From Microscillaceae bacterium (GTDB lineage Bacteria > Bacteroidota > Bacteroidia > Cytophagales > Microscillaceae), in assembly GCA_025054775.1 (NCBI GenBank), contig JANWZA010000026.1:1-64000 (forward strand): 64,000 nt of DNA, read 5' to 3'. The position numbers and the translations under genes were made by a program. Of the stretch, positions 1 through 64,000 are shown in pieces. The notes under the pieces were generated by a model. That model saw only the letters and a program-made list of their open reading frames with translations. It was not told the origin of the DNA and made no database searches. Each line of letters opens with the position of its first letter. The first letter of the stretch is position 1.

Positions 1-72
1 ACAGTTACCTAAATCTAAAATAGGATGTTGCGTTTGCAGGTTTTTTTCTATGAGTTCTTTTGCATTTGCCAT
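1..72 (-). CDS. N-terminal fragment of a probable leucine-rich-repeat protein
   Basis: The first 24 codons of a minus-strand gene run off the left edge. The peptide begins MANAKELIEKN and ends PILDLGNC. The LDLGNC stretch resembles the first strand of a leucine-rich repeat, so an LRR protein is my best guess, but 24 residues cannot prove it. There is no signal peptide, so this part would be cytosolic. A well-formed Bacteroidota promoter lies 32 bases upstream at 104-134, which supports the start codon. Divergent from the M16 protease gene. Confidence 0.55.
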   Translation of the reverse strand, partial: MANAKELIEKNLQTQHPILDLGNC

Positions 73-103
73 AGTATTTTTTTAGGGTGAGTATTTTCTC
101 CTT

Positions 104-134
104 CAAAAGTATAGAAAAATGACAGTAGTTCAAA
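104..134 (-). promoter_or_regulatory. Promoter of the leftmost minus-strand gene
   Basis: On the minus strand TTTG (134-131) is followed by 19 bases and TACTTTTG (111-104). This matches the Bacteroidota -33/-7 consensus with ideal spacing and predicts transcription from about 97, 25 bases before the ATG. Confidence 0.65.
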
Positions 135-290
135 ATGTATGGGTGTTTCTTGCAAGAAGCAGAATTAGTAGCTTAATTTTAGTGAAATTTTATAGCTAAT
201 CCCATAATATCATATGTTTACATTGTCAACTGTTTTTTTGGCTAAATCTCTATTATCTCTCACCTTTCCTCTGTTACTCAAAAAGTTAGT

Positions 291-319
291 TTTGAACTAA
301 ACTTTTAGTTGTATATTTG
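291..319 (+). promoter_or_regulatory. Promoter of the M16 protease gene
   Basis: TTTG at 291-294 is followed after 17 bases by TATATTTG at 312-319, matching TAnnTTTG. Transcription would start near 326, giving a leader of about 120 bases. Confidence 0.6.
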
Positions 320-445
320 CACGCAAGTAGAGTGTAAGTATTCTTTCTGTTTTACTACTCATCTTTATCTCATTAGGATGGAACCTAGTAAACAGAATTT
401 TATTCAACATGGTTTTATTTCCACAACAAATCCGAAAATTATCCT

Positions 446-3265
446 ATGTTCAAAAGAAACGCTTTTCTATGTTTATCTATTTGGGTAACTTTTTTCATAA
501 AAGCCCAAGATTTGAGTGATGTAAACAAGCCTTTAAGTTTAGACCCAAATGTAAAAATAGGTAAGCTACCTAACGGTATTACTTACTACGTGCGCAAAAA
601 TGCCAAACCTGAGAAAAAAGTGGAACTACGTTTGGTTGTCAATGCAGGTTCCATTTTGGAAGATGATGACCAGCTTGGCTTGGCACACTTTATGGAACAT
701 ATGTGTTTTAATGGCACAAAAAATTTTCCTAAAAACGAATTAGTAGCCTTTTTACAAGGCTTGGGTATTCGTTTTGGAGCAGATTTGAACGCTTACACAA
801 GTTTTGACGAAACAGTGTATATTCTTCCTGTACCTTTGGACAAGCCCGAAAATTTGGATAAAGGTTTTCAAGTATTGCAAGATTGGGCTTTTAATGCTAC
901 TTTGGACAATGCTGAAATAGACAAAGAGCGTGGCGTAGTCATTGAGGAATGGCGTCTTGGACGTGGGGCTTCGCAACGTATGCAGGATAAATGGCTTCCC
1001 GTGATGCTCAAAGGTTCACGATATGCCGAAAGATTACCTATCGGTAAAAAAGAAATTCTAGAGAGCTTCAAGTATGACGTTATTAAGCGTTTCTATAAAG
1101 ATTGGTATAGACCAGACCTCATGGCAGTAATTGCTGTAGGTGATGTAGAACCCGCAACATTAGAGGCAAAAATCAAACAATTTTTTGGAAATGCACCTGC
1201 TATAACCAACCCACGCAAGCGCGAAGTGTATGGGGTGCCTGCCAAAACTCAAATGCAAGCCGTAGTAACTACTGACAAGGAGGCCCCCAATGTTACGGTT
1301 TTTTTAACCTACGATATTGAGGACAAGCCCATGACAAAAATCATTGACTACAAAGCTAAACTTACCAAAGATTTGTTTACTAGCATGTTCAATGCGCGGT
1401 TAGATGAACTTCGCCAAAAATCTACGCCTCCATTTATTTTTGCGGGAAGTTTTGTGGGTAATTTATTTGCACGTAATCAAAACGCTTATGGCTTGCAAGG
1501 TGTGCTTAGTGAGCAAAATATTGAATTAGGCTTAAAAACGCTTTTTGAAGAGCAACAACGCCTCAAAAAACACGGCTTTATCGCCTCGGAATTAGAGAGA
1601 GCTAAAAAGCGTATTTTCACTAACATGGAGCGGGCTTTCAAGGAAAAAGATAAAACCGAATCCGAGCAATATGTAAGCGAATACGTGAGCCATTTTTTGG
1701 AAAACGAGCCTGCTCCTGGAATTGAAATGGAATTTGCTATGACGCAAAAATTTCTGCCTGAAATTACTTTGGACGAAGTAAATGCTTTGGTAAAACAATG
1801 GATTAACGACAACAAAGCTACTATCGTTTTGATGGCTCCAGAAAAAGAAGGTTTACAAGTCCCTACCGAAGAGCAAATCAAAAAAATGGCAATAGAAATT
1901 GCTAACCAAAATATTGAGCCTTACCAAGAGAAAGCAGTAGCCGCCTCTTTACTCAATGAACTACCCAAAGTAGGTAAAATTACCAAAGAGGAGAAAAATG
2001 CTAAACTCGGCACTACTACGCTCACATTTGCTAACGGTGCCACCGTAGTATTAAAACCTACAGACTTTAAGAATGACCAAATTCTATTCAGTTCTTATAG
2101 CTGGGGAGGACATTCCCTTTATGCTGATAGCGATTATCACAGCGTAAGCTATGCCGCAGGTATTGTAAATGAAAGTGGGGTAGAGGGCTTCCCTAAACCT
2201 GATTTGCAAAAATTTCTAGCAGGTAAAACCGTTAACATCAACTCTTATATTTCCGAACTCTCCGAAGGGTTTAGTGGGAATACTCGCCCCGAAGACTTAG
2301 AGACTTTTTTGCAACTGCTCTACCTTTACTTCACTAAGCCTCTTAAAAATGAGGAAGCCTTTAAGTCATTGATAAACAGACAAAAAGCACAATTCAAGAA
2401 CATTTTAGCCAACCCACAGATTTACTTTATTAGTGAAGCTAATAAAATTATTTACAACAACAATATTCGTAGGAAAGCTTTTCCACAAGATGAAGACTTT
2501 GAAAAAATAAACCTTGACAAAGCCCTGCAATTCTACAAAGAACGCTTCGCTAATGCTGCTGAGTTCAAATTCATATTCGTAGGTAGCTTTGAAGTAGAAA
2601 AAATAAAACCCTTGTTAGAACAATACATCGGTAGCTTACCTGCCCAACCTAATGCTCCCAAAGAAAAATTTAAGAATTTGAAAATCAAGCCCGTAGCAGG
2701 TGTATTAGAAAAAGAAATCTATAAAGGTACCGATGAGAAAAGTGTAGTACGTATGACCTATTTTGGAGATTTGAAAAAATACGAAGGTACAGAAAATTTT
2801 GCCCTTCGCAGTGTTGCAGAGTGGCTCAACATTAAACTCATAGAATTGCTACGTGAGGAAAAGGGAGGAGTGTATGGAGTAGGCGCTTCAGCAAACATGA
2901 ACAAGAATCCTGAACCTACCTACGAGCTCACCATCAACTTCCCATGCGCTCCCCAAAATGTAGCCGATTTAAGCAAATCTGCCTTAAGTTTGGTAGAAAA
3001 ACTGAAAAAAGAGGGGGTAGCCCCTGCCGATTTAGCCAAAATCAAAGAGCAGTACAAAAAAGAACTTGATGTAAACCTTAAAGAGAACCGTTATTGGTTA
3101 AATTCCTTGCAACGCTATGACCAACTCGGCGAAAATCCTGAAAAAATATTGGAAGCTCAAGCCAATATTGATAAGCTAACAGGCAAAATGATACAAGATG
3201 CTGCAAAGAAATATCTTACAGGCAAAAATTTCATAAAACTTGTTTTACTCCCCGAGAAAAAGTAA
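446..3265 (+). CDS. Secreted M16 family zinc metallopeptidase (pitrilysin-like)
   Basis: A 939-residue two-domain protease. Residues 1-20 form a signal peptide ending before Gln21, so it acts in the periplasm or at the cell surface. The inverted zinc motif HFMEH gives ligands His81 and His85 with catalytic Glu84, and Glu161 is the expected third ligand 76 residues later. The second, non-catalytic half ends with the family's GGVYGVGA segment near residue 810, which helps close the clamshell. Full length for the secreted Bacteroidota M16 family; these proteins cut peptides small enough to enter the chamber. The true substrate is unknown. Monocistronic: it has its own promoter and a hairpin follows the stop. 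Confidence 0.93.
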   Translation: MFKRNAFLCLSIWVTFFIKAQDLSDVNKPLSLDPNVKIGKLPNGITYYVRKNAKPEKKVELRLVVNAGSILEDDDQLGLAHFMEHMCFNGTKNFPKNELVAFLQGLGIRFGADLNAYTSFDETVYILPVPLDKPENLDKGFQVLQDWAFNATLDNAEIDKERGVVIEEWRLGRGASQRMQDKWLPVMLKGSRYAERLPIGKKEILESFKYDVIKRFYKDWYRPDLMAVIAVGDVEPATLEAKIKQFFGNAPAITNPRKREVYGVPAKTQMQAVVTTDKEAPNVTVFLTYDIEDKPMTKIIDYKAKLTKDLFTSMFNARLDELRQKSTPPFIFAGSFVGNLFARNQNAYGLQGVLSEQNIELGLKTLFEEQQRLKKHGFIASELERAKKRIFTNMERAFKEKDKTESEQYVSEYVSHFLENEPAPGIEMEFAMTQKFLPEITLDEVNALVKQWINDNKATIVLMAPEKEGLQVPTEEQIKKMAIEIANQNIEPYQEKAVAASLLNELPKVGKITKEEKNAKLGTTTLTFANGATVVLKPTDFKNDQILFSSYSWGGHSLYADSDYHSVSYAAGIVNESGVEGFPKPDLQKFLAGKTVNINSYISELSEGFSGNTRPEDLETFLQLLYLYFTKPLKNEEAFKSLINRQKAQFKNILANPQIYFISEANKIIYNNNIRRKAFPQDEDFEKINLDKALQFYKERFANAAEFKFIFVGSFEVEKIKPLLEQYIGSLPAQPNAPKEKFKNLKIKPVAGVLEKEIYKGTDEKSVVRMTYFGDLKKYEGTENFALRSVAEWLNIKLIELLREEKGGVYGVGASANMNKNPEPTYELTINFPCAPQNVADLSKSALSLVEKLKKEGVAPADLAKIKEQYKKELDVNLKENRYWLNSLQRYDQLGENPEKILEAQANIDKLTGKMIQDAAKKYLTGKNFIKLVLLPEKK

Positions 3266-3287
3266 AGTTACTTATAAGTTACTTGAA

Positions 3288-3325
3288 GGCATTGCTTGGT
3301 AGATCCGAGCAATGCCCTTAAATTT
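3288..3325 (+). terminator. Terminator after the M16 protease gene
   Basis: A perfect 9-bp stem (GGCATTGCT at 3288-3296, AGCAATGCC at 3308-3316) with an 11-base loop lies 22 bases after the stop codon. The T-run behind it is weak. Confidence 0.6.
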
Positions 3326-3417
3326 CTAATAACCTCCAGCCAAGCCCTCAAATGTAAGCTACAAGTGGAAATAAAATACAAATTCTGCAAAAATACCCTA
3401 AAAAAATATCTCATTTT

Positions 3418-3447
3418 TTTGGATTTCACAACTTTTCTCTAATTTTG
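3418..3447 (+). promoter_or_regulatory. Promoter of the glutamine synthetase III gene
   Basis: TTTG (3418-3421), 18 bases, then TAATTTTG (3440-3447), a close match to the Bacteroidota consensus. It predicts a leader of only about 25 bases before the ATG. Confidence 0.65.
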
Positions 3448-3479
3448 GGTGCAATTTTTAACCAAGTTTACCTAAACCC

Positions 3480-5669
3480 ATGGCAATTCTTAGATTCAAA
3501 GCAATTGAAGTAGCACAGAGCAGACCTTCGGTAGAAGTTTCGCTCCCCTCACACAAAATCTCCGACTATTTTGGCATTAATGTTTTTAATAAAGAGGCAA
3601 TGCGAGCCCATTTAAGTACCGAAATGTATAAACGCCTCACCTCTGCTATTGAACATGGACATAAAATTGAAGAAGATTTGGCAGATGCTGTTGCCTCTGC
3701 CATGAAGTCGTGGGCAATTAGCAAAGGAGTAACGCATTATACTCACTGGTTTCAACCGCTTACAGGAAGTACTGCCGAAAAACACGACGCTTTTTTTGAT
3801 ATTGACCGCGATGGCAAAGTAATAGAAAAATTTAAGGGGAGTGCCTTAGTACAACAAGAACCTGATGCCTCCTCCTTTCCAAGCGGTGGCATCCGTAGTA
3901 CTTTTGAGGCGCGAGGTTATACAGCGTGGGACCCAAGTTCACCTGCTTTCATTATGGAAATTGAAGGTAGCAAAACCTTGTGTATTCCTACTATCTTTGT
4001 TTCCTACACAGGTGAATCATTAGACTTCAAAACCCCCCTACTCAAATCCTTGCATGCGCTAGACAAAGCCGCTACTGCCGTCTGTGAACTTTTTGATAAA
4101 GACATTAAAAGAGTAATTGCCACCCTAGGACCAGAGCAAGAGTATTTTTTAATAGATAAAGCCCTTTACCTTGCCCGCCCTGACCTCATGATGGCAGGCA
4201 GAACCGTAATCGGAGCCGCACCTGCCAAAGGACAACAACTAGAAGACCATTATTTCGGATCTATCCCCCCACGAGTACGTGCTTTTATGATTGATTTTGA
4301 AACTGAAGCTATAAAATTAGGTATCCCTATTCGTACACGCCACAATGAGGTAGCTCCTAGTCAATTTGAGTGCGCTCCTACTTTTGAAGAGGTAAACCTC
4401 GCTGTCGATCACAACTTATTGCTCATGGATTTAATGGAAAAAGTAGCAGAGAAACATAATTTCAAAGTACTTTTCCACGAGAAGCCCTTTGCAGGTATTA
4501 ACGGAAACGGAAAGCATAATAACTGGTCTTTGATTACTGACACAGGTAAGAATCTGCTTGCCCCTACTGCCAAACCTAAAGAAAATTTAATGTTTTTGGC
4601 TTTCTTTGTCAATGTTATCAAAGCAGTTTATGACTATGCCGATTTGCTTCGTGCAAGCATTGCTTCAGCAGGTAATGATTATCGCTTAGGTGCCAACGAA
4701 GCTCCACCTGCTATTATTTCAGTTTTCATTGGTGAGCAAATGATGAAAGTTCTAGACGAACTTGAACACAATGCCGCCATCAAAATTGACAAAGGGGATA
4801 ACTTATATATGAAGTTAGGTATCAACAAAATACCTCCTATCTTATTGGATAATACAGACCGAAACCGTACTTCCCCTTTCGCTTTCACAGGTAACAAATT
4901 TGAATTTAGAGCCGTAGGAGGTTCTGCTAACTGCTCCGCTCCTATGATTGCCCTCAACACGGCAGTCGCTCACACACTTTCTCAATTTAGAAAAGATGTA
5001 GAAGAAGAAATTAAAAATACTGATAAACGCGAATTAGCTATCATTAACGTATTGCGAAGGTATATTTCAGAGGCCAAAAAGGTAATTTTTGAAGGAGATG
5101 GTTACTCTGAAGAGTGGGTAGCAGAAGCCGAAAGAAGAGGGCTGCCTAATATAAAATCTACTCCTCTGGCCTTGGATAGCTACGTGAGTGAAAAAAACTT
5201 GAAACTCTTTGAGCAAAACGGTGTAATGACACACCGCGAAGTAGAAGCCCGCTATGAAATCAATTTGGAAAATTATATCAAAAAAATCCAAATTGAAGGA
5301 CGTGTCTTAGGAGATTTGGCACTCAGCCACGTAATTCCAGCAGCTATTAAATACCAAAATATCCTCGTTGAGAATTTAGAAGGTATAAGGGACGTGGGTA
5401 TTCAAACTGAAAGCGAAAATACTATTATTGATACTGTTAAAGAAATTTCGCATCATGTAAGCGTAATTCAAAAAAAGGTAGAAGAAATGACTGAGGCTCG
5501 CAAGGTCGCAAACAAAATTGAAAACACACGCGAACGTGCCATAGCCTATGAAAAAACCGTAAAAGCCCTATTTGATGAGATTCGGTACAGTATAGACAAA
5601 TTAGAACTTTTAGTGGATGATGAGATGTGGACATTACCTAAATATCGTGAACTACTAAACATTCGCTAA
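3480..5669 (+). CDS. glnN: Glutamine synthetase type III
   Basis: This 729-residue enzyme makes glutamine from glutamate, ammonia and ATP in the cytosol and is the main ammonia-assimilation enzyme in many Bacteroidota. Size and motifs identify the large type III family: GPEQEYF (217-223) holds metal-binding glutamates, NGNGKHNNWS (341-350) is the ATP and glutamate loop, and the RLGANEAPPA segment follows near 403. The alpha-helical C-terminus (about 600-729) is specific to type III. It stands alone between its own promoter and a strong terminator. No PII or transporter gene adjoins it. Confidence 0.97.
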   Translation: MAILRFKAIEVAQSRPSVEVSLPSHKISDYFGINVFNKEAMRAHLSTEMYKRLTSAIEHGHKIEEDLADAVASAMKSWAISKGVTHYTHWFQPLTGSTAEKHDAFFDIDRDGKVIEKFKGSALVQQEPDASSFPSGGIRSTFEARGYTAWDPSSPAFIMEIEGSKTLCIPTIFVSYTGESLDFKTPLLKSLHALDKAATAVCELFDKDIKRVIATLGPEQEYFLIDKALYLARPDLMMAGRTVIGAAPAKGQQLEDHYFGSIPPRVRAFMIDFETEAIKLGIPIRTRHNEVAPSQFECAPTFEEVNLAVDHNLLLMDLMEKVAEKHNFKVLFHEKPFAGINGNGKHNNWSLITDTGKNLLAPTAKPKENLMFLAFFVNVIKAVYDYADLLRASIASAGNDYRLGANEAPPAIISVFIGEQMMKVLDELEHNAAIKIDKGDNLYMKLGINKIPPILLDNTDRNRTSPFAFTGNKFEFRAVGGSANCSAPMIALNTAVAHTLSQFRKDVEEEIKNTDKRELAIINVLRRYISEAKKVIFEGDGYSEEWVAEAERRGLPNIKSTPLALDSYVSEKNLKLFEQNGVMTHREVEARYEINLENYIKKIQIEGRVLGDLALSHVIPAAIKYQNILVENLEGIRDVGIQTESENTIIDTVKEISHHVSVIQKKVEEMTEARKVANKIENTRERAIAYEKTVKALFDEIRYSIDKLELLVDDEMWTLPKYRELLNIR

Positions 5670-5691
5670 ACATCCTCTTAGGCTAAAATAC

Positions 5692-5724
5692 AAGCACTTA
5701 CGATAAACCGTAAGTGCTTTTTTT
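5692..5724 (+). terminator. Rho-independent terminator after glnN
   Basis: A perfect 10-bp stem (AGCACTTACG at 5693-5702, CGTAAGTGCT at 5709-5718) with a 6-base loop is followed by a T-run to 5724. This is the clearest terminator in the window. Confidence 0.92.
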
Positions 5725-5804
5725 GTGCTATTCTATTTATCTCAAGCTTTTAGTTTTTCAATACTTTATCGTATATGCTTGACAAGATGCTTTTTGGTAA
5801 TACC

Positions 5805-7256
5805 CTAACAATTTTCTGTTTTTTGTTTTAGCAGTTCCCAAAATTTTTTATTTGGCTCAAGTCCTTTGCCTTCTTTTGAAAGTTCGGGTTTTATACTTCG
5901 CACAAAATACATATCTACCTGCCCTTTCCCTTTAACATTAAGTTTACCTCTATATTCACACTCAAAAAAGTCTTTTACCAATTCATAGGTTTTGCCTGAA
6001 ATATTTACTTCATCTACCTCTCCACTGCTCTCCATTCGGCTGGCAGTATTCACAGTATCCCCCCAAACATCGTAGGCAAATTTTTTCTTTCCTACCACTC
6101 CCGCCACTAACTCTCCCGAGTTAATACCTAAGCGTAGTTTCCAATACTCCTCTCCTTTTAGCTTTTTGCTCTGATATTTTTGCTTCATGAATTGTTGTAT
6201 TTCCAAGCCTGCTAATACACATTCCACAGGATTAGTTCGGTTAGCTTCAGGTACACCTCCCACACACATATAGGCATCACCGATGGTTTTTATCTTTTCT
6301 AAATGATACCTGCTAATAATTTCGTCAAATACCATAAAACACTCATCTAAAGCAGCTAATAATTCGTTAGGTTTCATTTTTTCAGCAATACTTGTAAAGC
6401 CCTGAAAATCACAGAATAATACTGACGCTAATTCATAATATTTAGCTTCTGCTTTTCCTTTGGTTTTAAGTTCTTGGGCTACACTTGCAGGTAAGATATT
6501 AAGCAACAATGCTTCCGATTGGTTACGAGCGAGCTCAGTCTCCTGTTTTTGTTTTACAAGCTCTCTATTAGCTTTTCGTTGAATATGTACATTTCTAAAC
6601 AAAAGTATCGTTACCACTAAGCTAAGCCCTAGCCCTACTGCCCCCAAGTAAATAATGTTTCTTTGGCGTAGATTTCGCAATTCTAACGTCTTTACTAATG
6701 CCGCAATTTCTACTTGTTTTTTGGCTTCTTGCTCTTTGAGCAGTTGCATTTCTTTTTGAGCGAGTAATAATTGTAAATCTTTTTGCGAAATTTTGTTCAC
6801 CGTGCGAGGTGGATCAACTGCCTCCTCTTTTTTAGACGTAGCAACGGGCGAATTGGGTATTGAAGGTTCAGCATTAGTGTTTGCTTTCGGAATAGGTGTT
6901 ATTATTACGATTGGTTTGTTGGTATATTTGTTACTATTATCCGTAATACTATCAACCTTTATAGGTGCACGCACAGAAGAGAATGATTTAGGCTTGATGG
7001 GAGAACTAGCTATCAAATCCAAATCCAAATCTATGTCAGCACGCAACGTTTTAGTCAAAATTTTTACTTCGGTACGTTGCTTTTGGTTCGTAATATTTTG
7101 TAATTCTTTTTTCCTATCGTTCAAAAGTTGCTGAATTTGATCAGTATTCGTGTTCGTACTTTCTTGAACGATAGGCAACACACTTTGAGCATGCAGCCTT
7201 ATTAGGCTGAAAAATACTGTACCTAAAAAGACCAAACAAACGAACTTGTATAGCAT
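5805..7256 (-). CDS. Membrane-anchored class III adenylate cyclase
   Basis: A 483-residue protein with a signal peptide (1-24), a low-complexity and coiled-coil extracytoplasmic part, one membrane helix (about 200-220), a short coiled coil and a cytosolic class III cyclase domain (about 270-465). The metal-binding aspartates are Asp283 (CDFQGFT) and Asp327 (TIGDAYM). The purine-selecting pair is Lys323 and Asp396 (YDVWGDTVN), as in adenylate rather than guanylate cyclases. Asn403 and Arg407 are the transition-state pair. It should therefore make cAMP from ATP; the signal sensed is unknown. Its leader holds one copy of an intergenic repeat (7321-7410). Confidence 0.9.
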   Translation of the reverse strand: MLYKFVCLVFLGTVFFSLIRLHAQSVLPIVQESTNTNTDQIQQLLNDRKKELQNITNQKQRTEVKILTKTLRADIDLDLDLIASSPIKPKSFSSVRAPIKVDSITDNSNKYTNKPIVIITPIPKANTNAEPSIPNSPVATSKKEEAVDPPRTVNKISQKDLQLLLAQKEMQLLKEQEAKKQVEIAALVKTLELRNLRQRNIIYLGAVGLGLSLVVTILLFRNVHIQRKANRELVKQKQETELARNQSEALLLNILPASVAQELKTKGKAEAKYYELASVLFCDFQGFTSIAEKMKPNELLAALDECFMVFDEIISRYHLEKIKTIGDAYMCVGGVPEANRTNPVECVLAGLEIQQFMKQKYQSKKLKGEEYWKLRLGINSGELVAGVVGKKKFAYDVWGDTVNTASRMESSGEVDEVNISGKTYELVKDFFECEYRGKLNVKGKGQVDMYFVRSIKPELSKEGKGLEPNKKFWELLKQKTENC

Positions 7257-7320
7257 GAAGTAAAAGGAAAAAAAATTGAAAAATATTTTTTATCTTTTAA
7301 GTATTCCTTTTTGTTTTTTC

Positions 7321-7410
7321 ACTTTCGCTCAAAGGAAAAGAGGGCGGGCTACTCTAGAGTTACTCCGCACTCCCTACCGATGGCGGCACACCCTCAGTAT
7401 CCCTTGACGC
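7321..7410 (-). repeat. Leader repeat, copy A (upstream of adenylate cyclase)
   Basis: Read on the minus strand this element starts GCGTCAAGGGATACTGAGGG and ends TTTGAGCGAAAGT, 65 bases before the cyclase start codon. It shares the GCGT..AGGGAT..GAGGG beginning and the CCTTTGAGCGAA end with copy B (9241-9365) and the beginning with copy C (51375-51497). GAGGGTG near its start can pair with CGCCCTC near its end, allowing one G-U pair. The base composition is much richer in G and C than its surroundings. Confidence 0.65.
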
Positions 7411-7628
7411 AATTTTTTGCTAAAAGTACGATTTTTTTCTAAAACAAATACGTTTTCTTAAAAAATAAGTTGTTTTCCAACACACGTTAAACTACTCGTT
7501 TGTAAAGTTTCTAAATAAAAAGCTCCTTTTACAAAGGATTAAAGTTAAAGACTAATACTAATTACAACTTAGCTGTTTTCGCAAAATTTTGATTCTAGTT
7601 TGGTACTTTTACCTGAAACCCACTTTCC

Positions 7629-7659
7629 TTCGGTATATCTTAATTTTTCTGTAACTTTG
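7629..7659 (+). promoter_or_regulatory. Probable obg promoter
   Basis: TAACTTTG at 7652-7659 fits the -7 element; a degenerate -33 (TTCG, 7629-7632) lies 19 bases upstream. Confidence 0.5.
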
Positions 7660-7713
7660 TAAGCTATTTTTTCAATTCTTTTCTCCTCAAATAGCAAAGT
7701 ACAGGAAGGAAAA

Positions 7714-8709
7714 ATGTCAAATTTCATAGATTACGTAAAAATTTTTTGCCGTTCAGGCCATGGAGGAGCAGGTTCAGTACACTTCAGACGTGAAAAATTC
7801 GTACCCAAAGGTGGCCCTGACGGCGGGAATGGTGGACGCGGGGGACATGTAATCTTAAAAGGAAACGCTCAACTTTGGACTTTGCTGCATCTACGTTACC
7901 AAAAACATATTATAGCTGAAAATGGACAACCAGGCTCAGGAAAATGCTCTACTGGAGCAAATGGCAAAGATGTGATAATAGAAGTACCTATTGGAACAGT
8001 AGTAAGAAAGGCTGAGACAAATGAAATCTTAGCTGAAATTACCCAAGACCAAGAGGAGGTAATCCTGATGCGCGGCGGACGCGGGGGGTTAGGAAATTTC
8101 AATTTCAAAACCTCTACCAACCAGACTCCACGCTATGCCCAGCCTGGCGAGGCAGGAGTAGAAGGATGGGTTGTGTTTGAACTTAAAGTATTAGCAGACG
8201 TGGGGTTGGTAGGATTCCCTAATGCAGGCAAATCTACTCTACTCTCGGTAGTCTCTGCTGCTAAACCCGAAATCGCCGACTATCCTTTCACTACTCTTAC
8301 TCCTAACTTAGGTGTGGTAGCATACAAAGATTTCAAATCTTTTATCATGGCAGATATTCCAGGTATTATAGAAGGCGCAGCAGAGGGTAAAGGATTAGGA
8401 CTTCGCTTTTTGCGACACATTGAGCGAAATGCTATTTTATTGTTTATGGTTTCTACTGAAAATGAGGATATTGTACAAAATTACTATATTCTCTTGAAAG
8501 AACTAGAAAAATACAACCCCGAGCTTTTGCATAAAAAACGAATTTTAGCCATCTCTAAAATGGATTTAATACCTACCGAACAACACGAAAAATTAGTAAA
8601 AAAAGTACAAAAAGCTGATTTAGGTATTCCTATCATACCTATTTCTTCAGCTACTAAACAAGGTATAGAGCAACTAAAAGACCTAATTATGCAAACGCTT
8701 ACAACCTAA
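7714..8709 (+). CDS. obg: Obg family GTPase
   Basis: A 331-residue essential-type GTPase that binds the 50S ribosomal subunit and links ribosome assembly to growth state. The N-terminal glycine-rich Obg fold covers 1-160. The G domain follows: G1 GFPNAGKS (167-174), G2 TTLTPNLG, G3 DIPG (214-217), G4 SKMD (281-284, Ser in place of the usual Asn) and G5 near ISSATK. The extra C-terminal domain of longer Obg proteins is absent, as is common in Bacteroidota. The start is supported by a purine-rich AGGAAGGA just upstream, unusual here because most genes in the window lack a Shine-Dalgarno site. Confidence 0.96.
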
Positions 8710-8717
8710 TTTTTTTA

Positions 8718-8751
8718 TTGTTCATTTAATTCAAGAAATTTTTTATCTTTG
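8718..8751 (+). promoter_or_regulatory. Promoter of the DMT protein gene
   Basis: TATCTTTG at 8744-8751 with ATTG 23 bases upstream (TTG at 8718-8720). Transcription would begin about 10 bases before the ATG at 8768. Confidence 0.55.
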
Positions 8752-8767
8752 TTCAGCTTTTTAAGCC

Positions 8768-9097
8768 ATGTTCAGAACCATCTTTTTGCTCTTATTGGCA
8801 AATATTTTTATGACTTTTGCTTGGTACTGGCACTTAAAGTTCAAGCAGGAAGCACTCTGGAAAGTGATTGTAATCAGTTGGTTTATTGCTTTCATTGAGT
8901 ACTGTTTGCAAGTCCCTGCTAATCGGTGGGGCTATGGAATTTTTACTGCTTCACAGTTAAAAATTTTGCAAGAAGCTATTACACTTGTAATATTTTTTGC
9001 TTTTGCTGTATTTTATTTGGGTGAGGCTATGAAATGGAATCACCTCGTTTCTTTTTTGTTTTTGTTTTTAGCCGTATATTTTATGTTTAGAGGCTAA
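8768..9097 (+). CDS. DMT family membrane protein (DUF486)
   Basis: A 109-residue protein with four predicted membrane helices, matching the DUF486 (DMT superfamily) pattern through NIFMTFAWYWHLK near the start, EYCLQVPANRWG in the middle and YLGEAMKWN before the last helix. It belongs with small drug/metabolite-transporter-like proteins, which usually act as dimers in the inner membrane. The substrate is unknown. It is transcribed alone, with a very short leader. Confidence 0.88.
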   Translation: MFRTIFLLLLANIFMTFAWYWHLKFKQEALWKVIVISWFIAFIEYCLQVPANRWGYGIFTASQLKILQEAITLVIFFAFAVFYLGEAMKWNHLVSFLFLFLAVYFMFRG

Positions 9098-9203
9098 CCC
9101 GAATTTTTGCCCGTCTAACCAGAAATTTATATTTTTCGGACACAACTTACTTCTAAATCCATTCAGTTCTACGACATGTTAGCTACTTTTATTTTACAAA
9201 TGC

Positions 9204-9211
9204 TATATTTG
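9204..9211 (+). promoter_or_regulatory. Possible -7 element for the TPR histidine kinase gene
   Basis: TATATTTG matches TAnnTTTG exactly. The -33 partner is weak (TTAG about 21 bases upstream). If used, repeat copy B lies entirely in the transcribed leader. Confidence 0.42.
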
Positions 9212-9240
9212 TGAGGTATTACCTTTCAAACTTACAATTT

Positions 9241-9365
9241 GCGTTAGGGATTGGAAGGGCAAACCCGAAAGAAGGGCTTGGTGCAAAGCACTAAAGCGGT
9301 AGCGCCTGTAAAGTCTACCCCTTCGCCCTTTGAGCGAAGCGAAAAGGGCGAAGGGAACACCTAAA
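9241..9365 (+). repeat. Leader repeat, copy B (upstream of TPR histidine kinase)
   Basis: The element begins GCGTTAGGGATTGGAAGGGC and ends in a strong hairpin: CCCTTCGCCCTTT (9319-9331) pairs perfectly with AAAGGGCGAAGGG (9343-9355) around an 11-base loop. The early AAGGGC could instead pair with GCCCTT, giving a competing fold. It shares start and end motifs with copies A and C and lies 67 bases before the start codon at 9433, in the gene's orientation. Confidence 0.7.
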
Positions 9366-9432
9366 AAATAGCTATTCGTAATTTGACCATTAACCCAAAC
9401 AATTACTAAACTTCTTTATCTCTTTTGGCTAA

Positions 9433-11853
9433 ATGTGCAAATCTTTGCTTTTCCTATGGCTAATTGTGTTTTTTGAGGTATTATCCAATAAGATAATTGC
9501 TCAAAAAGGCACTTGGCAGCTCCGTCTGGAAAAAGAGCGAAGCCAAACCTCTGACATAGAAAAACAACTCCTACTAGACTGCCAAATAGCCCAAGAAATG
9601 AAAGAGTACGATTTGCCAACAGCTAATAAACAACTTCACTCCATCCTAGAGATAGCCCAAAATAAAAAAATACGCATAGTAGAAGCCTACGCTCATTATG
9701 GTATAGCCGAATGTTTAAGAATGTCAGGCAAGACATATGTTTCTATAAACCACTATCACGAGGCATTAAAAATATTAAGAAGCATCGGTAGTAATTGGGA
9801 GATAGCACAAGTAAAACGCGATTCTGTATTATCTTTTGCTAATTTGAGCAAGTTTGGTACTATCCAAAAGGGATTAGAAATAGCTACATCTTTTTTTGAA
9901 AAGAAGGCACCACAGCAGCGTCAGCATGGAATTACGCTTTTTCACTTAGCAGCCAACTTATTACGACTATCACAATACGAAAAAGCACTCCATACTGCTC
10001 AAGAAGCTAAAAAAATATTTCAAAAAATAGGAGATAATATTTATACGGCTCGCTGTCTTAATGCTATTGGGCTAATTTACCGCAACATGGGCTACCAAGC
10101 CTTAGCCCTTGAACACTACCTCAAAGCAGTGAAAATATATCAACAAATAGGTGAAAACCAAAAGTCTGCCTCAATGGTATATGCAAATATCGGCAACTTA
10201 TATGTAAACCTCAAAGATAAGTTTTATCAGCAAGAGGCAACCAAGTATTACCAAAAAGCCTATCAAATTGCATTGAGTATTAAAGATACACTTCAAATTG
10301 TAGCTACTTTGGAATTTTTAGCCAAAGCTGCTGCCACTTACAATAATTTTGAGCAAGCCAAGAGTTATTACTTGCAAGGATTAGAAATAATCCACAAGAC
10401 GGATAATTGGATAGAAGCAGGCTTTTATACTCTACGCGCTTCAGAAATTTACATTTTGTTCAAACAACCTGAGCAAGCAATCAAGTTAGCACAAGAAGTA
10501 GTAGATAAATTTAGCAAGAGAGAAGTTCCTGAGGCTTTAGCCCAAGCCCAAGCCATTTTGGCTCGCCATTATACTCACGTAGGCAATTACCAACTCTCTC
10601 AGACCTTGGCTTACAAAGCCTTACAAAATACTATAGAAGATGACCACCACGCTATTAGTCCAATTTATACGCTTATGATAGGGAATGCTATCAAGCTAAA
10701 AAGATACATAGAGGCTGAATATTGGGCAGAGTACGCCCTGAAGCACTATAAGAAAGTACACGGAACAGGTTTTTTACTTACCGTCTACAAGTACTTAATA
10801 CAATTAGATACTATCCAAAAAGAATACCAACGTGCCGTTCAGTGGTTCACTGCTTTCAATACCCTTCGCGACAGCGTTTTGAAAGAAGACCATAACCGCA
10901 ACCTGTTAGAAATGCAGTTTCAGTATAACCTACAAGAGCAAAAAAAGGAAAATGAATATCTGAAAAACCTCAATAAAGCACAAGTAAAAGCCAATCAATT
11001 ACAAAGTATAGTACTTACTTTGGTAGGTTTAGGACTGGGCTTTGTATCGATAGCTTATTACTTTTTATTCAGGCATAGACAAAAATTACAACGCTTGTTA
11101 GCCACTGTACAACTCCAAAACCAGCAAATCAATGAAAAAAATGAAGAGATAGAAGCCCAAAAACAAATTCTAGAGAAGCTCAATCTTACCAAAGACCGTA
11201 TCATATCTATTATTTCGCATGACATGCGCAACCCCTTAGCAAACCTCAAAATACTATTAGAAATGGTTAGCAAAGGCTTTATAGACGCCCAAGAACAAAT
11301 AGCCATTACCCAACGCATAAGCCAAGATATCAACCATATCTATAATTTCTTAGAAGATCTTTTGCTTTGGGCAGATAGCCAAAGCCAAGGCTTTAGCCCT
11401 AATATTGTACTAATAGATTTGCACGCCATAGCCCAAGAGGTAATACAAATTACTCAAAACCAAGCGAAAAATAAAAATATTCACCTTCAAAACCTAATTC
11501 CTGAAAATCTAATTATACAAACAGATAAAGATATAATTAAAACCGTATTGCTTAATCTTGTAACTAATGCTATCAAATTTACTAATTTAGGCGGATATGT
11601 CAAAATAAACTACCAAACAGCGGGTTCAAATCATATTCTCATAGTAGAAGACAACGGCGTAGGTATAGCCCTAGAGAACAGAGATAAAATCTTCGGACAA
11701 GAACGCTTCACTACCAAAGGCACCTTACAAGAGAAAGGAACTGGCTTTGGGCTCGCTATTTGTAAAGATTTTATTCTATCCCTGGGGGGAAATATCTATT
11801 TTGAAAGTACCATCGGTAAAGGTACTACTTTTTACGTAGAACTACCACAATAA
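9433..11853 (+). CDS. TPR-containing sensor histidine kinase
   Basis: An 806-residue membrane kinase. A signal peptide (1-23) leads into a long helical region with about seven TPR-like repeats (roughly 60-480), then a membrane helix (about 525-548), a coiled coil, a HisKA domain with phospho-acceptor His596 (SHDMRNPL) and a HATPase domain with NAIKF, DNGVGIA and GTGFGLAI boxes ending at the C-terminus. The TPR part would be outside the inner membrane and probably binds a protein or peptide signal. No response regulator adjoins it, so it is an orphan kinase by position. Its leader carries repeat copy B, hinting at post-transcriptional control. Confidence 0.92.
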   Translation: MCKSLLFLWLIVFFEVLSNKIIAQKGTWQLRLEKERSQTSDIEKQLLLDCQIAQEMKEYDLPTANKQLHSILEIAQNKKIRIVEAYAHYGIAECLRMSGKTYVSINHYHEALKILRSIGSNWEIAQVKRDSVLSFANLSKFGTIQKGLEIATSFFEKKAPQQRQHGITLFHLAANLLRLSQYEKALHTAQEAKKIFQKIGDNIYTARCLNAIGLIYRNMGYQALALEHYLKAVKIYQQIGENQKSASMVYANIGNLYVNLKDKFYQQEATKYYQKAYQIALSIKDTLQIVATLEFLAKAAATYNNFEQAKSYYLQGLEIIHKTDNWIEAGFYTLRASEIYILFKQPEQAIKLAQEVVDKFSKREVPEALAQAQAILARHYTHVGNYQLSQTLAYKALQNTIEDDHHAISPIYTLMIGNAIKLKRYIEAEYWAEYALKHYKKVHGTGFLLTVYKYLIQLDTIQKEYQRAVQWFTAFNTLRDSVLKEDHNRNLLEMQFQYNLQEQKKENEYLKNLNKAQVKANQLQSIVLTLVGLGLGFVSIAYYFLFRHRQKLQRLLATVQLQNQQINEKNEEIEAQKQILEKLNLTKDRIISIISHDMRNPLANLKILLEMVSKGFIDAQEQIAITQRISQDINHIYNFLEDLLLWADSQSQGFSPNIVLIDLHAIAQEVIQITQNQAKNKNIHLQNLIPENLIIQTDKDIIKTVLLNLVTNAIKFTNLGGYVKINYQTAGSNHILIVEDNGVGIALENRDKIFGQERFTTKGTLQEKGTGFGLAICKDFILSLGGNIYFESTIGKGTTFYVELPQ

Positions 11854-11988
11854 CTACCTGACAAACCTATTTTGAAATCTGAAAAGAGAAAATCACCCAA
11901 GACAAAGTTACTCAAACTTTTGTAAAATAAAATATGTTATTATTACAATCATAGATACTGGCAAAATTCACCGAACATACTTAAAACA

Positions 11989-12861
11989 ATGATACAAGAG
12001 AGCGAAATACAAGCAATTATTTCTTTGTTAGATGACGAGGACAAAGAAGTAGTAGAACATATAGAGAAAAAAATTATTTCTCTAGGAGATATTATGATAC
12101 CCTTCCTAGAACGCGAATGGGAAACGAATTTCAACCCAATAGCTCAAAAGCGAATTGAGGAGTTGATACACATCTTGCAACTAAAATCACTTAAAGAAAA
12201 GCTAATTAATTGGAAAAATAACGAACAAAACGACTTATTAAAGGGCATGTATTTGGTAGCTACTTACCAATACCCTGACTTAGATATCAGAAAACTGAAA
12301 AAAGAACTAGACAAAATTTATTACGAAGCATGGCTGAAACACCGTACCTATGCTAGCCCTATAGAACAAATAAGAACACTTAATCATGTTTTATTCAACG
12401 AATTAGGGTTTACTTCTAATACGCAGAACTTCCACGCCCCTAGCAATTCTATGCTTAATGTGATATTAGAAAGCCGAAAGTCTAATCCCATTGGCTTGTC
12501 AGTAGTATATATCCTTATAGCACAGCGACTCATGATGCCTGTCTATGGTGTGAACTTTCCTAACTTGTTTATCTTAACTTACAAAAGTTCTGAAGTACAA
12601 TTTTACATTAATGCCTTTCATAGAGGAATGGTATTTTTTAAGAATGATATTGATAACTACATCAATCAACTGAATATCAAGCCTTTGGAAAGTTTTTATC
12701 AGCCCTGTTCTAATTTGGATATTATACAAAGAGTATTGCGAAACTTAATAGTTTCTTTCGAAAAATTAGGAGAAACTCATCGTGAAGAGGAGGTAAAACA
12801 ACTTTTAGATGCAATTTCGCAAGAGGGTGATGGCTTTTTGAATGATAGTCAAAGTATCTAA
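11989..12861 (+). CDS. SirB1 family transglutaminase-like protein
   Basis: A 290-residue cytosolic protein. The N-terminal helical part (1-100) precedes a transglutaminase-like SirB1 domain containing LNHVLFNELGF (137-147), NPIGLSVVYILIAQRL and VYGVNFPN. The catalytic cysteine of true transglutaminases is missing, which is usual for SirB1 proteins, so an enzymatic role is doubtful. Such proteins occur widely and often combine with TPRs; the function is not established. It follows the histidine kinase by 135 bases on the same strand without a clear promoter, so read-through is possible. Confidence 0.82.
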   Translation: MIQESEIQAIISLLDDEDKEVVEHIEKKIISLGDIMIPFLEREWETNFNPIAQKRIEELIHILQLKSLKEKLINWKNNEQNDLLKGMYLVATYQYPDLDIRKLKKELDKIYYEAWLKHRTYASPIEQIRTLNHVLFNELGFTSNTQNFHAPSNSMLNVILESRKSNPIGLSVVYILIAQRLMMPVYGVNFPNLFILTYKSSEVQFYINAFHRGMVFFKNDIDNYINQLNIKPLESFYQPCSNLDIIQRVLRNLIVSFEKLGETHREEEVKQLLDAISQEGDGFLNDSQSI

Positions 12862-13342
12862 TAGAAACAGTAGTTTTCAACAGGTAGTCAAAGTATGTAG
12901 AGTTTCTCTGCCTTTGCGTATGGATTTCTATTCCTTATAATCAAGTATTGGATACAGGGGTTGAGCTATCAAAGACTGTATTTCGCTAATTTGAACTTCA
13001 TACCATTTGCCAGTTATAAAACCAAAATGCATAAAAAAGTACTTTGTTGTAAAAACAAGAGGAGACTTGTAATAAGCGAAGTTGCTTAGGATTACAAAAG
13101 ATTTTCAACCAAAAGTTTATTTTTAACATAATAGCCCTTTCATGGAAACCCTAAGCAAAGATAATATTCGTGTATGTATGTTTGCCTTCATTTTATACGC
13201 ATAATAAACAAAAAAATAAATCTTAATTCATACCAAACAAGCTGACATACCTAAAAATCAGTTAAAGTAAATCTCTCAGCTACAAGGGTAAGCTTTGGCA
13301 GCTTTCTCCTCAATATTTACTGAAATCGTTTTGCGAGATAAA
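12862..13342. other. Gene-free region between convergent genes
   Basis: About 480 bases between two convergent stop codons. I find no convincing ORF, tRNA, strong terminator or repeat. Only a 9-bp inverted repeat with a 59-base loop (13082-13158) is visible, which may be chance. The sequence may be decayed or may hold an RNA I do not recognise. Confidence 0.5.
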
Positions 13343-14080
13343 TTATCTCAAACTGTCGTAATATCGTAATACTTTTACGTATTCTTCTGGGTTGTCTCTA
13401 AGTTTTATTTTTTCCTTTTTCATAAATTCCTCTATTTGAAGAGCCTTCTCACCAAACATTTCAGCAAATTTTTTAGGCTTTTTTTCTACAAATTGCAGGG
13501 GTTGGTTAGCAAACTCAATCAAAATTAAATTATTATTAACAAATTTATCATTTTCATTACCTATAGTACCATAACCAGCAGAGTTGGTACTCACACTGGG
13601 GGCTTTTTCTACAATTTTTCGTACCTTTTCCCATAGCTTCACTTTATTACTAGCATACCAAAGTTTGAGGTAGGTTGCTCCTGTACGTGTTTTACCGCTG
13701 AGCATTATTTTCACATACTTTTCTTCTTTTTTTGTAATAGGATTAGTAAAACTAAAACTTTGTACTTTTTCTTTAGGGACAATACTCTCTTGCCCTTTAT
13801 CATTTTTACAATAAAGTTCATCATTAAAAGCATTGTACCTAAGCCATTGCCTTGGAGAGAGGTTATTTTCAGTATCTATGAACGTACCAATAGCCCATTC
13901 CGTCTCAAAAGGAGAACCTGCAATTTGTTTTTGAGCTTGTGAGTTGTAAAGTAAATCGGTATTCTGCTGATAAGGATCCAGTATATCACCAATTACACGC
14001 CCTTGAGTTTTTGCATCCCTCGCATAGAAGCTACTGATCAATAAGAACAACCAAGTAAATAGCAATAGTTGAAGGTTCAT
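13343..14080 (-). CDS. Secreted protein of unknown function
   Basis: I do not recognise this 245-residue protein. Residues 1-20 form a signal peptide (hydrophobic LLLFTWLFLLISS), so it is exported. The mature part has no membrane helix. It contains a short beta-rich stretch around LRYNAFNDELYCKND and a lysine-rich C-terminal half with a QIEEFMKKEKIKLRDNPEEY-like helical end, a style seen in many hypothetical Bacteroidota envelope proteins. Codon use and composition resemble neighbours, so it is probably a real gene. It is followed by the gene-free convergent gap. Confidence 0.7.
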   Translation of the reverse strand: MNLQLLLFTWLFLLISSFYARDAKTQGRVIGDILDPYQQNTDLLYNSQAQKQIAGSPFETEWAIGTFIDTENNLSPRQWLRYNAFNDELYCKNDKGQESIVPKEKVQSFSFTNPITKKEEKYVKIMLSGKTRTGATYLKLWYASNKVKLWEKVRKIVEKAPSVSTNSAGYGTIGNENDKFVNNNLILIEFANQPLQFVEKKPKKFAEMFGEKALQIEEFMKKEKIKLRDNPEEYVKVLRYYDSLR

Positions 14081-14384
14081 AAAGAGAGCAATTATTAAGG
14101 ATTAAACTTTTAGAAATAAAGAATTGAAAGTAGTTTTACAAAAATTAACTTGAAAGTCAAAAGGTTAAGAATTGAAATTCTTGTACTGTATCTGCTAAAT
14201 CTTCTTTCTTTTGAAGAAAAAGACTTTAAGCAAAAATAGCATTTTTCGTAAAAAAATAGATAAATCAAAGACTTTTCTGCTAATTAAAAAGGGTAATCAA
14301 ATGTTAGTGAACCAACGAATTAAATTCGAGAATTTTTTACAAATACAGAGTTTGGAGTATTTTATTTAACTATGTTTCCCTTAA
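14081..14384 (-). other. Intergenic region upstream of the secreted protein gene
   Basis: AT-rich spacer of 304 bases between comM and the secreted-protein gene. The minus strand has a -7-like TATTTTTG (14238-14231), but its -33 partner is 27 bases away, so the promoter is uncertain. Nothing else is recognised. Confidence 0.4.
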
Positions 14385-15923
14385 TTATGTTCCCCAACTT
14401 TCGCGGTCAAGGCTGCGGTATTGTATGGCTTCGGCTAAATGTTCTATCAATATGTCAGGGCTGTTGGCTAAATCGGCAATAGTACGTGCAACTTTGAGAA
14501 TACGGTCAAAAGCTCGTGCTGACAAGCCCAAGCGTTCCATAGCCGTTTTGAGCAATCGTTTACCTGCCTCACTTAAGAGGCATATTTGCTGAGCGAGTTG
14601 CGGAGGCATCATGGCATTGCAATATATTCCTCTGTGATTTTTGAATCGTTCTAATTGAATTTCGCGAGCTTTTATTACACGTTCACGAATAGACTTACTA
14701 CTCTCACTCTTCCTTTTAGAAGTCATTTCCTCAAAAGAAACAGGTGTTACCTCTACGTGCAAATCAATTCTGTCTAACAAGGGACCGCTGATTTTATTCA
14801 AATATTTTTGCACCGCACCTGCTGCACAAACACATTCTCTGTTAGGGTGATTATAGTAGCCGCAAGGGCAAGGGTTCATGCTAGCAATAAGCATAAAATT
14901 AGCAGGAAATTCTACACTTACTTTGGCACGTGAAATAGTTACTTTTCTTTCTTCTAGAGGTTGTCTCATAACTTCTAGCACGGTTCGCTTAAACTCGGGT
15001 AATTCATCTAGAAACAACACCCCATTGTGTGCCAGAGAAATTTCTCCTGGTTGTGGGTTGGCTCCTCCTCCTACCAAAGCCACGTCGCTAATGGTATGGT
15101 GCGGTGAGCGAAAGGGGCGTTGGGCTATAAGCGAAGCATTATGAGGTAGCTTTCCTGCTACGGAGTAGATTTTAGTAGTTTCAAGGGCTTCGTGTAAGGT
15201 AAGTGGTGGCAGAATAGTAGGTAAACACTTGGAGAGCATTGTTTTTCCTGCTCCAGGGGAGCCAATCATGATTACGTTATGCCCCCCTGCAGCGGCAATT
15301 TCTAAGGCACGTTTAATGTTTTCCTGCCCTTGCACGTCAGAGAAATCGATCGGGTAATTTTCACTATTTTGCTGAAATAGTTCGCGGGTTTGGTTGGGGA
15401 GAGGTTCAATATGTAGATTACCTTCTAAAAAATCGTATGCTTCACGCAAGGTTTCTACTCCAATGATGTCCAAATTATTTACGATAGCAGCTTCAGAAGC
15501 ATTAGCTTTAGGCAGAATAAATCCTTTCAAACCACGTTTGCGGGCTTCAATCGCTATGGGTAAGGCTCCACGGATAGGTCGGAGTTCTCCATTCAGAGCT
15601 AATTCTCCTAAAATTAAGTAATCCGTAAGTTTGTCAGAGTGCATTTGTTCTGATGCTCTAAGGATGCATAAAGCAATCGGCAAATCATAGGCTGCCCCTT
15701 CTTTACGTAGGTCTGCTGGAGCGAGATTAACCACTACCTTTTGGCGCGGCATTCTAAACCCCAGATGTTTTATAGCGGCTTCCACACGTTGTTGGCTCTC
15801 CTTGACGGCACTATCAGGCAAACCTACCATAAAAAAATGTTGGCCTTGCGAAACATCTACCTCAATTGTAATCAGATGTGCATTTACCCCGTATACCGAA
15901 CTACCAAATGTTTTCGCTAACAT
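14385..15923 (-). CDS. comM: ComM/YifB family Mg-chelatase-like AAA+ ATPase
   Basis: A 512-residue protein of full family length. The N-terminal Lon-protease-like fold (1-175) includes VGLPDSAVKES. The AAA+ core has Walker A GSPGAGKT (221-228), Walker B LFLDE (303-307) and a cysteine cluster CPCGYYNHPNRECVC (352-366). The C-terminal Mg-chelatase helical domain follows. ComM is a hexameric helicase that promotes branch migration when foreign DNA recombines during natural transformation; other members have less certain roles. It lies 61 bases downstream of gldB on the same strand and may be cotranscribed. Confidence 0.95.
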   Translation of the reverse strand: MLAKTFGSSVYGVNAHLITIEVDVSQGQHFFMVGLPDSAVKESQQRVEAAIKHLGFRMPRQKVVVNLAPADLRKEGAAYDLPIALCILRASEQMHSDKLTDYLILGELALNGELRPIRGALPIAIEARKRGLKGFILPKANASEAAIVNNLDIIGVETLREAYDFLEGNLHIEPLPNQTRELFQQNSENYPIDFSDVQGQENIKRALEIAAAGGHNVIMIGSPGAGKTMLSKCLPTILPPLTLHEALETTKIYSVAGKLPHNASLIAQRPFRSPHHTISDVALVGGGANPQPGEISLAHNGVLFLDELPEFKRTVLEVMRQPLEERKVTISRAKVSVEFPANFMLIASMNPCPCGYYNHPNRECVCAAGAVQKYLNKISGPLLDRIDLHVEVTPVSFEEMTSKRKSESSKSIRERVIKAREIQLERFKNHRGIYCNAMMPPQLAQQICLLSEAGKRLLKTAMERLGLSARAFDRILKVARTIADLANSPDILIEHLAEAIQYRSLDRESWGT

Positions 15924-15984
15924 ATCCTTTTACTTAATGCAATTTTTGAGTTGTATGCTTCAAAAAGCACCTCATTTTTTTAGA

Positions 15985-16998
15985 CTAATCACCTTTATAG
16001 GCTGATTGTGTAAAAATTTCTCTTGCATTAGCCTCACGCATGATTTCTTGCAAGGTAGCCCTTTTCTTTTGAGCATACTTTTCTAAAATACGCAAGCCAA
16101 GCCATCTGCCGATGCGTCCAGGGCATTTCTTATTTATTTCAGCTACATAAGGGCGTTCGTTTAGATAACTTTGAATATGAAAATGACTGGTGGAAAATAA
16201 AAGCTTTCGCTCTACAAAATGTGCCCAAATATACTTTCGGTTATCTTCATCCTGTATATTAGCAAGTTCGGTCTGGGTATAACCAAATAGGATAGAGTCA
16301 GGCAGGCAAGGCATCATAGTTTTGGTGAAATAATAGGCTTTGCCAAAGTAAATCATTTCAGCTAACACGGTGCGGTCTTTTTCATCTATTCTATTGTATT
16401 TTTCGGAAAGATATTGTAGACTATTAGCCACAATATACTCAGGCTTATATCTACGCATCTGATAGAGAGGAATTTGTGGAGGAAGAGGGAATTTCCCTTT
16501 ATCTCCTAAAAAAAATTCTTTACCGATTAGGATAATTTTATCATTAGCTATGAGGTCATAGCCAAAACCTGTAATCAGGGTATAAATTTTAGGTGGCACA
16601 AAGTCGGGATAATAATATTTGATGTGTTTGAAAGCGAGTTCAAATTCACGCTCTAATTTTTCTACACTACCAAATTTTGAACTTACATCTTGGTATAATT
16701 CGTTAATGCCTTTGGCTTGAATGAGTTTGAGAAATTGCTCAGCCACGGTGCTATCATTGCGAAGATTACCAAATTTTTGTAAAGCCTGGCTCAAGTCAGG
16801 ATATTTACGCAAAATAGCTAATATACCCGCTACATCTTTTTGCTTAAAAAGTTCTTTTTCTACTTCTTTAATAGATACTCTTAGCGAAATATTTTGAATT
16901 TTTTGAGACACCTCGCATGGTTGCTCATCATTCATTTGGCAATATGTGAGGCTTAAAATACCAAGCCAGCCTAAGAGTTGGTATAGGTAACGTTTCAT
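15985..16998 (-). CDS. gldB: GldB family gliding-motility lipoprotein
   Basis: I place the start at Met15 of the longer frame (16998) because this gives a proper N-terminus, MKRYLYQLLGWLGIL, and a lipobox-like site ending at Cys20, though Tyr before the Cys is atypical. The remaining 337 residues match GldB through PPKIYTLITGFGYD, LLAEMIYFGKAYYF-like sequence, GYTQTELANIQDE and CPGRIGRWLGLRI. In Flavobacterium GldB is needed for gliding and linked to the type IX secretion apparatus, but homologues also occur in non-gliding Bacteroidota. It sits upstream of comM on the same strand; no other gld gene is in this window. Confidence 0.85.
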   Translation of the reverse strand: MKRYLYQLLGWLGILSLTYCQMNDEQPCEVSQKIQNISLRVSIKEVEKELFKQKDVAGILAILRKYPDLSQALQKFGNLRNDSTVAEQFLKLIQAKGINELYQDVSSKFGSVEKLEREFELAFKHIKYYYPDFVPPKIYTLITGFGYDLIANDKIILIGKEFFLGDKGKFPLPPQIPLYQMRRYKPEYIVANSLQYLSEKYNRIDEKDRTVLAEMIYFGKAYYFTKTMMPCLPDSILFGYTQTELANIQDEDNRKYIWAHFVERKLLFSTSHFHIQSYLNERPYVAEINKKCPGRIGRWLGLRILEKYAQKKRATLQEIMREANAREIFTQSAYKGD

Positions 16999-17323
16999 AA
17001 GTAAGCAGAAGAAACTATAAGGCAAATTAGGAAAATACATTCAATTTTTCAAAATTTGCACGATACTTATTTTGCAACTGCGAAAATACGAAAATTTTGA
17101 ACCAAATTGATACAAACATAAACACTTACTATTGCTTTTACATTTCCAATAAGATTGATTTCTGATTTTAGTAGCTTTGTTTTAATGCTTTACTCAAGAT
17201 ATCTACCAATGTTAGAGAATACATTTTAGAAATAACCTAATAACCATGCTTGTACTTTTAAGAAAAAAAACCTTACATTAGAATAAAGAAAGTAAAGAAA
17301 TTTTTTGTAATTTTACATCTACT

Positions 17324-17947
17324 ATGCAAAAAACTTTAAGAAGCAAAATACCCTCGTACAACCACTACCCTATGGAAGAGCTGACACCACAACAGCAAAT
17401 TAGTGCCGAAGATATCCAACTTTTTAATAAAGAATTTCTACCTTTATTAGACTCAGCCTACAACTTCGCCTTCCGACTGACCCTTGATGAGGACGATGCC
17501 AAAGATTTGGTGCAAGATACTTTTCTTAAAGCCTTTCGGTTTATTCATTCCTTTCAAAAAGGGACTAATGCTAAAGCATGGTTATTTAGAATTTTGAAGA
17601 ATAGTTTTATTAATGACTATCGCAAAAAGGTAAAAGAACCTGCTAAGGTAGATTATCAAGAAGTGGAAGCTATTTACAACTCTGAAGAGGCAGAAGCAGG
17701 CAATAATATTACCACTGACTTACGTGTGGAAGTTCTGCAAGATATGATTGGTGATGAAGTGGCTAATGCACTCAATTCTTTGGCAGTGGATTTTAGAACA
17801 GTTATTATCTTGTGTGATATAGAAGGTTTTACTTACGAGGAGATGGCAAAAATTTTAGATATTCCTATTGGAACAGTTCGCTCACGCTTACACAGAGCTA
17901 GAAATATCCTGAAAGAAAAGTTAGAAAATTATGTTAAAAGGCACTAA
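17324..17947 (+). CDS. ECF-type RNA polymerase sigma factor
   Basis: A 207-residue sigma-70 family protein. Region 2 spans about 45-100 (LDEDDAKDLVQDTFLKAFRF, then AWLFRILKNSFINDYRKK) and region 4 spans about 145-205 (CDIEGFTYEEMAKI, GTVRSRLHRAR). A 35-residue linker separates them. It directs polymerase to a special promoter set. The start is unsure: an internal ATG at 17372 gives MEELTPQQQ and a length nearer the family norm. The following small Cys-rich gene resembles the zinc-binding anti-sigma type, and the pair is typical of a Bacteroidota sigma/anti-sigma unit, with a 132-base gap. Confidence 0.92.
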   Translation: MQKTLRSKIPSYNHYPMEELTPQQQISAEDIQLFNKEFLPLLDSAYNFAFRLTLDEDDAKDLVQDTFLKAFRFIHSFQKGTNAKAWLFRILKNSFINDYRKKVKEPAKVDYQEVEAIYNSEEAEAGNNITTDLRVEVLQDMIGDEVANALNSLAVDFRTVIILCDIEGFTYEEMAKILDIPIGTVRSRLHRARNILKEKLENYVKRH

Positions 17948-18079
17948 CGTAAGCTTTTTCTCCGAAAAGGTGAACCGAGGGGGAAATAATTGAACTTGTA
18001 ACATACTAGTATTGTTTTATAGCTGTAATAGCTCTCACTGTTTTAACGTCTTCTCACCCTTATTTTTTAGTCTAATGCT

Positions 18080-18346
18080 ATGTCAACAGAACAGTCTAGA
18101 CTGCAAAGAAAGCCATTGCCTGAGTGTGAAGAGTGTATTAAAATCCTACAAAGTTATTTAGATCATGAAACTACCCCAGAAGAGAACGCCTTAGTAGAAC
18201 GATGTCTACAAATCTGCTCTGTTTGCCGAGAGTTTTATGAGTATAATAAAACTCTTATAGAAATGGTGAAAAGGTTGCGTAAGACCTGCCCTGAACAACT
18301 TGCAGCAGAAATTAGAAACAAGATACTAGCACTCCAAACGTGTTAA
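18080..18346 (+). CDS. Small Cys-rich protein, probable ZAS-type anti-sigma factor
   Basis: An 88-residue cytosolic protein without a membrane segment. Cys16 and Cys19 (CEEC) and then Cys42, Cys46 and Cys49 fit the spacing of a zinc-binding anti-sigma domain, but the usual histidine of the HxxxCxxC motif is a cysteine here (CLQICSVC). A helical C-terminal part (50-85) could grip the sigma factor. The gene follows the ECF sigma gene on the same strand, the usual place for its regulator. Redox or metal sensing is plausible but inferred. Confidence 0.78.
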   Translation: MSTEQSRLQRKPLPECEECIKILQSYLDHETTPEENALVERCLQICSVCREFYEYNKTLIEMVKRLRKTCPEQLAAEIRNKILALQTC

Positions 18347-18358
18347 AAGAGAAATTGC

Positions 18359-18559
18359 TTACTCCGTTTTCTCTTTAAGTAGAAATCGCCTGCGTAAATC
18401 ATTTAAGATAAATTTTTTCTGATTCGTGAAACTCTCGGGATGCATTTGTTCAAAAAGAGCTTTTAGTTCGGCATATTTGCCAGCATACTCCTTTTGAAAT
18501 GCTACCTCATCTATTTTTTTACTGCGTAAATATTCGCTAAATGACTGTTGAGCGGGCAT
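18359..18559 (-). CDS. Small conserved protein downstream of polyprenyl synthetase
   Basis: A 66-residue, charged, mostly helical protein. The central segment FEQMHPESFTNQKKFILND resembles a short conserved protein of Bacteroidota with MHPxSFTxQK, whose function I do not know. It starts 17 bases after the polyprenyl synthetase stop on the same strand, so the two are probably one operon. It ends 12 bases from the stop of the convergent Cys-rich gene. Confidence 0.68.
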   Translation of the reverse strand: MPAQQSFSEYLRSKKIDEVAFQKEYAGKYAELKALFEQMHPESFTNQKKFILNDLRRRFLLKEKTE

Positions 18560-18576
18560 AACACTATCAACATTGT

Positions 18577-19554
18577 CTAACTTTCTCTTTCAATTAAAAA
18601 TTGAATAAACTCCTTCAAGTTGTTTTTTCTTTCTTGAGGCGCATTGATATGGTCTAATACTTGGAAAGCTTGTTGAAAGAAAGATTCAATTTTCTGCTCG
18701 GTTATTTTCTTGATGTTCAACTCGTCATATACTTGCATGATTGCTCGTACTTTCTGTTGTTTATCAAATTGTGTGGCATTAAGCCAGTAATTCAAAGTTG
18801 CTCTCTGTTCCTTTTGAGCTAGTTCTATAGCCTTAATTAACAGAAAAGTTTTTTTATTGGCAATAATATCTCCTCCTACTTGTTTACCGAATTTGGTAGT
18901 ATCCCCGTACACATCAAGTAAATCATCTTTAAGTTGAAAAGCTATTCCTATGAAATTTCCTAATCGTTCTAATTCTTGCACCTCTCTTTGGGAAGCCCCT
19001 GCTAAAATTGCTCCTAAGGCAAGTGCGAAGCCTAACAACACAGCCGTTTTGAGGCGTATCATTTCAATATACTGCTTTTCGGTTACGGTCGGTAAGGTTT
19101 CAAAATTCATATCCCATTGTTGCCCTGCACATACCTCTATTGCACACTGATTAAATTTCTGTATTACCTGCCGTAGATATTTGTCTTCTACTTGAAGCAA
19201 AGTTTCGTAAGCCTTTACTAGCATCACATCACCAGAAAGAATAGCCACACTTTCGTTCCACTTATGATGTACCGTGGGCATATTCCTACGGAGAGGAGCT
19301 TTGTCCATGATATCGTCGTGCATGAGTGTAAAATTATGAAAAATTTCTACAGCAAGGGCAGGTTGTAAGGCTTTCTTCACCTCTTCTCCAAAGAGCTGAT
19401 AACCTAAAAGTGTGAGCATAGGGCGCATGCGTTTGCCTCCTAGCCGCATTATGTAGTTAATAGGCTCGTATAATTCTAGAGGTTGAGCAGAAAAATCTAA
19501 TTCTTGGATAGTGCTTTGTAAAAGGGCTTGTAGGTAGGCTAAATGATTATTCAT
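18577..19554 (-). CDS. Polyprenyl (geranylgeranyl/farnesyl-type) diphosphate synthase
   Basis: A 325-residue cytosolic prenyltransferase that extends an allylic diphosphate with isopentenyl diphosphate. The first Asp-rich motif is DDIMD (80-84) and the second lies in QLKDDLLDVYGD. GGKRMRP (39-45) is the IPP site. The first motif lacks the two-residue insert of typical bacterial FPP synthases, and Phe75 occupies the position five residues before it that limits chain length in archaeal GGPP synthases, suggesting C15-C20 products; that is inference. A promoter at 19577-19607 gives a leader of about 16 bases. Confidence 0.92.
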   Translation of the reverse strand: MNNHLAYLQALLQSTIQELDFSAQPLELYEPINYIMRLGGKRMRPMLTLLGYQLFGEEVKKALQPALAVEIFHNFTLMHDDIMDKAPLRRNMPTVHHKWNESVAILSGDVMLVKAYETLLQVEDKYLRQVIQKFNQCAIEVCAGQQWDMNFETLPTVTEKQYIEMIRLKTAVLLGFALALGAILAGASQREVQELERLGNFIGIAFQLKDDLLDVYGDTTKFGKQVGGDIIANKKTFLLIKAIELAQKEQRATLNYWLNATQFDKQQKVRAIMQVYDELNIKKITEQKIESFFQQAFQVLDHINAPQERKNNLKEFIQFLIERES

Positions 19555-19576
19555 AGAAATGAATATTAAATCAAGT

Positions 19577-19607
19577 CAAAAGTAAAATAGAAAACCTATC
19601 AAACAAA
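19577..19607 (-). promoter_or_regulatory. Promoter of the polyprenyl synthetase operon
   Basis: On the minus strand TTTG (19607-19604), 19 bases, TACTTTTG (19584-19577). The -33 element lies inside the terminator hairpin of the preceding gene. Confidence 0.65.
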
Positions 19608-19625
19608 CAAGTTTTGATAGGTTTT
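19591..19625 (-). terminator. Terminator after the small membrane protein gene
   Basis: A perfect 13-bp inverted repeat (AAAACCTATCAAA 19591-19603 and TTTGATAGGTTTT 19613-19625) lies 25 bases beyond the stop of the minus-strand gene at 19650 and is followed by T-rich sequence. Confidence 0.75.
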
Positions 19626-19649
19626 GAAATTTTTGGGACATGTTACTCC

Positions 19650-20084
19650 TTACAAGATGTCCAAAAGGATAATTACAAGTCCTACTACAATCAAAATTAC
19701 CCCAATAATAGCTAACACTTCTATACGCAGTACAGATAACACCACACCTATTGCGACAAGAATAATACCGACCTTCAAATCACCTGAAACTTTTTTATGT
19801 TTTTGTGGTTCTTTAATTTTGGCTAATTTTTGTTGGGCTTTTACATTACCATTTTGAGCTTCTTTTACCAAATTATTATACTTTTTTACGGCAATTTGTG
19901 TGGTTTTCTTTATCAACCATTTTCCTACTTTGCTTTGTAGAAATTTTTGCGCTTTTTGCTCTTGTTTAGATAGTTGGGGTTGTGCAGGAGAACCTGCCCA
20001 AGTTAATTTAGCACACAATACTAAAATAGTAATAGACAGACTGATTATTAATTGTTTTGTGGTGATTATTTTATTGACTAACAT
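19650..20084 (-). CDS. Small exported membrane protein of unknown function
   Basis: I do not recognise a named family. The 144-residue protein has a signal-like N-terminus ending near TWAGSPAQ (about residue 31), a basic helical middle (35-95, many Lys and Gln) and two closely packed hydrophobic helices at the C-terminus (about 103-143) rich in Val, Ile and Leu. This pattern, signal peptide plus a C-terminal hairpin in the membrane, is common for small Bacteroidota envelope proteins. It is bounded by a clear terminator, so it forms its own unit. Confidence 0.68.
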   Translation of the reverse strand: MLVNKIITTKQLIISLSITILVLCAKLTWAGSPAQPQLSKQEQKAQKFLQSKVGKWLIKKTTQIAVKKYNNLVKEAQNGNVKAQQKLAKIKEPQKHKKVSGDLKVGIILVAIGVVLSVLRIEVLAIIGVILIVVGLVIILLDIL

Positions 20085-20203
20085 AGAAAGATAGGTAAAA
20101 GTGAATGAAACTATATACAGATAATTAAAAGCAATAGTCTTAAAAAAATAGCCCCCTCATCTTTTTGCATGTGTAAACTCTGCAAACAGAAATAGTAGGA
20201 AAT

Positions 20204-20578
20204 TTACTTTACAATCAATTCTATATCTAAATTTATTAGAGATTTAAAGTCATTTCCTGACTCTTCCATATCTTCGTCGCCTTCGTCAAAATACCATTTC
20301 ACTGAAATTTGATGCCCATTTTCAGGAAGTCGTTCTAATTTTCGTAAAAGATCTAGAATGCATTTAGAGGAACTTGTATTGAAATATTCTAAATTAAATA
20401 TGACTTGCGTTAAAGGTTTAGGATTTTCAAGATATTTATCTACCCAATCAAAGATTGGCTTGTAAAAGGTAATAGAATTTTCAGGAATGGAGCGACCTGC
20501 TAATTCTATTCTACCTTTGTCAAAATCTAGATTCACATAAGGAGTTCTTCCTGTTCCTTCTAATACTATATTTTCCAT
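20204..20578 (-). CDS. siaC: SiaC family regulatory phosphoprotein
   Basis: A 124-residue cytosolic protein of the SiaC (DUF1987) family. In Pseudomonas, SiaC is phosphorylated on Thr68 by the kinase SiaB and dephosphorylated by the PP2C phosphatase SiaA, and only one form activates the diguanylate cyclase SiaD. Thr68 falls at exactly the same number here (FNTSSSKCILD). The gene follows siaB by 92 bases on the same strand. No GGDEF protein is present in the window, so the output in this organism must be different or encoded elsewhere. Confidence 0.88.
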   Translation of the reverse strand: MENIVLEGTGRTPYVNLDFDKGRIELAGRSIPENSITFYKPIFDWVDKYLENPKPLTQVIFNLEYFNTSSSKCILDLLRKLERLPENGHQISVKWYFDEGDEDMEESGNDFKSLINLDIELIVK

Positions 20579-20670
20579 TGTATATTTTCGGATATAGATG
20601 TCTAAATCAAATAACTTAAATTTAGAATTTGGTGGTAACCAAACATTTTTTTAATCTATTTAAACTTAAC

Positions 20671-21216
20671 TTATGCTGATACTTTTACTTGTAAACTGTA
20701 AAAACAATGTTTTTCGCTTACTTCATCAAAGCTATATTCTATCTTTTCACCTGATTTGCGTGCTATATCTATAATCCCTAGACCTGCTCCTCCTGTGTCA
20801 GATTGCCCTTGTGTGTTGATAACTTCTTTATAGAAGAGCTTTAATTCTTCAGGGGAGAGTGAGTTTACCTTATCTATTTTGTTTTTAAGCATACTCACAC
20901 GCTCGTTTATCATATAGTTTCCTGTAATGATGTAGTAAGCATCTTCTGTACGCTTGATAATGAGTGTGGCTGATTGTAAGTGTTCGTTCTCCTCGTTAAA
21001 AGCATATTGCTGTTGATAGTTATACACATTTTGCAAACATTCTAAAAGAATACTGAATACTTTTCGTTTGACTTTTAGGTCTTCACTTCGTCTTTCCAGT
21101 CTATCGTCTATTAACTGCAAAATAGAAGTAAGTAGATTGTTAGTTATCTCTCCCTTGAAATACAAGATGATGTTTTCATCTTGCATTCTTTTGAAGTAAT
21201 CATACACATTCAGCAT
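20671..21216 (-). CDS. siaB: SiaB family protein kinase
   Basis: A 181-residue GHKL-fold kinase that should phosphorylate SiaC. The N box is seen in LLECLQNVYNY (about 57-67) and the nucleotide-binding glycine loop in TGGAGLGIIDIARKSG (about 141-156). It has no sensor domain or membrane segment. Siting directly upstream of siaC, and the conserved target threonine there, support the pairing. The cognate phosphatase is not adjacent; the SpoIIE-type protein at 41715 is a candidate. Confidence 0.88.
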   Translation of the reverse strand: MLNVYDYFKRMQDENIILYFKGEITNNLLTSILQLIDDRLERRSEDLKVKRKVFSILLECLQNVYNYQQQYAFNEENEHLQSATLIIKRTEDAYYIITGNYMINERVSMLKNKIDKVNSLSPEELKLFYKEVINTQGQSDTGGAGLGIIDIARKSGEKIEYSFDEVSEKHCFYSLQVKVSA

Positions 21217-21473
21217 TATGAATTCAAATTAGTTTGTGGACAATTATTCATTAAAAAACATAACATTACAGCCTTTTTTGCTTTGCTTACAATAAAGTTT
21301 TACTTTTCTATTTTATGCTACTTTACAAAATACAAGCCAAAAAAATTACTTTATGACAGCATCATGAAATGCTTTTTTTTCATTATGTTGCAATTTTAAG
21401 ACATATTAAGCAATTTACCAAAAATGTATTAAAAAAAATAGCAACTTTTTTTCCGTTTTGAAGCTAATTGCAT

Positions 21474-22370
21474 TTAGCTGTTACTCTTATCATACTTTTT
21501 TTTGTGAATAATAACTTTTTTATCTTTTTCGGCTTTACGTAAGATATTTTTTTCTAATTCTTTTACTAGTTTTGTTTTTCTTTTATTCAAGATCATAAGT
21601 TTTATTCTTTCTCTTACAAAAGGGAGGGGTGCAATATCATTAGCAATTTTGTAACTTTTAATAATGAGCAGATAGCTGTAGTCATTTTCTGTCGCTTCAG
21701 AGCGTATATTATTACGCAAGAAGTCAGTCTTATTAGGGATTTTGTTGAAAGGAGTTCCTTGCACAAATTCATCAAAATTTACCCATATAGTATCACTTAA
21801 ATACACTTCTGCTCCTATTTTTGAGGCAGTAGTTTGTATTTCTTTTAGTTGGGTAGGGGTATAATTTTGTACAAGGGTAAAAAATTTATCTTTATCAGGG
21901 CTATCAGCAGGTAGCTTTACCAAAATGCCTTTAATGATATTGCTTTTTAGTTCAAAGTTAGCTTTACTGCTATCATAAAATTGTTTAATTTCTGCTTCAG
22001 GTATTAAGGTATCCAAATTTTTAGATACATATTGCTTTTCAAACTCGTGGGTAATAAGAGCAAATTTATATTCCTCTAACTTGCGGTTGAGTTCGGCTTC
22101 ATCAATTACTGCTTGGGCTTGAGCTTCATAAATAAGTAGTTGTTTGCGTATCCAATTTTCAACATATTTTTCTACCAATAAAGCACTATCTTTGGAACTG
22201 CTTCCGCGAGGAGCTATACCTTGCAAATCGCCTTCGTATAATTCTTTATCATAAACCTTAGCCACAAGGCTGCCTTTATCGTTGTTCTTACTATTCCACC
22301 ATTGGCAAGAGGTAATTGTGAAAAAAAACAATAAGCTATAAACGATAAAAATACTATATTTACATTTCAT
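21474..22370 (-). CDS. Peptidyl-prolyl isomerase-like lipoprotein (SurA-like)
   Basis: A 298-residue lipoprotein: signal peptide with lipobox TSC ending at Cys22. Residues 25-130 look like the helical SurA/PrsA-type chaperone domain (LVEKYVENWIRKQLL, IYEAQAQAVIDEAELN). The central region (about 135-260) sits where a parvulin domain should be but lacks a clear active-site signature, so it may be a chaperone without isomerase activity. The C-terminus is strongly basic. It acts in periplasmic protein folding, by family. The start lies 12 bases after the SDR stop, so the two form an operon, an odd pairing. Confidence 0.7.
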   Translation of the reverse strand: MKCKYSIFIVYSLLFFFTITSCQWWNSKNNDKGSLVAKVYDKELYEGDLQGIAPRGSSSKDSALLVEKYVENWIRKQLLIYEAQAQAVIDEAELNRKLEEYKFALITHEFEKQYVSKNLDTLIPEAEIKQFYDSSKANFELKSNIIKGILVKLPADSPDKDKFFTLVQNYTPTQLKEIQTTASKIGAEVYLSDTIWVNFDEFVQGTPFNKIPNKTDFLRNNIRSEATENDYSYLLIIKSYKIANDIAPLPFVRERIKLMILNKRKTKLVKELEKNILRKAEKDKKVIIHKKKYDKSNS

Positions 22371-22382
22371 GAAACACGATAA

Positions 22383-23201
22383 TTAGGATTTGTATTTTTG
22401 CAAAGGAGAATTTTTCTCTTTGGCTAGGGTATTAAATACTAACTTATCTAGTAGTTTAGGGAAAAATTTATTAAGCCAAACGGTTAACTTGCCTTGCGTT
22501 GTAAGTATTAGATCGCGTTTCTTCTTCAAAGTTGCTTTTAAGATATATCGTGCAACTTCGTCTGCTGTCATCATTTTATTTTCGGCACGTGGCGATTGAC
22601 CTTGTGCCTTGCCTTCGTCAGTTAGAGCAGTATTACGGATATTAGTGGCTGTAAAACCAGGAGCAACTACTAGGATATGGATTTTTTTGTAAATCAATTC
22701 AGAACGTAAAGCCTCAAAAAAACCTTGCATAGCGAATTTAGAAGCTGAATACCCTGTACGTGCAGGTAACCCACGATGCCCTGCAATAGAGGATATGCCA
22801 ATAATGCTTCCCTGTGTTTGCAAAATATGAGGTAGGCAGTACTTTGTAGCGTAGACTGTTCCGAAGAAGTTTGTTTCCATTACCTTTCGGATAACACTCA
22901 AATCTAACTCCTCAAATAAGGCTCTCATGGAAATACCTGCATTGTTTATTAAAACATCTATTTTACCAAAATGAGCTAGCGTTTGCTCTACCATGCGTTG
23001 ATTATCGGCTTCTACACTTACATCAGCTACGATAGGCAGGTTGGTAATGCCTGCCTGTGTAAGTTCCTGCGAAGTGGTGAAAAGTTGAGGTTCTTTTCTA
23101 CCTGTAATAACCACCTTGGCACCTGCTTTTCCAAAAGCAAATGCACAAGATTTTCCAATACCTGAGGAGCCACCTGTAATAATAACTACTTTATTTTGCA
23201 T
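22383..23201 (-). CDS. SDR family NAD(P)-dependent oxidoreductase
   Basis: A 272-residue classical short-chain dehydrogenase. The cofactor loop is TGGSSGIG (9-16), followed by NNAG (87-89 region), and the catalytic set Asn111, Ser138, Tyr151 and Lys155 (YSASK) is intact. Arg36 after the second strand suggests NADP(H) preference. The C-terminal tail from about 235 is basic and hydrophobic, resembling membrane-associated SDRs acting on lipids. Substrate unknown. First gene of a two-gene operon with the PPIase-like lipoprotein. Upstream lie three tandem 11-bp repeats (23338-23370). Confidence 0.9.
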   Translation of the reverse strand: MQNKVVIITGGSSGIGKSCAFAFGKAGAKVVITGRKEPQLFTTSQELTQAGITNLPIVADVSVEADNQRMVEQTLAHFGKIDVLINNAGISMRALFEELDLSVIRKVMETNFFGTVYATKYCLPHILQTQGSIIGISSIAGHRGLPARTGYSASKFAMQGFFEALRSELIYKKIHILVVAPGFTATNIRNTALTDEGKAQGQSPRAENKMMTADEVARYILKATLKKKRDLILTTQGKLTVWLNKFFPKLLDKLVFNTLAKEKNSPLQKYKS

Positions 23202-23337
23202 GTTAATTTTTTTAAGGAGTATTCCTAAAAATTCTCTATTTTTTTATTGTTAAGAGTTATTTATATCATAATTTATGTAAATGCATTTTTCAGATTTTCG
23301 TGGGATCGTAAAAACCTGTAAATCAATAATCTATTTT

Positions 23338-23370
23338 TGAAATATTTATGAAATATTTGTGAAATATTTT
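23338..23370. repeat. Three tandem 11-bp repeats upstream of the SDR operon
   Basis: TGAAATATTTA, TGAAATATTTG and TGAAATATTTT follow each other without gaps. Each holds the palindrome AAATATTT, so three symmetrical half-turn sites face one side of the helix. They lie 137 bases upstream of the SDR start and look like a cooperative operator. Confidence 0.65.
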
Positions 23371-23430
23371 TATCTTAATTAGGATATCAGCAGTCAATCT
23401 TTTGTTAGCTGTCAAGCTGTAAGTTACTTA

Positions 23431-26316
23431 TTATGTTTCTACTTGGGCATACTCCTCAACGGGGATACAAGAGCAAACCAAATTTCTATCCCCGTAGGCA
23501 TCATCAATACGACTGACGGGAGCCCAAAACTTATTTTGCTTTAAGTAGGGCAAAGGGTAAGCTGCTTTATGGCGGCTGTATGGTCTGTTCCATGAGTCAC
23601 TTGTAACTACGGCGGCTGTATGTGGGGCATTTTTTAGTACATTATTATCTTTGGGATAAATACCTTGCTCTATTTCACGAATTTCATTTCTGATTTCAAT
23701 TAGCGCGTCACAGAAGCGATCAAGTTCCTGCAAATTTTCGCTTTCGGTTGGTTCAATCATGAGTGTCCCTGCCACGGGAAAGGAAACGGTAGGTGCGTGA
23801 AAGCCATAATCCATTAAACGTTTGGCAATATCGGTAACCTCTATTCCTAGGGCTTTAAAGGCACGGCAATCTAAGATAAATTCGTGGGCTATGGTGCCGT
23901 TTTTACCTACGTACAGAATAGGATAATGCTGTTCCAAACGTGCTTTCAAATAGTTTGCATTCAAAATAGCTTGCATAGTAGCATTTCGCAACCCTTCGGC
24001 ACCCATCATAGCAATATAAGCATGAGAAATAGTAAGGATACTTGCACTTCCCCAAGGTGCTGCTGATACGGCAGTAGTTCCTTCTTTTGCTACGGGTACA
24101 ACTGGGTGGTTAGGCAAGTAAGGAACTAGATGTTTAGCAACACCGATAGGTCCCATACCTGGTCCGCCGCCACCATGTGGAATACAAAATGTTTTATGTA
24201 AGTTCAAATGACATACGTCTGCTCCAATCATAGCAGGACTGGTGAGGGCAACTTGGGCATTCATATTTGCTCCATCCATATACACTTGCCCACCTCTTTC
24301 GTGAATAATTTGGCAAATTTCTTGAATTGCTTCTTCAAAAACTCCATGCGTAGAAGGGTAAGTTACCATTAGAACGGCTAATCGGTCAGCATGTTTATCG
24401 GCTTTTTCTTTCAAATCATTTACATCAATATTACCTAAATTATCACACTTTACCACTACTACTTCCATACCTGCCATTACTGCACTTGCGGGGTTGGTGC
24501 CATGTGCTGAGGAGGGAATAAGAGCCACGTTTCGGTGCCCTTCGCCACGGGCTTGGTGATAAGCACGAATAGTCATTAGCCCTGCATATTCTCCTTGTGC
24601 TCCTGAATTAGGTTGAAGCGACATAGCGGCAAATCCTGTAATTTCACACAGCCACTCGTTCAATTCTTTGAATAATTGCTGATAACCTTTTGCTTGCTCT
24701 ACGGGTGCAAATGGGTGCAAACTTGCAAATTCTTTCCAAGTTATGGGTATCATTTCGGTAGTAGCGTTTAACTTCATGGTACAACTACCGAGAGGAATCA
24801 TAGAGTGTACCAAAGATAGATCTTTATTTTCTAAGTATTTCATATACCGAAGCATGGCATGCTCGGTATGGTAAGTATTAAAAACGGGGTGAGTTAGATA
24901 TTTAGAAGTACGTTTTAGGTTATCTGCTATATGCAGGGAAAGTGTTTTGGAAAGATTAGCTACATAAGTATTAAATGCTTTATCTTTTTTTCCTACCAAG
25001 AGACTAATGATGATTTTGGCATCATCAATAGTTTTAGTTTCATCAAAGCTAATGCCTATGTGATTTGTTTCATAATACCGCAAGTTGATTTTTTGTTTTT
25101 CGGCGTTTTTTTTAATTTTTTCTTTATCAGATACTTCTACTTTTAGTGTATCAAAATGATTTTGATTTTCAACTTTCATGCCCGCTTTTTCTAGAGCCAA
25201 CTTAGTCATTTCGGTTAAGCCCCAGATTCGTTCTGCAATCGCTTTCAACCCTTTGGGTCCGTGGTAAACAGCATACATACTTGCCATTACCGAGAGCAAC
25301 ACTTGGGCAGTACAGATGTTAGAAGTGGCTTTTTCACGTTTGATGTGCTGTTCGCGTGTTTGCAATGCCATACGGTACGCCTTGTTACCTTGGGCATCAA
25401 TAGAGACACCAATTAAGCGCCCGGGGATACTTCGCTTAAACTCCTCTTTGGTAGCAAAAAATGCGGCATGAGGACCGCCATAACCCATAGGTACACCGAA
25501 TCGTTGGGCTGAACCTACTACCACATCTGCTCCCATTTCGCCAGGGGGCTTCAAAAGCGTAAGGCTTAGTAAATCGGTAGCAACGGCAGTAAAGATGTTC
25601 AATTCTTTGGCAGTAGCTATCCAATTTGTATAATCATAAACTTCGCCATTTGTGGCGGGATATTGCAACAAGGCTCCAAAAATATCGCTTTGAGTAAGGT
25701 CAACGGTTTCGTGATTACCGATAAGTAATTGTATGCCTAAGGGAGTAGCACGAGTTCGCAGTACATCAATAGTTTGCGGGTGGCATAATTCAGAGACAAA
25801 AAAAGTATGAGCTGTTTTTTTATTGCCTTTTCTTTGTCCTAGTAGCATAGTCATTGCTTCGGCAGCAGCAGTAGCTTCATCCAAGAGAGAGGCATTAGCA
25901 ATTTCCATGCCTGTCAAGTCAATTACCATCGTTTGGAAATTGATAAGGGCTTCTAATCTACCTTGGGCTATTTCGGCTTGGTAAGGTGTGTAGGCAGTGT
26001 ACCAAGCGGGATTTTCTAAAATGTTGCGTAAAATAACGGTAGGTGTATAGGTATCATAATATCCCATGCCAATAAAAGACTTGAATATTTGATTTTGTGA
26101 GGCAATTTTTTTTAAGTTCTGTAAATATTCGTGTTCAGTTTGGGCTTTGGGCAGTTTAAGCAATTTATTGATGCGTATATTTTCAGGAATTGTTTTATCA
26201 ATCAATTCATCAAGAGAACTAAATCCTATAACTTGTAACATGTGAGCGATTTGCTCGGGCTGTAAGCCATTGTGGCGGCTCTCAAACTTTTCGGTATGGT
26301 TTAACGGAATATTCAT
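23431..26316 (-). CDS. gcvP: Glycine dehydrogenase, P-protein of the glycine cleavage system
   Basis: A 961-residue fused P-protein that decarboxylates glycine with pyridoxal phosphate and passes the aminomethyl group to lipoyl-GcvH. The cofactor lysine is Lys708 in [17 protein letters not shown]. The N-terminal half has RHNG near the start and the [15 protein letters not shown] segment; the second half has LGSCTMKLN and the [13 protein letters not shown] loop. Full length. GcvT and GcvH are not in this window. It is divergent from sdaA, whose product degrades serine, so one intergenic region controls two steps of glycine and serine use. Confidence 0.98.
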
Positions 26317-26359
26317 TTGAACAAGAGAGAGTTTTGCAAAGTTAAGTATGAAATCTACG

Positions 26360-26390
26360 CAAAGTTAGAAGAAAAAAATAGTTTTTCAAA
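26360..26390 (-). promoter_or_regulatory. Promoter of gcvP
   Basis: On the minus strand TTTG (26390-26387), 19 bases, TAACTTTG (26367-26360). A second TAACTTTG at 26344-26337 repeats the -7 sequence closer to the gene without a properly spaced -33. Confidence 0.65.
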
Positions 26391-26479
26391 ATAAGGCTTT
26401 TTAATTGCTTGTTAATAGTGTTAATAAGCTATTTTGAAACAAAGCAGTTCAGCAAAGCTATAATTTTCACGAAAAAATG

Positions 26480-26487
26480 TAATTTTG
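26480..26487 (+). promoter_or_regulatory. Probable -7 element of sdaA
   Basis: TAATTTTG matches the -7 consensus 33 bases before the sdaA start. I find no good -33 element. Confidence 0.42.
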
Positions 26488-26520
26488 TTTATGGTTTGAC
26501 TACAAAAGTTCCTAATAAAA

Positions 26521-27417
26521 ATGAGTGTATTATTTGATAACTTTCGGGCCTGGCAACAATATTGCGAACAACATAACTTACCACTTTATGTACCTGTATT
26601 AGAATATGAGCGCGAGCAAAAAGGCAATTCAGAGGAGTTTGTATGGCAAGGGTTGGCACGGGCTTATCAAGTCATGAAAGAAGCAGTACAAACAGGACTA
26701 ACCCAAGACATGCGGTCTCGGTCAGGTATGATAAACAACGGGGCAAAAAAAGTATTCCACCATCCTTTGAATGTGCTTTCACAGGAGTTTAAGGAAATGA
26801 TAAGCAGCGCCTTAGCTGCTAAAGAAGTAAATTCGTGCATGGGGCGTATAGTAGCTGCACCTACGGCAGGGGCTTCAGGAATTTTGCCAGGTATTTTAAC
26901 TAATTTACAGAAAATTCACCGACTTTCAGACCGAAAGATTTTAGAGGGCTTGTTAGTAGCTGCAGGTATTGCCCTGATTATTGAGCAGAACGCCAGTCTT
27001 GCAGGAGCAGTAGGGGGTTGTCAGGCAGAAACAGGTTCAGCTGCAGCCATGGGGGCAGGGGCCATCGTGTATTGCTTGGGTGGAAGCATCACTCAGGTGT
27101 TTAATGCAGTAGCTATCACTATTCAATGTATGCTCGGTTTAGTGTGTGACCCTGTAGCAGGGTTGGTAGAAGTGCCTTGCGTAGTACGAAATGCAAGTGC
27201 TGCTGCTATTGCATACAGTTCAGCTCAGATTGCCCTAGCCGATGTAAGTTCTGTTATCCCCGTAGATGAATGTGTGCAAGCTATGGGCGAAATTGGACAA
27301 AGCATGGAAACACGCTACAAAGAAACTGCCTTAGGTGGATTAGCCGCTACCCCCACAGGACAACAAATTGCCCAAAAAGTGCTTATTCAAGATATTGAAA
27401 TTTTGAATGAAGAGTAA
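26521..27417 (+). CDS. sdaA: L-serine ammonia-lyase, iron-sulfur-dependent, alpha chain
   Basis: A 298-residue enzyme subunit that converts L-serine to pyruvate and ammonia using a [4Fe-4S] cluster. The cluster cysteines are Cys167 (GGCQAETGSA), Cys209 (CDPVAG) and Cys220 (VPC). The AAPTAGASG loop (112-120) binds substrate. This is the alpha chain alone; the beta chain, fused to it in Proteobacteria, is not beside it and must be elsewhere if needed. Divergent from gcvP, giving a glycine/serine catabolic pair. Confidence 0.93.
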   Translation: MSVLFDNFRAWQQYCEQHNLPLYVPVLEYEREQKGNSEEFVWQGLARAYQVMKEAVQTGLTQDMRSRSGMINNGAKKVFHHPLNVLSQEFKEMISSALAAKEVNSCMGRIVAAPTAGASGILPGILTNLQKIHRLSDRKILEGLLVAAGIALIIEQNASLAGAVGGCQAETGSAAAMGAGAIVYCLGGSITQVFNAVAITIQCMLGLVCDPVAGLVEVPCVVRNASAAAIAYSSAQIALADVSSVIPVDECVQAMGEIGQSMETRYKETALGGLAATPTGQQIAQKVLIQDIEILNEE

Positions 27418-27561
27418 ATTTTCACACCCAATCCTTATGAATTGCAAAAATAGCATTGGTATAAAAATCGTTGTAAAACTTATGATATTTTGAAATAGCT
27501 ACAAAAGTTATTAAAAGTTGCACCTACCAGACCACTACCTTATACAGTTTATTGAAGCCAT

Positions 27562-27593
27562 TTAATCCTAAAAGAATTACTAAAATACCTTTG
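27562..27593 (+). promoter_or_regulatory. Promoter of the pseudokinase gene
   Basis: TACCTTTG (27586-27593) with TTTA 20 bases upstream (27562-27565). It lies downstream of a possible TTG start, so the ATG at 27615 is the real start. Confidence 0.55.
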
Positions 27594-27614
27594 TTTAATG
27601 AAAAAACAGAAAAC

Positions 27615-28721
27615 ATGAATACAAACACAACTAGTTTGCAAGAGCTATCAGGCTATACTTTTCATAAAGATAATGATAAAGTACATTTGGCACAACTCGG
27701 CACAATTTACAGGGCGATACACAAGTCCACACAAAAGCCTTGCTTACTTAAATTCGTACCTGACAATCATTTACTCACACCTGATTTAATATTATCCGAA
27801 CTCCCACTTTTACAAGCTCTTAACCATCCTAATTTGGTAAAGTATTATGACGTTTTTGTGCAATATAACCAAGATAAACAACTCTCTGAATGGGAAGAGA
27901 ACTATGTATATGTACTTGAAAATCAAGATTTTATATCTTTGGCAGAGTTTCCTACCCAAACCTTTTGGGAAGCAGGGCTAAAAATTGTTATAAGCCACGT
28001 ATTAGAGGCCTTACGATATTTGCATAACCAAAATATAGTTCACGGTCATTTGCAACCTTCCCAAATTTTACTAACAGACAATAAAGCAGAAATCAGAGCA
28101 AAACTTTTTTATAGCAGTCAAGCTATGCGCTTAAGTAGTGAATTTTGGCAACCCTATGAGTACCAAGCCCCCGAGCAGTTACTAAATAAAGCAAACCAAA
28201 TTAGTAATCGTACTGATATTTGGGCTTTCGGGGTAATTTTGTATGAAATGCTTACCCAAGAATTACCCTACGGAAGCGAAAAACAAGGTTTTTCTGCACA
28301 AGATATAATTCAACATATTGCTCAACATCCTACTCCTGCTCTGCTACACACAATTTTACAGCCTTACCGATATATCATTGGAAAGTGCTTACAAATCAAA
28401 CCCAAAGAACGATTTAACAACGTAAACGAGATTATTTATTTGCTCAACAACCCTGAATTTGTCCAAGATCTTCCCTCTACTAACACACCCCTCAAAAGTT
28501 TCAAAGGAATAACTAAAAATATAGAACCTCCTTTGCCACAAGTAGAAAAAGTTCCTGAAAAAAAAATTAAAACAAATGACTCAAATTTATGGTTGGTCGT
28601 CTTTTCGCTATTAATTTTGCTATGCGTAAGTTCTGCCATTACCTTTTTAATAGATAATGGCAAAACATTCACAGCAATTTGGAAATTTATAGAAAATTTT
28701 TGGGCAAGAGTGAGATTATAA
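27615..28721 (+). CDS. Membrane-anchored pseudokinase (Ser/Thr kinase fold)
   Basis: A 368-residue protein when started at ATG 27615. The kinase-like domain spans about 15-280 and keeps the ATP lysine (Lys46, CLLKF), a helix-C glutamate (Glu62), APE (185-187) and DIWAFGVILYEM (from 201). The catalytic residues are lost: HRD is HGH (143-145), the following Lys and Asn of the loop are Gln, and DFG is YSS (166-168). A single membrane helix follows near 315-340. It is therefore probably a scaffold or ATP-binding sensor rather than a kinase. It has its own promoter; neighbours give no clue to its partner. Confidence 0.82.
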   Translation: MNTNTTSLQELSGYTFHKDNDKVHLAQLGTIYRAIHKSTQKPCLLKFVPDNHLLTPDLILSELPLLQALNHPNLVKYYDVFVQYNQDKQLSEWEENYVYVLENQDFISLAEFPTQTFWEAGLKIVISHVLEALRYLHNQNIVHGHLQPSQILLTDNKAEIRAKLFYSSQAMRLSSEFWQPYEYQAPEQLLNKANQISNRTDIWAFGVILYEMLTQELPYGSEKQGFSAQDIIQHIAQHPTPALLHTILQPYRYIIGKCLQIKPKERFNNVNEIIYLLNNPEFVQDLPSTNTPLKSFKGITKNIEPPLPQVEKVPEKKIKTNDSNLWLVVFSLLILLCVSSAITFLIDNGKTFTAIWKFIENFWARVRL

Positions 28722-28806
28722 TTGTCAAGTTGTTAGATACTTAATTTTTCTATTTTTACGGTTCTCTTTTCTAAATCCAAATTATTCACTGCATTTCAAG
28801 CGATGT

Positions 28807-29778
28807 ATGCAAGAACTACTTTTTGATACTATTCCCTCATTAGACTTAGCAGATTTTACCTCTGGAAACCCAGAGAAGAAAGCACAATTTGTGCAAGAGT
28901 TAGGCAATGCTTTCAATCAAATTGGTTTTGTAGCTATCAAAAATCACGGGCTAACTGATGAAATAAGCGAACAACTTTACTCCGCCTTCAAAAAATTTTT
29001 TGCTTTACCTGACGAAGTAAAAAAGAAGTACGAAATTGTAGAGTTAGCAGGGCAACGTGGGTACACAAGTAAAGGCAGAGAACACGCCAAAGGGAGAAAC
29101 ACAGGAGATTTGAAAGAGTTTTACCATATCGGACAATTTGTAGAAGACGGAGACCCCATAAAAAATGAATATCCCGAAAACATTTTTCCTGAAGAAGTTC
29201 CTGAAATTGCTACCATCGGAAAACAAGTCTATCAAATCTTAGAAAAAACGGGTAAAATCTTACTTCGTGCTATCGCTCTTTATTTACAGCTTCCTGAAGA
29301 TTATTTTGAGGACAAGGTGCATAATGGAAATAGTATTTTGCGAGCAATCCATTACTATCCCATAGAAAACCCTGACCTTCTACCTCCCGATGCAGTACGT
29401 GCTGCTGAGCATGGGGATATTAACTTAATTACCTTGCTTATGGGAGCAAGTGCTGACGGTTTACAAATCTTGCGTAAAGATGGCAAGTGGATACCTGTTA
29501 CCGCTTTACCCGAGCAGATTGTAGTAAATGTAGGAGATATGTTAGAAAGGCTTACCAACAATAAACTTAAATCTACTATTCACCGAGTTGTAAACCCACC
29601 ACGCGAACTTATGGGAACTTCACGCTATTCTATGCCTTTTTTTATGCATCCACGTTCAGAAATGGATTTGAGCTGCCTACCAAGTTGTATTGATGAAAAT
29701 AATCCTAAACAATACCCTGACATTACCGCAGGAGAATTCTTAAATGAACGATTAAAAGAGTTAGGTTTGAAAAAATAA
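28807..29778 (+). CDS. Isopenicillin N synthase-like 2OG/Fe(II) oxygenase
   Basis: A 323-residue cytosolic oxygenase. The N-terminal DIOX_N region (about 7-120) includes GFVAIKNHGL. The double-stranded beta-helix core binds iron through His202, Asp204 (EHGDINLITLL) and His259 (STIHRVVNPP), and Arg273/Ser275 (RYS) bind 2-oxoglutarate. All metal and cosubstrate residues are intact, so it is likely active. Substrates of the bacterial members range widely and cannot be predicted. Own transcription is likely because 85 bases separate it from the pseudokinase. Confidence 0.9.
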   Translation: MQELLFDTIPSLDLADFTSGNPEKKAQFVQELGNAFNQIGFVAIKNHGLTDEISEQLYSAFKKFFALPDEVKKKYEIVELAGQRGYTSKGREHAKGRNTGDLKEFYHIGQFVEDGDPIKNEYPENIFPEEVPEIATIGKQVYQILEKTGKILLRAIALYLQLPEDYFEDKVHNGNSILRAIHYYPIENPDLLPPDAVRAAEHGDINLITLLMGASADGLQILRKDGKWIPVTALPEQIVVNVGDMLERLTNNKLKSTIHRVVNPPRELMGTSRYSMPFFMHPRSEMDLSCLPSCIDENNPKQYPDITAGEFLNERLKELGLKK

Positions 29779-29801
29779 AAAATACCTATACATAAGTGAA
29801 T

Positions 29802-29809
29802 TATTTTTG
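29802..29809 (+). promoter_or_regulatory. Possible -7 element of the ATL gene
   Basis: TATTTTTG fits TAnnTTTG and would start transcription about 8 bases before the ATG at 29824. No properly spaced -33 is seen. Confidence 0.4.
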
Positions 29810-29823
29810 TTAGTACCCAGAAA

Positions 29824-30168
29824 ATGAAAAAAAACACGCCAACAGATAGTTTTTTTGCCCAAGTATATGAAGTGGTACGGCTCGTTCCTTGGGGACGCGT
29901 AACTACCTACGGGGCAATTGCACAATATTTAGGAGCGAAAAGAAGTGCGCGTATGGTAGGTTGGGCTATGAATCAAGCCTACCTCTATCCTGATGTACCT
30001 GCTCACCGCGTTCTCAACCGAAAGGGATTACTTACAGGTAGACATCACTTCGCTACCCCTACACTCATGCAAGAACTCCTAGAACAAGAAGGCATACAAG
30101 TAATTGATAATCAGGTACAAAACTTCGAAACCTTGTTCTGGAACCCATCCCAAGAACTAGCCTTGTAA
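29824..30168 (+). CDS. Alkyltransferase-like protein (ATL, Cys-less MGMT family)
   Basis: A 114-residue relative of O6-alkylguanine-DNA alkyltransferase. The DNA-binding helix-turn-helix is in VPWGRVTTYGAIAQYLG (21-37), with Tyr29 for base flipping. The active-site PCHR is PAHR (59-62), so the acceptor cysteine is replaced by Ala60 and the protein cannot repair DNA itself. Family members with PWHR or PAHR bind O6-alkylguanine and hand it to nucleotide excision repair. The next gene is a UvrD/PcrA helicase, a fitting neighbour. It is 46 bases downstream of the oxygenase gene. Confidence 0.9.
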   Translation: MKKNTPTDSFFAQVYEVVRLVPWGRVTTYGAIAQYLGAKRSARMVGWAMNQAYLYPDVPAHRVLNRKGLLTGRHHFATPTLMQELLEQEGIQVIDNQVQNFETLFWNPSQELAL

Positions 30169-30226
30169 GTTACAGAGTAGGTGCATATTTAGTTCTGTAA
30201 ATACTGCCTAGTTGTAGAAAAAATGC

Positions 30227-30234
30227 TAATTTTG
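30227..30234 (+). promoter_or_regulatory. Probable -7 element of the helicase gene
   Basis: TAATTTTG lies 46 bases before the helicase start; the -33 is poor. Confidence 0.45.
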
Positions 30235-30279
30235 TACGCAACTACTTGTTTTCTAATCTCCTAAATGACATGAAACGTT

Positions 30280-32535
30280 ATGAAATATCTAGAAGGGTTG
30301 AATGAACCACAGCAAAGGGCTGTATTGCATACCGAAGGACCGCTAATGGTAATTGCAGGAGCAGGCTCAGGTAAAACACGTGTACTTACAAACCGCATTG
30401 CCCATCTTATCCACCACGGCGTAGATGCCTTTAACATTTTAGCTCTCACTTTTACTAATAAAGCCGCTAACGAAATGCGACAACGCATAGAAAAAATGGT
30501 AGGCAATGAAGCCCGTAACTTATGGATAGGAACCTTCCACTCCGTCTTCGCAAAAATCCTTCGTTTTGAAGCAGAAAAAGTAGGATACACTAGTAATTTT
30601 TCTATCTATGATACCGATGACTCTAAAAACTTACTCAAAACTATTATCAAAGAACAAAACCTTGACGACAAAATTTATAAACCTAGTATCGTTTTGCATC
30701 GCATTTCTAATGCTAAAAATAACCTTGTCTCTTGGCAGGAATATATAAGCAATCCACAATATTATGAAGATGATAAAGCCTTTAAGCGTCCTGAATTAGG
30801 CAAATTGTATCAAATTTACCAAGAGCGGCTATTACAAGCTAATGCAATGGACTTTGATGATTTGCTCTTCAATACTAACCTTTTGTTCAAACAGCATTTA
30901 GATGTTTTGCACAAGTATCAGCATAAATTCAAATATATTTTGATAGATGAGTTTCAAGACACTAACTATGCTCAATACTTGATTATTCGTAGGCTCTCAG
31001 CAGTACACCAAAATATTTGCGTAGTAGGAGATGATGCACAAAGTATTTATGCTTTTCGCGGAGCAGATATAGGCAATATTCTTAATTTTGAAAAAGATTA
31101 CCCTGACCTCACCGTTATTCGTTTAGAACAAAACTATCGCTCTACCAACAATATTGTCCAAGCTGCTAATTCAGTAATTGCTAAAAACATAGCCCAAATA
31201 CCCAAAAAAGTTTGGACAAAAAACGAAGCTGGAAATCTTATCCGCCTTCTCAAAGCCACCTCTGACAACGAGGAGGGACGGTTGGTAGCTAATGCTATCT
31301 ATGAAGATAAGGTACAATATGGTTACAAAAATAGTGATTTTGCCATCCTGTACCGCACAAATGCTCAATCACGAGCTTTTGAAGAGGCTTTGCGAAAAAT
31401 CAATATCAAATATCGCATTGTAGGTGGCTTATCTTTTTACCAAAGAAAAGAGATTAAGGATTTAATTGCTTACTTCCGCTATGCCGTCAATCAAAAAGAT
31501 GAGGAAGCCTTCAAGCGAATTATTAACCTCCCCAAACGTGGCATTGGTGATACCACCGTAGCTAAATTAGTAGTTGCAGCTTACGAAAATAAAACCACTA
31601 TTTGGAACATCTTAGAAAATCCAAGACAAGTATTCTCAGGAAAAACTGCTACAGCCCTAGAAGATTTTAGAGACTTGATAAAAAGTTTTACTATCCTTAT
31701 TAAAGAGCAAGATGCTTATACTGCCGCCAAAGAAATCGCCAAACAATCAGGAATTTTGAAAGAACTATACGAAGATAAAACCATAGAAGGACTCTCTCGC
31801 TATGAAAATGTTCAAGAATTACTTAACGCTATCAAAGAATTTACAGACAACCCTGAAAATACAGATAAAAGTCTGAGTGCTTTTTTGCAACAGGTCTCTC
31901 TACTTACTTTAGTAGATGAACCTGCTAATGACCAAGATAATGACAAGGTAACACTTATGACTATCCACGCTGCCAAAGGCTTGGAGTTTAAGCACGTCTT
32001 CGTGGTAGGATTAGAGGAAAACCTATTCCCTTCTCCCCTTATGACTGAAACACGTGCTGATTTAGAAGAGGAGCGACGACTATTTTACGTAGCTATCACA
32101 CGAGCTCAAAAAAAGCTTACATTAAGCTATGCACTCACGCGTTATTTCTATGGCAAATTGAACACTTGCGAACCTAGCCGCTTTCTTGATGAAATTGATA
32201 AAAAGTATATTGAAGACGCTAACCCCTACCAAAGAATAGAAAATTATACTAACACTAATTTAGTAAATACCCTACGTGGGCAAACACAAAATACTACACG
32301 TATTGCAAAAAGTAATCTACAGCACGTACCTCAATATACACCTTCAACTGATTTTCGCCCAAGTGATACCAAAAATTTACGAATAGGCATGCAAGTAGAA
32401 CATATGAAATTTGGCTACGGCAAAGTAACTGCAATAGAAATGGAAAATAACCAACCCCATAAAGCCACTATCCAATTTGATACCGTCGGAGAAAAAACAC
32501 TTTTACTCAGTTTTGCTAAATTGCGAATTGTGTAA
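30280..32535 (+). CDS. pcrA: UvrD/PcrA superfamily 1A DNA helicase
   Basis: A 751-residue 3'-to-5' helicase used in excision repair and in clearing replication obstacles. Walker A is AGAGSGKT (26-33); motif Ia is LTFTNKAA; motif II DEFQD; motif III GDDAQSIYAFRGAD; motif V TIHAAKGLEF; motif VI YVAITRAQ. The C-terminal 50 residues form the tudor-like fold (VEHMKFGYGKV) that lets PcrA bind RNA polymerase. Full length. It starts 38 bases before coaBC and is likely cotranscribed with it, and follows the ATL gene, which signals to excision repair. Confidence 0.96.
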   Translation: MKYLEGLNEPQQRAVLHTEGPLMVIAGAGSGKTRVLTNRIAHLIHHGVDAFNILALTFTNKAANEMRQRIEKMVGNEARNLWIGTFHSVFAKILRFEAEKVGYTSNFSIYDTDDSKNLLKTIIKEQNLDDKIYKPSIVLHRISNAKNNLVSWQEYISNPQYYEDDKAFKRPELGKLYQIYQERLLQANAMDFDDLLFNTNLLFKQHLDVLHKYQHKFKYILIDEFQDTNYAQYLIIRRLSAVHQNICVVGDDAQSIYAFRGADIGNILNFEKDYPDLTVIRLEQNYRSTNNIVQAANSVIAKNIAQIPKKVWTKNEAGNLIRLLKATSDNEEGRLVANAIYEDKVQYGYKNSDFAILYRTNAQSRAFEEALRKINIKYRIVGGLSFYQRKEIKDLIAYFRYAVNQKDEEAFKRIINLPKRGIGDTTVAKLVVAAYENKTTIWNILENPRQVFSGKTATALEDFRDLIKSFTILIKEQDAYTAAKEIAKQSGILKELYEDKTIEGLSRYENVQELLNAIKEFTDNPENTDKSLSAFLQQVSLLTLVDEPANDQDNDKVTLMTIHAAKGLEFKHVFVVGLEENLFPSPLMTETRADLEEERRLFYVAITRAQKKLTLSYALTRYFYGKLNTCEPSRFLDEIDKKYIEDANPYQRIENYTNTNLVNTLRGQTQNTTRIAKSNLQHVPQYTPSTDFRPSDTKNLRIGMQVEHMKFGYGKVTAIEMENNQPHKATIQFDTVGEKTLLLSFAKLRIV

Positions 32536-32572
32536 TTCATAAACCTAATCCATAACCTTACAACTTAGCCCC

Positions 32573-33787
32573 ATGTCTCCATTGAACGGTAAAAAAATCT
32601 TACTTTTGGTAACAGGAAGCATCGCAGCTTACAAATCAGCACTCTTGGTACGGCTCTTAATAAAACAACAATGCGAAGTAAAAGTATTGCTCAGTAAAAG
32701 TGCTGCCGAATTTATTACACCGCTCACACTTGCTACGCTTTCTAAAAATCCTGTTTTAGTAGATTTTGTTTCAACTGATGGCACTGGTACCTGGCATAAT
32801 CACGTTGAGTTAGGACTATGGGCTGACGCCATAGTAGTAGCTCCTGCTACTGCTAACACAATTGCCAAATTTGCCCACGGCCTTTGCGACAACTTGCTCA
32901 CTGCCACCTACCTCTCTGCAAAATGCCCCATATTTTTTGCCCCAGCTATGGATTTGGATATGTATAAACACCCTAGCACTTTGCACAATATCCAACTCCT
33001 GCAAAAGTATGGTAATCAGCTTATCCCTGCTGAATTTGGAGAATTGGCTAGCGGATTAGTAGGCGAGGGACGCATGGCTGAACCCGAGCATATTGTAGCT
33101 TTTTTAGAAAATTATTTCGCCCAAAGTCAAACCTTTGCTGGTTACCAAGTACTTGTTACGGCAGGTCCTACTTACGAACCAATAGATCCTGTACGATTTA
33201 TTGGCAATCATTCCACAGGAAAAATGGGCTATGCTATTGCCGAAGCCTTCGCCCAACAAGGAGCAAAAGTAATTTTGGTAAGTGGTCCTTCACATTTGCA
33301 AATCCAACACGTTAATATTCAACTTCATAAGGTAATGACTGCCGATGAAATGTATGCTATCTGTTCACAATATGCAAATACAGCTCATATTATTGTCCTC
33401 TCGGCAGCTGTCGCTGATTATAAGCCTGCTCAAATAGCTACTCAAAAAATTAAGAAAAAAGATGAAACCTTACATTTAGAACTTACCAAAAATATTGATA
33501 TTGCTCAAACTCTCGGTAGTCAAAAGCAACCTCATCAATTTATCGTAGGCTTCGCCTTAGAAACTGAAAACGAATACGAAAATGCCTTTAACAAGCTACA
33601 AAGCAAAAATTTGGATATGATTGTACTCAACTCGCTTAACGACCAGGGAGCAGGCTTCGGGCACGATACCAACAAAGTAAGCATTATTTCTTCAGACGGA
33701 GAAGTAAAAAATTATCCTTTGCTTACAAAAAAACAACTCGCAACCGAAATTTTACGTATTATACAACAGAAAGCAAAAAAAGGCTGA
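32573..33787 (+). CDS. coaBC: Bifunctional phosphopantothenoylcysteine decarboxylase/synthetase
   Basis: A 404-residue enzyme for two steps of coenzyme A synthesis. The flavin-dependent decarboxylase (CoaC, 1-180) has TGSIAAYKS for FMN, the catalytic His in NHVELGLWAD and the Asn in APAMD. The substrate-clamp loop reads ASGLVGEGRMAEP, with Ser where E. coli has the proton-donor Cys. The synthetase (CoaB, 185-404) has VTAGPTYEPIDPVRFIGNHS and the AAVADYKP site, where CTP binds. The second terminator stem overlaps its stop codon. Cotranscribed with pcrA. Confidence 0.97.
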   Translation: MSPLNGKKILLLVTGSIAAYKSALLVRLLIKQQCEVKVLLSKSAAEFITPLTLATLSKNPVLVDFVSTDGTGTWHNHVELGLWADAIVVAPATANTIAKFAHGLCDNLLTATYLSAKCPIFFAPAMDLDMYKHPSTLHNIQLLQKYGNQLIPAEFGELASGLVGEGRMAEPEHIVAFLENYFAQSQTFAGYQVLVTAGPTYEPIDPVRFIGNHSTGKMGYAIAEAFAQQGAKVILVSGPSHLQIQHVNIQLHKVMTADEMYAICSQYANTAHIIVLSAAVADYKPAQIATQKIKKKDETLHLELTKNIDIAQTLGSQKQPHQFIVGFALETENEYENAFNKLQSKNLDMIVLNSLNDQGAGFGHDTNKVSIISSDGEVKNYPLLTKKQLATEILRIIQQKAKKG

Positions 33788-33810
33788 AAATTTTATTTTC
33801 AGGCCTTTTT
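33779..33810 (+). terminator. Terminator overlapping the coaBC stop codon
   Basis: AAGGC-TGAAAA pairs with TTTTCAGGCCTT through 11 pairs with one bulged G, followed by TTT. The TGA stop of coaBC lies in the left arm. Confidence 0.8.
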
Positions 33811-33837
33811 AGTGTTACAAATCGTAAGTTTGTGTGT

Positions 33838-33923
33838 GCCGCTTTCAATAATTGTTTAAGTTTTAGTAAAAGTTTGAAGATAGTTTTTGGAAAAGGTAGG
33901 TTTCTTTGAAACCTACTTTTTTT
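33838..33923 (+). ncRNA. Candidate small RNA ending at an orphan terminator
   Basis: About 80 bases lie between a -7-like element (TAAGTTTG, 33825-33832) and an intrinsic terminator, with no ORF. The -33 element is not clear, so this may instead be coaBC read-through. A real transcript should show a 5' end near 33838. Confidence 0.32.
33892..33923 (+). terminator. Strong terminator without an obvious gene
   Basis: GTAGGTTTC (33896-33904) pairs perfectly with GAAACCTAC (33908-33916) around a TTT loop and is followed by seven Ts. It lies 86 bases after the coaBC terminator and has no gene of its own. Confidence 0.85.
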
Positions 33924-34024
33924 GTTTTTTGCTTTATATTTCAAGTCCATTCTACAAGACAACCCTTAAATTGAGGGCAAAACTAAAACAAAAAATTAGA
34001 AATACAAATTTTTTTAGAAAAATC

Positions 34025-34057
34025 TTTGCTATCCTTCTACTTTCCTTTTTATTTTTG
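34025..34057 (+). promoter_or_regulatory. Promoter of the CaiB/BaiF gene
   Basis: TTTG (34025-34028), 21 bases, TATTTTTG (34050-34057). It predicts an 80-base leader. Confidence 0.65.
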
Positions 34058-34143
34058 CAAAAATTAGGCAAAAGCTACAACTCGTAGAACAAAATTTTTA
34101 CTTAATTCAAAAAGAATATCTTAAAAACACAATATCATAAGCT

Positions 34144-35364
34144 ATGGAAACGTTTACTTATTCGCGCAAGCCAAGTTCACAACTCCTGCAAGGCATCAAA
34201 ATTTTAGACCTTACACGCCTTCTGCCTGGACCCCTAGCTACTATGTTTTTAGCAGATATGGGAGCTGAAGTAATTAAGATAGAAAGTCCTAAAAGCTACG
34301 ATACAGTGCGCGACTTTCCACCAATGATACAAGGGGAGTCTATAGCTTATCTAGGCTTTAACCGCAACAAAAAAAGCCTTTGCTTGGACTATACGCACCC
34401 CGAAGGCAAAGCTATTTTTTTGAAGTTGGTGGCCCAAAGCGATATGCTTTTTGAACAATTTAGACCAAATTTTTTAGCTAAATTTGGCTTAAATTACGAA
34501 GAATTAGCTAAAATCAATCCAAAATTAATCTATGTAGCCATTACGGGCTATGGGCAAGAAGGTCCCCTTTCACATTTAGCAGGACACGATTTGAACTACG
34601 CTGCTCAAGCAGGTATTCTATCCCTCACAGGAAAACCGAACCAAATACCCGAAATGCTTGGGTTTCAAGTAGCTGATATAGCAGGAGGTGCTTACATGGC
34701 TATGATTGGAGCTTTGGCAGCTCTACACTATCGCTACCGTACAGGGGAAGGGCAATTAGTAGATATTAGCATGACCGACGGCACTATACCCTTGGCTATC
34801 AATCCCTTCTTGATGGAACATGTAGCAGGCATAAAGCAACAACGAGGTGAATACTTTTTGTCAGGTGGAATGGTAAACTACGGCATCTATGCCTGTGCCG
34901 ACAAAAAATACATTGCCTTAGGCACATTAGAAGCTAAATTTTGGATAAAACTTTGCCAAATTATCCAAAAACCTGAATGGCAAAACCGTTGCCTACCCGC
35001 TCCACACGATACACTCTCAGTTTGGAAACAAGAACTCGCCGAAATAATAGCCCAAAAAACACAGCTCGAATGGGTGCAAATTGGTAAAGAACACGATATT
35101 CCCATCTCACCTGTTTTAGAAATGCCCGACTTAGAAAAAGACGAGCATATTCAAGCAAGAAATATGATAATTACTCAACAACACCCCAAAATTGGAGAAA
35201 TTAAAGGTATTGGCAATCCAATAAAATTTTCCAAGACACCCACACAAATAAATTGGACTGCCCCGCGCCTCGGTGAAGACACGCAAGCCATCTTAAAAGA
35301 ATTAGGCTACACAAACGAGCAGATACAAATTTGGCAAAAAGAAAACATTATCAAAATTGCTTAA
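34144..35364 (+). CDS. CaiB/BaiF family CoA transferase or acyl-CoA racemase
   Basis: A 406-residue family III CoA enzyme. The N-terminal LDLTRLLPGPLATMFLADMG binds CoA, and NRNKKSL follows. The active-site aspartate is Asp149 in AGHDLNYAAQAG. The GHDxNY context matches alpha-methylacyl-CoA racemases better than typical CoA transferases, so racemisation of 2-methyl-branched acyl-CoA is plausible, but substrate cannot be settled from sequence. It is transcribed alone, with its own promoter and a following hairpin. Confidence 0.88.
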   Translation: METFTYSRKPSSQLLQGIKILDLTRLLPGPLATMFLADMGAEVIKIESPKSYDTVRDFPPMIQGESIAYLGFNRNKKSLCLDYTHPEGKAIFLKLVAQSDMLFEQFRPNFLAKFGLNYEELAKINPKLIYVAITGYGQEGPLSHLAGHDLNYAAQAGILSLTGKPNQIPEMLGFQVADIAGGAYMAMIGALAALHYRYRTGEGQLVDISMTDGTIPLAINPFLMEHVAGIKQQRGEYFLSGGMVNYGIYACADKKYIALGTLEAKFWIKLCQIIQKPEWQNRCLPAPHDTLSVWKQELAEIIAQKTQLEWVQIGKEHDIPISPVLEMPDLEKDEHIQARNMIITQQHPKIGEIKGIGNPIKFSKTPTQINWTAPRLGEDTQAILKELGYTNEQIQIWQKENIIKIA

Positions 35365-35436
35365 AATAAACGAAACAAAGTTTCTACTAATAAACACCCT
35401 TCTGGGCTCAATACTAATAGCCTTGAAGTAAAACCA

Positions 35437-35475
35437 CACCACATTAAATAAACAATGTGGTGAGAGAAAAGGTAA
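35437..35475 (+). terminator. Hairpin after the CaiB/BaiF gene
   Basis: CACCACATT (35437-35445) pairs with AATGTGGTG (35454-35462) in a 9-bp stem with an 8-base loop, 72 bases after the stop. The T-rich tract begins only later, so efficiency is uncertain. Confidence 0.55.
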
Positions 35476-35539
35476 AACTTTTTCTTTTGCTTTTTTTCTT
35501 ACCTCTTTTGAAATGGTGTAAATATTGCACAAAATAACT

Positions 35540-35547
35540 TATATTTG
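35540..35547 (+). promoter_or_regulatory. -7 element of the GAF/PAS sensor gene
   Basis: TATATTTG lies 22 bases before the ATG at 35570. The earlier in-frame TTG at 35525 is upstream of this element and so is not used. Confidence 0.5.
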
Positions 35548-35569
35548 TTTGCCAAAACATTTTCGCATT

Positions 35570-37864
35570 ATGAACATCAGTCAAAGAATTATTTTTTCTT
35601 TTGTTGCCGTCTTTACGATAGTATTCCTTATGGCAGGGGCATCACTTTTAATTTTACAGAGTAATTTATACTCAATAAAATTATTACAAAGATTTTATGT
35701 CCCCGTGAAACAAATTATGCACGATATAAACGAAGAGATTGGACAAAAATATACAGGAGAAAATATCCAAACAATTGATGATTACAACCGTTGGAAAATC
35801 TTTATTGAGCCTAAAATTCAGCAGCTTAATGAGTTACGCTACCTATACGAGTCTGAAGCCTTGAGTAATGACATAGAAGAGTTTTTGAAAATTCTGCGTA
35901 ACTATGAAAAAAAGCCTACTGCAGCTAACTTCAAAGCAATAAGATTGAAAATAAAAGCAATCTACCGAAATGAAACCCTAAACCAAGACCGTATACTTAA
36001 CAACATTTACAAAACTCTCTATAACCTCAACTATATAATAGTGGGCGGTCTGTTCCTCTTATTTTTGATTATGTTGATAACTGCTTTGCAAACTATCAAC
36101 CCTTTCATAAACAATGTTGAAAAAATACAAGAAGTTTTGCATCGCATCGCCCAAGGTGAAGTAGTAGACGAACAGAACATAAAAGTTAGTCAGGATTTTG
36201 ACAAACTAATGATAGCTACCCAACAAGTATCTGCCAAGATTAACCAAGTAAGTAGATTTGCCCAAAGTATTGGTGAAGGAAATTTTGACCATGAATTTGA
36301 AGCTACTAGTATTAAAGATATTTTGGGAAGTTCCCTTTTGCAGATGCGTGAGAAATTGAAAGAAGCCAACCTAAATGAGCATAAACGTAACTGGGCAAAT
36401 GAAGGCTATAACCAATTAGCACGAATTCTAAGCGATCACACAAATAGCAGTATAGAAGTCTTTTGCCAAGAAGTGCTTACCTTTTTAGTTGATTACATAG
36501 GAGCAAATCAGGGCTTCCTGTTCCTAAAAAAGGAACTCAAAAATAATAAAGTTGCCCTAGAACTCGTTGCTGCATATGCTTATCACCAACGTAAATTTTT
36601 GGAAAAAATAGTAATTGTTGATGGTGATCACGGTGAAGGACTACTAGGGCAAGCTTACATTAGCAAAAAAACTATTCACCTCACCGAATTACCTCCAAAT
36701 TATATCACCATCGGCTCAGGGTTAGGTGAAGCTAAACCTACAAACTTGCTAATTATTCCTATTAAATATAACAATGAAGTAGAAAGTTTACTGGAAATTG
36801 CGTCTTTTCAACCCTTTGAAAAACACCATATTCAATTTTTAGAACGAAGTGCTGAAAGCATTTCTGCTGCATTTATGAATATTCGCAATAATATCCAAAC
36901 TAAAAATCTCTTGCAAGAGTTACAAACCCAAACCCAAATGCTCAAAAAGCAAGAAGAGGAGATGAAGGCAAATCTAATCAAACTCCAAATTGCCCAAGAG
37001 CAGGCCCAACTTGCAGAGCGTGAACAGCAAAAACTACTACAAAGTACCCGACAATTAGCAAATATTGTTGAAAATCATCCCGATTTTATTGGTTATTTCA
37101 ACATGAAGGGGGAAATTTTGTACATCAATCCCGCAGGGCTGCGTATGCTGGGTATATCAGACTTGAATGATATCTTGGGTAAAAGTTTAACTATATTTTA
37201 CTCCCCTATTGAAGCTGAAAAAATATTTAACCAATATCTCCCTCAAGCGATTGAGCAAAAAAATGCTTTTTTTGAAACACAAATCAAGAAAATTCACACC
37301 GAAGATCTTATTCCCGTTGAGCAACTCATTGCCATAAGTTTGGATGAGGTAGGCAATCCAAACGGTTTTAGTATAACCGTGAGCGATATCACACTCCGAA
37401 AGCAACAAGAGCAAAACCTTAAAGCCTATCAACAAACTCTTTTGAAAATTTTAGATAAAATCCCAGGAAAAATCTTCTTGAAAGATGCTAACGGGGTTAT
37501 TCTTTTAGCAAACAGTGAAGTGGCACGTGTTTATAACCGCACCGTAGAGCAACTCTTGGGCACCTCAGACTTTGATTTCTTTGAACCAAGCCTCGCCCAA
37601 TCCTACCGTGAACAAGAATTAGAAATTATGGAACTCGGTGCAAAAACGTATATCCAAGAAGAAGAGCTAACAGGAGAACTCCGCTATCTGCAAACTACTA
37701 AAATGCCTTTTTACATAGATTACAAGCAAGAAATAGGACTACTCGGCATTCAATATGATATTACTGAAAATATAGTACTAGAAAAAACTGTGCGCGAACT
37801 CAAAACCGAAAACAGAAAACTCAAACAGCAACTAGAAAGACAAACCAAAAACAAAAATAGCTAA
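35570..37864 (+). CDS. Membrane GAF-PAS-PAS sensor protein without output domain
   Basis: A 764-residue protein when started at the ATG (MNISQR). Two membrane helices (about 8-30 and 155-178) bracket a helical external domain, then a helical HAMP-like linker, a GAF domain (about 285-435), a coiled coil, two PAS domains (about 505-620 and 630-745) and a short coiled-coil tail. There is no HisKA, HATPase, GGDEF or phosphatase domain, so it must signal through a partner. It is a paralogue of the sensor at 45291: both share NW.NEG before the GAF and SGLG.AKP inside it. Transcribed alone. Confidence 0.85.
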   Translation: MNISQRIIFSFVAVFTIVFLMAGASLLILQSNLYSIKLLQRFYVPVKQIMHDINEEIGQKYTGENIQTIDDYNRWKIFIEPKIQQLNELRYLYESEALSNDIEEFLKILRNYEKKPTAANFKAIRLKIKAIYRNETLNQDRILNNIYKTLYNLNYIIVGGLFLLFLIMLITALQTINPFINNVEKIQEVLHRIAQGEVVDEQNIKVSQDFDKLMIATQQVSAKINQVSRFAQSIGEGNFDHEFEATSIKDILGSSLLQMREKLKEANLNEHKRNWANEGYNQLARILSDHTNSSIEVFCQEVLTFLVDYIGANQGFLFLKKELKNNKVALELVAAYAYHQRKFLEKIVIVDGDHGEGLLGQAYISKKTIHLTELPPNYITIGSGLGEAKPTNLLIIPIKYNNEVESLLEIASFQPFEKHHIQFLERSAESISAAFMNIRNNIQTKNLLQELQTQTQMLKKQEEEMKANLIKLQIAQEQAQLAEREQQKLLQSTRQLANIVENHPDFIGYFNMKGEILYINPAGLRMLGISDLNDILGKSLTIFYSPIEAEKIFNQYLPQAIEQKNAFFETQIKKIHTEDLIPVEQLIAISLDEVGNPNGFSITVSDITLRKQQEQNLKAYQQTLLKILDKIPGKIFLKDANGVILLANSEVARVYNRTVEQLLGTSDFDFFEPSLAQSYREQELEIMELGAKTYIQEEELTGELRYLQTTKMPFYIDYKQEIGLLGIQYDITENIVLEKTVRELKTENRKLKQQLERQTKNKNS

Positions 37865-37887
37865 AAACGCAAATAAAGAAAAAGCCC

Positions 37888-37895
37888 TAATTTTG
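37888..37895 (+). promoter_or_regulatory. Possible -7 element of the Ig-like lipoprotein gene
   Basis: TAATTTTG ends 7 bases before the ATG at 37903, so the mRNA would be almost leaderless. No -33 is clear. Confidence 0.4.
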
Positions 37896-37902
37896 CAACC
37901 TA

Positions 37903-39606
37903 ATGCATACCCTATTACAGGCAACTCGGCTCTGTTTCATTCATGGTATACTTCTTGTTTTAATAAGTTGTGGATACGTATTGTTCTTTACGCAGTGTGC
38001 TAATCAAATGGCGCCCACGGGTGGGCCAAAAGACACCTTAGCTCCCAAGTTGTTGCTTTCTATTCCTAAAAATTTAGCTACTAATTATAAGGGCAAAAAA
38101 ATTGTACTTATTTTTGATGAATGGATACGTACCGAAAGGTTAGAACAGGAACTTCTTATCACGCCAAGCCTCAAAAATTATAAAGTAAAAGAAGGTAAGA
38201 ATAAAATAGAAATTACACTTATAGATACGTTACGTGCAAATACTACCTATAATTTCAACTTCCGAGAGGCTATTAAAGATATCTCAGAACGAAATACCGC
38301 AAACAATATCAATATTGCTTTTAGCACGGGCAATCAATTAGACTCCTTGCAAATTAATGGTAATGTGATAGAACTTTTTACAGGTAAACCTCTACAAGAT
38401 GTTATTATCTCCCTCTATCCTGCCTTTGATACATTCCGCATCGATAAGCATAAGCCTTTTTACTATACCTTAAGCGACAAATCAGGTAATTTTTCGCTTA
38501 AACATATCCGTGAAGGAACATATCAAATTTATGCTCTCAAAGATAAAAACAATAATGGTTTCTATGATGAGGGGGAATTGATAGCTTTTTTAGATAGCAC
38601 ACTTCTGCTCAACAAAAATATCAATAACCTAACGCTCAAATTACACAAAGAAGACTATACACCTCCTAAATACGGCTTGCAAACCTCTCCTGATACGCTT
38701 ACTTGCGAAGTTAGCTTTTCGGAAGGACTACTACGGGCTTATCCTGACTCAGGAAAAACTGACCTGCCTTATTTCTATGAAATCAAAAAGCCTGAGGGCA
38801 ATAGTCTCATTTTCTACAAAAAACGCCCTTTGAATGATAGCTTGCTCGTGCAATTTATTGTCTATGACTCTCTAAATAATCGTGCTGCTTTTGAACGAAA
38901 AATAAAGTTCCAACCTCCCGAACCCGAGAAAAAAGAAAGAAAAGAGCGAAAACCTACCAAAAATGAAAAAACCATCAAAAAACCAAAAATGAACGTACAA
39001 GCCCAACTGCTAACCAATGAGGGCATTGAAGGCAATGAATTCCACTGGCAACTCAAATTTGAACAACCCATCGTGAGAGCCTCACTAGAGAAAATACAAT
39101 TTTGGGCAGATAAAGATACCTTACGAAAAAAAACATTAATTGAAAATGCTAGGGATTACCAATGGAACACAGCCTACAATGTGCTCACCATTAAAAAAAA
39201 TATTAACTTTTACCAAACCTTACACATTGAATTTGACTCCACAACCTTTATAGGTTTGCGGGGTGATAGTTGTAAAAATTTTAAGGCAAGTTATCCTAAA
39301 AAAGATATTGATAAATACGGTACCATTTTGGGCGAAGTGCAAACTACACAACCTCATTACATCATACAACTTCTAGATAGTAATTTTGAAGTACTAAAGG
39401 AGCAACGCAATAGCCCCAAAAAATTTAACTTTAGCTATCTTAAAGCAGGAAGCTATTTCCTACGAGTGTTGATTGACAAAAACCAAGACCAACAATTTAA
39501 CCAAGGAAGTTACAAACAAAAAAAACTACCTGAAGACATGAAAGTTTTTAAGGTAAACCCCGATGTGCGCGAGAAATGGGACGTACAAAATAATTTGAGC
39601 TTTTAA
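37903..39606 (+). CDS. Ig-like domain (Big_5) lipoprotein
   Basis: A 567-residue exported lipoprotein. The APTGGPKDTLAPKLL segment at residues 37-51 is the hallmark of a common Bacteroidota outer-membrane lipoprotein family with a Big_5 Ig-like domain (about 45-145), followed by a carboxypeptidase-regulatory-like beta domain near 150-235 (INGNVIELFTGKPLQDV, DGNNNGFYDEGE-like loop). The lipid cysteine is either Cys32 (family position) or Cys23 (better lipobox LISC). The rest is lysine-rich beta structure. Probable surface or periplasmic role; function unknown. Confidence 0.85.
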   Translation: MHTLLQATRLCFIHGILLVLISCGYVLFFTQCANQMAPTGGPKDTLAPKLLLSIPKNLATNYKGKKIVLIFDEWIRTERLEQELLITPSLKNYKVKEGKNKIEITLIDTLRANTTYNFNFREAIKDISERNTANNINIAFSTGNQLDSLQINGNVIELFTGKPLQDVIISLYPAFDTFRIDKHKPFYYTLSDKSGNFSLKHIREGTYQIYALKDKNNNGFYDEGELIAFLDSTLLLNKNINNLTLKLHKEDYTPPKYGLQTSPDTLTCEVSFSEGLLRAYPDSGKTDLPYFYEIKKPEGNSLIFYKKRPLNDSLLVQFIVYDSLNNRAAFERKIKFQPPEPEKKERKERKPTKNEKTIKKPKMNVQAQLLTNEGIEGNEFHWQLKFEQPIVRASLEKIQFWADKDTLRKKTLIENARDYQWNTAYNVLTIKKNINFYQTLHIEFDSTTFIGLRGDSCKNFKASYPKKDIDKYGTILGEVQTTQPHYIIQLLDSNFEVLKEQRNSPKKFNFSYLKAGSYFLRVLIDKNQDQQFNQGSYKQKKLPEDMKVFKVNPDVREKWDVQNNLSF

Positions 39607-39696
39607 GAAAATTTAGACTGCTTTACGTTAGATTTGCAATAACTTATAATCTTACTTGTGATAAAAATTTTGTATTCCAAATCTTAAAAAAAAGTT

Positions 39697-40476
39697 ATGT
39701 TGCTCAATGGTAAAAACATAGGGCGCCCTCCGCAACGCATTATTTCGCTTGTACCTTCGCTTACCGAACTTTTGGCAAGTTTAGGCTTGCAAGAGCAAAT
39801 TGTGGGCATTACCAAGTTTTGTATCCACCCCAGAGAATTATACCAAAAAACACCCAAAATTGGTGGTACAAAAAGATTTCACTTTGATAGAATCCATGCC
39901 CTTAACCCTGATTTGATTATCGCTAACAAAGAAGAGAATTACAAAGAGGGCATAGAAGAGCTAGCCCAAAGGTATGCAGTTTTTCTAACTGAAATTATCA
40001 CTTGGCAAGAAGCTTTGCAAGCTATTCAAGCCATAGGAGAACTTACGCACCGCAAAGCAGAAAGTAATGCATTAGTGCAACAAATTGAGCAATCCTTTAA
40101 TAATCTACCCCGACAAAATATTAAGAAATCACCCAAAATAGCTTATTTAATTTGGCATGAGCCTATTATGGTAGCGGCAAACCAAACCTTTATTCAAACT
40201 ATGTTGCAAAAAGCAGGTTTTGAAAATGCCTTTGCTCACCTTAACCGTTATCCCCAAATCCTACCTCAAGATTTACAAAAATCCGAAATAGACTATATTT
40301 TTCTAAGTTCAGAGCCTTTTCCTTTTAAGGAAAAACATATTCAATACTATCAAGCCCTTTGCCCACAAGTAAAGGTACTTTTAGTTAATGGTGAAATGTT
40401 TTCATGGTATGGTAGCCGCTTGCTACATAGTGCTAAATATCTTGCTCAATTATGGCAAAATTTACTCATTCAATAA
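39697..40476 (+). CDS. Helical-backbone metal receptor (BtuF/TroA-like) without signal peptide
   Basis: A 259-residue protein of the periplasmic-binding superfamily that carries metals or vitamin B12 to ABC transporters. PQRIISLVPSLTELLASLGL (12-31) and VGITKFCIHP, then KIGGTKRF, match the family. It starts MLLNGKNIG with no signal peptide, so it is predicted cytosolic, which is recurrent in Bacteroidota but unlike classic receptors. No permease or ATPase gene is near. Its last 11 bases overlap the end of the convergent SPFH gene. Confidence 0.82.
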   Translation: MLLNGKNIGRPPQRIISLVPSLTELLASLGLQEQIVGITKFCIHPRELYQKTPKIGGTKRFHFDRIHALNPDLIIANKEENYKEGIEELAQRYAVFLTEIITWQEALQAIQAIGELTHRKAESNALVQQIEQSFNNLPRQNIKKSPKIAYLIWHEPIMVAANQTFIQTMLQKAGFENAFAHLNRYPQILPQDLQKSEIDYIFLSSEPFPFKEKHIQYYQALCPQVKVLLVNGEMFSWYGSRLLHSAKYLAQLWQNLLIQ

Positions 40477-41359
40477 AGCTACCAGGTAAGCCTAAAAGTG
40501 GATTTTTGCCGTCAGTAATGATAATTTTGGTATTATTTGTGCCTGAAAGTATTTTGAAGGCTTCAATAGACCGTAATCGTAAAATAGCAGGAGTAAGCGA
40601 TTGCTTGAGCATCTCATTAGCTTTGGCTTGGGCTTCAGCTTCAATCTTGATAGCATTAGCTACGCCCTCGGCTTCAATTTCCATAGTTCGCTTACGAGCC
40701 TCTGCTGCTACAATTTGTACTTTTTTCTCCCCCTCAGCTTGTATAAGTTTGCGTTCAGCATCTATGCTTTCGCGTTGTTTAATAAATTCCATTCTTTGAG
40801 CATCTTGTTCGGCTTGTAGCTTCTCCTCAATAGCTTTTGATAAGCCAGGAGGTAGTTGAATACTTTTCATAAGTACATTTTCAATGATAAATCCTTTTTT
40901 TTCCAAAATAGCCATCATTTGTTCACGTATGCTATTTTCAATCTGCCCACGCTCTCCCGAGTGTAGGTCTTTGGCATAAAAGCGAGCCGTTACATCTGCT
41001 GCTGCAGAGCGAAATACAGGTAAAATTATTGATTTCTCATAATTAGGTCCTACCTCGCGTAGCAATTTGGGAGCTACCGAAGCCTGAATACTATACAAGA
41101 TAGAGATTTCTGAGGCAATAGTTAATCCTTCTTTGGAGGGCAGGTTAGAGTTGATTTCCAAATTTACAGTTCGTGTAGGCACACGCAAAATAACAGTAGT
41201 AAACGGATTGAACAATCTTGCTCCTTCGGTAAGAATATTAGGCGAAATTTTACCTAGACGTCGTTTCACCCCTACCTCTCCTTGCCTTATGATAGCACAA
41301 CCACTCAAATACAAAAATATTGAAAAGAGTGAAATTCTTATAAGCGTTGTTTTTACCAT
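40466..41359 (-). CDS. Prohibitin/SPFH family lipoprotein
   Basis: A 297-residue protein with a lipobox (LSGC, Cys21), an SPFH domain (about 28-200: GEVGVKRRLGKI, EGARLFNPF) and a long charged coiled coil (about 190-255) with AEGEKKVQIVAAEARKRT. Prohibitin-like proteins form large membrane rings that organise proteases and lipid domains. The lipoprotein anchor, rather than a membrane helix, implies the ring sits outside the inner membrane. A possible operator palindrome lies upstream (41394-41419). Confidence 0.88.
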   Translation of the reverse strand: MVKTTLIRISLFSIFLYLSGCAIIRQGEVGVKRRLGKISPNILTEGARLFNPFTTVILRVPTRTVNLEINSNLPSKEGLTIASEISILYSIQASVAPKLLREVGPNYEKSIILPVFRSAAADVTARFYAKDLHSGERGQIENSIREQMMAILEKKGFIIENVLMKSIQLPPGLSKAIEEKLQAEQDAQRMEFIKQRESIDAERKLIQAEGEKKVQIVAAEARKRTMEIEAEGVANAIKIEAEAQAKANEMLKQSLTPAILRLRSIEAFKILSGTNNTKIIITDGKNPLLGLPGSFIE

Positions 41360-41393
41360 AGTTGAAAAAAGTGAATTTAAGGTATAACCATTG

Positions 41394-41419
41394 TGAACAA
41401 AATAAGTATGCTTTGTTCA
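41394..41419. promoter_or_regulatory. Operator-like palindrome upstream of the SPFH gene
   Basis: Perfect 8-bp arms TGAACAAA (41394-41401) and TTTGTTCA (41412-41419) with a 10-base spacer, 35 bases upstream of the SPFH start. The symmetry and place fit a dimeric repressor or activator site. Confidence 0.4.
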
Positions 41420-41660
41420 AGATACAAATCAAAACAAAAATTTTAGATACTAATTTGGCATATAAAAGTTATTACAAACTTTGGCATAACTATACTCTTC
41501 TAAAAATCATATAAAAAAGTAAGTAAATGATAAAAATACACCTACTGTAAGCACTTTCCAAAGAATGCTACCCTTTTTTAGATTTAGCACGAAATTAGTA
41601 ATTTTAGGCATAAAAAATGATATAATTAAAAAAAATACAACTTATTCTAAGCTGAGTTTG

Positions 41661-41688
41661 ATGAGCAACTGAAATTTGCTCATTTTAT
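41661..41688 (+). promoter_or_regulatory. Hairpin in the leader of the SpoIIE phosphatase gene
   Basis: ATGAGCAA (41661-41668) pairs with TTGCTCAT (41676-41683) around a 7-base loop and is followed by TTTTATTA. It looks like a terminator but sits just before a start codon, so it may attenuate this gene. Confidence 0.4.
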
Positions 41689-41714
41689 TACCTAAGCAAC
41701 TTGTAACGTAAGTA

Positions 41715-43871
41715 ATGTGTTCACGTCTCGTTTTGCTTTTTTTAGGATTTTATTTGCTCTTACCTTGTGGAGCATTGTCTCAATTTAAGATAACAGGGAA
41801 AGTCTCTACTGAAGATGGGCTTCCTATTAATGACGTCAAGGTATCGGTTAATGGAAGCCCATACGCTGTAACAGAACGTACAGGGCGTTTCAGTTTAGAT
41901 GTTCAGCAACGCTTCTCCAAGCCTACTAATGTAAAAATATTCAAAAAGGGATATAAGCTAAAAAACTACACTTATAGTGAAAATCAGCAGTACCTTAATA
42001 TCATTTTACAACCTGCTACCAGCCTTAGGGGAAAAGTACTTAACTACCAAAATAAACCCGTGGCTAATGCCAAAGTAGATTTGAACGAAGGTGAGAGCAG
42101 TGCCGTAACTAATGAATTAGGAGAATTTACCCTTCCTATTCCTGAGAACATACAAATCAGTTTAGGAAGCAAATTCAAGGTAAATGATATTCCTATTGCT
42201 CTCAACGATGTTATGATGAAAGAAAATTACAGTTTTGTGTATCTCAAAATGCCTAAACCTGCCGAGGAAGAGAAGCCCATCAAAGAAGCTAACCAGGTAG
42301 TAAAAATTCGGCTTTTTGACCAACAAAAACGACCTTTACCTAATGTTTCCATCTATATAGATGGTGTTTTATACCAAAGTAATGCCCAAGCATGGGTAAA
42401 CCTCAAAAATCCTGCCTTTCGATTTAGCCAATTCAAGTTTGACAAATATGAAATCAGTGAGCAAGAATACATGGCCGATACCGAAATATTAAATATTTAC
42501 CTCAAACCTATTCAAACCAAACCTACCCGAGAGAGTAAAGATAATTATGCTAAAGACTTTGACCTTATAGAAGACGAGCTAAAAAGCCAGCGTGAATTTC
42601 AAGTACAAAAAACCTCCATCTTAAAACGTGAGCTAGAGCAACTCACCCTCAAACTAGCCGCCGCCAAATTAGAAGAAGAGCAACGCAAAATTTTGCAAGA
42701 ATATTTAGCTAAAATAGAAAAAACTTTCTATGAAAATGACGAGATATACCAAAAGCTACAAAGAGAAGCAAAAAACAGTTTAGAGGAAATGAGGGCTGCT
42801 ATCTTAGCTCGTGACTCCATCAATTTGGCAGCAGAACGAAAAATTAAACAAATTACTCAAAAAAGTGAAGAGGACAAACGCCTGGCTAACCTACGTTACA
42901 GAACCACCGTTACAATTGCCTCAATTATTGTAGCTTCTCTGCTTATCATTGCTCTTATTCTTTATTTAATTGGACGAAGAATAAAACGCCAAAAAGATGA
43001 AATAGAAAAAATTAAGAACGAATTAGCAGAAAAAGTAGTACAAATTGCTCAACAAAAAGAAGACATTTTGCAAAAGAGCAAAGCCCTAGAAGAGGCTTAT
43101 ACCCAAATTCAGTATAGTATTTTGAGCGCGCAACGTATTCAGCAGTCTATTTTATATAAACCCCAAGAGCTTTTAGCAGCATTTCAAGATGGCTTTATTA
43201 TCTTCAAACCCAAAGATATTGTTTCAGGTGATTTTTACTGGTTTAGTAACAAAGGGCTGGAAATCGTACTAGTAGCTGCTGACTGTACAGGACATGGAGT
43301 GCCAGGAGCTTTTATGACTATGCTGGGGCACTCACTCTTGAACCAAATTATCAATGAAAATAACATCACTAATCCCGCTGAGGTTATTAGTCTGCTAGAT
43401 CTTAAAATACAAACCTTGCTACACCAACAGGTGTATGAAAAAGGAGGTAGTACCGAAGGAATGGATTTAGCTATGATAGTTATCCACAAAATTTATAGAC
43501 AAGCTACTTTTGCTGGGGCTAAATTACCGATTTATATTTCCCAAAAGGGAGTATTATCGTGCTATCCAGGTACTAATGCTACTATTGGTGGTAGTGTATT
43601 GCTAAAGAAGAACAAGACAAACACCTTTGAAAATCAAACCATTGATTTACAAGGAGGTGAAATCATATACCTCGCTTCCGACGGTTTTCAAGACCAATTT
43701 GGTGGCACGGGAAAGAAAAAATATATGAAAACACGTTTCAAAGAACTTCTAGAAAGTATACAACACAAGCCTATCGCCGAGCAGAAGGAAGCTCTTCTAC
43801 AGGAGTTTGATGCGTGGAAAGGCTCAAACCCGCAAGTAGATGATGTACTCCTTATAGGAGTAAAATTATGA
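41715..43871 (+). CDS. Membrane SpoIIE-type PP2C serine/threonine phosphatase
   Basis: A 718-residue protein. A signal peptide (1-23) precedes two or three carboxypeptidase-regulatory-like beta domains (25-275), a coiled coil (280-385), a membrane helix (about 396-420), a second coiled coil and a SpoIIE/PP2C phosphatase (about 490-718). Metal-binding motifs SGDFYWF (about 500), ADCTGHGVPGAF (about 522) and ASDGFQDQFGG (about 653) are intact. It should strip phosphate from Ser/Thr in response to an outside signal. SiaA, the phosphatase for SiaC, has the same catalytic type, so SiaC encoded at 20.2 kb is a possible substrate, inferred only. Confidence 0.92.
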   Translation: MCSRLVLLFLGFYLLLPCGALSQFKITGKVSTEDGLPINDVKVSVNGSPYAVTERTGRFSLDVQQRFSKPTNVKIFKKGYKLKNYTYSENQQYLNIILQPATSLRGKVLNYQNKPVANAKVDLNEGESSAVTNELGEFTLPIPENIQISLGSKFKVNDIPIALNDVMMKENYSFVYLKMPKPAEEEKPIKEANQVVKIRLFDQQKRPLPNVSIYIDGVLYQSNAQAWVNLKNPAFRFSQFKFDKYEISEQEYMADTEILNIYLKPIQTKPTRESKDNYAKDFDLIEDELKSQREFQVQKTSILKRELEQLTLKLAAAKLEEEQRKILQEYLAKIEKTFYENDEIYQKLQREAKNSLEEMRAAILARDSINLAAERKIKQITQKSEEDKRLANLRYRTTVTIASIIVASLLIIALILYLIGRRIKRQKDEIEKIKNELAEKVVQIAQQKEDILQKSKALEEAYTQIQYSILSAQRIQQSILYKPQELLAAFQDGFIIFKPKDIVSGDFYWFSNKGLEIVLVAADCTGHGVPGAFMTMLGHSLLNQIINENNITNPAEVISLLDLKIQTLLHQQVYEKGGSTEGMDLAMIVIHKIYRQATFAGAKLPIYISQKGVLSCYPGTNATIGGSVLLKKNKTNTFENQTIDLQGGEIIYLASDGFQDQFGGTGKKKYMKTRFKELLESIQHKPIAEQKEALLQEFDAWKGSNPQVDDVLLIGVKL

Positions 43872-44075
43872 TTTAATCCTAGCTTCTAATTTTTCTACTT
43901 TTTTTTTCTACTTTTTAAGTTATTTTCGCAAATTTTCAATTATTTCTAAACCTAACTTCACAAGTTTAATTCTTCTTGTCTTCCTTCATTTCTACCCTTC
44001 TTGCAAGTTTTTTTCTGGGTTGCTAATCATTTGTTCTCTTTAGTTCCTTTCCTACTGCATAGGATATTTTTTTTC

Positions 44076-45251
44076 TTATTTGTGCTTCTGTACTGGCAAG
44101 ATTTCTTTTCTAATCAAGGCTTGGGCTTCGGGTTGCATCTTTTCAAGTGTTATACCTTTGCGATAGGCTTGTAAGAGGTCTTTTCGTGCTTCTTTTTTTC
44201 TTTTCAGTTTAAGCTGTATTAGCCCTCGCTCATACCAACTTTGTGCATGGCTACTATCTGTAATAATAGCTGAGGTAAAATATTGATAGGCTTTTTCAAA
44301 TTCTTTAGCTTCTTTATAGACTAAGGCACAATCATAGTAATTTTGAGCATTGTCAGGATTTAAGAAGATAGCCCTCACATAGTCTTGTGCGGCATGAAAA
44401 AAATCTCGCAAAAGGAAGTGATATTTAGCACGTTCAAGCAGAAGTTCTATTTGGGTACTGTCCTCTTTAATAAGATAATTTAGGGCTTGGATAGCTCCTT
44501 GGTAATCTTTTTGATAAATTTTACAAAATAAGTTCAACTTATAGTGATATTTTTCTACTATCTCTGGGTTTTGAGCAATAAGTTGGTCTATATCTTGTGC
44601 TGTGGCTATAAAATCCCCTGACAAAAATCTTGCTTCTGTACGATATTGAATAAAGAGTGAGTTTTTAGGTTCTAAAGCAATAGCTTGATCGAGATCTTGG
44701 ACGGCCCCTTGATAATCTTGTAAGCTCATTTTACATTTGGCTCTTCCGAAATACAAAATTGCTTCTTTGGGTTCAAGAGCGATAGCTTTGTTATAGTCTA
44801 AGATTGCTTGGCGCGTGAGTCCCAGTTCTTTGAAGGCTTCTGCACGGTAATTATAGACAACTGCATATTGAGGATTGATAGCAAGAGCTTTATTAAAAAA
44901 AATTATAGCCTCCTCGTAGCTCTGTTGCTCAAAAAAGATAGTTCCTAAATAAGCATAACTTTCGTAGGATTGTGGGTTTTTCTGAATACTTATTTCAAAT
45001 TGTTGTTTAGCCAAATCATACTTTTTTTGTAAAAAATAGGTTTTTCCTTTCAGAAAAAAGGCTTCTGCAAAATTTTTATTGATGGCGAGGGCTTTGTCTA
45101 AATATTCGTGAGCTGCAGTATAGTTAGAAAATAGAATTTCTGTTTCAGCTTTATAGTACCATTCTCGGGCAATATTTTTTTGTCCCCAAAGGGGAGTTGT
45201 GTAAGCAACAGAAATAAAAATAAAAATGGATTTTAGGGTTTGCTGTTTCAT
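44076..45251 (-). CDS. Secreted TPR protein
   Basis: A 391-residue exported protein with a signal peptide (1-23, ending WGQ) and about ten tetratricopeptide repeats from 28 to 380, each with the usual YDLAKQQFE or YEEAIIFFNKALAINPQ pattern. TPR solenoids bind other proteins. It lies 39 bases downstream of the GAF/PAS sensor on the same strand, so the two are probably an operon and the TPR part may meet the sensor's external domain. No enzymatic domain. Confidence 0.88.
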   Translation of the reverse strand: MKQQTLKSIFIFISVAYTTPLWGQKNIAREWYYKAETEILFSNYTAAHEYLDKALAINKNFAEAFFLKGKTYFLQKKYDLAKQQFEISIQKNPQSYESYAYLGTIFFEQQSYEEAIIFFNKALAINPQYAVVYNYRAEAFKELGLTRQAILDYNKAIALEPKEAILYFGRAKCKMSLQDYQGAVQDLDQAIALEPKNSLFIQYRTEARFLSGDFIATAQDIDQLIAQNPEIVEKYHYKLNLFCKIYQKDYQGAIQALNYLIKEDSTQIELLLERAKYHFLLRDFFHAAQDYVRAIFLNPDNAQNYYDCALVYKEAKEFEKAYQYFTSAIITDSSHAQSWYERGLIQLKLKRKKEARKDLLQAYRKGITLEKMQPEAQALIRKEILPVQKHK

Positions 45252-45290
45252 TCTTCTGTTTTCGGTGTCATTTGGTTACTTAGATTTCTT

Positions 45291-47390
45291 TCACTCTTCT
45301 TTAAGTTCTTGTATAAATCGGTCTCTCTCCTCTATTTGTTTTTGATACTCACTTCTAATACTGAGAATTCGGTTAAAGGCCTTTTCCTCTACTTCTTTTA
45401 TTTTACGTTGCATTTCTGCTTCGCGTTGCACTAATTCGTTTACTTGTTTACGTAACTTTAGTTCATTTTCTTTTAGGGCTGTGATATCTAATGCTAGGAT
45501 ACAAACTTTTTCTACTTCTTCGTGTGAATTGTAGATGGGATAAAAAACTTCAATAAACCAGACACTATGCTTACTGTGTGTTAGTCTTTCGGTTTCACGC
45601 TTGGTAATATGTCCATTTAGCACTTCAATCCAAAACTCTCTATGGTTAGCTTGTAATTGTTTAGGTGTAAAAAGGATTGTATAATGTTTTCCCAAAACTT
45701 CTTCTTTTTTGTATCCTAAAAGATGTAGGGCTAAGTCATTAGCTTTGAGTAAGTAGCCGTCAATATCTGTTTCTAATCGGATAAAAACTTCCTCTATGGT
45801 TTCTATTTCTTGGGCATATTCACGACTTTGTTTAATAATGTTCTCTTTATCAAACAAGGCTTCTTCTAGTTGTTTTTTCATCATTTCCTCTTGTATACGC
45901 ATCTGCTCACTAATCATTTTTGACTCTATGAGCAGCTTTTGCGTTTCAGCATTGATTTTTACCCTTGAGATAGCAACGGCAATACTTTCACCTAATTTTT
46001 GTACAAATTCTATTTGATAAGGTTCAAACAATTTGAGTGAGGTTAGTTCTATGACACCTTCTACTTTGTCATTAAATATAAGAGGTACAATCAAAATACT
46101 TTTAGGTTTAGCAGCTCCCAGTCCTGAACTAATATCCTTATAGTCTTCAGGAATATCAGTAATAAAAATAGTATCTTTTTCACGCCAAGCCTGTCCTATT
46201 AGCCCTTCATTTTGGGCAAAAGATTTTACATAATATTTATGTTTTTCAAAAGCAAATGAGGCTTTCAAATCCATAGTAGGCTCGGGATAATTTTCAGAAT
46301 TTAGGACAAAAATTCCGCCTTGGTGAACCTCTAGATATTGTACTAAATTAGAAATAATGCTATTAAAAAATTTGGTACTGTCTTCGGTATAGCTGCGCAA
46401 AATTTCAGCAAACTTAGCAAAACCTTCGTTGTGCCAGTTTCTACGACGGTTTTCTACGGCAATTTGCTTCAAATTTTGGTTCATTTGTTCAATTGCTTCT
46501 CCTAATTCACCTTTACTCTGAAAGACCTGTATTTGAGTATCATAATTTCCTTTTCCAATTTCTCGTGCTAAAAGTTTAAGCTGTTCTAGGGTAATAATGA
46601 GCTGGTTAGTTAAGAAATCTACTTTCTTAAACTCCTCAATAGATTGGGTAATAGGGGCTGGGAGTTGTCCTTCGTTTAGGTCTGCTATTCTATCAGCCAC
46701 TAAACGTGTGTAAATAATAGAACGTCTCAATAACCAAAATGAACTGACTGCTCCCAGAAGTAATAAAGGCATAGTAAGCCAGAAGAATAGCGTATTTAGG
46801 TAGTCTATTTTTCCCTCCAATTCAGAGGTTAAGCTTTTAATTTCTTCTTCTTTGATAGAGGCTAAAATGGTTAGATCTCTATTAAGCAAATCTAGCATTC
46901 GGTTAAGTTTTTTATCATTCTCCTCTACGGCAAGGGCTTGAGCAGGAGCTAATTTGAGAATAAATAGATTTTCCCAAAGAGTTTGCAGGTCTAAAATATC
47001 GCGTTTAATACGTCGGCTTTTTTGTTGAAGTTCAATATCATTATAGGCAATGGAAACATTGATAAGAGAGTCGGTATATGCTAAGAGGCGTTTTTGCCAT
47101 ACGAACTCTGCCTTTTTTTGTGTATAAATCTTCTTGAAGGTCAGATAGTTCTGCCCCATATAGGCTGCTTGGTTGAGAGCATATTGAATTTTGAGTGAGT
47201 AGCTAATAACTTGTTGCCTGTATTGAATAATTGCCTGTGTATGTTTACTAATACTACGTTCATACTGGCTAATCGCCAAAGTACCTACAAAAAATAGGAT
47301 AAAAAGTACTACATACGTCCAGAATAATTGTGCTAAAATGGAGTTTACTTTGAAAATAACGCTAAATTTTTGAAGATAGTGCTTCAGCAT
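45291..47390 (-). CDS. Membrane HAMP-GAF-PAS sensor protein without output domain
   Basis: A 699-residue protein. Membrane helices at about 18-41 and 201-222 enclose a helical external sensor; HAMP follows (222-275), then GAF (320-475), coiled coil (480-530), PAS (535-640) and a C-terminal coiled coil (640-699). No kinase, cyclase or phosphatase domain is present. It matches the sensor at 35570 in domain order and in NWHNEG and SGLGAAKP. First gene of an operon with a secreted TPR protein. Confidence 0.85.
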   Translation of the reverse strand: MLKHYLQKFSVIFKVNSILAQLFWTYVVLFILFFVGTLAISQYERSISKHTQAIIQYRQQVISYSLKIQYALNQAAYMGQNYLTFKKIYTQKKAEFVWQKRLLAYTDSLINVSIAYNDIELQQKSRRIKRDILDLQTLWENLFILKLAPAQALAVEENDKKLNRMLDLLNRDLTILASIKEEEIKSLTSELEGKIDYLNTLFFWLTMPLLLLGAVSSFWLLRRSIIYTRLVADRIADLNEGQLPAPITQSIEEFKKVDFLTNQLIITLEQLKLLAREIGKGNYDTQIQVFQSKGELGEAIEQMNQNLKQIAVENRRRNWHNEGFAKFAEILRSYTEDSTKFFNSIISNLVQYLEVHQGGIFVLNSENYPEPTMDLKASFAFEKHKYYVKSFAQNEGLIGQAWREKDTIFITDIPEDYKDISSGLGAAKPKSILIVPLIFNDKVEGVIELTSLKLFEPYQIEFVQKLGESIAVAISRVKINAETQKLLIESKMISEQMRIQEEMMKKQLEEALFDKENIIKQSREYAQEIETIEEVFIRLETDIDGYLLKANDLALHLLGYKKEEVLGKHYTILFTPKQLQANHREFWIEVLNGHITKRETERLTHSKHSVWFIEVFYPIYNSHEEVEKVCILALDITALKENELKLRKQVNELVQREAEMQRKIKEVEEKAFNRILSIRSEYQKQIEERDRFIQELKEE

Positions 47391-47459
47391 AATGACTAAT
47401 TTATGGAATTAGGGAGCGTTCTTAGCTAGTGTTGCAAATCTTATACCATTGACAAGTAC

Positions 47460-47492
47460 TACTTTCCAAGCCTAATGAGGACTTGGAAAGTA
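47460..47492 (-). terminator. Hairpin after the deoxyhypusine-synthase-like gene
   Basis: TACTTTCCAAG (47460-47470) and CTTGGAAAGTA (47482-47492) form a perfect 11-bp stem with an 11-base loop, 12 bases after the stop of the minus-strand gene. A T-run is lacking, so it may be a processing or stability hairpin. Confidence 0.5.
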
Positions 47493-47503
47493 TAGATAAT
47501 GAT

Positions 47504-48562
47504 TTAGGCTTCTACCAAATTTTTATCTAATACATCGTTATAGCGTCTTTCAAGGCGGTTTTGCCATTCTTTTTTATGGTAAGCATACCCTGCAATTAAA
47601 GGGAAGGCAATAGTGGCTTCTGAAAATACCATTTGTTCGTACACTGTATCCACTTTTCCCCAAGAGCAAGCCTCTTTAAGTGTAGAGCCTGACAAGGCGC
47701 CGTCCCGCTCATCTGCTACGGTAATTTGCACAGCATATTTGTGCATATCGGCTTCTTTTTCCAAAATGTCGCAGGCTACTACGGTATCTTGTACAAAGTT
47801 TTTAGGTACGCCTCCTCCAATCATCATTAAACCTGAAGTTTTGCTGTACAGCTTTATTTTAGTTAGTTCTAAAAAGTCTTTGGCAGAGTCAATAGATATG
47901 TGATTTTCGGGGTTACTCCATTGATGTTTTACCAAGCCAAAACCTGCAGAGCAATCTGAAAAAGCAGGTACAAAAATAGGTACTCCTTTTAGATAACACT
48001 GATAGACGAGAGAGTTCTCCCGGTAAGGAGCATATTTATCGTTTTCGGCTAGAAACTTGCCCATTTCATAAATAAACTCACGTGAGGAGTATGATCTGCG
48101 AGGTAAAGATTCGCAAATTTCAAAGATGGTATCATCACAAATACGTAATTCTTCTTCATCGATGAAGGTATCATAGATGCGGTCAATCATCAATTGACGA
48201 AGTTCTTGGTCATCTACAAATTGCGTTCCTTTGTAGTGCTTAAAGCCCAGGGCCTCAAAAAAGTCTTGGTCAACGATATTTGCTCCTGTGGAGACAATAA
48301 CGTCTACCATGTTATGCTTTACCAAATCCACCAAAACTAATTTTAAGCCTGCCGAAATAAGCGAACCCGCTAAGGTTAGGAAAATAGTACACTCTGTTTC
48401 GGCTTGCATCATGTTAAAGATTTTAGCTCCACGTGCTAAATTACGGGCTTGGAAAGCCATCTCTTCCATAGCCTCTATCATTGGTACTACATTATATTTT
48501 TTAATGTCAATATGTTGGATAGTTTCTTTTAAGAACTCTCGTTTACGCTCTCTGTTTATCAT
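47504..48562 (-). CDS. Deoxyhypusine synthase family protein (homospermidine-synthase-like)
   Basis: A 352-residue enzyme of the deoxyhypusine synthase fold. The NAD site includes STGANIVDQD; the active-site lysine that forms the aminobutyl imine is Lys303 in ACSWGKVD; ADERDGALSGS precedes it. Eukaryotes use the enzyme to modify eIF5A, but bacteria lack eIF5A, and some bacterial and plant homologues make homospermidine from putrescine or spermidine. A polyamine product is thus the best guess. No polyamine gene adjoins it. A -7-like TACCTTTG lies upstream (48619-48612). Confidence 0.85.
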   Translation of the reverse strand: MINRERKREFLKETIQHIDIKKYNVVPMIEAMEEMAFQARNLARGAKIFNMMQAETECTIFLTLAGSLISAGLKLVLVDLVKHNMVDVIVSTGANIVDQDFFEALGFKHYKGTQFVDDQELRQLMIDRIYDTFIDEEELRICDDTIFEICESLPRRSYSSREFIYEMGKFLAENDKYAPYRENSLVYQCYLKGVPIFVPAFSDCSAGFGLVKHQWSNPENHISIDSAKDFLELTKIKLYSKTSGLMMIGGGVPKNFVQDTVVACDILEKEADMHKYAVQITVADERDGALSGSTLKEACSWGKVDTVYEQMVFSEATIAFPLIAGYAYHKKEWQNRLERRYNDVLDKNLVEA

Positions 48563-48611
48563 GGTTTTAAAGAGTTAAAAATTGTGAGAAAGAACTGAAC
48601 ATAATTTAGTA

Positions 48612-48619
48612 CAAAGGTA
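48612..48619 (-). promoter_or_regulatory. Probable -7 element of the deoxyhypusine-synthase-like gene
   Basis: The minus strand reads TACCTTTG, 50 bases upstream of the start codon. No -33 with proper spacing is evident. Confidence 0.45.
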
Positions 48620-48712
48620 CAGAAAATACAAGAAAATTTTTATCCTTTGTTTCTAATATTTTTCTATGGCACGAGAAAAGCAACAAAAAAATAGAAGAGG
48701 TAGCTAAAATAT

Positions 48713-50128
48713 TCAATTTTCTACTTTTTGAATAGGAATTTCTATGGTAAACGTAGAACCTTTGTTTAGTTCGGAGTATAACTTGATTTTGGCTCCTATT
48801 TTTTGGCATGCTTCTTTTACGATATATAGCCCTAGCCCTGTACCTGAAACTTTGTTAGTAGCTCTATAAAACATATTAAAAATTTTACGCTGATGTTCTT
48901 TGGCTATACCAATGCCATTATCTATTACTTGGATTACCCATTTTTTGGGTGTTTCTTGGGCTATAATACTAATGCAAGGTTGTTCTTGGTCATAGTTCAT
49001 GTAACGGAAGGCATTGGAAATGAGATTAGTTAGTATCATTTGCAAACGCATGGAGTCGGTGTAGATTGTTAGCTCTGGAGCTATGTGTATGTGGGTTTGT
49101 ATGCTTTTGTTCTTTTCAATATATTGTAAACTTTCTACTAATTCCTGAACCATAGGAAGCAGTAAAACATTCTCTTTCTTAATTGCTGTTTGCTTATTTT
49201 TCATAAAATCAGTAAGTTCTGTAATAAAATCCATTAGTTTTTGCACACTCTTTTCTATCATTCCCACGTAGTTCAGTATAGTCTCATTTGCTTCTTCTAA
49301 GCGGATAAGGTGGGCTATTCCTAAAACAGAAGCTAAGGGGGCTTTAAGGTCGTGAGAGAGGGAATAAGCAAAAGTGTCTAATTCAGCATTTATAGCTTTG
49401 AGTTCGCGATTTTGTTCTTTTATTTTCTCCTCAGTTTTATATTCCTTGGTTATATCCCGTATGAACAAAGCTGCTCCTGTCACCTCTTCATTTCCTAAGC
49501 TATCTTTCTGTATAATAGGGTTGAAGGATACTTCATAAACAAAAAACTCTTTTCCTACGGTTCGTTTTTCTATTTTCTTAAAAGTTTCTCCTCGGAAGGC
49601 TTGCTCGTAAAAAGGGTACCAATATTCAAAAACTTTTTTTCTAATTTTATCTTTTAGACTATCGCCCTCTTCTAATTGTAAATCGTAATGGTTTTTGAGG
49701 TATTCTTTGTAAGCGCGATTAATAGTAAGGATTTGATAATTTTTATTGACTGAAAATATAAAATCATTTGTATTATTGATAAGAGAAGACAAATTAGCTT
49801 CACGAATGAGGGTTTTTTTGATTTGTGCGTCAATCTCTTGTAAAAGCATTTCTTTTTGCAAATCTAACTCCTCAAAGCGAACATCAATATATCGTTTCAT
49901 AAGGCCAAGGGCATACTTGATACCTCTGGTAAGGGAGGTATGGGCATCAAAAGGAGGGATGTTTATATCACCTAAAAAATCTTGTATGGCTTTACGGAGT
50001 TCTTTCAATATTTTATTTTTTTGTTTTTCATACTCTTGCTTCTCCCGATAGAGGTCTTGTACAAGAGCGATAAGTTGGGCTTGATTAAGTTGGGCTAACT
50101 CTTCAGCATTAGATAAATCAATAGGCAT
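48713..50128 (-). CDS. Cytosolic PAS sensor histidine kinase
   Basis: A 471-residue soluble kinase. An N-terminal helical and coiled-coil part (1-110) precedes a PAS domain (about 112-228), HisKA with His259 (SHDLKAPLASV) and a HATPase domain (NAFRYM, DNGIGIA, GTGLGLYI) to the end. No membrane segment, so it reads an internal cue. It starts 13 bases after the MarR stop, in one operon; no response regulator lies beside it. Confidence 0.92.
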   Translation of the reverse strand: MPIDLSNAEELAQLNQAQLIALVQDLYREKQEYEKQKNKILKELRKAIQDFLGDINIPPFDAHTSLTRGIKYALGLMKRYIDVRFEELDLQKEMLLQEIDAQIKKTLIREANLSSLINNTNDFIFSVNKNYQILTINRAYKEYLKNHYDLQLEEGDSLKDKIRKKVFEYWYPFYEQAFRGETFKKIEKRTVGKEFFVYEVSFNPIIQKDSLGNEEVTGAALFIRDITKEYKTEEKIKEQNRELKAINAELDTFAYSLSHDLKAPLASVLGIAHLIRLEEANETILNYVGMIEKSVQKLMDFITELTDFMKNKQTAIKKENVLLLPMVQELVESLQYIEKNKSIQTHIHIAPELTIYTDSMRLQMILTNLISNAFRYMNYDQEQPCISIIAQETPKKWVIQVIDNGIGIAKEHQRKIFNMFYRATNKVSGTGLGLYIVKEACQKIGAKIKLYSELNKGSTFTIEIPIQKVEN

Positions 50129-50141
50129 ATAAGGTATAGGA

Positions 50142-50597
50142 TTACGAAGGTTGGGCAGTTACAATTCTCTGTTGATACTCTTCTACTAATTGATTGATTT
50201 GCTGAATAACCTCAAAGAAGATTCTCATTTTTTCAGGTTCTATCATTTCTTTCATCATTTTATTAAATCTTTTTACGGTCTGGCTAGCATAATTTCGCTT
50301 TTGTTTGCCTTTTTCAGTTAAGAAGATACGGAAGAAGCGCCGATCTTTTTCATCTTGTACTTTGTAGATATAACCTTCCCGCTCCATAGATTTTAGCACG
50401 CGTGTAATGCTACGTGCTTCCAAGCCCATAAGAGGAGCAATTTTGGTAGCAGGTGTGCCGTGTGTAAGGTCAATATTTAGCAATACGTATCCCACTGAAA
50501 GTGTTAGATTATATTTAGTAGCTTCGGCATTATACATGCGTGCTATGGCATGCCAAGTGGCTTTTATGTGGTAATCAATGGTTTCTTCACGTTTCAT
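50142..50597 (-). CDS. MarR family transcriptional regulator
   Basis: A 151-residue winged-helix dimeric regulator, counted from ATG 50597 (MKREETIDYHIKATWHAI). A longer frame opening with TTG would overlap the promoter -7 box, so it is rejected. The DNA-reading region is in GTPATKIAPLMGLEARSITR (about 47-66) and the wing DEKDRRFFRIFLT near 85. This subgroup is widespread and conserved in Bacteroidota. It begins an operon with a PAS histidine kinase, an unusual partner for a MarR. Confidence 0.92.
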   Translation of the reverse strand: MKREETIDYHIKATWHAIARMYNAEATKYNLTLSVGYVLLNIDLTHGTPATKIAPLMGLEARSITRVLKSMEREGYIYKVQDEKDRRFFRIFLTEKGKQKRNYASQTVKRFNKMMKEMIEPEKMRIFFEVIQQINQLVEEYQQRIVTAQPS

Positions 50598-50630
50598 ACG
50601 TTTAAGGCCTAAGGGCTTATTTATCCTTTG

Positions 50631-50638
50631 CAAATATA
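50631..50638 (-). promoter_or_regulatory. -7 element of the marR operon
   Basis: The minus strand reads TATATTTG, 34 bases upstream of ATG 50597. The -33 element is weak. Confidence 0.5.
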
Positions 50639-50713
50639 CGAAAAAAGCATAACCATTTGGATAATTTTTATGTTATACATAGGTAAAAAATACTTTCGAA
50701 CATAGACTAATCT

Positions 50714-50751
50714 AATACTCTACAATTACAAAAATACTCTACAATTGCAAA
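50714..50751. repeat. Tandem 19-bp duplication in the msrB leader
   Basis: AATACTCTACAATTACAAA (50714-50732) is followed directly by AATACTCTACAATTGCAAA (50733-50751), one mismatch in 19 bases. It ends 8 bases before the msrB ATG. Confidence 0.75.
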
Positions 50752-50759
50752 ATTATCTT

Positions 50760-51155
50760 ATGAGCAACCTTACTGACAAAAAAGAGGAACTTCGCCGAAG
50801 GCTTACACCTTTGCAATACCACGTAACCCAAAATAAAGGCACGGAACGGGCTTTCACAGGTATTTACTACGACTATAAAGGGGATGGAATATACAAGTGT
50901 ATTTGTTGCCATGCCCCTTTATTTGACTCACGAACAAAATACAACTCGGGAACAGGTTGGCCTAGCTTTTACGATGTTATTTCGCAGGAAGCGGTAAAGA
51001 GGATAAAAGATACTTCATATGGTATGATACGTACAGAAGTGGTATGTGCTAACTGTGATGCTCACTTAGGGCATGTATTTGATGATGGTCCCCTGCCCAC
51101 AGGTTTACGGTATTGTATCAATTCAGCTTCTTTAGATTTTGAGGCAAGGCAATAA
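50760..51155 (+). CDS. msrB: Peptide methionine-R-sulfoxide reductase
   Basis: A 131-residue repair enzyme that reduces methionine-R-sulfoxide in proteins. I start at ATG 50760; an upstream TTG falls in a tandem repeat. Catalytic Cys119 sits in [11 protein letters not shown]. Two CxxC pairs (KCICC, CANC) bind structural zinc. The GTGWPSF loop binds substrate. Lacking a signal peptide, it is cytosolic. Its leader has a tandem 19-bp duplication. Confidence 0.96.
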
Positions 51156-51336
51156 AAGCAGGCTAGTTTTGTTGCCTTTTTCAAAATGAAACTGACTTAC
51201 AGAATTCTGAAATTCGTAAAAAAATTAAACCTTACCTAATTTAGTAAGATTGAAAACATAAGGAAAAATACAAAAAAGACATGAGTAAAATAAAGAAGAA
51301 CAAACGTAGGTGACAATTTAGATAAAGCTTTTTTTG

Positions 51337-51344
51337 TAATTTTG
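51337..51344 (+). promoter_or_regulatory. Possible -7 element of rfaE2-rlmN
   Basis: TAATTTTG fits TAnnTTTG; the only -33 candidate (TTTA, 16 bases upstream) is poorly spaced. Confidence 0.42.
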
Positions 51345-51374
51345 AGAACTTTTTCATAAATCAAGTATCCTTTT

Positions 51375-51497
51375 GCGTTTTTAGGGATGCGAAGGGAGTG
51401 CCGTAAGCCACAAGGCAAAGCACGAGAGCAAAACAAACCTTGCGCAGCCCGTTGCCTCAAAGCCTCTCGCCTTAGCGAGAGCTGAGAGAATGCCCTG
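51375..51497 (+). repeat. Leader repeat, copy C (upstream of rfaE2)
   Basis: Begins GCGTTTTTAGGGATGCGAAG and contains the CTCTCGCC/TTAG/CGAGAG hairpin near its end (51464-51481). It shares the GCGT..AGGGAT..GAAGGG start with copies A and B and a GAGCGA/TAGCGA element near the end, and lies 30 bases before the rfaE2 start in the same orientation. GC-rich against AT-rich flanks. Confidence 0.65.
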
Positions 51498-51527
51498 AAA
51501 ATTAAAAATATAAAAATTTATACAAAA

Positions 51528-52016
51528 ATGATACGAACCGAAAGTAAAATATTGATGCAAGAGGAATTAGCCGAAAAGGTAAAAGCATGGCAAGCAGAAG
51601 GGCAAAAAGTAGTATTTTCTAACGGTTGTTTTGATATCTTGCATTTAGGGCATATTGATTATTTGGAAAAAGCCCGTCTCAAGGGGGATAGACTAGTAAT
51701 TGGGCTAAATAGCGATGCTTCGGTACAAAGGCTTAAAGGCAGGGATCGTCCTATAATAGGGCAATACGCGCGCTGCCGCGTGTTAGCGGCACTATCTTTT
51801 GTAGATGCTGTTACGCTTTTTGAAGAAGATACACCTTTACAACTTATTCAAAAACTACAACCTGACGTGTTAGTAAAAGGGAGCGATTATTTGCCTGAAA
51901 ATATTGTGGGTGCCGAGGTTGTATTAGCACGCGGCGGTAAAGTAGAAACAATTGAATTAGTAGAAGGTTATTCTACCACGAAAATTATTGAAAGAATCAA
52001 GCGAAGTTGTTCCTAA
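51528..52016 (+). CDS. rfaE2: D-glycero-beta-D-manno-heptose 1-phosphate adenylyltransferase
   Basis: A 162-residue cytosolic nucleotidyltransferase equal to the C-terminal half of HldE. It activates heptose-1-phosphate as ADP-heptose for lipopolysaccharide inner core. NGCFDILHLGH (about 31-41) is the HxGH ATP loop; LKGRDRPI, and GSDYLPENIVGAE near the end, complete the site. Standing as a separate protein, it needs a kinase (HldE1/RfaE1) encoded elsewhere. It ends 4 bases before rlmN and is cotranscribed. Its leader carries repeat copy C. Confidence 0.94.
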   Translation: MIRTESKILMQEELAEKVKAWQAEGQKVVFSNGCFDILHLGHIDYLEKARLKGDRLVIGLNSDASVQRLKGRDRPIIGQYARCRVLAALSFVDAVTLFEEDTPLQLIQKLQPDVLVKGSDYLPENIVGAEVVLARGGKVETIELVEGYSTTKIIERIKRSCS

Positions 52017-52020
52017 CAAA

Positions 52021-53055
52021 ATGAAAAAAGATATTCGCAAGCTGACTTTAGAGGAGTTAGAAACGATATTTGCTCAAAAGGAAGAGCCTAAATACAGGGC
52101 AAAGCAAGTTTTTGAATGGATTTGGAAAAAAAATGTACACTCTTTTGAGCAAATGACTAATCTTCCCATTAAATTACGACAGTGGCTCACCGAATATTTT
52201 GACCTCAAACATTTGAGCATTGCCCAACAACAAAAAAGCCAAGATGGAACAATCAAATTTGGCTTTCGGTTGCCTGATAACAATTTGGTAGAAGGTGTAC
52301 TTATTCCCACTGAGAATCGCATGACGGCGTGTGTTTCTTCCCAAGTAGGCTGTTCACTTACGTGTAAGTTCTGTGCTACAGGCTACATGGAACGCAAACG
52401 CAATTTAGAAGCAAGTGAAATTTTTGACCAAGTAGTAGCTATTCACGAGCAGGCGTTAGCTATTTACCAAACTCCTCTTACAAATATTGTATTTATGGGC
52501 ATGGGCGAGCCATTGCTCAACTATGCCAACGTGCTAAAATCGATAGAAATGCTAACCTCTGAAAAAGGATTAGGCATGTCTTACAAACGAATTACTGTCT
52601 CTACAGCAGGTATTGCTAAAATGATTCGCAAATTAGGTGATGACCGCGTGAAATTCAATTTAGCCCTCTCACTCCATGCCGCTAATGATGAAAAACGCAA
52701 TGAAATTATGCCTATAAACGATAGTAATTCTCTTGTGGCTTTACGAGATGCTTTGAAATATTATTTTGCAAAAACCAAAAATCCCGTTACTTATGAATAC
52801 ATCGTATTCAAGGATTTTAATGATAGCTTGAAAGATGCTGAAGAGTTATATCGTTTTACCAAGCACATCCCGAGCAAAGTCAATATTATTGAGTACAATC
52901 CGATCCGAGAGGCAAACTTTGCAAATACAGATGAGGACAGGTTGCTCAAATTTGCTCAATATCTTGAAAAACGAAATGTTATTGTAAAAATTCGTCGCAG
53001 TCGTGGTAAAGATATTGATGCAGCTTGCGGACAATTAGCTATTAAGGAAAAATAA
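52021..53055 (+). CDS. rlmN: 23S rRNA (A2503-C2)/tRNA A37 methyltransferase
   Basis: A 344-residue radical-SAM enzyme that methylates A2503 of 23S rRNA and A37 of tRNA. The [4Fe-4S] cysteines are Cys111, Cys115 and Cys118 (GCSLTCKFCATG); Cys336 (AACGQL) is the methyl-carrying residue. I start at ATG 52021; the longer TTG frame overlaps rfaE2. It follows rfaE2 by 4 bases. Convergent with the VWA gene, 36 bases away. Confidence 0.96.
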   Translation: MKKDIRKLTLEELETIFAQKEEPKYRAKQVFEWIWKKNVHSFEQMTNLPIKLRQWLTEYFDLKHLSIAQQQKSQDGTIKFGFRLPDNNLVEGVLIPTENRMTACVSSQVGCSLTCKFCATGYMERKRNLEASEIFDQVVAIHEQALAIYQTPLTNIVFMGMGEPLLNYANVLKSIEMLTSEKGLGMSYKRITVSTAGIAKMIRKLGDDRVKFNLALSLHAANDEKRNEIMPINDSNSLVALRDALKYYFAKTKNPVTYEYIVFKDFNDSLKDAEELYRFTKHIPSKVNIIEYNPIREANFANTDEDRLLKFAQYLEKRNVIVKIRRSRGKDIDAACGQLAIKEK

Positions 53056-53091
53056 AAAACCTATTATATTGATAAAGTTGAGCAATAATTT

Positions 53092-54189
53092 TTATAATCT
53101 TTTTCGCTTATTTCGCTGAAAATCCTCAAAGATAAAATTGCCTAATTCTTTTAGATTGCTGTAATAGGCTTTGCCGTTGTTTACGGCAGTAAATTCTCGT
53201 ACAAATTCACGTAGATATGGGTCTGAAGCAATCATAAAAGTAGTAATAGGAATTTTGAGTTTACGGCATTGTGCGGCTAATGTGAGTGTTTTTTTGAGAA
53301 TTTTTCTGTCAATACCGAAACTATTTTTGTAATATTTCAAGCCGATTTTAAGGCAGGTAGGTTTGCCGTCAGTTATCATAAAAATTTGCTTGTTAGGATT
53401 TTTGCGTCTTCGCAAAATGTCCATAGCTAATTCCAACCCTGCTACGGTATTGGTATGGTAAGGTCCTGCTTCTAAATAAGGCAAATCCTTAATTTGTATT
53501 TGCCATGCATCATTACCGAATACAATAATATCAAGCGTATCTTTAGGGTATTTTGTAGTAATCAATTCGGCTAGAGCCATAGCTACTTTTTTAGCAGGTG
53601 TAATGCGATCCTCTCCGTACAAAATCATAGAGTGCGAAATATCAATCATCAATACGGTAGAGGTTTGGGCTTTACTTTCAGTTTCAATAATTTCCAAGTC
53701 ATTTTCAAAAAGTTGAAAATCTTGGATACCATGATTGATATGAGCATTTCGTATGGAGTCTGTGAGGGAGATTTTATCTAAATCGTCACCAAATTGAAAC
53801 TCTCTACGGTCTACTCCCAGCTCGTCCCCTATTCCTGAAAATGTAGTTTGGTGGTTGCCTGTACGTGTTTTTTTGAGTTTTCCGAAAATTTCTTCTAGAG
53901 CACTTCTACGGATAGCGATTTCCATTTTGGGGGTAAGGGTAATATTTCCATTGACAGGATTTTCTTGAATATAACCTTTACTCTTCAAGTCTTCAATAAA
54001 ATCACCCATGCCATAGTTATCAGAAGTAAATCCATATTGTTTGTCTAACCTGCTCATAAGGTCAAGGGCTTGTGCTACATCTCCTGATGTGAGGGTAAGC
54101 AGTTGCAAAAAGATAGACAACAGCCGCTGAAAATCAGCATTAGGCTGTTGCTCTTTTGGTGTGTATTTTCTGAATCTATGTCCGAGCAT
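53092..54189 (-). CDS. VWA domain protein
   Basis: A 365-residue cytosolic protein. The N-terminal half (1-170) is a charged helical region; a von Willebrand A domain follows (about 175-350) with MIDAS motifs DISHSM (about 184) and ITDGKPT (about 274). In related systems this family works beside a MoxR AAA+ ATPase, but none is here. Strand and spacing (121 bases) separate it from the upstream lipoprotein. Function unknown. Confidence 0.87.
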   Translation of the reverse strand: MLGHRFRKYTPKEQQPNADFQRLLSIFLQLLTLTSGDVAQALDLMSRLDKQYGFTSDNYGMGDFIEDLKSKGYIQENPVNGNITLTPKMEIAIRRSALEEIFGKLKKTRTGNHQTTFSGIGDELGVDRREFQFGDDLDKISLTDSIRNAHINHGIQDFQLFENDLEIIETESKAQTSTVLMIDISHSMILYGEDRITPAKKVAMALAELITTKYPKDTLDIIVFGNDAWQIQIKDLPYLEAGPYHTNTVAGLELAMDILRRRKNPNKQIFMITDGKPTCLKIGLKYYKNSFGIDRKILKKTLTLAAQCRKLKIPITTFMIASDPYLREFVREFTAVNNGKAYYSNLKELGNFIFEDFQRNKRKRL

Positions 54190-54310
54190 GTTTGTATTTT
54201 CACTTAGCGTAAAGATTTAATTTTTTTTTTAATATAAGGGATGTATAAGTATTACGAAAAAGCTACAAAATTTTCTTGAAACTACGATATTGCATTTTGA
54301 GAAACTTTCA

Positions 54311-54862
54311 TTAGTTTTTATTTCTTACGAAATTTGGTTTGAAATCTATTTGTATGGGAATAGGCATAGGGAAATCCTGTACGGGTATACTAAAATTAGT
54401 TTTTCCTTGGAATTTAAAGTTTTCTGCTGTAATCTCTAGCACGTCAAATAATTCAGGAATTGGTGGAAGGGTAGCTCCTGGTGGCAATAAAGGCTTCAAA
54501 GGTTCAAAATCAATTACATTAGCATTCTTGAGTCTGATTTGTTGGTCGTTGTTTAGCAATTCCCAGTTACCTTTTTGCTCAGGGGCATTTCCATTTCTGA
54601 GTCTAAACGTACCATCTTTCTCAAACTTCAAGATGAGTGTAGAAATATTTTGGTCTTGCTTTTGATTAAACACAAAACTTGATATGGTTACCTCCGCTAC
54701 TTCACCTCTCCATTCGTTTTGTGCGAGGAGTTCGGCTTTGGTTTTAGGTTTTGCTTCTTTACCTTTGCAAGAGAAAAGATAAACACACGGTATTATGCCC
54801 AACATCACAAGAGTATAAAAAAGATGTTTTCTTTTTGGAGTAAAAGTTTGCATATTTTTCAT
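54311..54862 (-). CDS. Lipoprotein with lipocalin-like domain
   Basis: A 183-residue exported lipoprotein; the lipobox is LFSC, Cys32. The mature part has an ENEWRGE-like opening, then TLILKFEKDGTFRLRNG and GNWELLNND, the pattern of short lipocalin-like barrels common in Bacteroidota. It starts 9 bases after the papain gene stop, so it is cotranscribed with that protease and may be its accessory or substrate. Function inferred. Confidence 0.74.
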   Translation of the reverse strand: MKNMQTFTPKRKHLFYTLVMLGIIPCVYLFSCKGKEAKPKTKAELLAQNEWRGEVAEVTISSFVFNQKQDQNISTLILKFEKDGTFRLRNGNAPEQKGNWELLNNDQQIRLKNANVIDFEPLKPLLPPGATLPPIPELFDVLEITAENFKFQGKTNFSIPVQDFPMPIPIQIDFKPNFVRNKN

Positions 54863-54871
54863 AAAAAAATG

Positions 54872-56305
54872 TTACTTAATATGTTGAATAGCTACTACAA
54901 TAGGAACGACTATTTGCTTTTTAGAGTTGTTTTTTATCGAAAAATTTATTTTATCATGGCTAAAATATTGTCCATCTTGTAAATCTATTGCATAATTTTC
55001 TAATGCTTTGCTCAATCTTTGCGAGAAATTTCCTTGTGTATTTTGAAACTTGATTAATATCTCTTCGATAGGTAGCCTGTCAGAGGAATACAAAATGCAC
55101 AGATAGTCTGTACCTACTTGGTCATCTAGCATAAAATAATGGTCTTCGTCAGGGATAGCAATGTTAGAGCCACGGTAGCCGAGGTAAGCACTCGTTTTAT
55201 TGTTAGGAGGGAATAACTGCTGTATGTTATAGGATAAATCTGTACTGAGCACATAAACGTAGGCAGGTTCTTCATTTTTAATAGTCATTTTATACATTGT
55301 TCCTGAGGGATAAGGTCGTTGCATTTCGTAGTAGCCTTTGCTTTTCATGGTAACTTTCATTTCTGTTCCTTCTAATAAGGAAAACTTAATTTCAGAGGCT
55401 AATTTTATTTCTTTTTCGGGTTCTAGGGTCATTTCATAGGCTTCAAAGCAATAGCGATTAAAATCCTCATAAGTAATCCAAATAAAGCCCTCGTTGCCCC
55501 ATTTTGTGCCCCAGCTATTCATAATTTCAAATGAGCCACCGTTTTTATTATCATCATAACTTACTACAGTAACAGCATGACCACCGTCAGGAGAGGGATT
55601 ATCCGTAGATTGTAATTTCCAAGTATCTTTACCGTTGGCATATAAAAATGACTCCGTACAACATTGTATACCAACGACTACAGGCTTATCTTCAGCCAGA
55701 CTCTTCTTTACAAGTTGAACCTTGTTAGGAGAATTATGCTCAAAAAGGCGTTGATAATCTGTAATTCTATATTCTTTTGCACGTTCTATGTGTTGTTGAG
55801 TGATAGGTTGGCCACATACTTCGTGAAATTCTTTGAGTTTTAGAGTACCAAACTCTTTCATAATTTCTAGGGCAACGGGCAAATTTGTTCCCTCTTTACA
55901 ATCTACATCTTGATTTGACTTGGCTTTTTCGTAAACAAAGAAAGGAGAGAAGGCATTTTCATTGATTATTAAAGAGCTAGTCCAACCTAACTTTTGAGCA
56001 AGCATGATGGTACGTGCAGCATAAGCTGTAGACCAGCCTACACAGTTACCATATAAACCTTGATTACGTGCAATAGGAGCATATTTTCGTAACGATTTTT
56101 GGGTAGGAAGTGCCATAAAATCGCCACGCATAAGAGTGGGTTTTAATGGTACTTGCTTATATCTCTCAAGATCCAGCTTACAACCTGTACCATATGGCTT
56201 TGTTTGAGCAAAGAGTGTAAAGCTTGCTAAAACACCCACAACTAGTATACAGTTTGTTTTAACATTTGATAGATTACGAAAGTTTTTCAAAATACAGCAT
56301 TTCAT
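54872..56305 (-). CDS. Secreted papain-like (C1A) cysteine protease with DUF4384-like domain
   Basis: A 477-residue exported protease. The signal peptide ends before Gln34. The papain domain (about 70-300) has oxyanion Gln82, catalytic Cys88 (NCVGWSTAYA), His243 (GGHAVTVVSY) and Asn263 (NSWGTKWG), so the active site is complete. There is no obvious propeptide. Residues about 320-430 resemble DUF4384 (PAYVYVLSTD, LLPD-like FMLDD), a domain often joined to caspase domains. Next to a secreted TPR-caspase gene. It precedes a lipoprotein gene by 9 bases. Confidence 0.88.
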   Translation of the reverse strand: MKCCILKNFRNLSNVKTNCILVVGVLASFTLFAQTKPYGTGCKLDLERYKQVPLKPTLMRGDFMALPTQKSLRKYAPIARNQGLYGNCVGWSTAYAARTIMLAQKLGWTSSLIINENAFSPFFVYEKAKSNQDVDCKEGTNLPVALEIMKEFGTLKLKEFHEVCGQPITQQHIERAKEYRITDYQRLFEHNSPNKVQLVKKSLAEDKPVVVGIQCCTESFLYANGKDTWKLQSTDNPSPDGGHAVTVVSYDDNKNGGSFEIMNSWGTKWGNEGFIWITYEDFNRYCFEAYEMTLEPEKEIKLASEIKFSLLEGTEMKVTMKSKGYYEMQRPYPSGTMYKMTIKNEEPAYVYVLSTDLSYNIQQLFPPNNKTSAYLGYRGSNIAIPDEDHYFMLDDQVGTDYLCILYSSDRLPIEEILIKFQNTQGNFSQRLSKALENYAIDLQDGQYFSHDKINFSIKNNSKKQIVVPIVVAIQHIK

Positions 56306-56321
56306 AGTTTTCAGGGTAGTG

Positions 56322-56329
56322 CAAATATA
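56322..56329 (-). promoter_or_regulatory. -7 element of the papain-lipoprotein operon
   Basis: The minus strand reads TATATTTG, 17 bases upstream of the start codon, so the leader is very short. The nearest TTTG is 27 bases upstream. Confidence 0.5.
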
Positions 56330-56397
56330 TGTTTTTTTTGATAATTAGCTTTTTTTCAAATACCTTTTACTTATATTGCAAAAACGAATACAAATAC

Positions 56398-56439
56398 AAA
56401 GAGTTTCAAGGAAGAATGTTATTTCCCTTGAAACTCTTT
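56398..56439 (-). terminator. Hairpin between the caspase and papain genes
   Basis: AAAGAGTTTCAAGG (56398-56411) and CCTTGAAACTCTTT (56426-56439) form a perfect 14-bp stem with a 14-base loop, 27 bases after the caspase stop. T-rich sequence follows on the minus strand. Confidence 0.7.
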
Positions 56440-56465
56440 ATTTAGGTATAATCTCCACTTTACTG

Positions 56466-58820
56466 TTATTTAGGTTTAGGAATGAAAAAGAAATCGCTTC
56501 CTGGTTCATTAGAGCCACTTGAAAACTCACCCATGCAGGGTCTTGGTTTCAAGTCTTCTAAATACTTAAATATTTTTCTAGTAGTAAGAACTTCTTGCAT
56601 GTCATAGGCTTCTCTCAAAGCATACAACCATTTTCTTATGAATGGTGAATTTTGCCCATCTCTGCCGTCAGGTACTTGTTCTTTCTCTGCTGAAGCAATA
56701 TAAAGACGAGTTTTTAACTTCTTTTTACGCTTTATATTCTCCAAGCCTTTAATTCCTTTATATTCTACGGTTTCTGTACCTCTTGAAGCAATTAACTCAT
56801 CAAAAGTACCACTATAACAGAAATCAAGTGAAACGAGTATATGTTTGCAATTAATATTATCTATCCAGTTACGAAGGGTTGATAAATGGATAAGAGTTTC
56901 TCCGAAGGGATCTTCTGCAGGTGTAAGCCCTTCTATGGGAACGAAGTAACCTTGCTTTACCTTCTCGTCGTGATGTCCATGTCCTGCCAAATGAATAAGT
57001 AATTGATCCTCTGGGCTGTAAGTACGTTGCATGTAATCATCACGCAAGGTTTTCAGTATATCTTTACGTGTAGGATTCTCTAAAACTTTTACCTCGTAAC
57101 CATACAACTCACGATATAATTGGGCTAAATCATAGGCATCTTTTATTGGATTTTTCAATCTATCCCAGTGCTTGTAGTCTTTCTCTGCAATGATAAGCAC
57201 GTATGTTTTTCCTAAATTTTCTTTTTGTGCTAATATAGGAATAGGGACGTAGTCTGGCTCAGCATTTTTCACAACGGGGGGGTCAGCTTGTGTACTGATT
57301 ATTATTTTTCTGTGGCTTTTAGCTACATTTCCTTTCTTGTCATACACTTCTATGTAAAGGTCAAATTGAGTTGTATTAACAGGTAACGCTAATGTAGCTT
57401 GAAATCTACCATTATGAGAGAAATAAGTAGCTCTTAGATTGTTTACCATTATTTTTTCTATTCCATTCTCATCTCGCACAATACCGCTTACGGTAAGCGT
57501 TTCAGTTTTTGGTATGGTAATGATGCCTCGCATGGTTTCTTGTGGATTATCAATCTCTTTGTTCATTACCAACAGACTTTCTATAGAGGGAGGTATATTG
57601 TCTACTTTTTGAGCATCTATCTTGTATAGTAGTTTTTGGGCATTTTCTATAAGCGTTTTCTCGCGGGTTCTATCGGCTGAGGCTAATACTTTTTTAGCTA
57701 GACGTTGTGCCTCGTCTAGTTCGTTTCGTTTGAAGGCAATTTTAGCCTTTAACCAGTCATACTCAGTTTTTTCTTGAGAGAAGTTTTGAGTTATTTGCTC
57801 AGCTATTTCAAAATATTCGGCTGTTTCTGCAAATTCGGTGATTAACTCTACTATTTCTACCTTTTCATGCTCTCTTTTAGTAGCTAATAATGACTTAAAC
57901 TTTTCAAAATCTTTTTGGGCTTGCTGTAAATCTTGACGTTTTTGATTTATTAAAGAGCGGAGTAAAAGAGCAGTAACATTTCTTGACTGTTGTTTTATTA
58001 CCTTATCTACCTGCTCATAAGCGATATTATAGTTTGGGGATGGCTCTCTCATATTTTGCACCGCACCATATACATACGCTTTATATTGTTGTGGATTTAT
58101 TTTACAAGCTATTCTATAGTACTCAATGGCACTTTCCTTAGCAGCAAGCTGAGCGTATGCATTTCCTAGTTCAAGATAACAGTTAGAAAGATAGTCGCGG
58201 TAAGCTATTTGCTCGTCTCTAATAAGAATAATTGTATTGAGTAAGCCTGCTAATGCAGTTTCTTTCTCTTGTTTAGCAGTAGCCTTATAAAAATACACTA
58301 AATTAGAAACAAAGATAGCGATTGCATTTTTATTTAGGCATCTAAGTGAGCTATTGACATCTTGTTCAGCTTTTTTTATATCACCTACTTTTAGGTAGGT
58401 CCAGGCTCTTTCTGCATACAACCGCTCATCGGCACTAGCCAACTGAATGGCTTTGGTATAGCTATCAATAGATGCTCTATAGTCTTCTTTTAAGGAACTC
58501 TCTATCAGAGCTTTAAGATGATAGTTTGCTGATAACAGCGGATTAATTTCTATGGCTTTTGCTATAAAGTAGGACGCGCTGTCCGCATTTCCCTCACGGT
58601 AGTAAGAGTCTGCAAGATAGTAGAGTGCCTCTTCGTTGTGAGGTGCTATGCTAAGAGCCTGGCGAAAATCTATAATTGCCTGCCGAAGCGGTTTTGCACC
58701 TTCTAACGATAGTTTTCTTCTACCATTTTCAATAAACTCTTTAACATTCTGCCCCCATGAAGATTGGCAAGCTAATAAAGATACCCCAATCACAAATATG
58801 ACCAATCTCAATTTTGGCAT
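56466..58820 (-). CDS. Exported TPR-caspase (C14) protein
   Basis: A 784-residue protein started at Met21 of the longer frame, which gives a proper signal peptide (MPKLRLVIFVIGVSLLACQS; Cys18 might be lipidated). About ten TPR repeats (30-390) are followed by an Ig-like beta segment (about 430-510) and a caspase-fold domain (about 540-784) with catalytic His614 (AGHGHH) and Cys668 (LDFCYSGTF). Both catalytic residues are present, so it is likely an active protease. Domain order matches other Bacteroidota TPR-caspases, whose substrates are unknown. Its leader holds a tandem 18-bp repeat. Confidence 0.86.
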   Translation of the reverse strand: MPKLRLVIFVIGVSLLACQSSWGQNVKEFIENGRRKLSLEGAKPLRQAIIDFRQALSIAPHNEEALYYLADSYYREGNADSASYFIAKAIEINPLLSANYHLKALIESSLKEDYRASIDSYTKAIQLASADERLYAERAWTYLKVGDIKKAEQDVNSSLRCLNKNAIAIFVSNLVYFYKATAKQEKETALAGLLNTIILIRDEQIAYRDYLSNCYLELGNAYAQLAAKESAIEYYRIACKINPQQYKAYVYGAVQNMREPSPNYNIAYEQVDKVIKQQSRNVTALLLRSLINQKRQDLQQAQKDFEKFKSLLATKREHEKVEIVELITEFAETAEYFEIAEQITQNFSQEKTEYDWLKAKIAFKRNELDEAQRLAKKVLASADRTREKTLIENAQKLLYKIDAQKVDNIPPSIESLLVMNKEIDNPQETMRGIITIPKTETLTVSGIVRDENGIEKIMVNNLRATYFSHNGRFQATLALPVNTTQFDLYIEVYDKKGNVAKSHRKIIISTQADPPVVKNAEPDYVPIPILAQKENLGKTYVLIIAEKDYKHWDRLKNPIKDAYDLAQLYRELYGYEVKVLENPTRKDILKTLRDDYMQRTYSPEDQLLIHLAGHGHHDEKVKQGYFVPIEGLTPAEDPFGETLIHLSTLRNWIDNINCKHILVSLDFCYSGTFDELIASRGTETVEYKGIKGLENIKRKKKLKTRLYIASAEKEQVPDGRDGQNSPFIRKWLYALREAYDMQEVLTTRKIFKYLEDLKPRPCMGEFSSGSNEPGSDFFFIPKPK

Positions 58821-58900
58821 ACAAGCCTCCACCTTCTTGCTTGCTAAGCAGAAACATGGAATATGGTTAGTGATAGGCATGAAATGTAAATTTTTTTAAT

Positions 58901-58936
58901 TTTTAGCAGAAAGTATAATTTTAGCAGAAAGCATAA
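58901..58936. repeat. Tandem 18-bp duplication in the caspase leader
   Basis: TTTTAGCAGAAAGTATAA (58901-58918) and TTTTAGCAGAAAGCATAA (58919-58936) are adjacent direct repeats with one mismatch, between a promoter-like element and the caspase start. Confidence 0.75.
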
Positions 58937-58989
58937 ACATCAAGCTATAATGGTGCTTTACTTTTTTAGTTTAGCCTATAAATCAAGAG

Positions 58990-58997
58990 CAAAGTTA
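58990..58997 (-). promoter_or_regulatory. Possible -7 element of the caspase gene
   Basis: The minus strand reads TAACTTTG. It would place the start of transcription about 160 bases before the caspase ATG. No -33 is clear. Confidence 0.4.
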
Positions 58998-59069
58998 GTT
59001 TTTTTTTCTTAATAAAAGAAACTTTTTTTCATATTTTTTTAATTTTCTTTAATCAGAAAATTGAATAAC

Positions 59070-61769
59070 TTACTTCATAATTTCCACAAAAAAAGTAGTA
59101 CCTATTCCTATTTTAGTATCAAAAAAAATGCGGCCTTGATGTTTTTCTACAATTTTTTTTACAATATCTAACCCTAATCCATTGCCAATTCCTACGGGTT
59201 TAGTAGTAAAAAATGGCTCAAAAATATGGGGTTGAACTTCCTCTGGGATACCTCCCCCCGTATCAGTAATAGCTACACATACTTTTGAGTCAGTTTCTGT
59301 GGCTTTTATGTGTAATTCACCTTTGAAGTTCATAGCTTGCAAAGCATTATTAATGATATTGCTCCAAACCTGAGTTATTTCATCAGCATAGCAATTAATA
59401 ACTAACGTTTCAGGAATATCTATTTTCACTTTTACTCCGCGCTTAATGTGATGTTTATGTAAAGCTAAAACAGCTTCTAAGTTTTGCCGCAAGTTAATAC
59501 AAGATTTTTCCGTACTGCGTTCTTGACGGGAGTAGGTTTTAAGCATAGTCACTGTTTTAGAGGCTTGCTGGGAAGCAAAGGCAATATTAAGGCAACTTTT
59601 TACTACATTTGATAAGTTGTTAATGAATAAGAAAATCTCCAAATGATTTTTATGTTTCAACAATGGCATAAGTTGTTTGATGTTTAATTGAGCTTGCACA
59701 TTCATTAAGATCTCAGCTATGCGGCGGGTATGAGGTATTTTATTTTCGTGAAGTATTACAATCCAATTCTCCTTTATTTTACGCTTCTCCTGTAAAGAAA
59801 TTTGCTCATCTTCAAATTTTATTTTACTTATTAAATCAAAAAAAACTACACGTTTAGAGGGAGAAAGATTTTGCAAGACTACTTGTAAATCTTGGATAAT
59901 ACGTTCTACGGCTCTTTGTAAACTCTGAACCGAGGACTGGATAGCAGCCAGAGGTGTATTTAGTTCGTGAGCTACATTAGCAATGAGTTTTCCCAAAGCA
60001 GACATTTTTGCACTCTCTATCAGTTGGTTTTGCATAATTTCTTGATTTTTTATAGTCTGCTCTAAGGCTAAATTTTGTTGTGCTAACTTTTCATAGACTT
60101 GCTTGGTAGAGGTAATATCATAAACCGTACCTAATACTGAGGGCTCTCCATTATATTCTATTTTAGTAATAGATAAATCTAACCATAATAGGTTTCCACT
60201 CTTATGATATGCTTGAATTTCATACCTACGTAATACTACCCCGTTCTCTACACGCTTATCATAATGCTCTTGTACCAAATCAATATAATCTGTATGAATA
60301 ATATCTGTTATATTTTTTTTGTATATCTCCTCTAAGGAATATCCTAACATAGAGGCTAAATAAGTATTCACATACTTGAGATAAAAATTTTGATGAATAA
60401 ACACACCCGCTTGCATAGTTTCTACCAAATTTCTAAACAAGCGTTCTTTTTCTTGCAAAACCTGTAAGGTATTTTCTATTTCTAAGGTGCGTTGATGTAC
60501 CAAGTGTTCTAAATTTTCCTTACTTGCTTTTAATTCACGGATAGCTGCTAATTCTGATTGGTGCATCTGCTTATAAACTATACTACTTTTATACACGATA
60601 GCCAAGCCAAGCAAACTTGTTTCTATGACTGCTATAATTTCTATTGAATGAAATAACAATAGCATATTGGCATAAAGCCAATCAAAAGACTGAAAGAGGT
60701 ATGAAATGAAGCCTACAATAGAAATAACCCATGCAGCAAAAAGATAAGCAAACAGCGGAACTAAATCCTTCCTAAAAAAGAGAATAGTAGCTATAATAAG
60801 TAATAAACGCGTGGAGATAGATACAATCAAATTGGAAACTACAAGTAAAGAATTGTCAAGATACCAAAATATGATAGGATAGACAGTATACGCCCCGAGT
60901 ATCCACTTAACTAACCTGTAAAATTTAGATTTTTTTGAGACACTTAGTAGCTGAACTATAAATAAAACCAAAAATACCATCCCCCAAGATACAATGAACA
61001 CAGAAAGGTGGTTTGCTACCACTTCCGTTAAATCAGCGGGAGCAAAATAGCTACTAGTGTAGCCGTTTATTTGTAAAAATAGTAAAATAATAGAGAGTAC
61101 ATACCCCGAAAAATACAGATATACCACAGCACGTGTATAAAGCCAACCACTTAAACTCGCTAAACAAAACAAAATCAGTATCCCCACTATAAACCCTGAC
61201 AACAACGCATCTCCCACGCTGTCTTTATAGAAATATTCCATAGAAGATAAGAACAAGGGGACTTTCAAAATACCTTGCGTTTGAATCCTTAAATAAATAG
61301 TTTTCGTTTCACGAGGAGCAAAGCTAATATAAACTATGGGAAGACGTAAAGGAGCAGACCGCTTAGCTATAGGCACATTATCACCATACAGCATTTTGAT
61401 GTATTTTTTTTTATCAGGTACGTATATTTGTACGTTGTCTAAAAGCGGATTTTTTATATCTAAAATAACACGCTTGCTCTTATCATTATTATTGTAAATT
61501 TCTACTCTGTACCAATAACTCTTTTTCCCAAATACTATTCCCTTGTTGAGAAAAGGTATATTACAGGGCTGAAATTGCTTCTGAAAGTTGGTTTGAGTTA
61601 CCTCCTCTATAGTCTTTTGGTTGGTAGTATCTACATAGTAAGTTGTATATCTATCCAAGCTAATGATTTTATCGTTACTACCTAACAACACCTTTGTAGA
61701 TTGTGCCAACCCTTCTACCAAGGGTAGAAATCCACCCACGAAACATACTACTAATCTGAAATAGTACAT
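59070..61769 (-). CDS. 7TM-DISM sensor histidine kinase
   Basis: An 899-residue membrane kinase: signal peptide (1-22), periplasmic DISMED2-like domain (about 30-170), seven membrane helices (about 180-385), coiled coil, PAS (about 440-560), HisKA with His601 (AHELNTPL) and HATPase (NIINNALQAM, DTGGGIPE, GNGLGLDI) to the end. An unusually long helical segment (about 640-740) separates HisKA from HATPase. The DISM part probably binds a sugar or peptide ligand. It lies upstream of the TPR-caspase on the same strand, 190 bases away. No response regulator adjoins it. Confidence 0.92.
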   Translation of the reverse strand: MYYFRLVVCFVGGFLPLVEGLAQSTKVLLGSNDKIISLDRYTTYYVDTTNQKTIEEVTQTNFQKQFQPCNIPFLNKGIVFGKKSYWYRVEIYNNNDKSKRVILDIKNPLLDNVQIYVPDKKKYIKMLYGDNVPIAKRSAPLRLPIVYISFAPRETKTIYLRIQTQGILKVPLFLSSMEYFYKDSVGDALLSGFIVGILILFCLASLSGWLYTRAVVYLYFSGYVLSIILLFLQINGYTSSYFAPADLTEVVANHLSVFIVSWGMVFLVLFIVQLLSVSKKSKFYRLVKWILGAYTVYPIIFWYLDNSLLVVSNLIVSISTRLLLIIATILFFRKDLVPLFAYLFAAWVISIVGFISYLFQSFDWLYANMLLLFHSIEIIAVIETSLLGLAIVYKSSIVYKQMHQSELAAIRELKASKENLEHLVHQRTLEIENTLQVLQEKERLFRNLVETMQAGVFIHQNFYLKYVNTYLASMLGYSLEEIYKKNITDIIHTDYIDLVQEHYDKRVENGVVLRRYEIQAYHKSGNLLWLDLSITKIEYNGEPSVLGTVYDITSTKQVYEKLAQQNLALEQTIKNQEIMQNQLIESAKMSALGKLIANVAHELNTPLAAIQSSVQSLQRAVERIIQDLQVVLQNLSPSKRVVFFDLISKIKFEDEQISLQEKRKIKENWIVILHENKIPHTRRIAEILMNVQAQLNIKQLMPLLKHKNHLEIFLFINNLSNVVKSCLNIAFASQQASKTVTMLKTYSRQERSTEKSCINLRQNLEAVLALHKHHIKRGVKVKIDIPETLVINCYADEITQVWSNIINNALQAMNFKGELHIKATETDSKVCVAITDTGGGIPEEVQPHIFEPFFTTKPVGIGNGLGLDIVKKIVEKHQGRIFFDTKIGIGTTFFVEIMK

Positions 61770-61868
61770 ACCTAAACAACTTGAAGAATGAACAAATTTT
61801 ATTTTTCTTTGTCAGAAGTTCTTTTACAGGGCAGTTTGCTTACCTTAAAAACTTGGTTGAATTTTTTA

Positions 61869-61903
61869 CAAATATACCAAAAGACAATCTAAAAAAATAC
61901 AAA
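61869..61903 (-). promoter_or_regulatory. Promoter of the 7TM-DISM kinase gene
   Basis: On the minus strand TTTG (61903-61900), 23 bases, TATATTTG (61876-61869). It predicts a leader of about 90 bases. Confidence 0.6.
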
Positions 61904-61958
61904 ACTACTCTCAATTTTGAGTAAGTAAAACTACCTATAACTCTGCTAAGACTTTTTA

Positions 61959-62966
61959 CTATTTACTGGCTTTGCTCAAGATTACTTTTATGGTATTAGG
62001 TAGAGTAATAGCTTCACGATTAAGCAGAGCAGGTTTTCGCGTAAGCATAACCTTGACTGTGCTATCCTGAGGATTGAAGGTATTAAAATCGGCTACGGCT
62101 TCAAAATCGTGAAGAGGGAACTGCCCAAATTCGCTCTCGGTATAAGTATAAGAAACTTTAATCGTGGGGTTTTTAAGTTCCATACTCTCACGCAAGTTGA
62201 TTGGTTTTAGCACCAAGTTAAATGTGTAGGTATATTCCTTTTCTACATCAAATTGTACCCATGCTTTTTCTTTGTCGCTTACTACTCCTTTGTGCTTATA
62301 GGGAATGGGAATGGGAACATATTTAGCATATTTAGCACTGATGTAATGTTCTTTCAAGTTTAAGATAATAGGATTAGGAATTTGGCGAATAATACTCTCC
62401 TCTCCAAAAAGTTTGATTTGGGAGGGTGTAACTTCGATTGGCGAGGTAATCTTGTAACCTTTTACTACCTTAATGCGGCTACTGTCTACTTTAAGATTAA
62501 AGATAGCGGATATTTTACGATTTACTTGTAGTTTCAGTCCTTCGGTGATTACTTCGTTCACTTTTATATCGGGCAAGAGGGATTGAGCTTGTTGAAGGAT
62601 GGTGCTTTTATCTAGATAAGGTTCTCTTTGAGCCAAAATATTGTCTATAGGGCAGATAAGCGTAGTGTGATTCAAGAAGCCGATTCGTTTTTTAAGAATT
62701 TGCCAACCATTAGCACTGACGTAAAGCTTAATCTCTTGCGGAAGCGGTGTTTTGACATCATAAATTTTTTCGTCATACGAGAATTTAATTTTGTAGGAAA
62801 GTGTGCTTAAATAATTTTTGTTCATGGCTTTCAAAAACCAAAAGAAAGAAGCCAGCAACAGACAAAACAAAAAGGTAATTGTTTTGCCATTGGTAATCAT
62901 TCGCCCAATTGTAACTATTGGGCTAAATGGCTGCTTTTGTATTTTCTTTTGCCTCTTTTTGTGCAA
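61959..62966 (-). CDS. YbbR-like domain protein
   Basis: A 335-residue protein with one N-terminal membrane helix (about 30-47, after a basic start) and two or three YbbR-like beta repeats outside the membrane (about 50-335). Such proteins in Bacteroidota commonly sit next to yajC, which is the case here (83 bases upstream), and often before coaE, which is absent. In Firmicutes YbbR-domain proteins activate a diadenylate cyclase; whether that holds here is unknown. Function unproven. Confidence 0.85.
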   Translation of the reverse strand: MHKKRQKKIQKQPFSPIVTIGRMITNGKTITFLFCLLLASFFWFLKAMNKNYLSTLSYKIKFSYDEKIYDVKTPLPQEIKLYVSANGWQILKKRIGFLNHTTLICPIDNILAQREPYLDKSTILQQAQSLLPDIKVNEVITEGLKLQVNRKISAIFNLKVDSSRIKVVKGYKITSPIEVTPSQIKLFGEESIIRQIPNPIILNLKEHYISAKYAKYVPIPIPYKHKGVVSDKEKAWVQFDVEKEYTYTFNLVLKPINLRESMELKNPTIKVSYTYTESEFGQFPLHDFEAVADFNTFNPQDSTVKVMLTRKPALLNREAITLPNTIKVILSKASK

Positions 62967-63049
62967 TGGTTTTTAGGGATTAGGGTTTCTTGTTATTAAA
63001 ACGATTGATATATATGATTTTATTATCTAGAAAATTTTTATTTAGAAAA

Positions 63050-63397
63050 TTAGCTTGAAACCTCTCCTGCTTTTGCCAGTTTTTGTGTTATCTCCATAGA
63101 GATAGCTGATTTTTCAAAAGTCAATTTCGTATTTTTATCCACTTCTAATACCACTGTATTTTCATGAATAGCATAAATCTTACCGTGTAAACCGCCAATA
63201 GTAACTACATTATCCCCTTTTTTAAGGGATGCTATAAAATTTTGTTGCTTTTTTTGTTTTTGTTGTTGAGGGCGAATCATAAAGAAATAAAAAACTAAAA
63301 AAATACCTACGAAAAATAATATTTGTGTAAGGATTTGCATAGTAGGATTAGTCTGAGAAGTAGTAGTTTGTAGTAAAACAAGAGCTAAATTTTTCAT
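63050..63397 (-). CDS. yajC: Preprotein translocase subunit YajC
   Basis: A 115-residue single-pass inner-membrane protein. The membrane helix is about 22-40, followed by the family motif FMIRPQQQKQKK (39-50) and a small domain with LKKGDNVVTIGGLHGKI. It assists the Sec translocon with SecDF. Downstream lies the YbbR-like gene. The neighbour on the right looks like YidC, so the membrane-insertion genes are near each other. Confidence 0.93.
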   Translation of the reverse strand: MKNLALVLLQTTTSQTNPTMQILTQILFFVGIFLVFYFFMIRPQQQKQKKQQNFIASLKKGDNVVTIGGLHGKIYAIHENTVVLEVDKNTKLTFEKSAISMEITQKLAKAGEVSS

Positions 63398-63850
63398 AAA
63401 TTTTCAAAGATTGATAAGAACTATAACAATATTTAGTTGTAATATATTTTTTTTCCACATTCTCAAAAAGGAAAGAGCCTTCTTACTCCACTCACCCATC
63501 TTTGTAGGACGCACCAATTGGCAAATTTTACACTCAACTATGCAAAAGTAATGATTTTTTTGAGAACTGATATTTACTTTTTCACACTTCTAATCACAAA
63601 ATACACAAGCTAATTTATTCAAGAAATGGTTAAAGCATTTTTTTAAGGTATTTCTATTGAAAACATGCAATAAACTCAGAAAAACAAAAAGGGTAAAAGT
63701 ATTTCAAGAAATTTACGAGTCAGACCGCTACTAATTAGACTACTCTGTAAAATTACTTAAAATAGTGATTTGATTTCTCCCTGCTACTAAATAAAAAATT
63801 CTTTCCTTATTTTTACATTACCTTACAAAGAGTCGTGAGGCTTTTAGTAC
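63398..63850 (-). other. Intergenic region between yidC-like end and yajC
   Basis: About 450 bases with no protein gene. A -7-like TACTTTTG (minus strand, 63550-63543) may serve yajC, and a tRNA-like fragment lies at 63713-63750. Nothing else is recognised. Confidence 0.45.
63713..63750 (-). pseudogene. Possible tRNA-Thr(CGT) 5'-half fragment
   Basis: The minus strand reads GAGTAGTCTAATTAG, then TAGCGGTCTGACTCGTAA, resembling the D-arm and anticodon loop (CTCGTAA, anticodon CGT) of a threonine tRNA. The acceptor stem, 3' side of the anticodon arm and T-arm do not follow, so any tRNA is broken. It could be a remnant of an integration event or a coincidence. Confidence 0.3.
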
Positions 63851-64000
63851 TTATTTTTTTCCTTCTTGTTGTTTACGTTTTTGGGCTAATTGCTTTTGCT
63901 CTTGGGCTTGCTTCATTGCCTCTTCTAATCTTCGCTGGAAAGCTGATTTCTTTTTGTCTTTATTTTTTATCTTATTCTCTTCTAATTTTTTGCGGATTTG
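63851..64000 (-). CDS. yidC: C-terminal fragment, probably membrane insertase YidC
   Basis: The last 49 codons of a minus-strand gene enter from the right edge. The peptide is very rich in Lys, Gln and Glu, with SAFQRRLEEAMKQAQEQKQL. This matches the charged C-terminal tail of Bacteroidota YidC (KSxFQQRLEEAxKxQQ), the insertase that works with Sec. The membrane core is outside the window, so the assignment is tentative. Confidence 0.6.
   Translation of the reverse strand, partial: QIRKKLEENKIKNKDKKKSAFQRRLEEAMKQAQEQKQLAQKRKQQEGKK

Follow-up and report, generated by a model that had tools for sequence, protein, structure and literature searches.

Flavo-1, one of the described repeats closest to the one studied here, was first presented as a candidate structured RNA (PMC2864571) and was later counted among the abundant sRNAs in a review (PMC9029176); Rfam lists it (RF01705, gathering threshold 42 bits) as 'Gene; sRNA'. 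In F. psychrophilum, Flavo-1 matches lie sense or antisense to transcripts with no preference (PMC9723704), which agrees with a view of them as mobile DNA. The nearest mobile analogues are the GTAG/CGTC REPs with their RAYTs (PMC3733652, PMC6006769), and for TnpA_REP subclass 2.6 of Bacteroidetes, flanking 'atypical secondary structures' have been reported (PMC6006769).

Here we analyse a repeat that occurs three times (copies A, B and C) in the window, by which we mean the whole 64,000-nucleotide stretch of Microscillaceae DNA under study. With Flavo-1 it has in common the anchors GCGTNAGGGAT, AGCCCG and ACGCCC in the same order, a closing helix GCGTN/NACGC, a second helix GGG/CCC, a terminal hairpin and dispersal in multiple copies. 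It differs in its inner part, which reads GGGATTGAAAGGG…CCCTGCAAAGCCC and forms several hairpins where Flavo-1 has GGGATNGNAGCGG…AGCGGATAGCCC and a single one, and in that the evidence speaks for DNA and not RNA, whereas Flavo-1 is catalogued as an sRNA. Like REP/REPIN-RAYT systems, it is a short palindrome that is dispersed between genes, has copies in decay and leaves no target duplication, but it is longer and multi-branched and lacks both a linked Y1 transposase and the GTAG or CGTC tag that marks the foot of a REP hairpin of 20-40 bp, its consensus starting with TTGCGTTAGGGAT and extending over about 125 bp. It resembles MITEs in being non-autonomous and multi-copy, with short inverted ends (GCGTT/AACGC) and precise boundaries, and departs from them in showing no target duplication, in its conserved non-palindromic interior loop and in that no parent transposon with matching ends was found. 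In the literature that we searched, neither this branch nor a family spanning several phyla had been described before, and the text of the core sequence retrieved matches that were, judged by title, all unrelated.

Results

An earlier note on this DNA had pointed to three related GC-rich islands, and all three were found where it had placed them (Table 1). The window was scanned, with filters off, with R1, a covariance model built from 31 copies in this genome that include B but neither A nor C. Copy B, being a training copy, scored 113 bits; copy A reached 29.7 bits, with E 1e-4 for the window and 0.005 for the whole genome, and copy C, the weakest member, 20.3 bits (E 0.015 and 0.66, respectively). 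The top window matches also include an antisense self-hit of the hairpin of B, and the next place after the three copies has 14.5 bits (E 0.31). The segment GCGTTAGGGATTGGAAGGG of copy B has one mismatch to a 19-nt core that occurs 39 times in the genome. Because the genome-wide E value of copy C is only 0.66, its membership rests partly on the letters AGGGATGCGAAGGG, GCGCAGCCCG, GCAGCCCG and AATGCCC, which are common to the L037/L224 subfamily; copy A can be aligned with the same subfamily, and we regard C, with reserve, as a probable family member. All three copies fold better than their dinucleotide shuffles (z -2.9, -4.1 and -3.4). The 13-bp terminal hairpin previously noticed in B is exact, and the complementarity between start and end noticed in A and B corresponds to the closing helix of the family, partly eroded in both.

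Table 1. Location of the repeat copies and their helices in the window, and of IS1-like elements on contigs of the genome
Feature	Position	Strand	Remarks
Copy A	7297..7412	-	Diverged, decayed; in divergent spacer between cyclase-domain gene (minus) and Obg GTPase gene (plus)
Copy B	9239..9364	+	Full-length, main (type 1) subfamily; between DUF486 gene and TPR histidine-kinase gene
Copy B, closing helix P1, 5' strand GCGTT	9241..9245	+	From family structure and sequence
Copy B, P1 partner AACAC	9356-9360		One C.A mismatch against GCGTT
Copy B, terminal hairpin P4, 5' arm CCCTTCGCCCTTT	9319..9331	+	13-bp perfect stem
Copy B, terminal hairpin P4, 3' arm AAAGGGCGAAGGG	9343..9355	+	13-bp perfect stem
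Copy C	51373..51497	+	Most diverged; 5' of cytidylyltransferase-like gene; subfamily with AGGGATGCG-AGGG and GCAGCCCG
IS1-like copy	C42, ~8.1-8.8 kb		L387
IS1-like copy	C6		L381
IS1-like copy	C50		L404
IS1-like copy	C64		L399
IS1-like copy	C53		L219
IS1-like copy	C4, start		L389
IS1-like partial copy	C61		L380
IS1-like partial copy	C18		L385

A count of the copies in the genome, one of the checks that the earlier note had named, gave about 67 in 3.01 Mb: R1 produced 96 matches, antisense self-hits included, and re-searching the loci around them left 65 after removal of one duplicate, to which A and C were added. These copies form a gradation, from 157 bits for intact ones down to 20 bits for decayed ones; many of them are near-identical, and the core GCGTTAGGGATTGAAAGGG, with up to three mismatches allowed, has 39 genome matches against none for the reversed pattern. 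Their flanks are unrelated, and the conservation profile drops sharply to background at both ends; a conserved AT-rich tail past the 3' end, considered at one point, vanishes in this profile. Neither a target duplication (flanks match one another as shuffled flanks do, k=4-9) nor a clear insertion site was seen. Of the 59 genes next to the 31 best copies, most come from distinct, unrelated housekeeping families, and the 25 families listed include no transposase. The copies are intergenic and lie in either orientation, with neighbours that are divergent in 18 cases, sense in 16, antisense in 12 and convergent in 6. Since there is no replication-strand bias between copies on one contig, and the correlation with GC skew is weak (r 0.31, p 0.019, from overlapping windows), single-strand transposition is unsupported by these data. 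Some contig ends coincide with repeat copies, namely the end of C43 and the start of C50 (L029, L035) and the start of C57 and the end of C13 (L211, L212); C43 and C50 have their copy and its flank in common, and these two contigs may thus be neighbours.

The element, with the consensus TTGCGTTAGGGATTGAAAGGGCAAGCCCGAAGGGCTTGGTGCGAAGCACCGAAGCGTTAGCGAAGCCCTGCAAAGCCCGCCCTTTTGCCCTTTGAGC-AGCGAAAAGGGCAAAAGGAACGCCCAA, adopts a clover-like fold, in which the closing helix, P1 (GCGTT/AACGC), is followed by P2 (GGG/CCC); an inner helix, P3 (AGGGC/GCCCT), encloses two or three hairpins (P3a-P3c), and a long terminal hairpin, P4, abuts the closing helix. Covariation, the other named check, is strong: double changes occur in 39 of the 41 pairs, none of 500 shuffles reaches the observed score and slid controls fall far below it. 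It likewise exceeds all shuffles and slid controls on a MAFFT alignment made without fitting to the structure, except that the number of further pair types is unremarkable there, being reached in 87 of 500 shuffles. The terminal inverted repeats of P1 also carry compensatory changes, and the inner loop GGGATTGAAA/CAAAGCCC is non-palindromic and conserved across phyla. Copy number and covariation together bear out the proposal that the islands belong to an old, structure-conserved repeat family. The accompanying remark that they are not recent mobile copies holds for A and C and fails for the family as a whole, which we judge to be mobile-like because of its many near-identical copies, its sharp boundaries and a Flavo-1-type empty site in another genus (see below). 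Six copies have the tip of P4 in inverted orientation (L231 being left out as spurious), that of L046 is the exact reverse complement of the tip of L028, and one derivative, L050 (C5:36224), forms a fold-back whose 5' end is inverted; the tip inversions and the fold-back are DNA-level events.

In RNA helices G·U pairs survive and A·C pairs do not. A marked excess of G·U over A·C is therefore expected when one strand is read as RNA, and equal numbers are expected of a palindrome that is kept as DNA or decays neutrally. In the stems of the family, sampled from mostly decaying copies, we counted 196 G·U against 199 A·C (ratio 0.98, bootstrap 0.77-1.25); the corresponding counts are 70 and 76 in the 33 best copies and 58 and 72 in the unfitted alignment, as compared with 45 and 0 in the control, 30 tRNAs of the same genome. 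This equality argues against maintenance of the stems as RNA at most sites, and it is compatible with a possible RNA step or intermediate in a few active copies. The P1 helix of Flavo-1-type copies shows four G·U and no A·C, with few informative cells and in copies picked by their intact core. The comparison of G·U with A·C offers a cheap general test for telling covarying repeats that are maintained as RNA from those maintained as DNA.

No Rfam family matches the window either at gathering thresholds or at E<=5, Flavo-1 has no match in the whole genome at E<=0.001, and none of the type-1 loci, L021 and L037 included, reaches the Flavo-1 gathering threshold. Two loci that pass this threshold (L150, L179) share GCGTNAGGGAT…AGCCCG…ACGCCC with the copies in this genome, and Rfam Flavo-1 matches in relatives read GCGTGAGGGATAGNAGCGG … AGCGGATAGCCCGACCC-hairpin-GGGGCACGCCC; R1, applied to several Flavo-1-type loci, gave 15-33 bits. 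A Flavo-1-type core is present in 92 of 395 Bacteroidia genomes, with matches to the reversed pattern almost absent, and the closing helix of this type covaries too (81 copies; at the fifth pair, T-A in 45, G-C in 32 and A-T in 2). The type-1 core extends to Pedobacter, Mucilaginibacter, Bacteroidales, Spirochaetes and Gammaproteobacteria, and among 20 distant loci with the 5' core, the 3' core lies downstream in 19 and upstream in none, the lone exception being a chance match in coding sequence. For Pedobacter, R1 gave 45-56 bits, for most copies from spirochaetes 35-50 and for Gammaproteobacteria 23-30, with the qualification that, although the model was built from copies of this genome only, the distant loci had been selected by the 19-nt core, which is part of the score. 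Type-1 copies of Pedobacter, Mucilaginibacter, Spirochaetes and Gammaproteobacteria have the identical 19-nt core, the same 3' core and the same end, but their hairpins differ entirely from those seen here in sequence and length, and the gammaproteobacterial ones are without the terminal hairpin. The earlier suggestion of kinship with repeats of other Bacteroidota is thus substantiated by anchors common to Rfam Flavo-1 copies and Pedobacter copies, and we propose, on the strength of sequence comparison, that the family is probably a branch, within Bacteroidota, of a larger superfamily to which Rfam's Flavo-1 also belongs, being sister to the Flavo-1 branch. One Spirochaetales MAG carries long-hairpin versions of type 1 on five contigs (L132, L139, L141, L148 and L149), one of which has two copies in opposite orientation. 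In another locus (L178 of G168, ~1348-1521, minus strand), an apparent CGTC-tagged REP pair, CGTCATTACGAG…CGCAATGAC, sits inside the P3 hairpin of a Flavo-1-type copy, as if one repeat family were nested in another.

A filled and an empty site could be compared for a Flavo-1-type copy in another genus. In G347, the copy fills a spacer of 130 bp between two genes that look, judged by eye, like a putative acetolactate synthase pair, whereas eight congeners have 5-21 bp there. In two further congeners (L304 of G428 and L305 of G446) the same spacer holds unrelated palindromes of the ACAGATTTGTAATCTGT type, so this spacer would appear to attract or tolerate insertions.

No transposase or autonomous parent was found. 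The Y1 transposase (PF01797) has no match in this genome despite its roughly 67 copies, and the element lies within 1.5 kb of only 2 of 59 Y1 loci in Bacteroidia, which is about chance by our estimate, even though it adjoins a Y1 gene in G032 and G157; on these counts Y1/RAYT was rejected as a linked helper. Of other candidates, those orphan 3' cores that we inspected as possible parent ends proved to be coding sequence, and the ends of an IS1-like element differ from those of the repeat. The consensus of this genome has no plasmid or phage match; on viral contigs, the Flavo-1-type core has 50 matches, accompanied by the 3' core in only 10, and the type-1 core three, accompanied by it in none.

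Discussion

In our view, A, B and C are likely to represent a mobile DNA repeat of about 125 bp, dispersed and non-autonomous, that has a closed multi-branched fold and belongs to a branch of the Flavo-1 superfamily. In the model that we propose, a helper enzyme acting in trans would recognise the folded single strand through its closing helix and the inner loop and would copy or move the element into AT-rich spacers, where inserted copies would decay neutrally; in this genome the helper may have been lost or have escaped recognition. The pairing would then be carried by source elements and by palindrome-templated repair, and not by selection for an RNA at each site. The single-strand step of this model is an inference. 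A point against a mobile repeat is that the conservation of the inner loop across phyla exceeds what a parasite would strictly need.

Could the copies instead be conserved functional RNAs, either sRNAs or cis-regulatory elements, that are transcribed and whose fold is selected as RNA, as the Rfam entry for Flavo-1 would imply? The strong covariation found here and in the closing helix of Flavo-1-type copies is what such an RNA would display, Flavo-1 is both catalogued as an sRNA and reviewed among the abundant ones (PMC9029176), and P2 taken alone has 33 G·U against 7 A·C. However, one side of P2 consists of the conserved letters AGGGAT, the stems overall show G·U and A·C in the equal numbers that set them apart from tRNAs, and the copies lie in mixed orientation to genes, just as Flavo-1 lacks a strand preference in F. 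psychrophilum (PMC9723704). Mobile DNA is to be preferred over conserved RNA because of this equality, the inversions of the P4 tip and the Flavo-1-type empty site, and we regard a functional RNA as unlikely. Slightly more doubtful still is a REPIN or REP element mobilised by a RAYT, that is, a Y1 transposase: the literature on TnpA_REP subclass 2.6 (PMC6006769) and the two genomes in which a Y1 gene adjoins the element speak for it, but the near-chance proximity elsewhere, the lack of any Y1 match here, the missing tag and a length three to five times that of a REP all speak against it.

Terminators of transcription, or hairpins that stabilise mRNA, would, if recombination had duplicated them, account for long GC-rich hairpins in AT-rich spacers. 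Such elements would hardly be expected to be rare in convergent gaps and common in divergent ones, or to sit inside a two-gene unit, as does the Flavo-1-type copy of G347, and it is an A-run, not a T-run, that follows the hairpin, so that this explanation is very improbable. A chance similarity of GC-rich spacers, finally, is refuted for A and B by the core matches, with none for the reversed pattern, by the number of copies and by the covariation; copy C, marginal genome-wide, could be a chance match, and as an account of the islands together chance deserves hardly any credence.

A bolder extension of the mobile-repeat model, which we put forward tentatively and to which we give somewhat less than even chances, is that Flavo-1 itself is not an RNA gene but a branch of structured mobile DNA that spans Bacteroidota, Spirochaetes and Gammaproteobacteria, the inner loop being the recognition site of a helper enzyme outside the known RAYT system. 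If these repeats are mobile DNA, the annotation of Flavo-1 as an sRNA and searches for its RNA targets would be misdirected, and the enzyme that mobilises them, with its very conserved recognition structure, would still have to be found. For this genome, the family accounts for GC-rich spacers and several contig ends.

Two other repeats came to light in the course of this work. The IS1-like element measures ~740 bp, has the inverted ends TGTTAATTTTGTATAGAT / ATCTATACTATTTTAACA and is accompanied by deleted derivatives in this genome; four of the eight copies in Table 1 are found no more than 200 bp from a copy of the repeat, a figure possibly biased by the choice of chunks around repeats. A second short palindrome, CTTTCCAAAAGTT…AACTTTTGGAAAG, occurs at position 39767 of the window and in the flanks of L044, L046, L049, L056 and L210, and was counted 23 times in 1.02 Mb of this genome, in partly overlapping windows, against three times for the reversed pattern.
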